Shown one piece after another: positions 1-45,388 of a stretch of 45,388 nucleotides of DNA. The notes beneath the pieces were generated by a model. The model was not told where the DNA came from, made no database searches, and saw only the letters and a list, made by a program, of their open reading frames with translations. The position numbers and the translations under genes are program-made. Positions within the stretch are counted from its first letter, which is position 1; each line of letters opens with the position of its first letter. The DNA is from an uncultured Draconibacterium sp. (GTDB lineage Bacteria; Bacteroidota; Bacteroidia; Bacteroidales; Prolixibacteraceae): NCBI RefSeq assembly GCF_913060805.1, contig NZ_CAJXTC010000040.1, positions 1 through 45,388 on the forward strand, given 5' to 3'.

Positions 1-52
1 CTAAACCAATAAAACTAATCAAACCTAAACTTATGAACTAAAACTTATGCTG

Positions 53-60
53 CAAAGATA
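53..60 (-). promoter_or_regulatory. leftward promoter -7 box for a gene outside the window
   Basis: Read on the minus strand the octamer is TATCTTTG, an exact match to the Bacteroidota -7 consensus TAnnTTTG. A TTTG lies upstream (84-87) but with a 23-nt spacer, longer than the usual 19-21, so the -33 part is weak. The downstream leader would run off the window. Confidence 0.4.
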
Positions 61-230
61 TGCTGAAAAACATGTTCCGGCATCAAAATGGATCAAAAAT
101 CGCTTAGAAATGCATATTTTTTAACAAACGCTTAAGCTTCGGAAAAAATTTTAGAAACATTGGCATTGAATACATTCATGATTCCTGAGAGTCATCAAAG
201 GAATGAAGTTGAAACAATACTCGATAAACT

Positions 231-295
231 TCTCCCTCACTCCCTATCTTCGCGAAGAGAGGGACGATTGTGTCGAAGGCACAATCAGGGTGAGT
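231..295. repeat. folded intergenic repeat, three-way-junction-like
   Basis: Two hairpins sit side by side. Arms 241-252 and 253-264 form a 12-bp palindrome with no loop and one mismatch, centred on TTCGCGAA. Arms 266-272 (GATTGTG) and 280-286 (CACAATC) form a perfect 7-bp stem. CTCAC at 236-240 pairs with GTGAG at 290-294 and closes both hairpins into one structure. There is no T-run, so it is not a plain terminator. It resembles REP/BIME-type dispersed intergenic elements; whether it recurs in the genome cannot be seen here. Confidence 0.6.
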
Positions 296-343
296 AAATA
301 ATTTTTGAAGCATAATTTGCTATTGATTTTACTCGTCATTCAG

Positions 344-375
344 AAAAAAAGCCCGCTACAAATTGCAGCGAGCTT
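344..375 (-). terminator. Rho-independent terminator of the floA operon
   Basis: On the minus strand AAGCTCGCT pairs with AGCGGGCTT (9 bp with one G-T pair; plus-strand arms 349-357 and 367-375), followed by a run of seven T. It lies 23 bases past the floA stop codon. Confidence 0.75.
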
Positions 376-398
376 TACTATTTTGTCGTTAATACGTT

Positions 399-1382
399 TT
401 ATTGATCGTCTGTTTTGCCTTTGTCTTCGTCGGCAATCGACTCACGCATTGTGGTGTCGGCCATTATGTTTTTGTATTTCATGTAATCCATAATTCCAAG
501 GTTGCCGCTACGGAAAGCCTCAGAAATTGCCAATGGTACCTGAACTTCGGCTTCAATAACCTTAGCTCGCATTTCTTGTGCTGTAGCTTTATTTTCCTGC
601 TCAAGCGCAATTGCCATAGCACGACGTTCTTCCGCTTTAGCCTGGGCAATATTCTTGTCTGCCTCAGCCTGGTCCATCTGAAGCACTGCTCCAATGTTTT
701 TACCGATGTCGATGTCAGCAATATCAATCGATAATATTTCAAATGCGGTTCCTGCATCCAGACCTTTTTCGAGCACAACGCGCGAAATAAAATCAGGATT
801 TTCTAAAACTGCCTTATGTGAATGTGATGATCCGATTGACGAAACAATTCCTTCACCAACGCGAGCGAGAACGGTTTCTTCTCCGGCTCCTCCAACCAGT
901 TGTTTAATGTTCGCACGAACAGTTACCCTGGCTTTTGCAATAAGCTGAATACCGTCCTTAGAAACTGCAGTTACGGGCGGTGTATTAATAACTTTCGGAT
1001 TCACCGACATTTGTACGGCTTCAAAAACATCGCGACCTGCAAGGTCGATGGCGGTTGCCATATTAAAAGGCAGTTCGATGTTTGCTTTTGCGGCAGATAC
1101 CAGTGCATGAACAACTCTGGCTACGTGACCACCGGCCAGGTAATGCGCTTCCAAAGCATCGCGGCTTAATTCAACATCTGCTTTTGCTCCTTCAATCATT
1201 GCGCGAACAATTACCCCCGGAGGTACTTTCCGGAAACGCATTAAGAACAATTGCAGGAGTGAAATTCGTACTCCTGATACCAACGCTGAAAACCATAATC
1301 CTATTGGGATAAAATAGAGAATTATAAAAAGTAATACGATTGCCCCGACTATTAATCCCCAGGCACCTACTGCTTCTACCAT
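399..1382 (-). CDS. floA: flotillin-like protein FloA
   Basis: Membrane-scaffold protein of the SPFH/flotillin group (FloA, formerly YqfA), which forms foci in bacterial membranes and affects lipid-domain organisation and the activity of membrane proteins. It has a single N-terminal hydrophobic segment (about residues 8-30), a short basic loop, the SPFH-like core and an Ala/Glu/Lys-rich helical stretch (about 230-290, with repeated [14 protein letters not shown] pattern) typical of the family. The 327 aa length is full for the family. It is the last gene of the operon, starting 3 nt after the NfeD stop; NfeD-flotillin pairing is a well known arrangement. A terminator follows at 344-375. Confidence 0.93.
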
Positions 1383-1385
1383 GTT

Positions 1386-1856
1386 TTATTTATTTAAAGG
1401 TTCAACTATAATTTTATTGGATTCAATTTTTAAAACCCTGATTTCAGTATTGTGGTCGATGAAAGCACCGGTTGATTGTGCCTCCACGATTTCACCATTC
1501 ACTTTTACTTTTCCCATTGGCGCTAATCTGCCAATCGATTTGCCGGTTTCGCCCACAACAATTTTCTCCCTGTTAATCAGGTCTACTTTTCCTACAATGT
1601 TCTTTTCAAGGATCATCTTTTTCCCGGTTCGCGATTTAAAAAAGTAGAAAATCATTGCAGGGGCGAGGATAAGAACTGCGGCCAGAGTTATAAAACCTGC
1701 AAGCGTTCCGTATTCGGCAAAAGCCACATACACTGCTCCTCCTAAAAGAAGAAAACCGCCAATTCCGGCGATGGTAACTCCCGGGATCACTGCAAACTCG
1801 ATGAGCAGCAGTAACAGGCCGAGAAGAATAAGCAAAATAATTGCAAGAATGCTCAT
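1386..1856 (-). CDS. NfeD family membrane protein (short form)
   Basis: Partner protein of flotillins. Three or four hydrophobic segments fill residues 3-80, followed by a soluble OB-fold NfeD domain (about 90-156) with the usual G-x-a pattern around TGKSIGRLAPMGKV and a C-terminal IESNKIIVEPL-type strand. The protease-like N-terminal domain of long NfeD proteins is absent, so this is the truncated class found beside FloA. It lies between clpS (5 nt gap) and floA (3 nt gap), so all are probably cotranscribed. Confidence 0.88.
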   Translation of the reverse strand: MSILAIILLILLGLLLLLIEFAVIPGVTIAGIGGFLLLGGAVYVAFAEYGTLAGFITLAAVLILAPAMIFYFFKSRTGKKMILEKNIVGKVDLINREKIVVGETGKSIGRLAPMGKVKVNGEIVEAQSTGAFIDHNTEIRVLKIESNKIIVEPLNK

Positions 1857-1861
1857 ATGTA

Positions 1862-2140
1862 TTAGTCAATAGTTGCGTTTAATTCGCGCTCGATCAGTGC
1901 ATCTTTCATTGGTTTTAGTGCATCAAAAGCTCCTTTTTTAACATCGCATTTACCTTTGTAATGAACCAGCATTGTACATTGTGTAGCCTGTTCGTAACCA
2001 TGGTCGCAAATATCAATCAAAGCATCGATCACATAATCGAAAGTGTGCACATCGTCGTTATGCAAAGTCAGGAAATTTTCTTCAACAACTCCTTCTCTGA
2101 AATCCCCTTTTGGGATCTTTTTTGTCTCTTTCTGCGTCAT
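1862..2140 (-). CDS. clpS: ATP-dependent Clp protease adaptor ClpS
   Basis: Adaptor that delivers N-degron substrates (N-terminal Leu, Phe, Tyr, Trp) to ClpAP-type proteases in the cytoplasm. The 92 aa are a nearly bare ClpS core. The N-degron pocket residues are visible in LHNDDVHTFDYV (Asn-Asp pair) and in MLVHYKGK (conserved His). The start ATG overlaps the stop of the upstream SPOR gene in an ATGA arrangement, implying translational coupling. Finding clpS in a flotillin operon rather than next to clpA is noteworthy. Confidence 0.92.
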   Translation of the reverse strand: MTQKETKKIPKGDFREGVVEENFLTLHNDDVHTFDYVIDALIDICDHGYEQATQCTMLVHYKGKCDVKKGAFDALKPMKDALIERELNATID

Positions 2141-3579
2141 TTGTCGTTTGCAATTTCTTTAGCTTCACTCAAAGTTATTCTTTTTCCGTTAAAATACGGC
2201 ACAACATAAGCATCTTCTACACCTTCTCTACGCACTTGTTCCTGCATTTTTACTGCGTCGTCGTAGTTCGTAAGGTTGCCGGTAGTGTACACTACAATGC
2301 CGTTTTCGTCGGTGTAATTCTCAATTTTACGAATATATGATAACTTGTCGAATAATCGTTTTACATAGGCCGGTAATCCGCGGCTGTAGGCGCCCAGCTG
2401 AATTTTATAGATCAGTTCGTCTTCTGTTGTTTCGTCGGTTTCGCTGGTTGTTGTTCGGGTTACCGGCGCAATTGATGGTGCCACCAGGATAATGGAATCG
2501 GGTTTTGCCGGAGTTGATTGCGAATTATAGGCTGCTAAATATTCATCGGCTTGTTTATGAAATGCTTCTATTTCCTCGTAAGAAGCGTCTTGCCAGAACG
2601 TATTTTCTTCCTGTTGCGATTGTAGCAGCAATTCTTCGGCAGCTGCACGAAGCTGAAAAATGCTGGTTTCTTTATCCAGAATTTGTTTCCCCAATGTTTG
2701 TCGTTCGGTGTACGAGGTTGTGGCACCGTATTTTTTGCGCAATTCGTCGGTATTACTGATCGTTTGTTCCAGCTCTTCTTGTTTGGCCGTTCCTTCGGTA
2801 TATAGTTTTAAACCTTTTTTTGTTTTGAAAAAAGTAGTGTCGGGATAAGTAATCTCTGCATTTACGACAAAATTTATCGGCTCCGGCAAAACTTCAGCCG
2901 GTTCTTCAATAACTTCCGGCTCGGGTATGATTGAGTCTGTAATTGTAGAGTCAACCAAAACCGAATCGTTTGCGGCAAAAACTTCTGTTGAATCCATGAT
3001 TTCAGAAGCAATTACTGCCTCGCCAATAACCGGGTTAAATGATTCGGGTTCTGTTTCGCGCGGAACGGCAGCCGGCATTACATCGCTTCCTGCAGTTTCG
3101 GCAACTTCTTCGGTTTCTTCCTCTTGCTCAAACGGATTTATTTTATCGCGGCATTGTTGCATTTTTTCTGCAAGACCAACTTCCTGTGCTGTTGCATCGT
3201 CGGTTTTATTCTTAAATAGCGTATAATAATTTAATGCCTCCTCGAAACGGTTTTTGGCGTGGTACTGAATACCAATATAATAATCGGTTTTCAAAGGCGC
3301 TTCACCCAAACTTCCGTTCAGCAGGTAAATGATTTCGTTGGTTCCGTAATGCCCATTTTCGGTACGGCAGGCACCATAATAGTAATTAACCATCAGGTGA
3401 TCAGGTTTTTCATCCAGCAACTTTTTCAGGATAACCTCGGCATCGGCAAAATTACCTTCGTCGTATAAACGAATAGCTTGCGATAACGGATTTTCCTGAC
3501 TGCCTCCAAAAACGCTGTTTGACGCAAACAAAAAAATAGAGAATATTGTTAGTAGTGCTAAAACCTTTCTAAAAATCAT
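2137..3579 (-). CDS. secreted TPR/SPOR-domain protein
   Basis: Probable envelope protein that binds denuded peptidoglycan. It has a signal peptide (residues 1-26, ending near SNSVFG), a TPR-like helical region (about 30-150, with the alternating YDEGNFADAEVILKKLL pattern), an acidic Glu/Pro/Ser-rich linker (about 155-250), a coiled-coil-prone stretch (about 260-345) and a C-terminal SPOR domain (about 385-465, starting IYKIQLGAYSR). It is the first gene of the SPOR-clpS-nfeD-floA operon. A weak leftward -7-like box, TAGCTTTA, precedes it. SPOR binding of septal glycan is family knowledge; a role in division or wall remodelling is inferred. Confidence 0.8.
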   Translation of the reverse strand: MIFRKVLALLTIFSIFLFASNSVFGGSQENPLSQAIRLYDEGNFADAEVILKKLLDEKPDHLMVNYYYGACRTENGHYGTNEIIYLLNGSLGEAPLKTDYYIGIQYHAKNRFEEALNYYTLFKNKTDDATAQEVGLAEKMQQCRDKINPFEQEEETEEVAETAGSDVMPAAVPRETEPESFNPVIGEAVIASEIMDSTEVFAANDSVLVDSTITDSIIPEPEVIEEPAEVLPEPINFVVNAEITYPDTTFFKTKKGLKLYTEGTAKQEELEQTISNTDELRKKYGATTSYTERQTLGKQILDKETSIFQLRAAAEELLLQSQQEENTFWQDASYEEIEAFHKQADEYLAAYNSQSTPAKPDSIILVAPSIAPVTRTTTSETDETTEDELIYKIQLGAYSRGLPAYVKRLFDKLSYIRKIENYTDENGIVVYTTGNLTNYDDAVKMQEQVRREGVEDAYVVPYFNGKRITLSEAKEIANDK

Positions 3580-3702
3580 ATATAAATCGGTTCTGTTTTA
3601 TGTTTGTAAAGCTACAAAAAATCAAGTTTTTTTCAGAGATTAAATTATACTGAAGTAGCAGCTAAGATAAAGATTTGAACTGAGATTTATCATTTATTAA
3701 AC

Positions 3703-3710
3703 TATATTTG
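3703..3710 (+). promoter_or_regulatory. -7 box of the bcp-recA promoter
   Basis: TATATTTG matches TAnnTTTG exactly and lies 23 bases before the bcp start codon in the divergent gap. No well spaced TTTG -33 element is present, so only the -7 half is supported. Confidence 0.5.
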
Positions 3711-3733
3711 TAAAATTGAATAATTCGTAAGAC

Positions 3734-4198
3734 ATGGCAAATTTAAAAGTTGGAGATAAGGCACCGGATTTTGAAGGTAAAAATCAAAATGGAGAGAAGA
3801 TCGCTCTTAAAGATTTTGCCGGAAAAAAACTGATCCTTTATTTCTACCCGAAAGACAACACTCCCGGTTGTACAGCCGAATCGTGTAATTTAAACGACAA
3901 CTACGATGCATGGCTTGAAAAAGGTTTTGATGTAGTGGGAGTGAGCCCCGACAGTGAAAAATCGCATCAGAAATTTATCGAAAAATTTGGGTTTAAATTT
4001 AACCTGATTGCCGATACTGAAAAGGAGATTCTGGAGGCTTATGGCGCCTGGGGACTGAAAAAAAATTACGGTAGAGAATACATGGGCGTTTTACGAAAAA
4101 CCTTTGTTATTAACGAAGAGGGCGTAATCGTCGAAATTTTTGAAAAAGTAAAAACAAAAGATCACACAAATCAGATTATTGAAACTTTAAATCTATAA
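3734..4198 (+). CDS. bcp: thioredoxin-dependent thiol peroxidase (Bcp/PrxQ)
   Basis: Peroxiredoxin reducing H2O2 and organic hydroperoxides in the cytoplasm with electrons from thioredoxin. The peroxidatic Cys46 is in TPGCTAESC and the resolving Cys51 follows five residues later, the signature of atypical 2-Cys PrxQ/BCP enzymes. The length (154 aa) is normal. recA starts 11 nt after its stop, so the two are likely cotranscribed from the box at 3703. Confidence 0.95.
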
Positions 4199-4209
4199 CC
4201 TATCTGAAC

Positions 4210-5241
4210 ATGACAAAAGAGGAGAGAGCTCAAATGAATAAGGAAAAGCTGAAAGCGCTTCAGCTAACTATGGATAAAATTGAAAAGAGCTATGGTAAAG
4301 GCTCGATTATGCGCATGGGCGACCAGGGAGAACAAGATATTCCTGCGATCTCATCCGGATCGATTGCTCTTGATGTAGCTTTGGGTGTTGGTGGATTTCC
4401 GAAAGGCCGTGTAATTGAAATCTACGGTCCTGAATCGTCGGGTAAAACAACCCTTGCCATTCATGCTATTGCCGAAGCTCAAAAAGCCGGTGGAATTGCA
4501 GCAATTGTTGATGCTGAGCATGCTTTTGATCCGTACTACGCCCGTAAACTGGGTGTTGATATTGATGAACTTTTAATTTCGCAACCCGATAACGGTGAGC
4601 AGGCTTTGGAAATTACCGATAACCTGATCCGTTCGGGAGCTTTGGATATTGTAGTAATCGACTCGGTTGCCGCATTAACTCCAAAAGCCGAGTTGGAAGG
4701 CGAAATGGGAGACTCAAAAATGGGACTTCAGGCACGTTTGATGTCGCAGGCACTGCGTAAACTTACAGCCAACATCAATAAAACAAAAACCTGCTGTATT
4801 TTCATTAACCAGTTGCGCGAAAAAATCGGTGTGATGTTCGGTAATCCGGAAACAACAACCGGTGGTAATGCACTTAAATTTTATGCATCGGTACGTTTGG
4901 ATATTCGCCGAATCGGACAAATTAAAGATGGCGACGAGGTGAACGGTAACCACGTTCGTGTAAAAGTGGTGAAAAACAAAGTGGCACCACCATTCCGCAA
5001 AGCTGAGTTTGATATTATGTATGGCGAAGGAATTTCTAAATCGGGCGAGATTATCGATTTGGGCGTTCAGTTCAACATTATTAAAAAGAGTGGATCTTGG
5101 TTTAGTTATGGCGAAACAAAATTGGGTCAGGGACGTGAAACTGTACGTAACCTGATTATTGACAATCCTGAGCTTGCTCAGGAATTGGAGACGAAAATTA
5201 TTGAAGCCATTACCGGAAAAGTAACCACCACCACAGAATAG
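4210..5241 (+). CDS. recA: recombinase RecA
   Basis: Strand-exchange ATPase for homologous recombination and trigger of SOS autocleavage reactions. Walker A is GPESSGKT (residues 73-80), Walker B is in [12 protein letters not shown], and loop L2 includes [17 protein letters not shown]. The 343 aa length is full. The start ATG precedes [10 protein letters not shown], a usual RecA N terminus. It follows bcp closely and is ended by a strong terminator. No LexA-type operator could be recognised upstream. Confidence 0.98.
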
Positions 5242-5265
5242 ATTAAACTGATATAGACAGAATAT

Positions 5266-5304
5266 ACCGGGTGAATTGATTCTGTCGATTCATCCGGTTT
5301 TTTT
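5266..5304 (+). terminator. Rho-independent terminator after recA
   Basis: ACCGGGTGAAT (5266-5276) pairs with ATTCATCCGGT (5288-5298) in an 11-bp stem with one G-T pair, followed by a T-run to 5304. It separates bcp-recA from the threonine genes. Confidence 0.9.
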
Positions 5305-5362
5305 ATAAGCATGGATTAAATTGAAGTAAGTTTTACAAATATTAATAGATAAAAAAAATCGT

Positions 5363-7783
5363 ATGAAAGTGTTAAAGTTTGGTGGAACATCCGTAGGTTC
5401 CGCCGCGAACATTAAACGTGTAAAAGACATTGTACTAAACCAGAACGACGACGTTGTTGTGGTAGTTTCGGCCCTTGGTGGCATAACCGACAAAATTCTA
5501 ACGGCAGCACACAATGCTGCCTCTGGTACAGGCGACTTTCATACGGAACTTACGGAAATCAGACAAAGACACGACGAGACAATCAATGAACTTTTTAACG
5601 GTTCAGGATCGGTAAAAGAAAAGGTTGATGCATTGCTCGACGAACTGGAAAAATTACTTACCGGAATTACTTTGGTGGGTGAATTAACATTGAAAACACT
5701 CGATCGAATTGCCGGTTTGGGTGAGCGAATTTCGTCGCATATTGTTGCCGAATTTATTGGTTGTCCACGAAAAGACTCATCGGAGTTTATTCAAACCGAC
5801 AGTAACTTTGGTAAAGCCACCGTTGATTTTAGCGTAACCAACGAAAAGATCAAAGAAACTTTTGCCGGTTTTAAAGGAGCGGCAGTTGTTCCGGGTTTTA
5901 TCTCGAAAAATGCAAAAGGCGAATTTACTACGCTTGGGCGCGGCGGATCTGATTTTACTGCGGCAATTTTGGCTGCGGCACTCGATGTTGAAATTCTGGA
6001 AATCTGGACCGATGTAAATGGTTTTATGACTGCCGATCCGCGCGTAATCCGCAAGGCTTACACTATTCCGGAGATCACTTATTCAGAAGCGATGGAACTT
6101 TCGCATTTTGGTGCTAAAGTGATTTATCCGCCAACAATTTTGCCGGTTTATCAAAAAGGGATTCCAATTCAGATTAAAAATACTTTCGATCCTGAAAACC
6201 CGGGAACCAAGATTGTGAAGGGCGTAAAAAATGGTTTCGATCGCCCGATTAAAGGTATTTCATCTATTTCGGGAATTACGCTCGTTACTCTGCAGGGAAT
6301 CGGAATGGTTGGTGTTACCGGTATTTCAATGCGCTTATTTACTGCATTGGCCAAGGTGAATGTAAACGTGATTCTGATTTCACAGGCGTCTTCTGAGAAT
6401 TCGATCAGTGTAGCCATTGAAGAAAAAGCACTGGATTTGGCAGAAGCTGCCATTCGCGAAGAATTTGAAAAAGAAATAGCCGCCGGACAAGTAAATAAAA
6501 TTGAGCTGGAAAGCAGCGTTTCGGTGGTGGCAATTGTTGGCGAGAACATGAAACACACTACCGGTATTGCCGGCAAACTTTTCTCTACAATGGGAAAAAG
6601 TGGGGTGAATATTATTGCCATTGCACAGGGTGCGTCGGAGCTGAATATTTCGTGGGTAGTTAAAAACGAAGACCTGCGAAAAACCTTGAATGTGGTACAC
6701 GAATCGTTCTTCCTGTCGGAGAATGTGGAACTGAATATTTTCCTGATGGGAATTGGTACTGTTGGCGGAAACCTGCTTAAACAGTTAAAGCAACAACAGG
6801 AGCGACTGTTAAAAGAAAATCACCTGCGCTTGAAATTGGCCGGAATTGCCAACTCTAAAAAAATGCTGTTTAACCGCGATGGAATCGAAATCGAATCGTT
6901 TAAAGAGCAGTTGGATGCTTCGGAGAAAACATCTTCGTTGCAGGGATTTGTTGATGAGATCAAAGAAATGAATATTTACAATTCAGTGTTTGTGGATTGT
7001 ACGGCCAACGATGCAGTGGCCGAGCTTTACAAGGAGATTTTAAGCTCGAACGTATCCATTGTTACCGCCAATAAAGTAGCTGCTTCATCGGAATACGATA
7101 ATTATGCCGAATTGAAAAAGATCGCCAAAAAGAAAGGGATTAAATTTCTTTTCGAAACCAATGTTGGTGCCGGTTTACCAATTATCAATACGCTGAACGA
7201 CCTGGTAAATTCGGGCGATAAAGTGTTGCGAATTGAAGCCGTTCTTTCAGGTACGCTAAACTATATTTTCAATACTATTTCGGCTGATATTCCTTTGAGT
7301 AAAACCATTCAAATGGCGAAGGAAGAAGGTTATTCGGAACCCGATCCTCGTGTTGATTTAAGTGGTGTTGACGTGGCTCGTAAAATTCTTATTCTTGCCC
7401 GCGAGTCGGGATACAGAATTGAAATGGAGGATATTTCGATCAACCGTTTTGTGCCCGAAGAACTTTTCGCCGGCACGCTAGAAGAATTTTGGGCCGGTGT
7501 TCCTGAGTTGGATGCTAAATTTGAAACGGAGCGTCAACGACTAGAAGCTGAAAATAAAAAGTGGCGCTTTGTAGCGAAATTCGAGAATGGTAAAGCCGAA
7601 GCCGGATTGCAGGAAGTAGATTCTACGCATCCGTTTTACGACCTGGAAGGAAGCAATAACCTGGTGATGTACACCACAGAACGTTACCATGAATTTCCGA
7701 TGCTTATAAAAGGATACGGCGCCGGAGCTTCGGTAACTGCGGCCGGAGTATTTGCCGATTTAATAAAAGTGTCGAATATCTAG
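5363..7783 (+). CDS. thrA: bifunctional aspartate kinase / homoserine dehydrogenase I
   Basis: Catalyses the first and third steps of the threonine/methionine branch: aspartate to aspartyl phosphate, and aspartate semialdehyde to homoserine. The aspartokinase domain starts with KFGGTSVGSA (residues 5-14). Two ACT-type regulatory repeats follow (about 310-450, with GVTGISMRLF and TTGIAGKLFS) for threonine feedback. The homoserine dehydrogenase domain begins near residue 460 with the NAD(P)-binding GIGTVGGN and includes NVGAGLPII and VLSGTLNYI. The 806 aa length is that of ThrA-type fusions. It heads the thrA-apgM-thrC cluster. No peptide leader rich in Thr/Ile codons was seen in the 58-bp gap after the recA terminator. 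Confidence 0.96.
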   Translation: MKVLKFGGTSVGSAANIKRVKDIVLNQNDDVVVVVSALGGITDKILTAAHNAASGTGDFHTELTEIRQRHDETINELFNGSGSVKEKVDALLDELEKLLTGITLVGELTLKTLDRIAGLGERISSHIVAEFIGCPRKDSSEFIQTDSNFGKATVDFSVTNEKIKETFAGFKGAAVVPGFISKNAKGEFTTLGRGGSDFTAAILAAALDVEILEIWTDVNGFMTADPRVIRKAYTIPEITYSEAMELSHFGAKVIYPPTILPVYQKGIPIQIKNTFDPENPGTKIVKGVKNGFDRPIKGISSISGITLVTLQGIGMVGVTGISMRLFTALAKVNVNVILISQASSENSISVAIEEKALDLAEAAIREEFEKEIAAGQVNKIELESSVSVVAIVGENMKHTTGIAGKLFSTMGKSGVNIIAIAQGASELNISWVVKNEDLRKTLNVVHESFFLSENVELNIFLMGIGTVGGNLLKQLKQQQERLLKENHLRLKLAGIANSKKMLFNRDGIEIESFKEQLDASEKTSSLQGFVDEIKEMNIYNSVFVDCTANDAVAELYKEILSSNVSIVTANKVAASSEYDNYAELKKIAKKKGIKFLFETNVGAGLPIINTLNDLVNSGDKVLRIEAVLSGTLNYIFNTISADIPLSKTIQMAKEEGYSEPDPRVDLSGVDVARKILILARESGYRIEMEDISINRFVPEELFAGTLEEFWAGVPELDAKFETERQRLEAENKKWRFVAKFENGKAEAGLQEVDSTHPFYDLEGSNNLVMYTTERYHEFPMLIKGYGAGASVTAAGVFADLIKVSNI

Positions 7784-7833
7784 AACAAAGTTGCTGCAAA
7801 AAACATTCTTATAAAAAACAGTAAAAAAACTTT

Positions 7834-7874
7834 GAAGACCGGTTGCCAACTGCTGTCACCGGATACCGGTCTTC
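7834..7874. repeat. perfect 10-bp inverted repeat between thrA and apgM
   Basis: GAAGACCGGT (7834-7843) and ACCGGTCTTC (7865-7874) are exact reverse complements with a 21-nt loop. A second copy of ACCGG inside the loop (7858-7862) allows an alternative short pairing. A weak T-rich stretch follows on the plus strand (TATTTTC); on the minus strand the stem is followed by AAAG and seven T. It may be a partial terminator or a processing/attenuation hairpin in the thr transcript. Confidence 0.6.
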
Positions 7875-7893
7875 GCCATATTTTCTGAACAAC

Positions 7894-9099
7894 ATGAAAC
7901 ACATTATAATTCTTGGCGATGGCATGTCTGACGAGCCACTCGCAGCCTACGGCGGAAAAACTCCGCTTCAAATGGCGAATAAACCACACATCGATTGGCT
8001 GGCAAAAAACGGCCAGTCCGGATTATTAAAAACCGTTCCCGAAAGCATGCATCCGGGGAGCGAAATTGCTAACATGGCAGTTTTGGGCTACGATGTTGAA
8101 AAGGTTTTTGAAGGCAGGGGAGTGCTGGAAGCTGCCAGTATGGGAGTTGAACTGCAACCCGGAGATTTGGGTTTGCGATGCAACCTGATTTGTGTGGAAG
8201 ATGAGAAAATTAAAAACCACTCGGCCGGACATATTTCAAATGAAGAGGCCGAAGAGTTGATCGCATTTTTGGATGATAAACTCGGAACTGACAAGATAAA
8301 ATTCTATCCGGGTGTTTCGTATCGTCATTTGTTGGTGATAAAAGGTGGAGTGAAAGATTTTGCTTGCACACCTCCGCACGATGTGCCGGGAACACCGTTT
8401 GCCGATTGTTTGCCAAAAGCAAAAACCGATGCCGCAAAAGAAACTGCAGACTTGGTGACCGAGTTGATTTTAAAATCACAAGAGCTTTTAAAAGATCATC
8501 CGGTAAACCTGAAGCGTAAAGCAGCCGGGAAAGATCCGGGCAATTCTGTTTGGCCTTGGTCGCCGGGTTACAAACCGGCAATGCCAACCTTAAAAGAACT
8601 ATTTGGAATCGAGAATTCAGCGGTTATTTCCGCAGTCGATCTGATTCACGGAATTGGGGTATATGCAGGAATGAAAGTGATTCATGTTGAAGGTGCAACC
8701 GGTTTGTACGACACCAACTACGAAGGAAAAGCACAGGCTGCCATCGATGCGCTTAAAGAAAACGATTTTGTGTATTTGCACATCGAAGCCAGCGATGAAG
8801 CCGGTCACGAAGGCGATGTAGAGCTGAAAACAAAAACCATTGAATACCTCGACCAACGTGTGGTAAAATACATTCTGGAAGAAACGGCTAAAATGGACGA
8901 GGAAGTGGCAATAGCTATTTTGCCCGATCATCCAACGCCGTGTGCATTAAAAACGCATACCCGCGATGCGGTTCCGTTTACTATTTACAAACCGGGCGCT
9001 GAACCCGATGCTGTGGAAGTCTACGATGAATTCGATCCAAGAAACGGAGTGTTTGGTACTTTGGAAGGTGACGAATTTATTCGTGCTTTTTTAAAGTAG
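7894..9099 (+). CDS. ApgM-family phosphoglycerate mutase homolog, probable homoserine kinase
   Basis: Member of the alkaline-phosphatase-superfamily, cofactor-independent phosphoglycerate mutase family (COG3635/ApgM). The N terminus MKHIIILGDGMSDEP carries the metal-binding Asp, and HPGSEIANMAVLGYD contains the nucleophile-region Ser. Further metal ligands are visible in HIEASDEAGHEGD and LPDHPTPC. The ATG at 7894 was chosen because homologs start here; an in-frame extension to 7843 would run through the hairpin. It sits between thrA and thrC, and no classical thrB occurs in the window. Context, and genetic work on Bacteroides homologs as I recall it, point to homoserine phosphorylation rather than glycolysis. 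Family assignment is secure; substrate is inferred. Confidence 0.88.
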   Translation: MKHIIILGDGMSDEPLAAYGGKTPLQMANKPHIDWLAKNGQSGLLKTVPESMHPGSEIANMAVLGYDVEKVFEGRGVLEAASMGVELQPGDLGLRCNLICVEDEKIKNHSAGHISNEEAEELIAFLDDKLGTDKIKFYPGVSYRHLLVIKGGVKDFACTPPHDVPGTPFADCLPKAKTDAAKETADLVTELILKSQELLKDHPVNLKRKAAGKDPGNSVWPWSPGYKPAMPTLKELFGIENSAVISAVDLIHGIGVYAGMKVIHVEGATGLYDTNYEGKAQAAIDALKENDFVYLHIEASDEAGHEGDVELKTKTIEYLDQRVVKYILEETAKMDEEVAIAILPDHPTPCALKTHTRDAVPFTIYKPGAEPDAVEVYDEFDPRNGVFGTLEGDEFIRAFLK

Positions 9100-9104
9100 A
9101 CATT

Positions 9105-9197
9105 CACTTTTGGATAACAAAAGGTGTTAAATTTCTGATATATGTCATGTTTTTGGGGTGTTGGGAGTCTTGTCTTCATCCCAAAATTCTATTTTTG
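9105..9197 (+). promoter_or_regulatory. candidate structured leader of thrC
   Basis: Two hairpins occupy the apgM-thrC gap: CACTTTTG/CAAAAGGTG (9105-9112 with 9118-9126, one bulge) and TTTTGGG/CCCAAAA (9151-9157 with 9180-9186). The TTTTGG of the first arm can also pair with CCAAAA at 9181-9186, so the two folds compete. The second hairpin is followed by TTCTATTTTTG, which is T-rich and also contains an exact TAnnTTTG box (TATTTTTG, 9190-9197) just 8 nt before the thrC ATG. It could be an attenuator or a separate thrC promoter. Confidence 0.35.
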
Positions 9198-9205
9198 TTG
9201 GAGTA

Positions 9206-10519
9206 ATGAGATATTATAGTACAAATAAAAATACCCCTGATGTTTCTTTAAAAGATGCAGTTGTAAAGGGATTGGCGGCCGATAATGGTTTGTTTATGCC
9301 CGAGCGAATTGAAAAATTCGAGCCTGCTTTTTTTGATGAGATTCAGAACCTGTCGTTTCAGGAAATTGCTTTTGAGGTGGCCAGTAAATTCTTTGGCGAA
9401 GACATTGAAGAGGCCAAATTGAAAGAGATCGTTTACGATACGCTGCAATTTGATTGTCCGGTTGTAAAAGTTACCGATTCAATTTATTCGCTGGAACTGT
9501 TTCATGGGCCAACGCTGGCATTTAAAGATGTTGGTGCGCGTTTTATGGCGCGTTTGCTCAATCATTTTCTGGGTAAACAAGAGAAGCTGGTAAACGTTTT
9601 GGTGGCCACATCAGGCGATACCGGAAGTGCTGTTGCCAACGGTTTTCTTGGAGTTGACGGCATTCATGTTTATGTGCTTTATCCAAAAGGAAAAGTAAGT
9701 GATATCCAGGAGTCGCAGTTTACAACACTGGGACAGAATATTACTGCGCTTGAAATTGACGGTACATTCGACGATTGTCAGCATTTGGTAAAAACGGCTT
9801 TCCTCGATAACGAACTGAATGAAAAGCTGGTGTTAACATCGGCAAACTCTATAAATGTTGCCCGTTTTCTTCCGCAGGCATTTTATTATTTTAATGCTTA
9901 TGCCCGCCTTAAAGAAGCAGGGAAATTGGATGATAACGAATTGGTAGTTTCGGTGCCAAGTGGCAACTTTGGAAACCTTACAGCAGGATTGATCGCATCG
10001 GAAATGGGATTACCGGTAAAACAATTTATCGCTGCCAATAACGAAAACGATGTGGTTTTTGAATACCTCAACAGTGGGGAGTATAAACCTCGTCCGTCGG
10101 TTGAGACCATAGCTAATGCCATGGATGTTGGTGCACCGAGCAATTTTGCCCGTATTCTTGATTTGTACAAAAACGAGCACCCGGTAATTGCCGAAAAAAT
10201 TAAAGGTTACCGCTATTCTGATGAAGAAATCAGAGAGGTGGTTTTGAAGGTTTACAACGAATGCAACTATTTATGCGATCCGCACGGAGCATGTGGGTAT
10301 CAGTCGTTAAGCGAATATTTGTCGGACAATGAAATTGGCGTTTTCTTGGAAACCGCTCACCCGGCAAAGTTCACCGAAACAGTGGAAAAGGTTATTGGAA
10401 AAGGCAAAGTAGAATTGCCCGTAAAGCTTGCTGCCTTTATGAAAGGCGAAAAACAAAGTGAGCAAATGACCAAAGAATATGAAGATTTTAAAACATATCT
10501 TCTGAATCGGCCGGTTTAA
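9206..10519 (+). CDS. thrC: threonine synthase
   Basis: PLP enzyme converting O-phosphohomoserine to threonine, the last step of the pathway. The PLP lysine is in HGPTLAFKDVGARF, and the phosphate-binding loop SGDTGSA and the SGNFGN motif are present. The protein is 437 aa from the ATG at 9206 (MRYYSTNKNT), a typical N terminus. An upstream in-frame GTG at 9158 would add 16 residues lying inside a hairpin and is less likely. Last gene of the thrA-apgM-thrC cluster. Confidence 0.95.
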   Translation: MRYYSTNKNTPDVSLKDAVVKGLAADNGLFMPERIEKFEPAFFDEIQNLSFQEIAFEVASKFFGEDIEEAKLKEIVYDTLQFDCPVVKVTDSIYSLELFHGPTLAFKDVGARFMARLLNHFLGKQEKLVNVLVATSGDTGSAVANGFLGVDGIHVYVLYPKGKVSDIQESQFTTLGQNITALEIDGTFDDCQHLVKTAFLDNELNEKLVLTSANSINVARFLPQAFYYFNAYARLKEAGKLDDNELVVSVPSGNFGNLTAGLIASEMGLPVKQFIAANNENDVVFEYLNSGEYKPRPSVETIANAMDVGAPSNFARILDLYKNEHPVIAEKIKGYRYSDEEIREVVLKVYNECNYLCDPHGACGYQSLSEYLSDNEIGVFLETAHPAKFTETVEKVIGKGKVELPVKLAAFMKGEKQSEQMTKEYEDFKTYLLNRPV

Positions 10520-10684
10520 AAGCAGAACTGCAGATGAACTGTTGACCGATTTTTATGTTTTAGTTGATGATGATAGATATAATAGGAAAATTATTAAATT
10601 TAGAGTGTTACTTTTATCCCCAAAATGTAATATATATTATATAGATTATCATTTTTAAAGAGAATTAATGTTAACAAGAACTAT

Positions 10685-11551
10685 ATGAGACAACTAAAAA
10701 TTACGAAGCAGGTAACTAACCGCGACACCCTCTCGCTGGACAAGTACCTGCATGAAATTGGAAAGGTGGAGTTGTTGTCTGCGGAAAAAGAAGTGGAGTT
10801 GGCCAAACGCATTAAAAAGGGTGATCGCCAGGCTCTGGAAACGCTGATAAAAGCAAACCTCAGGTTTGTTGTTTCTGTCTCGAAACAATACCAAAACCAG
10901 GGACTAAGTCTGCCCGATTTGATTAATGAAGGAAATTTAGGATTGATAAAAGCTGCGGAACGATTTGACGAAACCCGCGGTTTTAAATTTATTTCGTATG
11001 CTGTTTGGTGGATTCGCCAGTCGATATTGCAGGCCTTGGCCGAGCAGTCGAGAATTGTTCGTTTGCCATTAAATAAAATTGGCTCGATCAATAAAATCAA
11101 CAAAGCGTTTAACAAGTTGGAGCAGGAATTCCAGCGCGAACCAACCGTTGACGAGGTAGCCGAATTAATGGAATCGAAACCTGATCTGGTAGAAGATTCG
11201 ATGAATTTTTCAAGCACACATGTTTCAATGGATGCGCCACTTCGCGAAGAGGAAGGAAACAGCCTTTACGATGTAATGCTGAATGAAGATTCGCCTGACC
11301 CAGATGAGGAGTTGATGGATAGTTCGCTTCGTAAAGAGATCGAGCGTTCATTATCGACTTTAGGGGAGCGCGAGGCTGAAATTCTGCGGTATTACTTTGG
11401 ATTAAAAGGATACCAACCGCACACATTGGAAGAAATTGGAGACGTTTTTGGATTAACGCGTGAGCGCGTTCGACAGATAAAAGAAAAAGCAATAAAAAAA
11501 CTAAAAAACCAATACCGAAACAGGTTACTGAAATCATACCTGGGTAAATAA
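10685..11551 (+). CDS. rpoD: primary sigma-70 factor (RpoD, short Bacteroidota form)
   Basis: Housekeeping sigma factor. Visible are region 1.2 ([18 protein letters not shown]), region 2 with the -10 recognition and melting helix ([37 protein letters not shown]), region 3, and region 4 with the HTH near [23 protein letters not shown]. The 288 aa length and absence of the acidic region 1.1 are normal for the phylum's primary sigma. rpe follows after 9 nt and may be cotranscribed. The 165-bp upstream gap is very AT-rich; only a near-match -7 box (TACTTTTA) is seen. Confidence 0.95.
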
Positions 11552-11560
11552 ACGAAACTT

Positions 11561-12211
11561 ATGAGAGCTTTGGTAGCACCCTCCATTCTATCAGCTGACT
11601 TTAACAATCTCGGAAAAGATATCGAAATGATCAATCAAAGTGAAGCTGATTATATTCATTTTGATGTGATGGACGGTGTGTTTGTCCCGAATATATCATT
11701 CGGGATTCCGGTAATTAAGCATGTAAAAAAAATCGCCGAAAAGCCGCTCGACGTACATTTAATGATCGTTGATCCGGATAAATTCATCGAACCTTTTGTT
11801 GAAGCCGGTGCATCAATTATTACCGTGCATTACGAGGCTTGTCGTCATTTACACCGCACCGTTCAGTTAATAAAATCGTTTGGAGCAAAGGCGAGCGTGT
11901 GTTTAAATCCGCATACTCCTGTAGCTGTTTTAGAGGATATTATCGGTGATTTGGATATGGTGTTGCTCATGTCGGTAAATCCGGGTTTTGGTGGCCAGAA
12001 ATTCATTGAAAACACTTACAAGAAAGTAGCTCAGTTACGAGATATGATTGACACTGCAAAAGTAGACTGTAAGATTGAAATTGATGGTGGTGTAAACTAC
12101 GAAACAGGTAAAAAGCTGCTCGACGAGGGAGCTGATGTACTTGTTGCCGGAAGTTTTGTTTTTAGTGCTGATAATCCAAAAGAAATTATCTCCGGATTGA
12201 AATCACTGTGA
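11561..12211 (+). CDS. rpe: ribulose-phosphate 3-epimerase
   Basis: Interconverts ribulose 5-phosphate and xylulose 5-phosphate in the pentose phosphate pathway. TIM-barrel signatures are clear: PSILSADF, HFDVMDGVFVPN, DVHLMI, VNPGFGGQKF and IDGGV. The 216 aa length is normal. The start context AAACTTATG is shared with several genes in this window. Its 3' end overlaps the end of the convergent Cys-rich gene by 9 bp. Confidence 0.95.
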   Translation: MRALVAPSILSADFNNLGKDIEMINQSEADYIHFDVMDGVFVPNISFGIPVIKHVKKIAEKPLDVHLMIVDPDKFIEPFVEAGASIITVHYEACRHLHRTVQLIKSFGAKASVCLNPHTPVAVLEDIIGDLDMVLLMSVNPGFGGQKFIENTYKKVAQLRDMIDTAKVDCKIEIDGGVNYETGKKLLDEGADVLVAGSFVFSADNPKEIISGLKSL

Positions 12212-12454
12212 TGACGGTACTACGTTGTCGTGGCACTCTTCAATATTCTTTTCAATAACCTTTCGTGGTAAATCACGCAATGCACAGTCGCCTGCAGCGC
12301 ATTCGGAGCAGTTGTGTACCATGGTTATTTTGTCCTTCTTAAAATCGGTTGTTTTGGATTTTGCAGCCGGCTTGAAAAAACGACGATACATTTTTAGTCC
12401 TGCCCAAAAAACGGCAGCTGCAATAATCAGATATGTCAGAATTTCCTGGATCAT
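12203..12454 (-). CDS. FeoB-associated Cys-rich membrane protein
   Basis: Small (83 aa) protein with one N-terminal membrane span (about residues 3-22), a basic segment, and a Cys cluster CSECAAGDC near residues 49-57 plus one later Cys. Proteins of this architecture are regularly encoded just after feoB and are annotated as FeoB-associated Cys-rich membrane proteins; they may assist ferrous iron transfer, but the role is not established. It starts one base after the feoB stop. Its last codons overlap rpe tail-to-tail. Confidence 0.82.
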   Translation of the reverse strand: MIQEILTYLIIAAAVFWAGLKMYRRFFKPAAKSKTTDFKKDKITMVHNCSECAAGDCALRDLPRKVIEKNIEECHDNVVPSSQ

Positions 12455-12455
12455 A

Positions 12456-14918
12456 TTAAATGAATAACATTCCGATATTATAAGTTACAAACGCAGCAAC
12501 CCACGCCAATGCAGTAGTGTAAAAAACCGAAAACGCGGCCCATTTCCACGAACCTGATTCGTTTTTAATGGTTGCCACAACGCCAATACATGGGAAATAC
12601 AGCAAAATAAAAATAATAAATGCCAGTGCGGCTGGTGTGGTAAATACCTCCTGACCTTTATATTTTCCTAGCTGATGAACTTCGTTTTGTAATTTCTGCT
12701 GCAGGTTTATGGTTGTTTCGCCATCCTGCGTTTGGTAAAGCACGCCCATTGTACTTACCACAATTTCTTTAGCCGGCAATCCTGCAACTATTGCAATACT
12801 CATTTTCCAGTCGAAACCAAGCGGACTCATTATCGGTTGAATCAGCTTTCCTGACCGTCCAAGATAAGAGTTTATCAAACGGTCGGATTCCATCGCATGG
12901 TCAACCTCCGCAATGCGTTCTTCTTTTTGTACTTCGGGTAACTCCGAGTTTGTTATTTGCTCAATTTGTGCTTCAAAACCTGCTGTATTTTCTGTTTTGC
13001 GCGGGAAATACTCCAGCGCCCAGATGATGATCACCCCCAGCAAAATAATGGTCCCGATCTTTTTCAGATAATGTTGCGTTTTGTCCCACATATGGTACAC
13101 CACATTTCGGAATGTTGGCAGACGATAGGTGGGGAGCTCCATTACAAATGGCGTCTCTTTATTCTTAAATACCGTTTTGTTGAGAACCTGCGCCGTAATA
13201 AACGCAAATAAAATTCCAACGGCGTAAATTCCTATCAATACCCAGGCTTCGTATTTCTGGAAAAAGGCTGAAATAATAAGTATATAAACCGGCAGCCGTG
13301 CACTGCACGACATAAACGGAATGATAAGCATGGTAAGAATCCGGTCGCCACGATTTCGCATGGAACGGGTTGCCAGAATCGCCGGAACATTACATCCAAA
13401 ACCCATTATCATTGGGATGAACGAACGGCCGTGCAAACCAAAACGGTGCATAATATTGTCCATAATAAAGGCGGCACGCGCCATGTATCCCGAACCTTCG
13501 AGCAAGGATATAAAAAAGAACAAAATAAGGATGTTGGGTAAAAATACCAGAACACTTCCGGCCCCACCAATTATTCCGTCAACCAGCAGGTCGTTCAGCA
13601 TTCCGTCGGGGATAATATTGCCCACAAAATTACCCAATGCAACTACTCCTGCATCAATCCAATCCATTGGGTAAGCCCCCAATTTAAAGGTGGTCCAGAA
13701 AATGAAAAACAGCAGTGCGGTAAATATCGGAAATCCGAGGTAGCGGTTCGTTAGCACGCTATCAATCTTCTCCGACTGGGTTTTCTTTTCCTTGCGTTTG
13801 TTACTGTACGTTTCGCGCAAAGCCCCGGCAATAAAACTGTATTTGGCATTGGCAATAACGGTTTCGCTATCGTCATTTTCCAGCAGTTCTATCTTCTTTA
13901 TTTCTTTCAGGGTAACTTCCTGTATTTCATCGTAATTAGAGTATTTCGACAGCAGTTCGATTACCTGGTTGTCTTTTTCGAGCAGTTTAATGGCCAGAAA
14001 ACGAGACGAGATTTTATCCGTAATCGGTTTGTCTTCTTTTATTTTCTGACGAATAGTGCGGATCGACTTTTCAAGCTCCTTGCCATAGTTGATATGGATA
14101 TGGCGTGAAAAGTTGTCGCGGCCCTCGAAAACTTCAATCACCTTTTCAATTAAGTTATCAAGTCCCTGTCCTTTAGAACTGACCGTTGGAATAAGCGGAA
14201 TACCTACCAGTTTCGATAACTCTTCCTTGTCGAGTTTAAGTTTGTTCTTTTCCAACTCGTCGAACATGTTCAGGGCCATAATAACCCTTAAATCCATGTC
14301 GATTAATTGTGTGGTAAGAAACAGGCTTCGTTCCAGGTTGGTCGAATCCAGTACGTTAATTACAATGTCGGGAGTTTGTTCGTAAATAAATTTCCTTACA
14401 AATATTTCTTCTTTCGAATAGGCCGTCAAACTGTAAGTGCCGGGCAGGTCGAAAAAGTTAAACGTATACTCACCACTTTTAAAAGTAGCTTTGTGAATAT
14501 CAACCGTAACACCGCTGTAGTTTCCAACTTTTTCTTTCGATCCGGAAATAAAATTAAACAGCGTGGTTTTTCCGCAGTTGGGATTTCCAACCAGCGCAAT
14601 ATTGATTGTTTTGGTACGCGCCGACTGGTCGATTAGATCGATATGCCGGTCGATGGTACCTTCAAAATTATCTGTTGATGTTTTTTTGAACTCGGCGGCC
14701 GGAATAACCTCAATCTGGTCGGCTTCCGATTTCCGCAGCGTAATATTGTAGTTCAGAATTTTGTATTCGCTGGGGCCTTTAAATGGGGAATTCTTGATGG
14801 CCCGAACCTCGTTGCCACGGATAAATCCCATTTCAGTAATCCTCTTCCGGAACGAACCATGACCTAAAACTTTGGTGATAACCACCGGCTCATTATTTCT
14901 TGCTTCGCTTAATTTCAC
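12456..14918 (-). CDS. feoB: ferrous iron transport protein, FeoA-FeoB fusion
   Basis: Inner-membrane Fe(II) importer. Residues 1-75 form a FeoA-like SH3 domain, here fused to FeoB. The G domain shows G1 GNPNCGKT (111-118), G3 DLPG (157-160) and G4 NMFD (217-220). The rest is the polytopic FeoB core with the two gate regions, including MARAAFIMDNIMHRFGLHG, GFGCNVPAI and GLPAKEIVVSTMG. The protein is 820 aa. The start is GTG, supported by a GGGGAG ribosome-binding site directly upstream; an ATG alternative is not available nearby. It diverges from the gene at 15058. Confidence 0.95.
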   Translation of the reverse strand: MKLSEARNNEPVVITKVLGHGSFRKRITEMGFIRGNEVRAIKNSPFKGPSEYKILNYNITLRKSEADQIEVIPAAEFKKTSTDNFEGTIDRHIDLIDQSARTKTINIALVGNPNCGKTTLFNFISGSKEKVGNYSGVTVDIHKATFKSGEYTFNFFDLPGTYSLTAYSKEEIFVRKFIYEQTPDIVINVLDSTNLERSLFLTTQLIDMDLRVIMALNMFDELEKNKLKLDKEELSKLVGIPLIPTVSSKGQGLDNLIEKVIEVFEGRDNFSRHIHINYGKELEKSIRTIRQKIKEDKPITDKISSRFLAIKLLEKDNQVIELLSKYSNYDEIQEVTLKEIKKIELLENDDSETVIANAKYSFIAGALRETYSNKRKEKKTQSEKIDSVLTNRYLGFPIFTALLFFIFWTTFKLGAYPMDWIDAGVVALGNFVGNIIPDGMLNDLLVDGIIGGAGSVLVFLPNILILFFFISLLEGSGYMARAAFIMDNIMHRFGLHGRSFIPMIMGFGCNVPAILATRSMRNRGDRILTMLIIPFMSCSARLPVYILIISAFFQKYEAWVLIGIYAVGILFAFITAQVLNKTVFKNKETPFVMELPTYRLPTFRNVVYHMWDKTQHYLKKIGTIILLGVIIIWALEYFPRKTENTAGFEAQIEQITNSELPEVQKEERIAEVDHAMESDRLINSYLGRSGKLIQPIMSPLGFDWKMSIAIVAGLPAKEIVVSTMGVLYQTQDGETTINLQQKLQNEVHQLGKYKGQEVFTTPAALAFIIFILLYFPCIGVVATIKNESGSWKWAAFSVFYTTALAWVAAFVTYNIGMLFI

Positions 14919-14961
14919 TCTCCCCTGCTTTCTGTATTTAATTTAAATAAAAATAAGCGTA

Positions 14962-14969
14962 CAAATATA
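14962..14969 (-). promoter_or_regulatory. -7 box of the feoB promoter
   Basis: On the minus strand TATATTTG matches TAnnTTTG exactly, 43 bases before the GTG start. The region at -33 spacing is T-rich but lacks a clear TTTG. No Fur-like 19-bp palindrome was recognised. Confidence 0.45.
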
Positions 14970-15007
14970 TTTAAATTCCGATGATAAAAAATAAAATATA
15001 TTTGTTC

Positions 15008-15053
15008 TTTACATAGTTACAACAAGTGACTATTTTTGTTCGAACGAAGGAGG
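15008..15053 (+). promoter_or_regulatory. promoter and strong RBS for the 250-aa gene
   Basis: TTTA (15008-15011), 19 nt, then TATTTTTG (15031-15038) fits the Bacteroidota promoter pattern with one mismatch in the -33 box. AAGGAGG at 15047-15053 is a full Shine-Dalgarno match, unusual here, and places the start at 15058. Confidence 0.55.
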
Positions 15054-15057
15054 TAAA

Positions 15058-15810
15058 ATGGAGGAAGATAAATTTTATAATAACATTCAAAAAGCGTTGG
15101 ACGATCTGCCCGATAACTTTAGTATTCTGGAAGAACAGATAGATGTTGGTATTCAGATGAAATACTTTGAATTTGCCAAGCTGTTGAAAGACATGGATAT
15201 ATCGGAGGAATGTTTTGAGGCCAGAGAAGAACTTTTTGACAAGGAAGTTGATGAAGAACGTAAAAAGGAGATACTGACTGCCATTGCCGTTTACGACGAT
15301 GTGAAAGCGTACCGAACGCTTGAAAAGTTTGTGGACGAGGCCGAAGGCGACCTGAAACAGTGGGGAACACTGGCTTTGCAGGAAAGCAGAATGCTGATGC
15401 ATAGCTCGTTACTCGATGAGCAACAGGTGTTTATATCGACCGGGCTGGGTGGAAAAGGTAAGAAATTGCGGTATTTTGTGGTGTTTCTTTCGGTTCACGA
15501 AAATGAAATGTTAAGCGAAACGCAACAAAAGCTTCTTAAAGATGAGTTAATATTCGAGCTCAATAAACAGGAAGGAGTGTTTGAATCGATGGACTTTATG
15601 GAAGGTTTTTCATCGGCTTTGGTAATGTTGCCGATTACTGCCGAGATAAAAGATACATTTCAGAATGTGATTAACGAATGCAATCAATACGGTGGCTTTT
15701 TGCGCGAAGACATGGTGATAACCAATGTTAAGATTCTTTCGCGCGGAGAGATCATTCAACTAATACATCAAAAGAAAAATAAACCTGGCGATGCATTGGA
15801 AGAAGAATGA
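15058..15810 (+). CDS. uncharacterised 250-aa soluble protein
   Basis: I do not recognise the family. The protein is acidic, with no signal peptide or membrane segment. The first 115 residues are helix-rich and HEAT-like in flavour (KYFEFAKLLKDMDISEE, KEILTAIAVYDDVKAYRTLEKF). Residues about 120-225 look like an alpha/beta domain (FISTGLGGKGKKLRYFVVFL near its start). It has a good promoter and a perfect Shine-Dalgarno. It is divergent from feoB and upstream of tRNA-Arg. A 36-codon ORF overlaps its stop. Confidence 0.8.
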   Translation: MEEDKFYNNIQKALDDLPDNFSILEEQIDVGIQMKYFEFAKLLKDMDISEECFEAREELFDKEVDEERKKEILTAIAVYDDVKAYRTLEKFVDEAEGDLKQWGTLALQESRMLMHSSLLDEQQVFISTGLGGKGKKLRYFVVFLSVHENEMLSETQQKLLKDELIFELNKQEGVFESMDFMEGFSSALVMLPITAEIKDTFQNVINECNQYGGFLREDMVITNVKILSRGEIIQLIHQKKNKPGDALEEE

Positions 15811-15917
15811 GAATAATGTGGTCATTGACGATAAAAAAAGGAAAAAATACTCGTTATGAGGCTGTTGATTGGCGCTTGAATATTACAGTGGGAAGGGCTG
15901 AAGAAAAGGAATTGTAA
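15807..15917 (+). CDS. possible coupled 36-aa microprotein
   Basis: A 36-codon frame begins in an ATGA overlap with the stop of the 250-aa gene and ends at TAA 15915-15917. The predicted product is basic and hydrophilic (ends VGRAEEKEL). The overlap geometry suggests translational coupling, but nothing else supports it; it may be chance. Confidence 0.25.
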   Translation: MRIMWSLTIKKGKNTRYEAVDWRLNITVGRAEEKEL

Positions 15918-15943
15918 TTAATTTCAAAAAAATCTTGCGCAGA

Positions 15944-15974
15944 TTTGTATTTATACAAATAAGCGCTATATTTG
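15944..15974 (+). promoter_or_regulatory. promoter of tRNA-Arg
   Basis: TTTG (15944-15947), exactly 19 nt, then TATATTTG (15967-15974): a full match to the Bacteroidota housekeeping promoter, 26 bases before the tRNA. The -33 box lies inside a perfect inverted repeat, ATTTGTA/TACAAAT (15943-15949 and 15954-15960). Confidence 0.85.
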
Positions 15975-16000
15975 CACCGCTTTTAAAGCAAACAGGTACT

Positions 16001-16077
16001 GGACTTGTAGCTTAATTGGATAGAGCACCGCACTACGGATGCGGAGGTTGCAGGTTCGAGTCCTGCCAGGTTCACCA
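16001..16077 (+). tRNA. tRNA-Arg (anticodon ACG)
   Basis: A full cloverleaf can be drawn: acceptor GGACTTG with CAGGTTC, D-arm with TTGG, anticodon stem CCGCA/TGCGG around loop CTACGGA (anticodon ACG), and T-arm GCAGG-TTCGAGT-CCTGC. The CCA end is encoded after discriminator A. A34 is expected to be deaminated to inosine to read CGU/CGC/CGA. It is a single-gene transcription unit with its own promoter and terminator. Confidence 0.97.
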
Positions 16078-16084
16078 GAAAAAC

Positions 16085-16122
16085 AAAGAGTTGTAAGATG
16101 TATTTCTTGCAACTCTTTTTCG
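16085..16122 (+). terminator. Rho-independent terminator after tRNA-Arg
   Basis: A 14-bp stem (16085-16098 with 16105-16118, core AGAGTTG/CAACTCT, one G-T pair) with a 6-nt loop is followed by five T. It starts 8 nt after the CCA end. Confidence 0.92.
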
Positions 16123-16188
16123 TTTGCAGCCATCATAAATTTATCCTCTTTACATTATCAGATCCGGTTAATACCAATAACTTATTCG

Positions 16189-16302
16189 TTAATTAAATCT
16201 GTTTCGGTGGTGGGCAAACAGTAGGATACTCACAATGCTTCCAACTACAATGATCAGGTTAACCATTACTTCACCCAATGTTATAATTTGTAATTCTTCC
16301 AT
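16189..16302 (-). CDS. candidate 37-aa single-span membrane microprotein
   Basis: ATG at 16302 and TAA at 16189-16191 frame 37 residues: an acidic start (MEELQ), one hydrophobic segment (about residues 14-30, VNLIIVVGSIVSILLFA) and a basic tail (HHRNRF). That is the layout of a one-span protein with its C terminus inside. It lies 34 nt after a second such ORF on the same strand. No Shine-Dalgarno is visible, as is usual here. T-rich DNA can give hydrophobic frames by chance, so this is a candidate only. Confidence 0.42.
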   Translation of the reverse strand: MEELQIITLGEVMVNLIIVVGSIVSILLFAHHRNRFN

Positions 16303-16336
16303 AACTGTATATTTATAAGATTATTAATTGTTCATT

Positions 16337-16432
16337 TTAAGAATGTATAATTAGCATGGTAATCAATGTGAAAAAAGAGGCTGTCATAATAACTGCCGCA
16401 ATGCCTAAATACTTCTCAATTGTTGTTTTCAT
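16337..16432 (-). CDS. candidate 31-aa single-span membrane microprotein
   Basis: ATG at 16432 and TAA at 16337-16339 frame 31 residues: a short polar start (MKTTIEKY) and a single hydrophobic helix to the end. It lies between the HTH gene and the 37-aa microprotein. Upstream, TTTTG and TATAAAGC with a 19-nt spacer resemble a weak promoter. A TGACA/TGTCA inverted repeat (16500-16504 and 16510-16514) lies further upstream. Family unknown. Confidence 0.42.
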   Translation of the reverse strand: MKTTIEKYLGIAAVIMTASFFTLITMLIIHS

Positions 16433-16591
16433 CTTTGTTTTGCTTTATAATATGAATAATTACATAGGCAAAAGTAAAGCAGAAGCAAGGAAAAGGGTAT
16501 GACAGAAAATGTCAGATAATTCCGACAAGAAGTTAAGAAATGTTAAGCATGAAGTTGATATTGATCGGTATACTGCTGTTGGAACAAATTT

Positions 16592-17452
16592 CTATTTCGA
16601 CAGAAATTCATTAAAATTACCGCTAAGGAAAGTGGCTTTTTGGTCGGGATGATCATCCAAAATCCGCTCCCAGATTACATTAAAACCCATTTCGCGAAAT
16701 CTTTCAACTTTTAGTTCCTGGTAGGTTGTTCCGGCAAAAATGTAATTATTCAGTTGTCGTTCTTTAAAATAAAAAAGCAGCTTGTTTACTAAATAGAAAT
16801 TGTTGTCGGTAGAATTCGAGTAAATGGAATAAAAATAAAAAACCATCGGATCTTCGTCGAAATGCCTCGAAAGGTCGTTCATCGTCAATTGATGTTCTTC
16901 TTTCTTTCGGTCACGAAGCATTCCGTAAGCCTCATATTTTAATGGTAAAATTGCCAAATGCCCACCATGATATCCTGAATGGTCGCGAATAACAAGGTTC
17001 AGTTCGGGCAATAATTTGGCTGCAGTTTTAACTACATCCTGTCGTATCGGTGTTTTATTCTTTTGGTTTTCCTGAATATAGGAGATAAAATTGAAGTCCC
17101 TGTCCAGTTCCAGTTTATCAATCCGGCTTGTTTCGTGGGTTATCTCGGTTTTAAAATCTTCTGCGTTTCGTACAACATTCGAAAGCAATGTGAGCGAATA
17201 CATCCATTTTTTAAAATCGAAATATACCGGCATGGGTAAATTGGTATTCAGATTACGAATAAGCTGATGCGGAACGCCAAAATCCTCAACAAGTAACTTC
17301 TCCTTGTCCGATTTTATGAGGCTATCGTTATTCTCCCATCTGATTACCGTGCGAACATCAACATCCATCATGGCTGCAAAATCGAGTTGAGTCAGCTTTC
17401 GGTGTTTTCTGTAGTCAACCAGGAATTCTCCGAGTTTATAGAATCTTTTCAT
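16592..17452 (-). CDS. Xre-like HTH protein with unknown C-terminal domain
   Basis: The start at 17452 (MKRFYKLGEF) puts the helix-turn-helix at residues 5-60 (LGEFLVDYRKHRKLTQLDFA, then DVRTVIRWE), a Cro/CI-type DNA-binding fold. A longer in-frame start at 17677 would add about 75 hydrophobic residues that do not resemble the family. The C-terminal half (about 140-286) looks like a degenerate GNAT-type fold: HLAILPLK, a FYFYSIYS strand, and LKVERFREMGF near the end. No acetyl-CoA loop (Q/RxxGxG/A) is seen. It diverges from the GH79 cluster and may regulate it. Protein is 286 aa. Confidence 0.72.
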   Translation of the reverse strand: MKRFYKLGEFLVDYRKHRKLTQLDFAAMMDVDVRTVIRWENNDSLIKSDKEKLLVEDFGVPHQLIRNLNTNLPMPVYFDFKKWMYSLTLLSNVVRNAEDFKTEITHETSRIDKLELDRDFNFISYIQENQKNKTPIRQDVVKTAAKLLPELNLVIRDHSGYHGGHLAILPLKYEAYGMLRDRKKEEHQLTMNDLSRHFDEDPMVFYFYSIYSNSTDNNFYLVNKLLFYFKERQLNNYIFAGTTYQELKVERFREMGFNVIWERILDDHPDQKATFLSGNFNEFLSK

Positions 17453-17621
17453 GTATTCGAGTTTAAAAGGTGTAGCTAAGTTAAAATAAAATAGTAAACT
17501 AACATGCCAGATCCGGTTGTTAATGAATAAGATAGTGGATGTGACTGGATACTCTGCATTATTGTCAGAAAACAGAGGGAATAGAATGATATCGAAAATT
17601 ATGATTTCGGATAGCCAGGTG

Positions 17622-17647
17622 AGGGGAGAGTTCCCCTTTTGTTTTTT
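17622..17647 (+). terminator. orphan terminator-like hairpin upstream of the GH79 gene
   Basis: AGGGGA (17622-17627), loop GAGT, TCCCCT (17632-17637), then TTTGTTTTTT. It has terminator geometry on the plus strand, yet no plus-strand gene lies upstream before the tRNA terminator. It may end a small RNA or attenuate a long GH79 leader. Confidence 0.45.
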
Positions 17648-17747
17648 AAAGAACCAGCCCATTGTTTTTACGCTCAAATCTTCTGAAATCTATTTTTTGC
17701 ACTAAATAATCATATTTATTTCTGAGCAATTATTTAATGTTGATTTT

Positions 17748-17780
17748 CCTAAAAATTAGGTAGATTTAGCGTTAGCTAAA
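17748..17780 (+). promoter_or_regulatory. two small hairpins in the GH79 leader
   Basis: CCTAA-AAA-TTAGG (17748-17760) and TTTAGC-GTTA-GCTAAA (17765-17780) are perfect inverted repeats ending 9 nt before the ATG. They could be an operator or a translation-control element. Confidence 0.35.
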
Positions 17781-17789
17781 CTAAAACTT

Positions 17790-19310
17790 ATGCAAAAATC
17801 AATACATCAAACTACACTCGTTTTTGTACTCACAATTTTTTTCGTTGGTTCAATATGGGCTCAGAATGATAGAAATACGCCAACATTGAATCTTGCGAAC
17901 CTTAAACAAGTTGCCGAAGTTGAAGAACGTTATCAGTCGGTAAATGTGGAAATGTGCGAAGTGGTGGGAGGCGACTTCTGGATTCCATACGAGTTGGTGG
18001 ACGCCGAAAAAGTAAAAGCTGAAGGTTTTGCTGCCTTAAAAAGAACGATCCCGGCAGTAAATCTCTACGATAAAAAGTTGCGAACGCTTGCCGCGGCTTT
18101 GGGACCAATGTACATCCGTGTTAGCGGAACCTGGGCAAACACAACCTATTTTCAGGATAATGATGAACCAAAATTGGAAACGGCTCCTGATGGCTACGAA
18201 AATGTATTGACAAGAGCCGAGTGGAAAGGTGTTATCGATTTTTGCAAGGCAACCAACTCAAAGCTGGTTACTTCGTTTGCTATCAGTGATGGAATTCGCG
18301 ATGAGGATGGCAACTGGACGCCGGTACAGATTGAGCCACTTATTAATTTCACAAAATCGTTGGGGGGAGAAATTTACGCTGCCGAAATGTTTAACGAACC
18401 TTCGCATGCCGGTCATGGCGGAGCTCCCGAAGGATACGATGCCGCCTGGTATGCCCGGGATTTTGAGTTGTTTAATGATTTTGTTGATTCGGCTTATCCT
18501 GAAATGAAAATTCTGGGGCCGGGATCAACCGGAGAAGGAGGACTAATTCCGGGTGGCACCATCTCAACCGATGATATTATGACCGCAACTCCAAATCCTG
18601 AATTTCAAGTTTTTACCTACCATTATTATGGTGGTGTATCTCAACGGTGCAGGGGAGGATTAACTCCTGAAAACGCCTTAACAAAAGATTGGCTGAGTAA
18701 AACCGAGTTGGGTTTAAAGTATTATGAAAATGCCCGTAATAAATATCAGCCAAATGCACCGATTTGGTTAACAGAAACTGCCGAAGCTGCGTGTGGAGGA
18801 AATCCGTGGGCAGCAACTTATGTTGATTGTTTTCGCTATTTGGAGCAGTTGGGAAGGCTGGCGAAAAAAGACGTTCAGATAGTGATGCACAATACACTTT
18901 GTGCCAGCGAGTATGCTTTGCTGGAGCAGGAAACTCATGATCCACGACCAAATTATTGGGCAGCCGTGCTTTGGAATAAATTTATGGGAACCAAAGTGTA
19001 CAATATGGAAACGCAGACTGACGGGCCGGATATTTTTATTCATAACCTAAAGAACTCAAAAAATGGCTTTGCAGTTATGATCGTAAATCCGGAGGATAAA
19101 GAAACATCCATTGAAATCCCGGCAAACGCAGAGCGGTATCTGCTAACCGCTGATGAGATTTTAGCAAAATCTGTCCGATTAAATGGCGAGCTTCTCAAAC
19201 TAAATTCTAACGATACATTACCCGAAATAAAAGGGGAAAAAGTCAAAGCCGGAGAAGTGAAAATTCCGGGACAGAGTATTTTATTTCTTACTTTTAGCAA
19301 TAACGAATAG
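17790..19310 (+). CDS. secreted glycoside hydrolase, GH79 (heparanase/beta-glucuronidase) type
   Basis: Predicted periplasmic or exported retaining glycosidase. A signal peptide (residues 1-25, cut after IWAQ) precedes a (beta/alpha)8 barrel. The acid/base Glu203 is in MFNEPS and the nucleophile Glu329 in WLTETAEAACGG, spaced as in clan GH-A. The stretch after the nucleophile, through YWAAVLWNKFMGTKV (about 390-405), closely follows human-type heparanase and bacterial GH79 beta-glucuronidases. A beta-sandwich domain (about 415-506) ends the protein. Expected substrate is a beta-linked glucuronic acid or 4-O-methyl derivative; the exact glycan is unknown. It is first in a run with an SDR and a secreted hydrolase. 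Confidence 0.82.
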   Translation: MQKSIHQTTLVFVLTIFFVGSIWAQNDRNTPTLNLANLKQVAEVEERYQSVNVEMCEVVGGDFWIPYELVDAEKVKAEGFAALKRTIPAVNLYDKKLRTLAAALGPMYIRVSGTWANTTYFQDNDEPKLETAPDGYENVLTRAEWKGVIDFCKATNSKLVTSFAISDGIRDEDGNWTPVQIEPLINFTKSLGGEIYAAEMFNEPSHAGHGGAPEGYDAAWYARDFELFNDFVDSAYPEMKILGPGSTGEGGLIPGGTISTDDIMTATPNPEFQVFTYHYYGGVSQRCRGGLTPENALTKDWLSKTELGLKYYENARNKYQPNAPIWLTETAEAACGGNPWAATYVDCFRYLEQLGRLAKKDVQIVMHNTLCASEYALLEQETHDPRPNYWAAVLWNKFMGTKVYNMETQTDGPDIFIHNLKNSKNGFAVMIVNPEDKETSIEIPANAERYLLTADEILAKSVRLNGELLKLNSNDTLPEIKGEKVKAGEVKIPGQSILFLTFSNNE

Positions 19311-19319
19311 ACACATAAT

Positions 19320-20129
19320 ATGAGATTGAATAAAAAACTAATAATTGTAACCGGCGGTGGTAGTGGAATGGGCCGCAATCTTGTTCTTGCCTTATTAAAA
19401 AAAGGAGCTCGCGTGGCAGCTATCGATATCAACGAAAAGGGATTGGAAGAAACAGCGACATTGGTTGCTGAAAAGAAAGAAGCGTTAGCAACTTTTAAGT
19501 TAGACATTACTGATAAATTGGCGGTTGAGACTACCATTAGTCAAATCATTTCAGAGATGGGACCGGTTGACGGTATCATTAACAATGCAGGAATAATACA
19601 ACCTTTTAAAAAGCTGAACGAGTTGGATTATTCGGTCATTGAACGAGTGCTGAATGTAAACTGGTGGGGAACAATGTATATGACCAAAACACTGTTGCCG
19701 CACCTTTTAACAAGGCCTGAAGCACATATTGTAAATGTTTCGAGTATGGGAGGCTTTTTTGCGTTTCCCGGGCAAACCATTTACGGTGCATCAAAAGCCG
19801 CTGTAAAAATGATGACTGAAGGATTGATACAGGAGTTAAGAGATACAAATGTGAAAGTATCTGTAGTTTTTCCAGGAGCAGTGAATACAAATATCATGTC
19901 AAATTCGGGACTTGAAAATGCTGTTGACCCCGAAGAAGCCAGCAAACAAAATATGATGTTGTCGGCCGATCAGGCAGCAGAAATTATCATCACCGGCATT
20001 GAAAAAAACAAGAAACGGATTTTTGTGGGGAAAGACGCAAAAATTATGGATATACTCTATCGCCTTAGCCCCAACCGGGCAGTTGGTTTCATCGCTAAAA
20101 AAATGGGACATCATTTACCAAAAGACTAA
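19320..20129 (+). CDS. short-chain dehydrogenase/reductase
   Basis: Cytoplasmic NAD(P)-dependent oxidoreductase of the classical SDR family. The cofactor motif TGGGSGMG is at residues 11-18, NNAG at 88-91, and the catalytic triad is Ser141/142, Tyr155 and Lys159 (YGASK). Asp at the end of beta-2 (AIDINE) suggests NAD preference. The C-terminal part resembles YqjQ/DltE-like SDRs; substrate unknown. It starts 9 nt after the GH79 stop, so it is likely cotranscribed. Confidence 0.88.
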   Translation: MRLNKKLIIVTGGGSGMGRNLVLALLKKGARVAAIDINEKGLEETATLVAEKKEALATFKLDITDKLAVETTISQIISEMGPVDGIINNAGIIQPFKKLNELDYSVIERVLNVNWWGTMYMTKTLLPHLLTRPEAHIVNVSSMGGFFAFPGQTIYGASKAAVKMMTEGLIQELRDTNVKVSVVFPGAVNTNIMSNSGLENAVDPEEASKQNMMLSADQAAEIIITGIEKNKKRIFVGKDAKIMDILYRLSPNRAVGFIAKKMGHHLPKD

Positions 20130-20162
20130 TCAAGATTAAAAACTGAATTAAACTATAAACTT

Positions 20163-22277
20163 ATGTCATTTCGTAATACTACCATACTGTTTTTTGTGAT
20201 GTGCATTTTTGTCAGTAATGCACAGGCGCAGAATTTAGTGAATGCTCAACTTGCATTTGAATCGGCCGAAGCTATTTTTAGCAAACCTTTTATCGATATT
20301 GATGAATGGCGCGATGTGCCTGTTCGACATCATTACGTTCATGGTGGTTTTGAAGGAAGCGACACCCGTTTTTCATTCTATTTTCCTGAAAAGGACAACT
20401 ACGAAGGTCATTTTTTTCAATATGTAACTCCTGTTCCCGACAGTGAAAATCTTTCGCAGGGTGCGGAAGGTGAAGCCGATAAAATTGGCTTTTGTGTTAC
20501 CCACGGAGCCTATTTTATCGAGACAAACGGGGGCGGTGCTACCTATACGTATGGCTCGAGTGTTGATCCGTTGATCGGGGCTTACAAGGCAAATGCGGCT
20601 TGTGCACAGTTTTCGAAAGTAGTTGCAGCCCGGTTGTATGGCGAGCATCGTACTTACGGATATATATTTGGTGGTAGCGGTGGCGCATACCGCACAATTG
20701 GCGCCATTGAAAATAATGTGGGTGTTTGGGACGGCGCAGTTCCGTATGTGATTGGTTCACCGATGGCTATTCCCAATATGTTTACCATCAGGATGCATGC
20801 GATGCGTATTTTACGCGATGTATTTCCGCAAATCCTTGAAGCAGTGGAACCCGGTGGAAGTGGTGACATGTATGCCGGGTTGAACAATGAACAAAAACAA
20901 GCACTTGAGGAAGCCACTAAAATGGGATTTTACCCACCATCGTGGTATGCTCACGAAACGATGGGAATACATGCGTTTGGAGTGCTTTATCCGGGAGTAG
21001 CAATGGCCGATCCCACTTATTTTACAGATTTCTGGACCAAGCCGGGTTATTACGGATACGATCATCCGGAGTCGTTTAAAAACGATCGTATGCAACACGA
21101 AGCAAAAATTGCTAAGACCTTGACTTTAGCGGAGGGACAAAAAATGGGTTTGCCGGTTGCTGCAATGCCGGGACAGGCGCGTGGAACTGCCGATCAAGCC
21201 TGGCAAAATATGGAACAAAAAGAACAAGAAATTCCGGTGGCGCTGCAGCTCGAAACAAAAATGCCGGAGGTTCAATTTCTTGGAGGAGATTTGATCGTAA
21301 AAACCGGAGATGCTGCAGGTCAGACAATTCCATTAAGAACGATAACTGACGATGTGGTGGTTTTTGGTGCTACGGCCGAGGATGTTTTATCAAAACTAAA
21401 AGTTGGTGATGTGGTTCAGGTTGATAATTCGAATTTTCTGGCGGCACAAACGTATCACCGTCACCAGGTTCCAAAAGATGGTTATCCAACGTGGGATCAG
21501 TTTCGCGATGCCGATGGAAATCCGATTTATCCGCAGCGGCCAATGGTATTGGGGCCAATGTTTGCGATGGGCGCTTCGGGCGTAATTCCAAACGGAAGTA
21601 TAAAAGGAAAAGTGATTGCTTTGGAAAATCTGTGGGATACGGAAGCTTTGCCCTGGCAGGGGGACTGGTACCGGCAGCAGGTGCAAAAAAATCTGGGCGA
21701 TAAAACAGATGATAACTTCCGGCTTTGGTACACCGACCATGCCAACCATGCTGATTTCCCTTTTCCGGGAGATCCGAACTATATTGTGAGCTACCTGGGC
21801 GTTTTGCAACAGGCACTGCTCGATTTAAGCAGCTGGGTGGAAAAAGGAATAGAACCGGCTGCTACTACTAACTACAAAGTGGTTGACGGGCAGGTTATAG
21901 TTCCGGAAAGCGCTGATGAAAGAGAAGGAATTCAACCCGTTGCAGATGTAACCATCAATGGATCAAAAAGGGCAGATATTTCTGCAGGAGAGTCGGTTAC
22001 CTTTAATGCTGTTGTTGAAATACCAAAAGGACAAGGGAAACTGGTTTACGCTGCCTGGGATTTCGACGGTTCAGGAGAATATAAAAATGTTGTGGACCTG
22101 GCGAAAGTTAAAATTTCCAGAGATGGTTCACGGGTAGAGTTTTCGCAAAAACAAGTGTTTACTGAGACGGGAACACATTTTCCTGTGTTACGGGTGGCAG
22201 CGCAACGGAACGGTGATGCCGAAACTCCATTTGCCAAAATTTATAATCTGGATCGGGTTCGAGTTGTCGTTAATTGA
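20163..22277 (+). CDS. secreted alpha/beta-hydrolase-like protein with C-terminal PKD-like domain
   Basis: Signal peptide 1-22 (cut after AQA). A likely alpha/beta-hydrolase core follows: GGSGG around Ser172 in YGYIFGGSGGAYRTIG fits a nucleophile elbow, and HGAYFIETNGGG may supply the oxyanion loop. A His near HANHADFPFPG (about residue 525) could be the catalytic base. A large insert (about 330-470) separates the two. A C-terminal beta-sandwich like PKD (about 590-704, with YAAWDFDGSGEY) may bind carbohydrate or protein. The exact family and substrate are not recognised; an esterase acting on the GH79 substrate is one possibility. It is 33 nt after the SDR stop and starts in the same AAACTTATG context as the GH79 gene. 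Confidence 0.72.
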   Translation: MSFRNTTILFFVMCIFVSNAQAQNLVNAQLAFESAEAIFSKPFIDIDEWRDVPVRHHYVHGGFEGSDTRFSFYFPEKDNYEGHFFQYVTPVPDSENLSQGAEGEADKIGFCVTHGAYFIETNGGGATYTYGSSVDPLIGAYKANAACAQFSKVVAARLYGEHRTYGYIFGGSGGAYRTIGAIENNVGVWDGAVPYVIGSPMAIPNMFTIRMHAMRILRDVFPQILEAVEPGGSGDMYAGLNNEQKQALEEATKMGFYPPSWYAHETMGIHAFGVLYPGVAMADPTYFTDFWTKPGYYGYDHPESFKNDRMQHEAKIAKTLTLAEGQKMGLPVAAMPGQARGTADQAWQNMEQKEQEIPVALQLETKMPEVQFLGGDLIVKTGDAAGQTIPLRTITDDVVVFGATAEDVLSKLKVGDVVQVDNSNFLAAQTYHRHQVPKDGYPTWDQFRDADGNPIYPQRPMVLGPMFAMGASGVIPNGSIKGKVIALENLWDTEALPWQGDWYRQQVQKNLGDKTDDNFRLWYTDHANHADFPFPGDPNYIVSYLGVLQQALLDLSSWVEKGIEPAATTNYKVVDGQVIVPESADEREGIQPVADVTINGSKRADISAGESVTFNAVVEIPKGQGKLVYAAWDFDGSGEYKNVVDLAKVKISRDGSRVEFSQKQVFTETGTHFPVLRVAAQRNGDAETPFAKIYNLDRVRVVVN

Positions 22278-22295
22278 AGCAGACTATTAGTTTAC

Positions 22296-22928
22296 TTACT
22301 CAGCGAGCTTGTGAAGTTCTTCGATATCAGTTCCGCTCAGCACTTGTACCGATTGGGTAATTTTTTCAATATCCCAGTCCCACCATTTTAGCTGAAGCAG
22401 AACTTCAATTTGTTCTTCTGAGAAACGTTTCCGGATTGTTTTTGCAGGATTGCCGCCAACAATAGCGTAAGGTTCAACATCTTTTGTTACGGTTGAATTT
22501 GTTGCAATAATTGCTCCGTCACCGACTTTAACTCCCGGCATAATCGTCGCATTGCTTCCAATCCAGACATCGTTGCCAACTACCGTATCTCCTTTATATG
22601 GAAATGATTTTCCGTCCATTGCATTTGCCCAGTCTCCGCCGAAAACAGAAAACGGGTAAGCGGAAATAGAGTCGGAAAGGTGGTTTCCGCCATTCATTAT
22701 AAATTTAACGCCGGATGCAATCATACAAAACTTGCCAATGATGAGTTTGTCGCCCACAAAATCGAAATGATATTTCACATTTTTCTCAAAGTTGTTTACG
22801 TCTTCAAAATCATCATAATACGTGTAATCACCGACAATGATATTCGGATTTTTGATGATGTTTTTCAAGAAACACAAGCGATCGTAGTGGGGGAGTGGAA
22901 ATGTTTTGTTTTTGTCCGGAATATTCAT
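22296..22928 (-). CDS. Vat-family acyltransferase (streptogramin A acetyltransferase type)
   Basis: Trimeric left-handed beta-helix (hexapeptide) acetyl-CoA-dependent transferase. The 210 aa align along the whole length with Vat/CatB xenobiotic acetyltransferases: VGDYTYYDD at 32-40, the catalytic His83 in IMNGGNHLSD, GNDVWIGSNATIMPGVKVGDG, and VGGNPAKTIRKRF followed by KWWDW. Vat enzymes acetylate virginiamycin M-type streptogramins; relatives act on chloramphenicol or unknown hydroxyl compounds. There is no mobile-element context, so it may be an intrinsic housekeeping or resistance gene. It converges on the hydrolase gene with an 18-bp gap. Confidence 0.88.
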   Translation of the reverse strand: MNIPDKNKTFPLPHYDRLCFLKNIIKNPNIIVGDYTYYDDFEDVNNFEKNVKYHFDFVGDKLIIGKFCMIASGVKFIMNGGNHLSDSISAYPFSVFGGDWANAMDGKSFPYKGDTVVGNDVWIGSNATIMPGVKVGDGAIIATNSTVTKDVEPYAIVGGNPAKTIRKRFSEEQIEVLLQLKWWDWDIEKITQSVQVLSGTDIEELHKLAE

Positions 22929-23031
22929 GATTGTTCGTTTAATGATGGGTATTTACCTGACTGAAACGTAAAAGAAATCATTTAGTTTATGCGTACCAAA
23001 TTTGGGAGCTAGCATGTCGATTTTATAATGT

Positions 23032-24219
23032 CTAACTTTTTGATCTTTTTGTTTTTTGAATTAGTGCAAGCACCTTTGCCATTATTACAAGCGATCCTTT
23101 AACTTCCTCGGTTTGATTGAGCGTTCCCGCCAGGTAAACATCCAGTTCGGGGCAATAAAACATAAACGACCCGGTGCTTCCCGAATGGCCAATTATTGTA
23201 ACATCGGGTAGCGTTGGAAACAGCTTTCTGAAAGCGACTTTGCGCAGACCAAATCCGTATTCCATACCACGTGTTTCGGGCACCCAGTTTTGCATTGTTT
23301 CCAAAGTTTCAGCAGAGATAATCTTACCCGAAAAAAGCGCATGTTGGAATTTTATCAAACCGCTGCCTGTAGAAACCAATCCTCCGCCGGCCCAATCTGC
23401 ACTGAGACTTGTAATTGTGCTCACTTCAAAATCGCCGGCAAATGCTTCAGCCAATTTTGATGTATTTTCTAATGGTTCCGATCGCATGTACATCCAGGTG
23501 TGAGTCATGCCGAGTGGCTTAAAAAAGTGCTTTTCAAAATAACTGTGCAAGTTAGTCCCGCTCAGTTTTTCTATTATTAAACCGAGCAGAACATACTCAG
23601 TATCCGTGTAGTTAAATCCGGTGCCGGGAGCAAATAATGGCTGCATTTTCGTTTTTGCAAACTCAATAGTTTCAATTGGCTGCCAGAATCTGTCCGGTTC
23701 ATTAAACAGCAACTCCATCATATTGGCGCTGCCGTCAATGGTTTCTCCTTCGAAATAATCGGGCAGACCCGAAGTGTGTTGAAGTAAATGCGCAATCGTT
23801 ATTTCATCAGAATAATCTACCCCGTTATAAACATGCAAGCCTTGCATAATCGAATCGGGCAAATACATGTTAATCGGATCATCGAATTTTAGAGAACCTT
23901 GCTCCACCAGTTGTGCAATGGTGGTGGCAGTAAATGTTTTCCCGATGCTGGCTGTTAAAAACGGATTGTCAGTGCTAACTGTTTCGCCACTCTGAAATGT
24001 ACCGCCTGCAAAGTTCCATTCGATAGAAAGGGAGGGAGAATATACACTCAAAAACGCATTGTGTATATCGTTCTTATTGATTTCTTCCTTGAATAGTTTT
24101 TCGGTTTTCAGCTCTATTCTCTCATTGTTATTTTTATTCGAGCACTGCAAAAAAAATCCCAGCGCAATAAATAGCACCATTACGCCGAACTTTGATTTAT
24201 TTACTATTGAAACATACAT
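23032..24219 (-). CDS. beta-lactamase-fold serine hydrolase lipoprotein
   Basis: Class C beta-lactamase/DD-peptidase-like (S12) protein, likely membrane anchored: hydrophobic start and lipobox ending at Cys26 (FFLQC). The nucleophile is Ser91 in SIGK (Lys94), the second motif is YTD at 204-206 in place of YSN, and the third is HSG in IIGHSGSTGSF. Most such proteins are esterases or D-aminopeptidases rather than true beta-lactamases; the YxD second motif supports caution. It lies 103 bp upstream of the Vat gene on the same strand and 14 bp after the barrel gene. Confidence 0.85.
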   Translation of the reverse strand: MYVSIVNKSKFGVMVLFIALGFFLQCSNKNNNERIELKTEKLFKEEINKNDIHNAFLSVYSPSLSIEWNFAGGTFQSGETVSTDNPFLTASIGKTFTATTIAQLVEQGSLKFDDPINMYLPDSIMQGLHVYNGVDYSDEITIAHLLQHTSGLPDYFEGETIDGSANMMELLFNEPDRFWQPIETIEFAKTKMQPLFAPGTGFNYTDTEYVLLGLIIEKLSGTNLHSYFEKHFFKPLGMTHTWMYMRSEPLENTSKLAEAFAGDFEVSTITSLSADWAGGGLVSTGSGLIKFQHALFSGKIISAETLETMQNWVPETRGMEYGFGLRKVAFRKLFPTLPDVTIIGHSGSTGSFMFYCPELDVYLAGTLNQTEEVKGSLVIMAKVLALIQKTKRSKS

Positions 24220-24233
24220 GGCCTGAAATTTAC

Positions 24234-24890
24234 TTAAAATGCGTAACCGATTGAAAATTCGCCCAAAAATCCATTCATAAAAGTATAATCATCGCGAAAT
24301 ACATCGATGGCATCCAAAGCTGCCTGGCTCGAATTGTTCACTTTTAACTCGTCGTAAGCATAACCGTAACCCAATGCAAAGTTCAACGAAAGACCATTCT
24401 TCCAAATCCAGCGTTTACCAACATTCAAACCGAGAGTACATTCCGGAAGTTTGAAATCGAAATCTCCGTTTTCCAACGAACCATCGCCTTTAATTTTGCG
24501 GTAACGCGCAAAAGCTCCTGCGTAAAACGAGTTCAATCCGCCACCAATGTGGTAACGGTAGTTTAAGATCACCGCTTTCCCGCTCGATTCAATATTGGCA
24601 TCAGAATAGGTGTCGGGAATAGTTTCCAAATCACCACGTAAAACCAGTCCGTGATTTTCGCCAAAAAGATGCTCAACATTGGCCGAGTAAAATCCGACAA
24701 CAATTCCTCCCGGGCAAACATTTATGGCCGTGCGTGCCGGACTTATCCATCGCTCCTTTTCTTTTTTTGTGTTTTCATTGCTTTGGGCAGCTGCATTTCC
24801 AACAAAAAGTACTGTCGACATCATTAATGCTAAATAAGCCAGTCTTCTTGTTTTTCTCTTCATTGTAGTTTTTCTACTTTGTGTTTTCAT
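24234..24890 (-). CDS. outer-membrane beta-barrel protein (DUF3575-like)
   Basis: Start set at 24890 (MKTQSRKTTMKRK), giving 218 aa with a signal peptide cut near AAAQ (about residue 36). A more upstream ATG at 24989 would extend into a promoter-like box. Repeated amphipathic strands (FYSANVEHLF, YAGAFARYRK, LNFALGYGYAY) and the C-terminal aromatic end GYAF mark an 8-strand-type barrel. The family is common in Bacteroidota, with no known function. Confidence 0.75.
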   Translation of the reverse strand: MKTQSRKTTMKRKTRRLAYLALMMSTVLFVGNAAAQSNENTKKEKERWISPARTAINVCPGGIVVGFYSANVEHLFGENHGLVLRGDLETIPDTYSDANIESSGKAVILNYRYHIGGGLNSFYAGAFARYRKIKGDGSLENGDFDFKLPECTLGLNVGKRWIWKNGLSLNFALGYGYAYDELKVNNSSQAALDAIDVFRDDYTFMNGFLGEFSIGYAF

Positions 24891-24934
24891 TTCAATTAAA
24901 TTTTGTTTTCTGTTTTTGAATTGTTTTGACACTG

Positions 24935-24942
24935 CAAAGATG
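24935..24942 (-). promoter_or_regulatory. -7-like box before the barrel gene
   Basis: CATCTTTG on the minus strand matches TAnnTTTG at all but the first base, 44 bases before the chosen start at 24890. It is used here mainly as support for that start. Confidence 0.3.
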
Positions 24943-25058
24943 AAGTAGAAAAAAGAGTCAATCGTCCGAATATGTAATTCCGCACTCATTGGTGAGAATC
25001 CGTACTTTTGGAGATTTTAGATTTGGAAGATGGATTTGCCCCGGTTAAAGGACAAAAA

Positions 25059-26849
25059 TTATCCTTTTATGCTTTTCAACCAGCTGCCGGGCGTTATGCC
25101 TTCAGCCTTTTTAAAGTAGGCGTTAAATACGGTTTTTGAATTAAAACCACTCTCGTAAGCCATTCCCAGAATAGTTAGGTGTGCGTTTTTAGAATCGGTG
25201 GCCAGTTGTTTAAAATGAACCAGCCGGAATTGGTTAATAAACTCGTTAAAGTTCATTCCCGTTTTTTCGTTGATGAGGTACGAAAGTTTGTTGGGGTGAA
25301 GTTCGAGCATTTCGGCCAGTGTTCGCAGGCTTAGCTGCGCATTCAGAAATGGTTGTTCCGTTTCGATGAAAGTAACCAGCTTTTCTATTTGTTCATCTTG
25401 TACCGGAAATTCTGATTCCGCCTTCTCTTCTTTGGCGGGTAGATTTTTAGTCTCTTCTTCAAGTACAAAATTTGAGGTATGTAATTTCCCGAAATCGTCA
25501 AATTTATGAAGTGGTTCCAGAGATGGATCTTGCCTGAAATTGATGACTTGACCACGTTTTTGAGTAATATATTTATTCAATAAATCTAAGGCTTCCTGCT
25601 GATGCTCGGTATTGGCCAATATAAAAAGTTCGTACGGAACCATTTGTCGTTTGTCTTCGGCCGTAGATTTCCAGCTTTTTAAAGTTGATTCGGGCAAGGT
25701 TTTGAGCCCTTTGTTTCGCACATTAAAATAGATTTGTTTTAATTCCGGATTAGGAGTGTTGGTTATGGCTTGTAAAAACTGATCTTCTTTGTTCAACCAG
25801 ATCAGGCACAAAATCCGGAGTTCACGTGCGAGAATAAAATCGGGATTAATTTCCAATGCCTTTTCAACAAGTTTTAGTGCCGTATCAAATTGACTCTGGT
25901 AATAATTAATATGCGAAAGCGTGTAATAATGGTTGGCCGAAAGCGGATCCACTTTCATGGCCTTTTGAATATATTCTTCGGCTTGCTGAAAGTAGCCGTG
26001 AGAAAGAAGCAATTCGGCCATGGCCTCCAGTCCGTCGGTAAATTTGGGATGCTGGTTCAGGGTTTCTACCAATTGCTTGTAGGTGGCTTTAAAATCCCAT
26101 TCCATCCAAAAAGTACGGCCAATAAACGACTGCCCATATTCAGGAAGTGATTTATCGAGATCGCTGGCAATCATAAAATTTCTGATCGCAATTTCAAAAC
26201 CTTTTTCAGCGGGCATATAACCCCAGGCCGCCAGCAATCCGTAACTCTGCACTAACCCGTAATAAGCCCGCGCATATTTTGGGTCCAGCTGAACGGCAGC
26301 TTCGTAATATTTTGTGGCTTCGGCTATTGAATCGGCGTCCCATTTCAATTGTAAGAAATGCCCTTTCAGAAAAAGTTCGTAAGCTTTCATACTCGTTGTG
26401 GGCTTGCTTACAAGCTGATCCTGAATATTAAAGTGCCCAAAATTATCGCGAATTTGATTGGCAATAAGCAGACTGATTTCATCCTGAAGTGCGAAAATAT
26501 CTTCAATTTCGCGATCGAAATTTCTCGACCAGAAATGTGTGCCGTCCGTAGCATTTATTAACTGAGCTGTAATACGAACGCGGCTTTGTACTTTTCGCAC
26601 ACTACCTTCAAGCACCGATGAAACGTCCAATTGCCGGGCAATATCGCGCACATCAATGTTTTGGCCTTTAAACGCAAATGAAGAGGTGCGGGCAATAACT
26701 TTTAACCCGTCGATTTTGGTTAAAGCGTTAATAATTTCCTCGGTGATCCCATCGCTGAAATACTCGTTATCCGCATCCGAACTCATGTTCACGAAAGGGA
26801 GAACAACAATCGATTTATCGGTATGTATATGGGAAGTTACTTCACCCAT
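25059..26849 (-). CDS. TolB-like / TPR / AraC-type HTH regulator
   Basis: Large cytoplasmic regulator in three parts. Residues about 10-120 form the TolB/FlgO-like domain (SIVVLPFVNMSSDADNEYF, then VLEGSVRKVQSRVRITAQLI) usually found N-terminal of TPRs in adenylate-cyclase-like and HTH proteins. Residues about 150-400 are TPR repeats (YYEAAVQLDPKYARAYYGLV, ALEINPDFILARELRIL). Residues about 485-596 are an AraC/XylS HTH pair (LAEMLELHPNKLSYLINEKT, GFNSKTVFNAYFKKAEGITP). No membrane span is seen, so it is not a two-component hybrid. It sits between the symporter and the barrel gene, which are plausible targets. Confidence 0.85.
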   Translation of the reverse strand: MGEVTSHIHTDKSIVVLPFVNMSSDADNEYFSDGITEEIINALTKIDGLKVIARTSSFAFKGQNIDVRDIARQLDVSSVLEGSVRKVQSRVRITAQLINATDGTHFWSRNFDREIEDIFALQDEISLLIANQIRDNFGHFNIQDQLVSKPTTSMKAYELFLKGHFLQLKWDADSIAEATKYYEAAVQLDPKYARAYYGLVQSYGLLAAWGYMPAEKGFEIAIRNFMIASDLDKSLPEYGQSFIGRTFWMEWDFKATYKQLVETLNQHPKFTDGLEAMAELLLSHGYFQQAEEYIQKAMKVDPLSANHYYTLSHINYYQSQFDTALKLVEKALEINPDFILARELRILCLIWLNKEDQFLQAITNTPNPELKQIYFNVRNKGLKTLPESTLKSWKSTAEDKRQMVPYELFILANTEHQQEALDLLNKYITQKRGQVINFRQDPSLEPLHKFDDFGKLHTSNFVLEEETKNLPAKEEKAESEFPVQDEQIEKLVTFIETEQPFLNAQLSLRTLAEMLELHPNKLSYLINEKTGMNFNEFINQFRLVHFKQLATDSKNAHLTILGMAYESGFNSKTVFNAYFKKAEGITPGSWLKSIKG

Positions 26850-26934
26850 TTGGTTGTTAGCTACTTGTTTTATGTTGTATCTAACAAAATAAATGATTCT
26901 TGGTTGATAATGTCCGCAAAAATTAAGTAAATAA

Positions 26935-28353
26935 TTATACCGTTAAAGTTTTCTCTTTTTTTACTGATGCAACAAGAATATAAGCCAATAAAGAACCACC
27001 AATTCCAAAAATATTGGCATCCAGTTCAAGCGGGAGGTCGAATCCTGACAGGATGAGGAACAGCGTTAACGAACCTCCGGTTAACATGGATAACAGCGCT
27101 GCTACCTTATTCGGATTTTTGGAAAACAAAGCCGCCAGAACCGGAATAATCATTCCTGAAACCATAAAAGAGTAGGAGTGGAGCATTAAATCCAGCACAC
27201 TGGTCATTTTTAAGGCCAGCAACAGTGCGATCGAACCAATTATCAGCGTCAATAACTGCGAAAGAAGTAAACTCCTTTTGCCGTTGTGCAGGCGAAATAC
27301 GTCGGTTAATAAGTTTCCCGATGCAGCCATTAAACAACTGTCGGCAGTTGACATGATGGCCGAAAAATAGGCCGATAATACAATTCCCAGAAAACCAACC
27401 GGAAGTATAGTTTTTAGCAATACCGGAAGTCCCATTTCGGCATCGAGGTTGGCAGCGTTATAACCCGGCAGCAAATGATTTTCCATGGCCACGCGGGCAA
27501 ACATACCTAAAACTACTCCGATAAAAGCCATTAACGGATATTCAAACAGTCCGGCAATAAACCAGCCACGTTGTGCGGTTTGTGTATTTTTTGCTGCGTA
27601 AATCCGCTGATATAGTGTCATCCCGATAAACCAGATCGGTATAATGGTAAACATCCAGTTAACGATTTGCTGCCAGCTTACCGATCGCAGCGATAAAAAA
27701 TCAGCCGGCAATGTTGCCGTAATAGCTTCGTAACCTCCAATACTTGTATAGGCGAACGGCAAACCCACAAAAATCAGCCCTGCCATAAGAATGATCCACT
27801 GTATGGTGTCGGTATAAATTACCGCTTTTAGGCCGCCCAAAACGGTGTAAACAATGGCAATCGTTCCCATAATCAGCAGCGCATTATCAATACTCAGCCC
27901 ATCAAAAGTAGAGGCCGCCAGTTTAGCGCCTGCCAGAATTTGCGAACTGGTAAATCCCAGGTATCCGATAGCAGAAATCAGCCCGGCAATAAGGGCTACT
28001 CTTTTGTCGAAAACGTGTTCGAGGTACTGCGGGAAAGACAAAAAGCCTTTCCGGCGTGCCAGCCCCGAAACTTTTGGAATGAGCAGAACACCGCTAAGCC
28101 AGGCGCCCAGCAAACCGGTAAACAGCAGCCAGCTACCTGATAAGCCCATGGTAAATCCCAATCCGCCCAGGCCGATTGAGAAACCTCCGCCAACATCGGT
28201 AGCTACCACCGATAAGCCAATGTGAATACTACTGAGTTTACGTCCACCAACAAAATAGTCGTCTGTATTTTTATTTTTGCGCAGAAAATAAACACCTACA
28301 CCAAGCATTGCCAGTAGGTATACGCAAAAAATAGAGAGATCAATCCACCCCAT
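26935..28353 (-). CDS. sodium:solute symporter (SSS family)
   Basis: Inner-membrane Na+-coupled importer with about 13 membrane spans over 472 aa. The N terminus resembles SSS members (WIDLSIFCVYLLAMLGVGVY, then KNTDDYFVGGRK) and the conserved SATDVGGGF-like region is present as VVATDVGGGFSIG. Na+ site residues are likely in the FSAIMSTADSCLMAASG segment (about 330-345). The substrate is unclear; sugar, amino acid and betaine carriers all occur. The start ATG overlaps the stop of the winged-helix gene (TAATG). Confidence 0.9.
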   Translation of the reverse strand: MGWIDLSIFCVYLLAMLGVGVYFLRKNKNTDDYFVGGRKLSSIHIGLSVVATDVGGGFSIGLGGLGFTMGLSGSWLLFTGLLGAWLSGVLLIPKVSGLARRKGFLSFPQYLEHVFDKRVALIAGLISAIGYLGFTSSQILAGAKLAASTFDGLSIDNALLIMGTIAIVYTVLGGLKAVIYTDTIQWIILMAGLIFVGLPFAYTSIGGYEAITATLPADFLSLRSVSWQQIVNWMFTIIPIWFIGMTLYQRIYAAKNTQTAQRGWFIAGLFEYPLMAFIGVVLGMFARVAMENHLLPGYNAANLDAEMGLPVLLKTILPVGFLGIVLSAYFSAIMSTADSCLMAASGNLLTDVFRLHNGKRSLLLSQLLTLIIGSIALLLALKMTSVLDLMLHSYSFMVSGMIIPVLAALFSKNPNKVAALLSMLTGGSLTLFLILSGFDLPLELDANIFGIGGSLLAYILVASVKKEKTLTV

Positions 28354-28577
28354 TATTTAATGTCAACATTAAGTTTGAGGTACGAAGATTGATCAACACG
28401 TTTAACAAGACCTTTATTAATAAGAGAATAAATTAACTCCTGGCCTTTTCTGGCCGAGAGTTTTAGGTCTTTGATTATGTCGCCATAAACGTATTTTTCT
28501 TTTTCTTCTAAAAGTCTTAAAATGTCTTTTTCAAATTGGTTACTGATTTCCTGAATGTCAATTGTTTTTCTACTCAT
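28353..28577 (-). CDS. small winged-helix-like protein coupled to the symporter
   Basis: 74 aa, charged, without hydrophobic segments. Residues 15-65 predict helix-helix-helix-wing (EKDILRLLEEKEKYVYGDII, then GQELIYSLINKGLVKRVD), like a minimal winged-helix DNA-binding domain. Its stop overlaps the symporter start by one base, so the two are translationally coupled. It may be a dedicated regulator of the transporter. The family is not named here. Confidence 0.65.
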   Translation of the reverse strand: MSRKTIDIQEISNQFEKDILRLLEEKEKYVYGDIIKDLKLSARKGQELIYSLINKGLVKRVDQSSYLKLNVDIK

Positions 28578-28691
28578 AAAATTTTTAAACTCATTATTGG
28601 TTCTGATTTTCCTGTTCGGTCAATTCGTTAAATCTGCTACAGTTTTTCCATCCTTTCATTCCACGGTTACAAAACACGTTTCTAAAAAGTG

Positions 28692-28710
28692 GCAAAGGCA
28701 TATCCTTTGC
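28692..28710 (-). terminator. weak terminator after ablB
   Basis: GCAAAGG/CCTTTGC (arms 28692-28698 and 28704-28710) form a perfect 7-bp stem with a 5-nt loop. On the minus strand it is followed by CACTTTTTAG, about 65 nt after the ablB stop. Confidence 0.45.
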
Positions 28711-28774
28711 TTTCTCCTCTCCTTTGTAGAGCGGGCAGGTTTTTGCAAAATGACATCGGTATCCCAGGTTCATA

Positions 28775-29614
28775 TCAGATATGTTTATATAAAATGTTCA
28801 AACTTTCAATTTTTCCGGCAATGTGCGTGTTCTTAATCAATGTTCCCGAATAGCAATAATCCATCTTCAGGAAGGTTTTTGTCATTCCAATCGAATTTAG
28901 CCGGGCCATTGTGTACAAGGTTGTGATTCCCTGTTCTTTCATCGATTTTTCGAGTGCGTTTAACAGCAACACCGACAGGTTTTTACCACGCTGATCGGGT
29001 AGGGTGGCAAAGTCGGTCATTTCGGCATTTCTACCTTCTTCGTCAACTTCGGCCGACGCCAGAGCTACCAGTTTTCCATTCGATTCGGCTCCGAAATATT
29101 GCGTTCCGTCCTGAAATGTTTTAAGCACATAACCCGGATTATATATCGGAAAAGGATAAGTTACGAAAACTTCGCGATATATGTCGGTAATTTGCTCATA
29201 GTCTTCCTTTTCCAGTTTACGCACTTTTACATCCGAGTGGTTGTTACCATTAGGCGTAATCGAATCCTGTTTTTTCAGCATTTGACTAAGGTTGTTCAGC
29301 TTTTCTGTTTCAATATCTAAAAGCCTGTCGGAGTTTAGAAATTTCGAAACAAAAAACGCAGCCACACTGTCGTTGTAAAACGCCGGTATTTGCGCCTCGG
29401 CTAAAAAACCGTTCGATAGAAATACCGGGGCGGCGTGCACCGGTATTTTACAAACTATTTTGCTGTACTTGTTTTCTCTTGCCAGCGTATTTATTTCCTC
29501 AAGAATTTCTGACGGGTTATCCGTGCTACCCAACTTCATCAGGTAAACACGATCGTTTAACTGCCCGTGTTGAATTATGCTTCCGTTTCCTAGTTTTTCA
29601 ATTTTATCCTGCAT
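28775..29614 (-). CDS. ablB: beta-lysine N-acetyltransferase
   Basis: Acetylates the epsilon amino group of beta-lysine to give N-epsilon-acetyl-beta-lysine, a compatible solute known from methanogens and some bacteria. The C-terminal GNAT domain covers about residues 130-270 ([20 protein letters not shown], acetyl-CoA loop [16 protein letters not shown]). The N-terminal part ([13 protein letters not shown]) is the AblB-specific domain. It overlaps the end of ablA by 11 bp, so the two form an operon. Confidence 0.93.
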
Positions 29615-30920
29615 CTTCTTCCCTTCTTATCATTCGTTCGTTGTCTTCGGGTATCAACGAAATGGCATCGTCGGTATCCGATAATAATTTTTCAATCCCA
29701 ATTGCATCTTCCTCTGCTCCTTCTTCAATTTTAAGGTCGAGGTTGCAATTCTCACAATCCCTGTCGCACATTTTAGGTTCGTACGAATCGGGTTCTTTAT
29801 ATGTTGTTATTACTCCTTCGTAGTTTCGCAATACCACTTTATTGGTCGACCATGAAATAATGTAATTTGGCATTACCGGAATTTTACCTCCGCCGCCGGG
29901 TGCATCAACCACATAAGTTGGGCGGGCAAAACCGCTGGTGTGCCCGATAAGGCTTTCCATGATTTCAATACCCTTGCCAATTGGCGTTCTGAAATGTGAT
30001 AATCCTTCCGAAAGGTCGCACTGGTAGAGGTAATAAGGTCGAACCCGGTTGGCCACTAATTTATGAAGCAGCGATTTCATAATGCGTGGGCAATCGTTTA
30101 CATCGGCTAAAAGAACCGATTGGTTACCCAACGGAAATCCGCCATCGGCGAGTTTTGCCAAAGCTTCTTTTGATGAGGCCGTAATTTCTTTCGGGTGATT
30201 AAAGTGTGTATTGATCCAAAGCGGTTGGTATTTCTTTAAAATATTAACCAGGTTATCGGTAATTCGATACGGAAGTACCACCGGCATTCGTGTACCAATT
30301 CTAACGATCTCAACATGTGGTATTTTGGTGATCTCCGACAGAAGCCAGTCAATTTTATCGTCGGGCAACATAAACGGGTCGCCTCCCGATAATAAAACAT
30401 CGCGTACATGCGGGGTGTTGGCAATGTAGTCGAGTCCCTTTTGCAATTGCTCTTTTGATGGAACATAGTCGATGTCGCCAACTTTACGTTTACGCGTGCA
30501 ATGGCGGCAATACATCGAGCAAATATTACTCACATGAAATAATACGCGGTCGGGGTAACGGTGGGTAATTCCTTCAACCGGGCTGTCGCTGTCTTCTGAT
30601 AGCGGGTCTTCCAATTCTGATTTTAAAGTAATAAGTTCTTCAATTCCTCCGAACGACTGTTTAAAAACCGGGTCGTTTTTGAAATCTTGTTTGTTAATTA
30701 GCGAAAGGTAATAAGGCGTAATCGACAACGGGAATTTGTCGAATGTTACTTTTAATTTTTCCCGTTCTTCATCATCAAATTTAACGCCTAATAGTTCTTC
30801 AAACTTTTCCAATGTTTTTATGGAGTGCCGTAGCTGCCATCTCCAGTCTTTCCATTTCGAAAGTTGTGCTTCTGTTTCAATTTTGTGGGCAATAGTCTGC
30901 TGTCTGTTATTATAAATCAT
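29604..30920 (-). CDS. ablA: lysine 2,3-aminomutase
   Basis: Radical-SAM, PLP enzyme converting L-alpha-lysine to L-beta-lysine. The [4Fe-4S] ligands are Cys134, Cys138 and Cys141 in CSMYCRHC. The PLP lysine is in [14 protein letters not shown]-terminal Cys group, CDRDCENC, matches the zinc-binding part of KamA-type enzymes. The 438 aa length is full. With ablB next to it, the product most likely feeds osmolyte synthesis rather than lysine fermentation, since no kamDE or kdd genes are nearby. Confidence 0.95.
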
Positions 30921-30999
30921 AAATATTTATTTACTCAAAAACTACTTCTGAGCATGTTATGAACTAAAGTGATAAATCCAAAATTCCCATCGAGCTGCA

Positions 31000-31377
31000 T
31001 TAGTTCGGAACATACATCAGGCGAATGTTGCGGATGTCGTTCTCAACAATTACTTTCTCTGCGGCACTTAGGTTGGGTTCGGGGACGATAATGTGAAGCT
31101 TTCCGTGTCGTTCTTTTGTGAAATGCGCGAAAAAGTTCCATTTTTCTGTATTGATATTATTGTTTAGCTGGATTTCGTAAATGTTCGTTTCACCGTTTTT
31201 TTCGGTGGTAATAATATCAGGAGTAAAACCATTATCCGCCGATTGCGTTGTAATAGGTGACGACGGGGTATAATTTTTAAGTAACCCGGTCTGTAACGAC
31301 ATTTCGTAGGCTTGTTCTTCCAACTGGGGAACAATTGATTTTGCTACCTGCTTTTTTGTTAAAGAAGTTATATTCAT
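31000..31377 (-). CDS. small protein with PD-(D/E)xK-like core
   Basis: 125 aa, family not recognised. The helical N terminus (about 1-35) is followed by a strand pattern FTPDIITTEKNG then NIYEIQLNNN (about residues 50-77). This resembles a PD-(D/E)xK nuclease core with Gln in place of the final Lys, and the spacing fits the fold. A further strand, GKLHIIVPEPN, follows. There is no membrane span. It lies 79 bp upstream of ablA on the same strand and 169 bp from the divergent otsAB gene. Nuclease activity is not established. Confidence 0.6.
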   Translation of the reverse strand: MNITSLTKKQVAKSIVPQLEEQAYEMSLQTGLLKNYTPSSPITTQSADNGFTPDIITTEKNGETNIYEIQLNNNINTEKWNFFAHFTKERHGKLHIIVPEPNLSAAEKVIVENDIRNIRLMYVPN

Positions 31378-31503
31378 TTTTGAAAATAGTTTCTATGCGA
31401 ACAAAATTACAAAAAAAAGCCGGCATGCAAATTCGTGCAGGGTTTAAATTGATTGTTAATAATGAATTTACATTCGCGAAACGGAACTTACTACGGATAA
31501 TAA

Positions 31504-31538
31504 TATATTTGTAAATTAGAAATAATTTCTATAGAAAT
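31504..31538 (+). promoter_or_regulatory. otsAB promoter and leader palindrome
   Basis: TATATTTG (31504-31511) is an exact -7 box 35 nt before the ATG; no TTTG at -33. Between it and the start lies a perfect 14-bp palindrome, ATTTCTATAGAAAT (31525-31538), within two direct copies of AGAAATAAT. It ends 8 nt before the ATG and could be an operator or mask the start. Confidence 0.5.
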
Positions 31539-31546
31539 AATACAAT

Positions 31547-33751
31547 ATGAGTAGATTAATTATAGCCTCAAACAGGTTACCTGTGATGATAAACAGAAGC
31601 GCAGACGGAATGACTATAACTCCTAGTGCAGGTGGTTTAGCAACAGGTTTAAAATCATATCACAAAGACAGCGACAGCATTTGGATAGGCTGGCCGGGCC
31701 TGATGCCCGAAACAAAAAAAGAAGAAGAGGAGGTTACCGGTTTACTGGAAACCGAACAGTGCCTGCCCGTATTTTTAAACGAAGAACTGATTAGTAATTA
31801 TTACGACGGGTTTAGTAATGCAACGCTTTGGCCTCTGTTTCACTACTTTGCCGAGTTTACCGAGTTTAACGAATCGTATTGGGAATCGTACTGCAAGGTA
31901 AACGAAATGTTTGCCGATGCCATTATTGAAAATGCAGAAGAAGGCGACGTGGTTTGGGTACACGATTATCAATTGTTGCTTTTGCCAAATATTCTTCGCG
32001 AAAGGCGCCCCGATTTAACCATCGGATTCTTTTTGCATATTCCTTTTCCATCGTACGAGTTAATACGTATACTTCCGTGGCGCGAGCAAATTGTTAATGG
32101 TTTGCTGGGAGCCGACCTGATTGGTTTCCATACGTACGATTATGCCCGACACTTTATTAGTTCGGTGAAACGTTTGCTGGGTTACGATGTAGATTTTAAC
32201 CAGATAAAACTGGAAAACCGCCACGTAATGATCGATGTATTCCCGATGGGTATCGATTATGAGAAGTTCGAGTCTCACGCGTTGGAAATACAAAGCAAAC
32301 CTATTCAGGATCGTTCGAAAGAGCACCAGGATATCGACCGGTTTTTATTAAGTATGCCAAACCGCAAATTGGTACTTTCTATCGACCGTTTGGATTATAC
32401 TAAAGGTATTCCGCAACGTTTAAATGCTTTCCGCGAATTTTTGGTGAAACACCCGGATTACCGAGAAAAGGTTTCGCTGATTATGCTTACGGTTCCATCA
32501 AGAACAGATGTGGAGCAGTATCAAAATCTGAAAAACGAGATTGATATTTTAGTCGGTAATATTAATGGTGAGTTCGGAACATTGAACTGGAACCCTGTAA
32601 TTTATTTCTATCGTTCTGTTCCGTTCGTGAATCTGATCGAGTTATACAGCTCGGCCGACGTAGCTTTGCTAACGCCACTTAGAGACGGAATGAACCTGGT
32701 TGCCAAAGAGTATATTGCATCAAAAGTGAACAAAAAAGGTGTGCTTATTCTGAGTGAAATGGCCGGTGCATCGAAAGAGCTCGGAGAAGCCATTTCGGTT
32801 AACCCAAATAATATTCCTGATACGGCCGATGCAATTTTCAGGGCACTAACCATGCCCGACCGCGAAATGGAGAAAAACATTTCGGCCATGCAGCAGCGTA
32901 TAAAACGTTACGATATTCATAAGTGGGCGTCGGAGTTTATGAAGGCGCTGAACAATACCATCGAAAAAAAATCGGAGCATCATGCACGAAAAATTACAGC
33001 CCGCATAAAAAACAAGATTCTTACGGATTACAACGACAAGAAATCGAAAGTGTTGTTTTTGGATTACGATGGAACTTTGCAACGGTTCTTTACCAATCCG
33101 CAAGCAGCTAAACCCGATGAGGAACTGTATAAATTGCTCGATAAACTGGCAGCCGAAAAGGATAATACGCTGACATTGGTAAGCGGCCGCGACAGAGAAA
33201 CTTTCGACCGCTGGTTTGGAAGTAGGAAATACAATTTAATTGCCGAACATGGCGCCTGGTTAAAAGAGAAAGGCAAAGGCTGGGTTGAACGCAAACCGGT
33301 TCATACCGAGTGGAAAGAAAGTATTTTACCGGTTCTTGAATCGTATGTCGACCGCACACCGGGAAGTTTAATCGAGGAGAAAACCTATTCGCTGGTTTGG
33401 CATTACCGCAAAGCCGATATTGAATTAGGCGTGTTGCGTGCCCTCGAGTTGGTGCACGATATTTCAAACCTGATCTTTAACCAGGATCTGGAAATACTGG
33501 AAGGCAAAAAAGTTGTTGAAATAAAAGTTTCAGGAATTAATAAAGGAACGGCAGCAACCGAATTTTTACATACACATCCTGCTGATTTTGTGTTGGCAAT
33601 GGGCGACGACTGGACAGATGAATTCTTGTTTAAAGAGTTACCCGAAGAGGCGCATACAATTAAAGTAGGTACCGAAAATTCGGCGGCAAAATATTTCGTG
33701 AGCAACTACAAGGAGGTACGAAGTTTTCTGAATGACCTTGTAAAATCATAG
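31547..33751 (+). CDS. bifunctional trehalose-6-phosphate synthase/phosphatase
   Basis: Makes trehalose from a nucleotide-glucose and glucose 6-phosphate via trehalose 6-phosphate. The GT20 synthase half (residues 1-about 475) shows SNRLPV, GGLATGLKS, VHDYQLLLLP, FFLHIPFPSYE, SIDRLDYTKGIPQRL and LTPLRDGMNLVAKEY. The HAD phosphatase half (about 500-734) shows LDYDGTL, VSGRDRETF and GDDWTDEFLF. OtsA-OtsB fusions of this kind are known in Bacteroidota and eukaryotes. The GH15 gene follows after 64 bp and the acetyl-beta-lysine genes are divergent, suggesting an osmo- or desiccation-protection locus. Confidence 0.96.
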   Translation: MSRLIIASNRLPVMINRSADGMTITPSAGGLATGLKSYHKDSDSIWIGWPGLMPETKKEEEEVTGLLETEQCLPVFLNEELISNYYDGFSNATLWPLFHYFAEFTEFNESYWESYCKVNEMFADAIIENAEEGDVVWVHDYQLLLLPNILRERRPDLTIGFFLHIPFPSYELIRILPWREQIVNGLLGADLIGFHTYDYARHFISSVKRLLGYDVDFNQIKLENRHVMIDVFPMGIDYEKFESHALEIQSKPIQDRSKEHQDIDRFLLSMPNRKLVLSIDRLDYTKGIPQRLNAFREFLVKHPDYREKVSLIMLTVPSRTDVEQYQNLKNEIDILVGNINGEFGTLNWNPVIYFYRSVPFVNLIELYSSADVALLTPLRDGMNLVAKEYIASKVNKKGVLILSEMAGASKELGEAISVNPNNIPDTADAIFRALTMPDREMEKNISAMQQRIKRYDIHKWASEFMKALNNTIEKKSEHHARKITARIKNKILTDYNDKKSKVLFLDYDGTLQRFFTNPQAAKPDEELYKLLDKLAAEKDNTLTLVSGRDRETFDRWFGSRKYNLIAEHGAWLKEKGKGWVERKPVHTEWKESILPVLESYVDRTPGSLIEEKTYSLVWHYRKADIELGVLRALELVHDISNLIFNQDLEILEGKKVVEIKVSGINKGTAATEFLHTHPADFVLAMGDDWTDEFLFKELPEEAHTIKVGTENSAAKYFVSNYKEVRSFLNDLVKS

Positions 33752-33815
33752 TTAAAAATACCTTAGTTAAAAGGCTTTCTGTTAATACTAATTCAAAAAT
33801 CATTAGGTTGCGGCC

Positions 33816-35621
33816 ATGGATAATTTGAACTACTCGATAATCGGAAATTGCAAAAGTGCTGCATTAATTTCCGACAAGGGATCGATTGATTGGTGTTGTT
33901 TGCCCGATTTTAATTCATCGTCGGTGTTTGCAAAAATTCTCGACGAAAATAAAGGCGGGAGCATGGAGTTTCTGGTAGACGACAGTTACGAGATAAGGCA
34001 GTCATACATCAGAACAACAAATATTGTATCTACATTTTTTCAGAATGAAGATTCGTGTTTTGAGGTGGTTGATTTTATGCCACGGTACAAAACAAACGAG
34101 TTTGGGTACTTTACTCCGCCCGATATTGTTCGGTATATTAAATACAAATGGGGAAAACCAAAATTTAGGATCAGGTATAATCCAAAGGTGGAGTATGCCC
34201 GGTTTAATACCAAAACAATTGCCGAAGAGGAATACATTAAATGTTACACCACCGAAGGCGATTACGACTCGTTGTATTTATATACCGATCTCGACAAAGA
34301 AGATATTTTGCAGGAAAACGAAATTACCTTAACCGATAATGCGTTTATCCTTATTTCATACGATCAGAAATTGCTGAACCAAACGCTGGAAAGGCAATAC
34401 CTGAAACTTCAGAAAACAAAAGTTTACTGGCTCGAATGGGCGAATAAGCTAACGTCGTTTAAAAAGTACAACCACGAAATTGTTAGAAGTGCGCTTGTTC
34501 TGAAGCTCTTGAGTTACGATAAATCGGGCGCTGTTTTGGCGGCTGCCACAACTTCGTTACCCGAAACAATTGGCGAAGAGCGGAACTGGGATTATCGTTT
34601 TTGCTGGATCCGCGATGCGTCGATGGTAATAAAAGTAATGTCGAGTTTGGGGCATCTAAATACCGTTAAGCGTTTTATGAAATTCATTATCGATATTATT
34701 CCGGATAAGGATGAAAAGATACAGATTATGTACGGAATAAATCGCGAAAAGGTGCTTGAAGAGGAAACGCTGGAACATTTAAGCGGTTATAAAGATTCGT
34801 ACCCGGTTCGTATCGGAAATGCGGCCTATATTCAAAAGCAGAATGACATTTACGGAATTCTGATGGACGTTATTTACCAACAGTTTACCGAGTTTAAGAT
34901 TTCGCTTGAAGACAGTGAGTCGCTATGGACAATTGTGCGTAGCATCGTAAAAACGGTTGCTAATAACTGGACCAAACCGGATAAAGGAATTTGGGAGATC
35001 AGAACCGATGACCGTCATTTTACATTCTCGAAAGTGTTGTGCTGGGTAGCTATCGACAGGGCCATAAAAATTGCCGGGTTTATCCATAAAAAAAACTATA
35101 TGGAGGAATGGCAACCGTTGGCCGACACCATAAAAGAAGACATTTTTGAAAATGCCTGGAACGAAGAAGTTGGTGCATTTACGCAGTCGTACGGCTCGAA
35201 AGATCTTGATGCTGCAACGCTGCTGATGCAATCGTATGGTTTTATCGATGGTAAAGATCCACGTTTTGTAAAAACGGTACTGGCCACCGAGCGGGAACTT
35301 TGCGAAGATGGATTGATGTACCGCTACAAAAACGAAGATGATTTTGGTTTGCCAACTTCGTCTTTTACTATTTGTACTTTCTGGCTCATCAACTCGTTAT
35401 ACGCCATTGGGCAACGAAAAAGGGCCAAGAAATTATTCGATCAGTTACTGTCGTACAGCAACCATGTGGGGCTTTTTAGCGAAGATATCGATTTTAAAAC
35501 CAAACGTTTGCTGGGGAATTTCCCGCAAGCTTATTCGCATTTGGCCTTAATCGAAACAGCTATAAACTTCTCGAAAGGAGAGACTACTGAGGACGAACAG
35601 ATCCTCGATGCGATTCACTAA
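33816..35621 (+). CDS. GH15 glucoamylase/trehalase-like enzyme
   Basis: Cytoplasmic (no signal peptide) GH15 protein, 601 aa. N-terminal beta-sandwich (about 1-220, NYSIIGNCKSAALISDKG) and an (alpha/alpha)6 barrel (about 240-601) with NWDYRFCWIRDASMVIKVM, SYSNHVGLFSEDID and LLGNFPQAYSHLALI. Bacterial and archaeal proteins of this architecture include trehalases as well as glucoamylases. Next to otsAB, trehalose turnover is the likelier role. The segment usually written EGxFxxCxFW reads TSSFTICTFW, so a Glu seen in many members is not present there; I cannot say which Glu acts as the base. Confidence 0.88.
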   Translation: MDNLNYSIIGNCKSAALISDKGSIDWCCLPDFNSSSVFAKILDENKGGSMEFLVDDSYEIRQSYIRTTNIVSTFFQNEDSCFEVVDFMPRYKTNEFGYFTPPDIVRYIKYKWGKPKFRIRYNPKVEYARFNTKTIAEEEYIKCYTTEGDYDSLYLYTDLDKEDILQENEITLTDNAFILISYDQKLLNQTLERQYLKLQKTKVYWLEWANKLTSFKKYNHEIVRSALVLKLLSYDKSGAVLAAATTSLPETIGEERNWDYRFCWIRDASMVIKVMSSLGHLNTVKRFMKFIIDIIPDKDEKIQIMYGINREKVLEEETLEHLSGYKDSYPVRIGNAAYIQKQNDIYGILMDVIYQQFTEFKISLEDSESLWTIVRSIVKTVANNWTKPDKGIWEIRTDDRHFTFSKVLCWVAIDRAIKIAGFIHKKNYMEEWQPLADTIKEDIFENAWNEEVGAFTQSYGSKDLDAATLLMQSYGFIDGKDPRFVKTVLATERELCEDGLMYRYKNEDDFGLPTSSFTICTFWLINSLYAIGQRKRAKKLFDQLLSYSNHVGLFSEDIDFKTKRLLGNFPQAYSHLALIETAINFSKGETTEDEQILDAIH

Positions 35622-35652
35622 AAAAGTTGCTTGATGTTGAAAAATTGAGGCA

Positions 35653-36129
35653 TTATTCGCCCAGATCCGAATCGAGTGTGATCAATGGCGAGGCTTCAAC
35701 TTTTTCGATATCCAGTATTTTAACCAGTGTGTTCAGTCCGGCTTCAACAACTTCCAATTCTTCGTCGCTAAGTTGCAAAAGCTTTTCCGATAATTGTTCG
35801 TGAAGCAGCGATGGCATTGTGCTCAGCAACTTGTCGCCGGCCGAGGTAAGAGCAATATTTACCACACGTTTATCCCCCGTTTTGGGAAGACGGGCCAGGT
35901 AGCCTTTCTTCTCAAGGCGGTTAATAATACCGCTAACTGTACTCGGATTCAGGTTCAGGAATTTGCGTAGTTCGCCTTGTGTGGTTTGGTAATTATCTGA
36001 TTCGCGCAGAAAGTTTAGGCAAAGAACCTGCGGAATACTTACGCCGTGTTCTTTCTGAATTTTCTTTGACTCGATGTCTACCGAGCGAACTATCTTTCTG
36101 ATTTTGATTAAAATGTCTCGTGTTTCCAT
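35653..36129 (-). CDS. MarR-family transcriptional regulator
   Basis: 158-aa winged-helix dimer. The recognition helix region reads LNLNPSTVSGIINRLEKKGYLAR (about 65-87 with the wing KTGDKRVVNIALT), and helices at both ends give the dimer interface. The effector is unknown. It converges with the GH15 gene (31 bp gap) and diverges from dinB. It carries an acidic C-terminal tail. Confidence 0.9.
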   Translation of the reverse strand: METRDILIKIRKIVRSVDIESKKIQKEHGVSIPQVLCLNFLRESDNYQTTQGELRKFLNLNPSTVSGIINRLEKKGYLARLPKTGDKRVVNIALTSAGDKLLSTMPSLLHEQLSEKLLQLSDEELEVVEAGLNTLVKILDIEKVEASPLITLDSDLGE

Positions 36130-36265
36130 TCCTTCCGGTACAAAATTTTTGCTAATATATTAAGAAATAATTAGAGCCGCCATGTCGTGGAACAAGGATT
36201 AAAGGATTAAAGGTTCAATTAATTCAGCGACTTCGTTATTTTCGCAACGTATCAGGAACGACAAA

Positions 36266-37348
36266 ATGCCGACAGTTAAAAGCCGTAAAATAATACATGT
36301 TGATATGGATGCATTTTTTGCGTCGGTAGAGCAGTTGGATCATCCCGAGCTGCGCGGAAAGCCCATTGCCGTTGGCGGAACCAGCGACAGAGGTGTTGTT
36401 GCAGCGGCCAGTTACGAAGCCCGGAAATATGGCGTGCGTTCGGCTATGTCGTCGAAAGTTGCCAAACGAAAATGCCCGAACCTGATTTTTGTAAAACATC
36501 GTTTTGAGCGATACAAAGAGATATCCGCGCAAATACGCAGCATTTTTCTGGAGTACACCGATTTGGTGGAACCGCTGTCGCTCGATGAGGCTTATCTGGA
36601 TGTTACTTACGCCAAAAAGGGTTTACCTTCTGCAACATTAATCGCCAAAGAAATTCGCCAGCGCATTTTGGAAGAAACAGGTTTGACCGCATCGGCGGGC
36701 GTTTCGTACAACAAATTTCTGGCAAAAGTGGCTTCTGATGTCAATAAGCCCAACGGAATGTTTGTGGTAACTCCGGATAAAGCACAGACGTTTATCGACC
36801 AGTTAGAGATCCGAAAGTTTTTCGGAATTGGAAAGGTAACGGCCAAAAAACTCAATGATATTGGTGTGCGATATGGTCGCGATTTGAAATTGATAGACAG
36901 GCTGGAGCTCACCCGAATGTTCGGCAAAGCAGGAAATTACTACTACGATATTTGCCGAGGTATCGATAATCGTGAGGTGCAGCCATCGCGCGAAAGAAAG
37001 TCGGTAGGTGCTGAAAATACCTTTCTGCACGATTTGTTTTTAGAGGATGAACTGAAAGAGGAACTATTGGTAATTGCCGAGAAAGTGTGGGAGCGCGCCG
37101 ATCGATCGGATGTAAAAGCAAAAACGGTAACCCTAAAATTTAAATATGCCGACTTTGAGCAACACACCCGAAGTAAAACAATTGAGCCGTACATAAACAC
37201 AAAAGATCGGTTTATAACCGAAAGCCTGAAACTGATGAAATCGGAAGGTGGTTTTGTAAAAGGAATCCGCTTGCTCGGGCTTACGCTCTCCAATTTTTTG
37301 CACGAGCAAGAGGGCGAAATCGGCGTTCAGTTGGTGATTGAATTTTGA
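36266..37348 (+). CDS. dinB: DNA polymerase IV
   Basis: Y-family translesion polymerase without proofreading. The catalytic metal ligands are Asp13 in HVDMDAFFASVE and the acidic pair in SLDEAYLD (about 105-112). The HhH thumb region is near FFGIGKVTAKKLNDIG. The little-finger domain runs to the end (360 aa, normal). It has no obvious beta-clamp QLxLF tail beyond IGVQLVIEF at the end, which may serve as the clamp motif. It diverges from the MarR gene across 136 bp; no LexA box was recognised. Confidence 0.95.
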   Translation: MPTVKSRKIIHVDMDAFFASVEQLDHPELRGKPIAVGGTSDRGVVAAASYEARKYGVRSAMSSKVAKRKCPNLIFVKHRFERYKEISAQIRSIFLEYTDLVEPLSLDEAYLDVTYAKKGLPSATLIAKEIRQRILEETGLTASAGVSYNKFLAKVASDVNKPNGMFVVTPDKAQTFIDQLEIRKFFGIGKVTAKKLNDIGVRYGRDLKLIDRLELTRMFGKAGNYYYDICRGIDNREVQPSRERKSVGAENTFLHDLFLEDELKEELLVIAEKVWERADRSDVKAKTVTLKFKYADFEQHTRSKTIEPYINTKDRFITESLKLMKSEGGFVKGIRLLGLTLSNFLHEQEGEIGVQLVIEF

Positions 37349-37448
37349 TAAACACCGGACAAAAACTAGTTCCTGAATTACAATATTTGCTTTAACTCTC
37401 GTATCTTTCCAACTAATTAGTATTAACACAGACCGACCGGAACGAATA

Positions 37449-37473
37449 CTTCCGACTTCGAGCTTCTGACTTC
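37449..37473 (+). repeat. tandem direct repeat before the alpha/beta hydrolase
   Basis: CTTCCGACTTC (37449-37459) and CTTCTGACTTC (37463-37473) are 10/11 identical with a 14-nt period, ending 11 nt before the ATG at 37484. Possibly a remnant of a longer tandem array. Confidence 0.4.
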
Positions 37474-37483
37474 ATGCTTTATT

Positions 37484-38491
37484 ATGAAACGAATAAAACG
37501 CTTTTTACTGATAGTGATTCTTTTGGCGATTATTACTTATTTCCTGGGGCCAAAACCACCAAAGCCTGAGCTGAATAAAGACCTGCCATCGCTATCGGCA
37601 AGCATCGCAAACATTGAGACATTTGTGCAGCGGAAAGAAGCTGCTTTTTCGATTAAACCTGATAATGAAAGCCGCATTATCTGGGCAAATGATTCGATAA
37701 AAGAGCGCACCGATTATTGTGTGTTGTACTTGCACGGATTCTCGGCTTCGTGGTTCGAGGGGCACCCGGCACACGAGCGTTTTGCGCAACATTTTGGTTA
37801 CAACTTGTACATTCCGCGTTTACACGATCATGGTTTGGTTACCGAGGATCCTTTGATTGACATGACTCCCGATAAATTATACGCGTCGGCAAAAGAAGCA
37901 CTAATGGTTGCACGCAGTCTGGGCCGAAAAGTGATTATCATGAGCACTTCAACAGGAGGAACGTTGGGGTTAAAACTGGCGGCTGATTTCCCCGAATATG
38001 TGGACGGACTGATTATGTATTCGCCAAATATAAAAGTGAAAAACAGCTCGATGGTTGTATTGTCGAAACCGTGGGGATTACAAATCGGGCGAAAAGTAAT
38101 GGGCGGTAAATACCGTATTTCTGACGAGGATCCGCAGTCGGAAGATTGCAAATACTGGAACTGTAAATACCGAGTGGAAGCACTGGTTTATTTGCAGCAA
38201 CTGCTCGATGCCACCATGACAAAAGAAACGTTTAGCCACGTTACAGTACCGGTATTTCTGGGCTATTATTATAAGGATGATGAACACCAGGATCAAACAG
38301 TTAGCGTTGATGCAATGCTTGATATGTTTGAAGAACTGGGAACATTACCCAATCAAAAAGTGAAAAAAGCCTTTCCTGAAGCCGGCGATCACGTTATAGC
38401 ATGCGAACTTACTTCCGGTAGCGTGGAAAAAGTAATTGCCGAAACCATCCGTTTTGGAGAAGGTATTTTAGGATTGAACCCGACCCGCTAG
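37484..38491 (+). CDS. membrane-anchored alpha/beta hydrolase
   Basis: N-terminal membrane anchor or signal (residues 5-22) followed by an alpha/beta-hydrolase fold like monoacylglycerol lipase/carboxylesterase. The oxyanion loop is LHGFSASW (83-90). The nucleophile elbow is MSTSTGGT with Ser156; the usual leading Gly is Ser154. The catalytic His is in EAGDHVIAC near the C terminus. 335 aa. The substrate is unknown, likely an acyl ester. The stop codon is immediately followed by the left repeat of the GIY-YIG cassette. Confidence 0.85.
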   Translation: MKRIKRFLLIVILLAIITYFLGPKPPKPELNKDLPSLSASIANIETFVQRKEAAFSIKPDNESRIIWANDSIKERTDYCVLYLHGFSASWFEGHPAHERFAQHFGYNLYIPRLHDHGLVTEDPLIDMTPDKLYASAKEALMVARSLGRKVIIMSTSTGGTLGLKLAADFPEYVDGLIMYSPNIKVKNSSMVVLSKPWGLQIGRKVMGGKYRISDEDPQSEDCKYWNCKYRVEALVYLQQLLDATMTKETFSHVTVPVFLGYYYKDDEHQDQTVSVDAMLDMFEELGTLPNQKVKKAFPEAGDHVIACELTSGSVEKVIAETIRFGEGILGLNPTR

Positions 38492-38529
38492 CTGTCATTT
38501 CGAAGGAGGAACGACTGAGAAATCTCCAG
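38492..38529. repeat. left inverted repeat of the GIY-YIG cassette
   Basis: Starts directly after the hydrolase stop codon. The outer block is CTGTCATTTCGA, the middle is GAGG-containing, and the inner block is GAGAAATCT. It ends 3 nt before the nuclease ATG. Its outer and inner blocks recur in inverted order and orientation at 38836-38868. Confidence 0.75.
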
Positions 38530-38532
38530 CCT

Positions 38533-38835
38533 ATGAAAGACCACAATTATTTTGTATACATCGTTACTAACAAAAACAAAACGGTTTTATATATAGGCGT
38601 TACCAATGATCTGCAAAGACGAGTATTCGAACATGAAAATGGATTAATACCTGGTTTTTCGAAAAAATATAATTGTAATTTCCTCGTTTTTTATGAGCAC
38701 TTCAAACAGGTTGAACATGCCAGTGACAGGGAGAAAGAAATAAAGAAATGGAGGAGAGAAAAGAAAAATAATTTGATCAGAAAGTTTAATCCAAGCTGGA
38801 ACTTTCTGAATCAAAAGATCTATTCCTCCTTGTGA
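38533..38835 (+). CDS. GIY-YIG nuclease domain protein
   Basis: 100-aa single-domain protein of the UvrC/YhbQ-like GIY-YIG superfamily. The motif is split as VYI (8-10) and YIG (20-22). The conserved Arg is in DLQRRVFEH (29/30), the metal-binding Glu in SDREKEIKKW (67-69 region), and the terminal NPSW (86-89) is typical. All catalytic positions are present, so it looks active. The ATG follows the left repeat and the stop codon touches the right repeat, making a 377-bp unit. There is no other partner gene. Confidence 0.9.
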   Translation: MKDHNYFVYIVTNKNKTVLYIGVTNDLQRRVFEHENGLIPGFSKKYNCNFLVFYEHFKQVEHASDREKEIKKWRREKKNNLIRKFNPSWNFLNQKIYSSL

Positions 38836-38868
38836 CAGATTTCTCCTTGTGCCTCGTCGAAATAACAG
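38836..38868. repeat. right inverted repeat of the GIY-YIG cassette
   Basis: Begins at the base after the nuclease stop codon. Its reverse complement reads CTGTTATTTCGA, then CGAGG, a variable middle and GAGAAATCT. Compared with 38492-38525, the blocks CTGT, ATTTCGA, GAGG and GAGAAATCT are identical and only the middle and a few single bases differ. The pgl stop is 10 bp further on. Confidence 0.75.
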
Positions 38869-38878
38869 ATTCTTATTT

Positions 38879-39610
38879 TTACTGAATTTGCGCAGCTGCC
38901 TCTTGGTCTAAAAACCAGGTTAATGTACCGTTGGTTGGCGTAATGTAGTAGGCCGGTAACAACTGGGCTGCATCATTGTCGTTCATAATTTCCGAAACCC
39001 GCAAAGCTTTATTCGAGCCTGTTACCAGGAAAAATATCTGGTTGGCATTATTCAACACGTTGCCGGTTATTGTAACGCGTTTTTGCCCGGTAAGCGGATG
39101 AACGGCAACGGCACAGCTTTGTTCGTCTTCAAACAGTTCCATCTGGTCGGGGAAAATTGAAGCTGTGTGTCCGTCGTCACCAAGACCAAGAATAATCAGG
39201 TCGAAAACCGGATTTTTACCGCGCGAATTTAAGCTTTGTTCCATCTCTTGCGAGTAGCGCAGTGCCTCCTGCTCCGGATCTTCCTCGCCTTTTATACGGT
39301 GAATGTTTTCTTCAGGAATGGAAATATTTGAAAGCAGGTAGTCAACTGTCATTTTATAGTTGCTTTGCTCGTCGGTTGGAGGAACACAGCGCTCGTCGCC
39401 CCACCACAAATGAATACGTTCCCACGGAATTCGTTCGGCGTATTTTTTACTGATCTTTTTAAAAAGTCCTTTTGGAGAATTTCCGCCAGACAGTGCGATA
39501 TCGAAGACTTCCTGATTCGAATTTTGTACCATCTTAATGATTGCCTTCGCGATGGCTTTGTAAACATCTTTCGGTTTCGAATAGATTTTTACCTCTGTAA
39601 AAGTTTCCAT
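38879..39610 (-). CDS. pgl: 6-phosphogluconolactonase
   Basis: Hydrolyses 6-phosphogluconolactone, the second oxidative pentose phosphate step. The NagB-like fold shows SGGNSPKGLF, the HLWWGDERCVPPTDEQSNY motif and LGLGDDGHTASIFP. The 243 aa length is normal. It is the last gene of the minus-strand run, 45 nt after zwf. A gnd gene is not present in the window. Confidence 0.94.
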   Translation of the reverse strand: METFTEVKIYSKPKDVYKAIAKAIIKMVQNSNQEVFDIALSGGNSPKGLFKKISKKYAERIPWERIHLWWGDERCVPPTDEQSNYKMTVDYLLSNISIPEENIHRIKGEEDPEQEALRYSQEMEQSLNSRGKNPVFDLIILGLGDDGHTASIFPDQMELFEDEQSCAVAVHPLTGQKRVTITGNVLNNANQIFFLVTGSNKALRVSEIMNDNDAAQLLPAYYITPTNGTLTWFLDQEAAAQIQ

Positions 39611-39655
39611 GTCAGATCGTTTGTTGCTGTTAGTTAATACTATGCAATATGCAGA

Positions 39656-41149
39656 TTAAAGTTCACAATACAAGCCGTCGTTGTGTAAATTTTTACATGG
39701 GTAGCGCCAATCTCCGTTCGCGATCAGTTTAGCGGAATCTTCCGGTCCCCAACTTCCGGCGGGGTAACCATAAATTGGAATTTCAGGATTGGTTTCCCAG
39801 GCGTTAATTATGGGCTGTACAAATTCCCAGGCCGCTTCAACCGCATCGCCGCGCGAATACAGTGTGGCATCGCCCTGCATACAATCCAGCAGAAGGCGTT
39901 CGTAGGCAGCAGGAACTTTTTTGTCGGCCAGATCCGAGTAGTGGAAATCCATGTTTACCGTTTGTACCTTGAACCCAGCTCCCGGAGTTTTCATGCCAAA
40001 TTTCAGCAGAATTCCTTCATCAGGCTGAATCCGGATAATAAGCTGGTTGTTACTGTTGGAAGTGGCATTGCCAAATAAGTGATGCGGTACTTTTCTGAAA
40101 TGGATAACGATTTCAGTAACGCGCGTCGGTAATTTTTTTCCTGTGCGAATATAAAACGGTACGCCTGCCCAGCGCCAGTTGTCGATGAAGAATTTAAGTG
40201 CCACAAAAGTTTCGGTACGCGAAAACTTGGCAACACCGGGTTCATCGCGGTAACCGGCTACTTTTTTGCCTGCAATTGTTGAGGCGGTATATTGGCCGCG
40301 AATAACAAACCGCGACACTTCATTTTCTTTTATCGGTCGTAAGGACTGAAAAACTTTTAGCGTTTCATTTCTTATGGCGTCGGCTTCCACCACAACCGGA
40401 GGTTCCATAGCCACAAAACCGGCTACCTGCAGCAGGTGGTTCTGCAACATATCGCGCAAAGCCCCGGAGCTCTCGTAATATCCTCCACGACCTTCAACTC
40501 CCAGACTTTCGGCCGATGTAATTTCCACACGTTCGATGTAGCGTCGATTCCAAAGCGGCTCAAAAATTCCGTTCGAAAAGCGGGTAACCAACATGTTTTG
40601 CACTGTTTCTTTACCCAGGTAATGATCGATACGGTAAATCTGTTCCTCCTCGAAATAATTTAGTAACTGTTTATTTAACTCTTTTGCCGATTTTAAATCC
40701 GTTCCAAAAGGTTTCTCAACAATCAATCGTCTGAAATTCGTTTCCGATTTTGAAAGACCATTCTGGCAAAGCATTTTCGGAATTACCGGGTACAGCGATG
40801 GGGGAGTTGAAAGATAGAATACGTAATTCTGCTCAATCTCCAGTGAGCCGGAAATTTCATCGAGCCGCTCTTTCAGCGGAATAAAATCGTCGGCCTCATT
40901 ATTCTGAACCGATTGGTAAAACAATAGCTTTTTAAAATCCTCGCGGCTTTCGTGGTCTGGAATAAATTCATCAGCCCGGTTTCTGAATTCTTCGTCAGAA
41001 AGTGCCGAACGGGAAGCACCCAGCACCGCAAACTTTTTGGGTAACAAATTTTGTTTGTAAAGCTCGAAAAGTGCGGGAATTAATTTGCGTTTTGTGAGGT
41101 CTCCCGAGGCCCCGAATATGATGAGAATTTGATCTTCTGCTTTCTTCAT
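39656..41149 (-). CDS. zwf: glucose-6-phosphate 1-dehydrogenase
   Basis: Oxidises glucose 6-phosphate to 6-phosphogluconolactone with reduction of NAD(P)+. The dinucleotide motif GASGDLTKRKL is at 13-23 and the active-site RIDHYLGKE near 175. The 497 aa length is normal. It starts 9 nt after the phosphopantetheinyl transferase stop, so it is probably cotranscribed with the mutY-gld run. Together with pgl it supplies NADPH. Confidence 0.97.
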   Translation of the reverse strand: MKKAEDQILIIFGASGDLTKRKLIPALFELYKQNLLPKKFAVLGASRSALSDEEFRNRADEFIPDHESREDFKKLLFYQSVQNNEADDFIPLKERLDEISGSLEIEQNYVFYLSTPPSLYPVIPKMLCQNGLSKSETNFRRLIVEKPFGTDLKSAKELNKQLLNYFEEEQIYRIDHYLGKETVQNMLVTRFSNGIFEPLWNRRYIERVEITSAESLGVEGRGGYYESSGALRDMLQNHLLQVAGFVAMEPPVVVEADAIRNETLKVFQSLRPIKENEVSRFVIRGQYTASTIAGKKVAGYRDEPGVAKFSRTETFVALKFFIDNWRWAGVPFYIRTGKKLPTRVTEIVIHFRKVPHHLFGNATSNSNNQLIIRIQPDEGILLKFGMKTPGAGFKVQTVNMDFHYSDLADKKVPAAYERLLLDCMQGDATLYSRGDAVEAAWEFVQPIINAWETNPEIPIYGYPAGSWGPEDSAKLIANGDWRYPCKNLHNDGLYCEL

Positions 41150-41158
41150 GGTTAAATT

Positions 41159-41794
41159 TTAATGTTGAACGCAATAAACCAGAATATTGTTTTTAATAAT
41201 GCGAAAAAATAATTCGTAGCTCACTTCCTTGTCAGGATGCCGCAAAGCCCCTGAGAAATTGGATTGCGCATTATAATCGAACGGCGTAATTTTAATTTGC
41301 TCGTTAAACTGAACACCTTGAATTCCACAACATTTAAAAATAGCTTCTTTTGCCGACCAAAGCAATATTTTTACCAATTGCGGATCGTTACTTTTTTCAA
41401 TAAATTCGATTTCAGCAGGACAGGCAAAACGGGTAACTACTTTATCGATATTCCGATGACGTTGCTCAACGTCGATTCCAATATTTTTATCGGATAGAAT
41501 AATGGCCGCCAAATCAGCAGAATGAGTGATGCTGATGTTTAAATCGGAATTTATTAACGACGGTTTGCCAAATTTATCCCGGTGAATAGTTGGTGTATTT
41601 TCGGGTATCAGGTTCTGAAGAAGTATGCGGGTAGCCAGAAATTCTTTTTGGCGATTTTCGGTTTTAAACGATTCCAAACGCTCCGTGTCGGCAGGATTTA
41701 ATTCGACTGTTTTTAATAAATCATCAGCTGTTTCTTTTAACTCCCATACACCGATTGTGCCGTTTTGGTTTGCTATTTTTTCAATGAGCGGCAT
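41159..41794 (-). CDS. 4'-phosphopantetheinyl transferase (Sfp-like)
   Basis: Transfers phosphopantetheine from CoA to carrier proteins. Mg-binding GIDVEQ (about 109-114) and WSAKEAIFK (about 147-155) are the family signature, and the pseudo-dimeric half with SITHSADLAAI is present. 211 aa, the Sfp/EntD class rather than the small AcpS. No PKS/NRPS genes are nearby, so it may serve ACP or a distant pathway. Its start overlaps the gldD stop by one base. Confidence 0.9.
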   Translation of the reverse strand: MPLIEKIANQNGTIGVWELKETADDLLKTVELNPADTERLESFKTENRQKEFLATRILLQNLIPENTPTIHRDKFGKPSLINSDLNISITHSADLAAIILSDKNIGIDVEQRHRNIDKVVTRFACPAEIEFIEKSNDPQLVKILLWSAKEAIFKCCGIQGVQFNEQIKITPFDYNAQSNFSGALRHPDKEVSYELFFRIIKNNILVYCVQH

Positions 41795-42375
41795 TATTTC
41801 CAGCTTGTGGTTTCAATCATGTGAATCACGTCGGGTTCGATAAAGTTGATTACCGGACTCAACGAATCAATGTCGGGCACTTCGCGAATGTAAAACGCGC
41901 CGCGTAAAAAATGCCGGGTGCTGTCGGTTAAAAAAAACTGCATCGGCGATGCCGCATTTCCTTCAATGGCATAAATGGTTCCGTACACTTTTTTTGCCGG
42001 ATTCATAAATAAACGCTCGTCAATTGCGTCGGCTTTTATCGAGTGTTTGTAGGCCAGCGTGCGCGTTTCTTCCATTAGCTCAGCCAACAGTTTGTAGTCA
42101 TCTTTTTGGCTGTTCAGGTCGTAATACGAAATGTGTATTTCCACTTTATTTTCGGGCACTGCAACATTTATCCAGTAAGGTTTTTCGCGGTTTCTCGAGT
42201 CTTTTTCAATCTTTGCGTAATCCGGTATTTCAAAATCGTACGGAAACGAACGGTTGAGTGCCGTGTAACTTTTTTCAGGAAAGTCGATGCGGAAGTAGCC
42301 TCGCGGTTTGGGCGTGTAATCATCTTTACAAGCCACTAAAAACATCAATAAAACCAGTGTATATGCGAATCTCAT
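41794..42375 (-). CDS. gldD: gliding-motility lipoprotein GldD
   Basis: Lipoprotein with Cys16 in LVACKDD after a short hydrophobic start. The characteristic RGYFRIDFPEKSY follows. GldD is needed for gliding and type IX secretion in Flavobacterium and is conserved in many non-gliding members of the phylum. 193 aa is normal. Downstream of gldE, translationally coupled to the PPTase gene. Confidence 0.94.
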   Translation of the reverse strand: MRFAYTLVLLMFLVACKDDYTPKPRGYFRIDFPEKSYTALNRSFPYDFEIPDYAKIEKDSRNREKPYWINVAVPENKVEIHISYYDLNSQKDDYKLLAELMEETRTLAYKHSIKADAIDERLFMNPAKKVYGTIYAIEGNAASPMQFFLTDSTRHFLRGAFYIREVPDIDSLSPVINFIEPDVIHMIETTSWK

Positions 42376-42400
42376 CTTCCTAAAATTTTAGTCACATTTA

Positions 42401-43723
42401 CTACTGATTCACAACCACCTTGATCTGCTTAATCCGGCGGTTATCAACCTCTTCAATGGTAAATGTGAACGTTTTGCATTTTACTTGTTCTTTTAACGAA
42501 GGAATCTCGCCTTTTATTTCAAGAATAAGGCCGGCGAGCGTATCGGCGTCACCTTTAACTTCGTCGAAAATGGTGTCGTCGCAATTTACAACCCGGTAAA
42601 AATCGCCTAGTAAAATCTTGGCGTCGAACAAGTAAGAGTTTTCCGATAGCTGAGTGAAGAAACTCTCTTCATCATCAAACTCATCGGTAATATCGCCAAC
42701 AATTTCTTCCAGAATATCTTCCAACGACACAATGCCCGAAGTGCCTCCGTACTCATCAACCACAATGGCAATGTGCACTTTGGTTTTCTGAAATTCTTCC
42801 AAAAGCGAACTGATCTTCTTGGTGTCGGGCACATAAAACGGCGGCCGAATCAAAGTCTGCCATTTAAACGTTTTGTTTTTATGGCTGTGCTGAAGAATAT
42901 CTTTAATGTATAACAGACCACTAATTTCGTCGAACGAATCGATGTAAACCGGAATTCGCGAGTAGCCCGAGTCGTTTATAATTTCCAGAACTTCGTCGAA
43001 ATTCGCTTTTATATCGATTGAAACCACATCAACACGAGGAGTCATAATCTCTTCCACGCTTTTGTTTCCGAATTTTACAATTCCCTCCAGAATCTCTTTT
43101 TCGTCCGAAAGTTCCTGGTCAGATGTCAATTCAAGCGCCTGTGAAATCTCATCCATCGAGATGTTCTTTTTGTGTTTCAGCAATCGGCGGTTTACAAATC
43201 CGGTTGAGTAGATCAATATTGCATTTATCGGGCGGAATAACTTTTCGAGCGTTTGTAGCGGCAATGCCATAAAACGGGCAAAGCGTAAAGCAAAATGCGT
43301 TGCATAAACCTTCGGGAAAATCTCGCCAAAAAGCAACAGGAAAAACGTAATAAGTACCACCTGGAAAATAAATTGCAAGGTTGGTGCATTTACAAACGAC
43401 ACTAAATTGTTTGAAATAAAGGCCGTTAGAATAACAATTCCAATATTTACAAAGTTGTTGGTTACCAGTATGGTAGCCAGAAGTTTTTCCGGGCTTTCGA
43501 GGTTGTGTAATACGCGCTCGTTGTTTTTGCCTTTGTGCCTCAGCTTATGCTTGTCGCTGGCCGACAGCGAAAAGTAAGCCACTTCCGATCCGCTTATCAG
43601 TGCTGAAGTAAATAGTAGAAACAATACGATTACAATTGAAACTATAATTCCAGGACTGATAGGGTGTAATTGAATTTGCCAGGAGCCGATAGCGGCTAAA
43701 CTTAAAAGCGGTTCTGTTTCCAA
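42401..43723 (-). CDS. gldE: gliding motility-associated membrane protein GldE
   Basis: CNNM/CorC-type (DUF21) membrane protein. Three or four spans lie in residues 22-165. Two CBS domains (about 205-325, EEIMTPRVDVVSI and VHIAIVVDEYGGTSGIVSLEDILEEIVGDI) and a C-terminal CorC/HlyC transporter-associated domain (about 345-435) follow. In the gld context it is GldE; it may carry Mg2+/cation-related function. 440 aa. The gene is 15 nt after ssb and 25 nt before gldD. Confidence 0.94.
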   Translation of the reverse strand: METEPLLSLAAIGSWQIQLHPISPGIIVSIVIVLFLLFTSALISGSEVAYFSLSASDKHKLRHKGKNNERVLHNLESPEKLLATILVTNNFVNIGIVILTAFISNNLVSFVNAPTLQFIFQVVLITFFLLLFGEIFPKVYATHFALRFARFMALPLQTLEKLFRPINAILIYSTGFVNRRLLKHKKNISMDEISQALELTSDQELSDEKEILEGIVKFGNKSVEEIMTPRVDVVSIDIKANFDEVLEIINDSGYSRIPVYIDSFDEISGLLYIKDILQHSHKNKTFKWQTLIRPPFYVPDTKKISSLLEEFQKTKVHIAIVVDEYGGTSGIVSLEDILEEIVGDITDEFDDEESFFTQLSENSYLFDAKILLGDFYRVVNCDDTIFDEVKGDADTLAGLILEIKGEIPSLKEQVKCKTFTFTIEEVDNRRIKQIKVVVNQ

Positions 43724-43738
43724 ATTTAAAAGTTTTGG

Positions 43739-44188
43739 TTAGAATGGAAGATCCTCGTCTCCCTCCGGTTCTTCAATGTCGGGTTGCGAAACCTGCGGAG
43801 TTGATGCAGCACCGGAGTTTTGCATTGCGCCGCCCTGGTCTGGTGAACCCTGGTTATCGCCGCGGTTACCAAGCATGGTCATTTGGTCGCCATAAATTTC
43901 AGTAATGTAACGTTTGTTACCGTCTTTGTCGTCGTACGAGCGGGTTCTTATGCGTCCCTCGATATACAACTGGCGGCCTTTGGTGACGTATTTTTCAGCC
44001 ACTTCTGCCAATCCTCTCCACAATACAATATTGTGCCACTCGGTTGTGGTAACACGCTCGCCGCTTTTCGAGTTATAACTTTCTGATGTTGCCAATGGAA
44101 AATTAGCTACTGCAACACCCGAATCGAGGTGACGTACTTCTGGATCTTTTCCTACGTTTCCAACAAGAATTACTTTATTTACTGACAT
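43739..44188 (-). CDS. ssb: single-stranded DNA-binding protein
   Basis: OB-fold tetramer that coats ssDNA. N terminus [21 protein letters not shown] and [24 protein letters not shown] are typical. After the core (about 1-108) comes a Gly/Gln/Asp/Ser linker and the acidic tip EGDEDLPF, the partner-binding tail. 149 aa. It lies between mutY (68 nt) and gldE. Confidence 0.97.
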
Positions 44189-44256
44189 AATCTAAAATTT
44201 ATATGGTTAACATTTTCAGGTCGTTACTACGCTGTAATTATTCACCGGTTTTTTAT

Positions 44257-45306
44257 TTATAGTCCCAATCCGGCCTCGTGTAAAAACTGTTCAACCAGTC
44301 GGGATACAGCAAATTTAGAAATATCTTTTTTATTTACCCGAATTAGAGGCGACGGATTATTAAAATTGCCCTGAACTTCAAGATATATCAATTTTGCGTG
44401 AATAATTTGGTGGCTCAAAACATGCTTTTTTTGCCCACTTATACTTTTAATATTAACCTGCAACGATGTAACCGGATGATCTGCTTCGAACAACTCCGAA
44501 TCAGACAGTGCTTTTTCATGCTCAACCAGCGGTAATTGATACAGGTTTTGCCAGATATCGTTGCCCGATCTTTTATCCAAAAGAATCGAATCGCCCATAT
44601 CATACAAATAATAGTAGAAATAGCGGTGCCGTTGTTTGGTCTTCTTTTCTTTAATTGGTAATTGACTAACAAGACCGTTTTTAAAAGCAAAGCACGAATC
44701 AACAACCGGGCAGTTCCCGCACTTTGTCGATTTCGGAACACACTGCAAAGCTCCAAACTCCATAAGCGCCTGGTTGTGCATGCCCGGATCCTGTCCCCGA
44801 ATCAATTCTTCGGCTAGTTCCTGAAACTCTTTTTTGCCTGCCGAGGAGTCAATCGGTGTCTCAATTCCATAATATCTCGAAAGTACCCTATATATATTAC
44901 CATCAACTGCAGGATAGGGAAGGTTGAATGCAATAGATGAAATTGCCGCTGCGGTGTACGGCCCAACGCCTTTTAATGCTAAAATGCTTTTGTAATCGTT
45001 AGGGAAAGTTCCGTTGTACTGTGCTGCAATAATCTTGGCAGATGCATGCAGGTTGCGGGCTCGCGAATAGTAACCTAGTCCCTGCCAGAGTTTTAGTACC
45101 TCGTCTTCGTGGGCATTGGCCAAATCATTAACAGTTGGGTAATGCTCAACAAAACGATAAAAGTAGTTTTTGCCCTGCTCAACGCGCGTTTGCTGAAGTA
45201 TGATTTCCGAGAGCCAAATCTTATACGGATCGCGGTCTTTTCGCCATGGTAAATCACGCTTATTTATATTGTACCAAGTGTAAATGTTGGTATGAAAATT
45301 GTCCAT
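44257..45306 (-). CDS. mutY: A/G-specific adenine glycosylase
   Basis: Removes adenine opposite 8-oxoguanine. The catalytic Glu34 is in LSEIILQQTRV, the helix-hairpin-helix is LKGVGPYTAAAI (111-122), and the catalytic Asp135 is in VDGN. The [4Fe-4S] ligands are Cys189, Cys196, Cys199 and Cys205 (C-x6-C-x2-C-x5-C). The C-terminal NUDIX-like 8-oxoG-recognition domain (about 225-349) is present. It heads the minus-strand run through pgl. Confidence 0.96.
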   Translation of the reverse strand: MDNFHTNIYTWYNINKRDLPWRKDRDPYKIWLSEIILQQTRVEQGKNYFYRFVEHYPTVNDLANAHEDEVLKLWQGLGYYSRARNLHASAKIIAAQYNGTFPNDYKSILALKGVGPYTAAAISSIAFNLPYPAVDGNIYRVLSRYYGIETPIDSSAGKKEFQELAEELIRGQDPGMHNQALMEFGALQCVPKSTKCGNCPVVDSCFAFKNGLVSQLPIKEKKTKQRHRYFYYYLYDMGDSILLDKRSGNDIWQNLYQLPLVEHEKALSDSELFEADHPVTSLQVNIKSISGQKKHVLSHQIIHAKLIYLEVQGNFNNPSPLIRVNKKDISKFAVSRLVEQFLHEAGLGL

Positions 45307-45340
45307 TCTACGCTAACTGGTTAAAAATCTTACAGAAAAA

Positions 45341-45348
45341 CAAAAATA
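45341..45348 (-). promoter_or_regulatory. -7 box upstream of mutY
   Basis: TATTTTTG on the minus strand is an exact TAnnTTTG match, 34 bases before the mutY ATG. A TTTG at -33 spacing was not found, so the promoter is only half supported. Confidence 0.4.
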
Positions 45349-45388
45349 ATTTATTTGAAATGCTTTCCGGTTTTATAATATTTTTTAT

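Follow-up and report, generated by a model that had tools for sequence, protein, structure and literature searches.

A stand-alone GIY-YIG nuclease gene between inverted copies of a matched CGTC-type REP: a probable homing-like cassette in Draconibacterium and its relatives

Background

REPs have been split into GTAG sequences, which go with RAYT transposases, and CGTC sequences, often TGTC, which have stems opening in AT and occur as inverted dimers (Di Nocera, De Gregorio, Rocco 2013, PMC3733652). According to the available portions of that survey, CGTC REPs came from five phyla, Bacteroidetes among them, and the dRS3 repeat of Neisseria was classed as CGTC-1; these REPs were without a dedicated adjoining transposase, what moves them was left open, and GIY-YIG proteins are nowhere mentioned (PMC3733652). 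In REPIN/RAYT systems, REP doublets are dispersed, a matched dedicated gene lies beside REPs, and gene and repeat co-diversify (PMC3116915; PMC3733652). In the titles and abstract openings returned by a literature search, GIY-YIG genes were not linked to REPs, and where both terms co-occurred they stood in separate places.

Free-standing GIY-YIG homing endonuclease genes are a known class. In addition, site-specific GIY-YIG nucleases designated Ssn, which cut single strands at genomic repeats, were reportedly described in about 2025 from Neisseria, with homologues elsewhere; they are said to be single-domain proteins, each paired with a repeat (NTS) that occurs hundreds of times in the genome, and their homologues to differ in specificity. 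That work reportedly stressed transformation and not the mobility of a REP-gene-REP unit with empty, solo, doublet and gutted alleles. By this description, the system reported below resembles Ssn in that a GIY-YIG gene of a single domain goes with its own dispersed repeat, which flanks it, and the Ssn report narrows what is new in it. The nuclease of the present system is a candidate enzyme for a bacterial repeat class whose driver was reported missing. A survey of the GIY-YIG superfamily is available (PMC1564403).

Results and discussion

Organization of the cassette

In the window, i.e., the whole 45,388-nt stretch of DNA analysed from an uncultured Draconibacterium sp., an intact GIY-YIG nuclease gene encoding 100 aa was bracketed by two inverted repeat copies (Table 1). 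The left repeat followed directly after the TAG stop of the hydrolase gene (nt 38489-38491), and its shared core ended 6 nt before the nuclease ATG, not 3 nt as first described. The right repeat began 1 nt past the nuclease TGA, and its last shared base (nt 38868) lay 10 bp from the stop of the convergent pgl gene (nt 38879), in agreement with the preliminary description. The right REP carried TGTT in place of the TGTC tag, one base off; its orthologues in three relatives had TGTC.

Table 1. Features of the cassette and the genes bordering its site in the window
Feature	Position (nt)	Strand	Basis and remarks
Alpha/beta hydrolase-like gene, left border of site	37484-38491	+	Pfam matches under curated cut-off
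Left REP, TGTCATTTCGAAGGAGGAACGACTGAGAAATCT, core TGTCATTTCGA..GAGAAATCT	38493-38526	+	P subtype; sequence, genome-wide pattern, orthologous junctions
GIY-YIG nuclease gene, 100 aa	38533-38835	+	ORF, Pfam, alignment, AlphaFold2 model
Right REP, TTTCGACGAGGCACAAGGAGAAATCT, TGTTA before it	38837-38867	-	R subtype; sequence, genome-wide pattern, orthologous junctions
6-phosphogluconolactonase gene (pgl), right border of site, convergent	38879-39610	-	

The repeat in its own genome

The pattern TTTCGAN{4,30}GAGAAATCT gave 66 strict matches in the 5.48-Mb genome, 33 on each strand, and the reversed pattern gave none, which bears out the earlier claim of a GIY-YIG gene lying between imperfect inverted repeats. 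These A-type REPs comprised 48 copies in 24 close inverted pairs (doublets), the two cassette arms and 16 lone copies. All 24 doublets consisted of a + copy followed by a - copy with a spacer of 12-25 nt. A crude rule based on length and prefix assigned the two arms to different subtypes in 23 of them, and P with R, the combination of the window, was the commonest (7/24). Among the REP sites fetched, 27 of 30 (out of the 66) fell outside ORFs of 150 aa or more.

The stems of A-type REPs, ATTTC/GAAAT, were 5 bp long and then interrupted, with loops longer than 4-5 nt. When folded as DNA, two REP doublets far exceeded their shuffles (z -6.6 and -6.1); neither single REP of the window did so (z about +1.1), and one of the four single REPs folded, of the CCGTC subtype, beat its shuffles (z -3.1).

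Arms of the same subtype were seen in only one of the 24 doublets of this genome; near-perfect REP palindromes may be selected against. In the doublet at G000:C1:57609-57681, compared with its orthologue in G024, the left-arm subtype differed and the right arm and flanks agreed, as if REP arms had been exchanged.

A relaxed REP pattern allowing two mismatches yielded mostly single chance matches and was left out of the counts. Eight + - pairs displayed from it gave no clean insertion border for gene-less doublets: one was a chance pair located in conserved coding sequence, and the remaining pairs differed in presence or absence between genomes, with borders that were not clean.

Association of repeat and gene in the genus

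Relatives of the window protein (E<=1e-15) were found in 28 of 37 congeneric genomes, and all 61 genes were examined. For the 18 relatives at least 67.7% identical to the window gene, the nearest repeat was in every case an A-type REP on both sides, + on the left and - on the right; such A-type genes were present in 16 of the 37 genomes and occupied at least five chromosomal places. None of the 43 more distant GIY-YIG genes of the genus had an A-type REP on both sides. Instead, 29 of these had ATTGCGA..GCAAT, ATGCYGAA..TTCRGCAT or ATTCCCRC..GYGGGAAT on at least one side, 13 matched no stem pattern, and one further, short fragment had an A repeat on one side. The B-type repeat was found in 28 of the 37 genomes.

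The number of A-type REPs, the cassettes' own repeats included and related genomes being treated as independent, had a median of 37 in the 16 genomes with an A-type gene versus 5 in the 21 without (one-sided p 0.0024); for genomes at least 90% complete, the medians were 42 (n=15) versus 3.5 (n=16; p 0.0025). With the pattern reversed as a control, five of the 37 genomes gave matches, at most 2 each. Copy number tracked the gene loosely, since G006 (111 REPs), G001 (57; genome 86% complete), G015 (45) and G034 (36) were REP-rich with no intact A-type gene found at E<=1e-15; G032 had the gene and only 2 REP matches. Occurrence of the repeat both with and without the gene, the search for which the preliminary description had proposed, was thus observed as dispersal in both forms.

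Association in other phyla and relation to CGTC REPs

At E<=1e-18, a relative was held by 120 of 296 sampled genomes of the phylum. A 24-row alignment, scanned against genome contigs, revealed at least 578 relatives, the best 80 of which were taken as named loci; by record title these came from Bacteroidota, Verrucomicrobia, Proteobacteria, Patescibacteria, Nitrospirae, Clostridia, Chloroflexi, Omnitrophota and others. In the gene flanks of these 80 loci (40.1 kb), 211 TCAT-stem-ATC hairpins were found (5.26/kb), compared with 235 in 1113.8 kb located more than 1 kb from the gene (1-10 kb; 0.21/kb), a 25-fold enrichment in the flanks. Hairpins were present on both sides in 49 of the 80 loci and on at least one side in 70. 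Of the 72 permuted arrangements of head and tail letters compared, the true one gave 211 hairpins and the next best 9. For the 208 flank hairpins with room for the count, the letter before TCAT was G in 204, the letter before this G was T in 173 and C in 16, and the letter after ATC was T or C in 203; therefore, the general form is TGTCAT-X-loop-X'-ATCY. Similar repeats near such genes in other Bacteroidota, which the preliminary description had mentioned, were thus seen there and in other phyla as well.

In a motif-free comparison of the left flank with the reverse-complemented right flank, 51 of 86 genes scored above the 99% shuffle level and 35 did not (in this 86-row set and in the 153-row stem set used below, one gene is counted double, L114/L160, and L256/L258 may be genus genes already included). 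The mean score was 16.8; shuffles averaged 9.2, and a left flank set against the right flank of a different gene averaged 11.4, the 95th percentile of the latter comparison being high (21) because different genes share repeat types. In viral contigs, 40 relatives were found; 15 of these had a flank resembling a REP, in no case of the A type.

The cassette repeats fit the CGTC REP superfamily. An unpaired CGTC/TGTC tag stood at one end of most flank hairpins of the 80 loci, with TGTT in the right REP of the window, and the A-type REPs were dispersed, mostly intergenic and arranged as inverted dimers. The AT opening of the stem may be a further likeness; in the TCAT..ATC hairpin search it was built into the pattern and is not independent evidence. 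In CGTC REPs, heterodimers are likewise common in some families, but stems are 8-9 bp and loops 4-5 nt long, whereas A-type REPs had shorter or interrupted stems and longer loops (PMC3733652).

Co-diversification of stem and nuclease

The four stem letters of the REP nearest to the gene were used as a stem label, which could be given to 126 of 153 rows. Left and right stems agreed in 50 of 76 cases (a proportion of 0.11 was expected from the pooled frequencies). The proportion of protein pairs having the same stem was 0.04 where identity was 45-50% and rose to 0.82 where it was 70-85%, and a Mantel-type test on pairs below 85% identity gave r -0.24, a value that none of 1000 permutations reached. 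Of the 80 named loci, 65 were labelled, and in 27 of these the closest protein had the same stem, against a permutation mean of 5.4 and maximum of 15. Here as in the other tests, related genomes were counted as independent. Stem type follows the relatedness of the nucleases; nuclease clades and REP stems go together.

REP doublets that are dispersed, an adjoining matched gene and its co-diversification with the repeat are features shared with REPIN-RAYT or REPtron systems (PMC3116915). The analogy with REP and RAYT drawn in the preliminary description is therefore good, with two differences: the enzyme is a GIY-YIG protein and not a Y1 (HUH) transposase, no such hairpins adjoining any of the 23 Y1 genes examined, and the tag is TGTC/CGTC and not the GTAG given for RAYT-associated REPs (PMC3733652).

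The GIY-YIG protein

The window protein matched Pfam PF01541 with 58.8 bits (cut-off 22.6). Residues invariant in 24 aligned proteins include Y9, Y20, G22, R30, H34, E67 and N86; the catalytic roles of the Y, R and E residues in the GIY-YIG fold presumably apply to the window protein, which has both this fold and these residues, as expected of a member of the superfamily. The AlphaFold2 model had a mean pLDDT of 93.4. Its search against solved structures gave UPF0213 (1zg2, E 7e-4), Slx1 (E 8e-3) and UvrC (E 0.24), and comparison of the protein and the A1 profile with the PDB gave UPF0213 and UvrC, as plausible relatives only. These nearest folds (UPF0213 and, more weakly, the branched-DNA nuclease Slx1 and UvrC) would fit a structure-aware nuclease.

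Natural alleles at orthologous sites

Twenty-six hydrolase-pgl junctions (site 1) were compared in the genus, drawn from the best 30 of 43 pgl matches, four of which were without the hydrolase gene. A full cassette was present in four (own genome, G009, G005 and G013), a solo left REP without the gene in three (G024 and G030; decayed in G012), and neither repeat nor gene in 19. Thus, the empty sites that the preliminary description had suggested looking for were found together with solo-repeat and full states, and neither of the outcomes it had named as refuting, a repeat found only here or a gene present in all relatives with unrelated flanks, occurred.

At site 2 (14 genomes), G012, G030 and G024 carried a cassette, G029 had a doublet lacking the gene, G006 had a decayed doublet, and nine genomes had other sequence. 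At site 3 (14 genomes), G012, G024, G029 and G007 had a cassette and G003 was empty; in G006, both REPs were kept and the gene was gutted by a large internal deletion; and another gene, of 116-118 aa, was found in eight genomes, the own genome included. A homing endonuclease gene splits its own target and thereby protects it. The nuclease gene here is enclosed by two REP arms, which at other places are separated by 12-25 nt; the cassettes of G012 and G024 lay beside a doublet and not inside it.

At sites 1 and 2, dN/dS was 0.11-0.30 over the eight same-site pairs calculated; therefore, the protein has been kept working at these sites. Among the site-3 copies of G012, G024 and G029, dN/dS was about 0.5-0.6 and the C-termini were altered; these copies look partly decayed.

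The gene replacing the cassette at site 3 in the own genome (C30:52000-52468, L342) encoded a TIGR02436 four helix bundle protein (137 bits); imperfect inverted repeats, AGCTTCTAGC-like or similar, flanked this gene in all eight genomes (local scores 12-25, a scale without shuffle control). At the site 2 gap (L367-L376), relatives carried other palindromic, insert-like sequences (CCCCCCGTTTC..GAAACGGGGGG; GTAGTGAGTATTGAG..), so that this site may take several repeat families.

Signs of lateral movement

Synonymous differences in the cassette gene were compared with those in both neighbouring genes for 15 same-site pairs by Fisher test. The cassette was less diverged than its flanks in 10 of the 15 (uncorrected p<0.01; pairs within a site are not independent), with 2/59 in the cassette versus 146/400 in the flanking genes for G009/G005 (p 1.9e-8), 12/59 versus 231/397 for G005/G013, and 1/61 versus 112/542 for G030/G024. 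Reduced divergence was absent in the other five pairs, such as G000/G009 (22/59 versus 157/399); the low synonymous rate is thus not intrinsic to the gene.

Clean REP-to-REP bounds were seen in one of three cassette comparisons, G005/G009, in which a near-identical block ran from the left REP to the right REP and the flanking genes were diverged. In G005/G013, near-identity was limited to the left REP and the initial part of the gene; the surroundings in G030/G024 were too similar for the borders of a block to be told. At the hydrolase-pgl site, G013 was the most diverged host, yet its cassette was nearer to those of G005 and G009 than that of the own genome is. We read these patterns as a sign that the cassette has probably spread laterally between species into one and the same site; REP-bounded exchange could alternatively come from ordinary recombination among the REPs. 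The earlier suggestion of a possible self-mobilising unit accordingly found signs of lateral cassette movement on its side, with catalysis presumed.

Like free-standing GIY-YIG homing genes, the cassette encodes a small GIY-YIG nuclease and has probably been passed laterally between relatives at a given site, as seen in the 10 pairs and in the G005/G009 block. The difference is that the sites here are dispersed intergenic REPs, presumably cut by the nuclease, and not a coding target.

Proposed mechanism and alternative explanations

Taken together, the locus is probably a homing-like REP-nuclease cassette, in which the gene for a stand-alone GIY-YIG nuclease is enclosed by its matched REP in two inverted copies, and comparison with relatives suggests that repeat, gene and repeat move as one unit. 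The nuclease would recognise the tag and stem of its own REP and cut it, probably as single-stranded or folded DNA; the break would be repaired by copying from REP-gene-REP on resident or incoming DNA, by which the cassette would home into REP-bearing sites. Gene-less REP doublets would spread as non-autonomous companions, and later decay or loss of the gene would leave solo REPs, REP doublets and gutted cassettes. The preliminary interpretation is thereby supported in part: dispersal, flanks in relatives, site states and lateral signs agree with it, and cutting and mobilisation are what we infer.

A genome-maintenance or DNA-uptake role, as reportedly described for Ssn, in which the nuclease cuts REP-bearing single strands and thus limits or shapes transformation or recombination, REP-bounded exchange being a by-product of homologous recombination and not homing, is a possible but rather doubtful alternative. 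The nuclease is under purifying selection at sites 1 and 2, its matched REPs are dispersed largely outside longer ORFs, and plasmids very seldom carry the gene (at E<=1e-15, 2 of 72,556 records), all as would suit such a role; the REP-to-REP exchange between G005 and G009 is compatible with this view and with homing. However, the A-type gene is patchy, occurs at several places, has been gutted once and is laterally shared, which fits a mobile element better than it fits a fixed function.

That the flanking repeats are terminators or RNA hairpins serving the gene or its neighbours, unrelated to the activity of the nuclease, is very improbable: a fixed TGTC tag, matched stems, flank enrichment in many phyla and a REP-bounded shared block would be unexpected of such elements, even though the window repeats lie between convergent genes and the two doublets folded strongly as DNA.

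Spread of the REPs by a RAYT-like Y1 or other transposase, with the GIY-YIG gene as a passenger, is very improbable. Although Y1 transposase genes occurred in 35 of the 37 congeneric genomes, a TCAT..ATC hairpin closer than 250 nt was found for none of the 23 Y1 genes examined (30 loci were sampled from more than 150 matches, and seven of the 30 were left unresolved by the crude ORF finder), which rules out a RAYT or other Y1 transposase as the mobiliser for these 23; moreover, nuclease clade and REP stem go together, and the portions available of the CGTC survey place no transposase beside these repeats (PMC3733652).

Chance origin of the inverted repeats is refuted: the arms are short and imperfect, and the pair, ranking 22nd of 32 in a local de novo inverted-repeat scan, is unremarkable alone, but the genome-wide copies set against an empty control put it beyond chance, as do conservation at orthologous sites and the bracketing of close homologues by A-type REPs.

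If the homing-like reading of the cassette is extended to the class, CGTC-type REPs would have a dedicated driver, namely tiny GIY-YIG nucleases in many phyla, each matched to its stem and acting through homing cassettes and gene-less doublets independently of transposases, beside the RAYT systems; we regard the chances of this generalization as about even. Neighbourhood, stem matching and lateral exchange tie CGTC REPs to one gene family, and, if the generalization is true, REP systems have arisen around enzymes of unrelated kinds (Y1 and GIY-YIG). The natural series of empty, solo, doublet, full and gutted alleles, together with one 100-aa protein and short oligonucleotides, lends itself to a direct test.

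Other GIY-YIG neighbourhoods

A second group of GIY-YIG genes was observed at tRNA genes or tRNA-like 3' ends (L001/L163, L006/L162, L156, L157 and L158). In L162, where no complete tRNA was found, a 61-nt direct repeat (93%) brackets the GIY-YIG gene; in L157 (G008:C4:3731600-3735400), a 446-nt unit is repeated 6.3 times up to tRNA-His; and in L158 (G029:C1:4090800-4093200), degenerate tRNA copies recur. A suspected A-type pseudogene in G006:C20 proved to be a tRNA-linked GIY-YIG gene instead.

In L115, L128, L143 and L159 (G021, G027, G020 and G004, respectively), a GIY-YIG gene of another type had a TCCCGC-type repeat upstream and continued in frame via IP(A/T)(F/S)AGMT, apparently the translated right REP, into a downstream enzyme, which we take to resemble 6-phosphogluconate dehydrogenase; the open frames were 539-598 codons long, one of them extending past the end of the stretch retrieved. 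At L013:2327-2440 there was another kind of dispersed repeat, about 110 bp long, that had many matches across six relatives.
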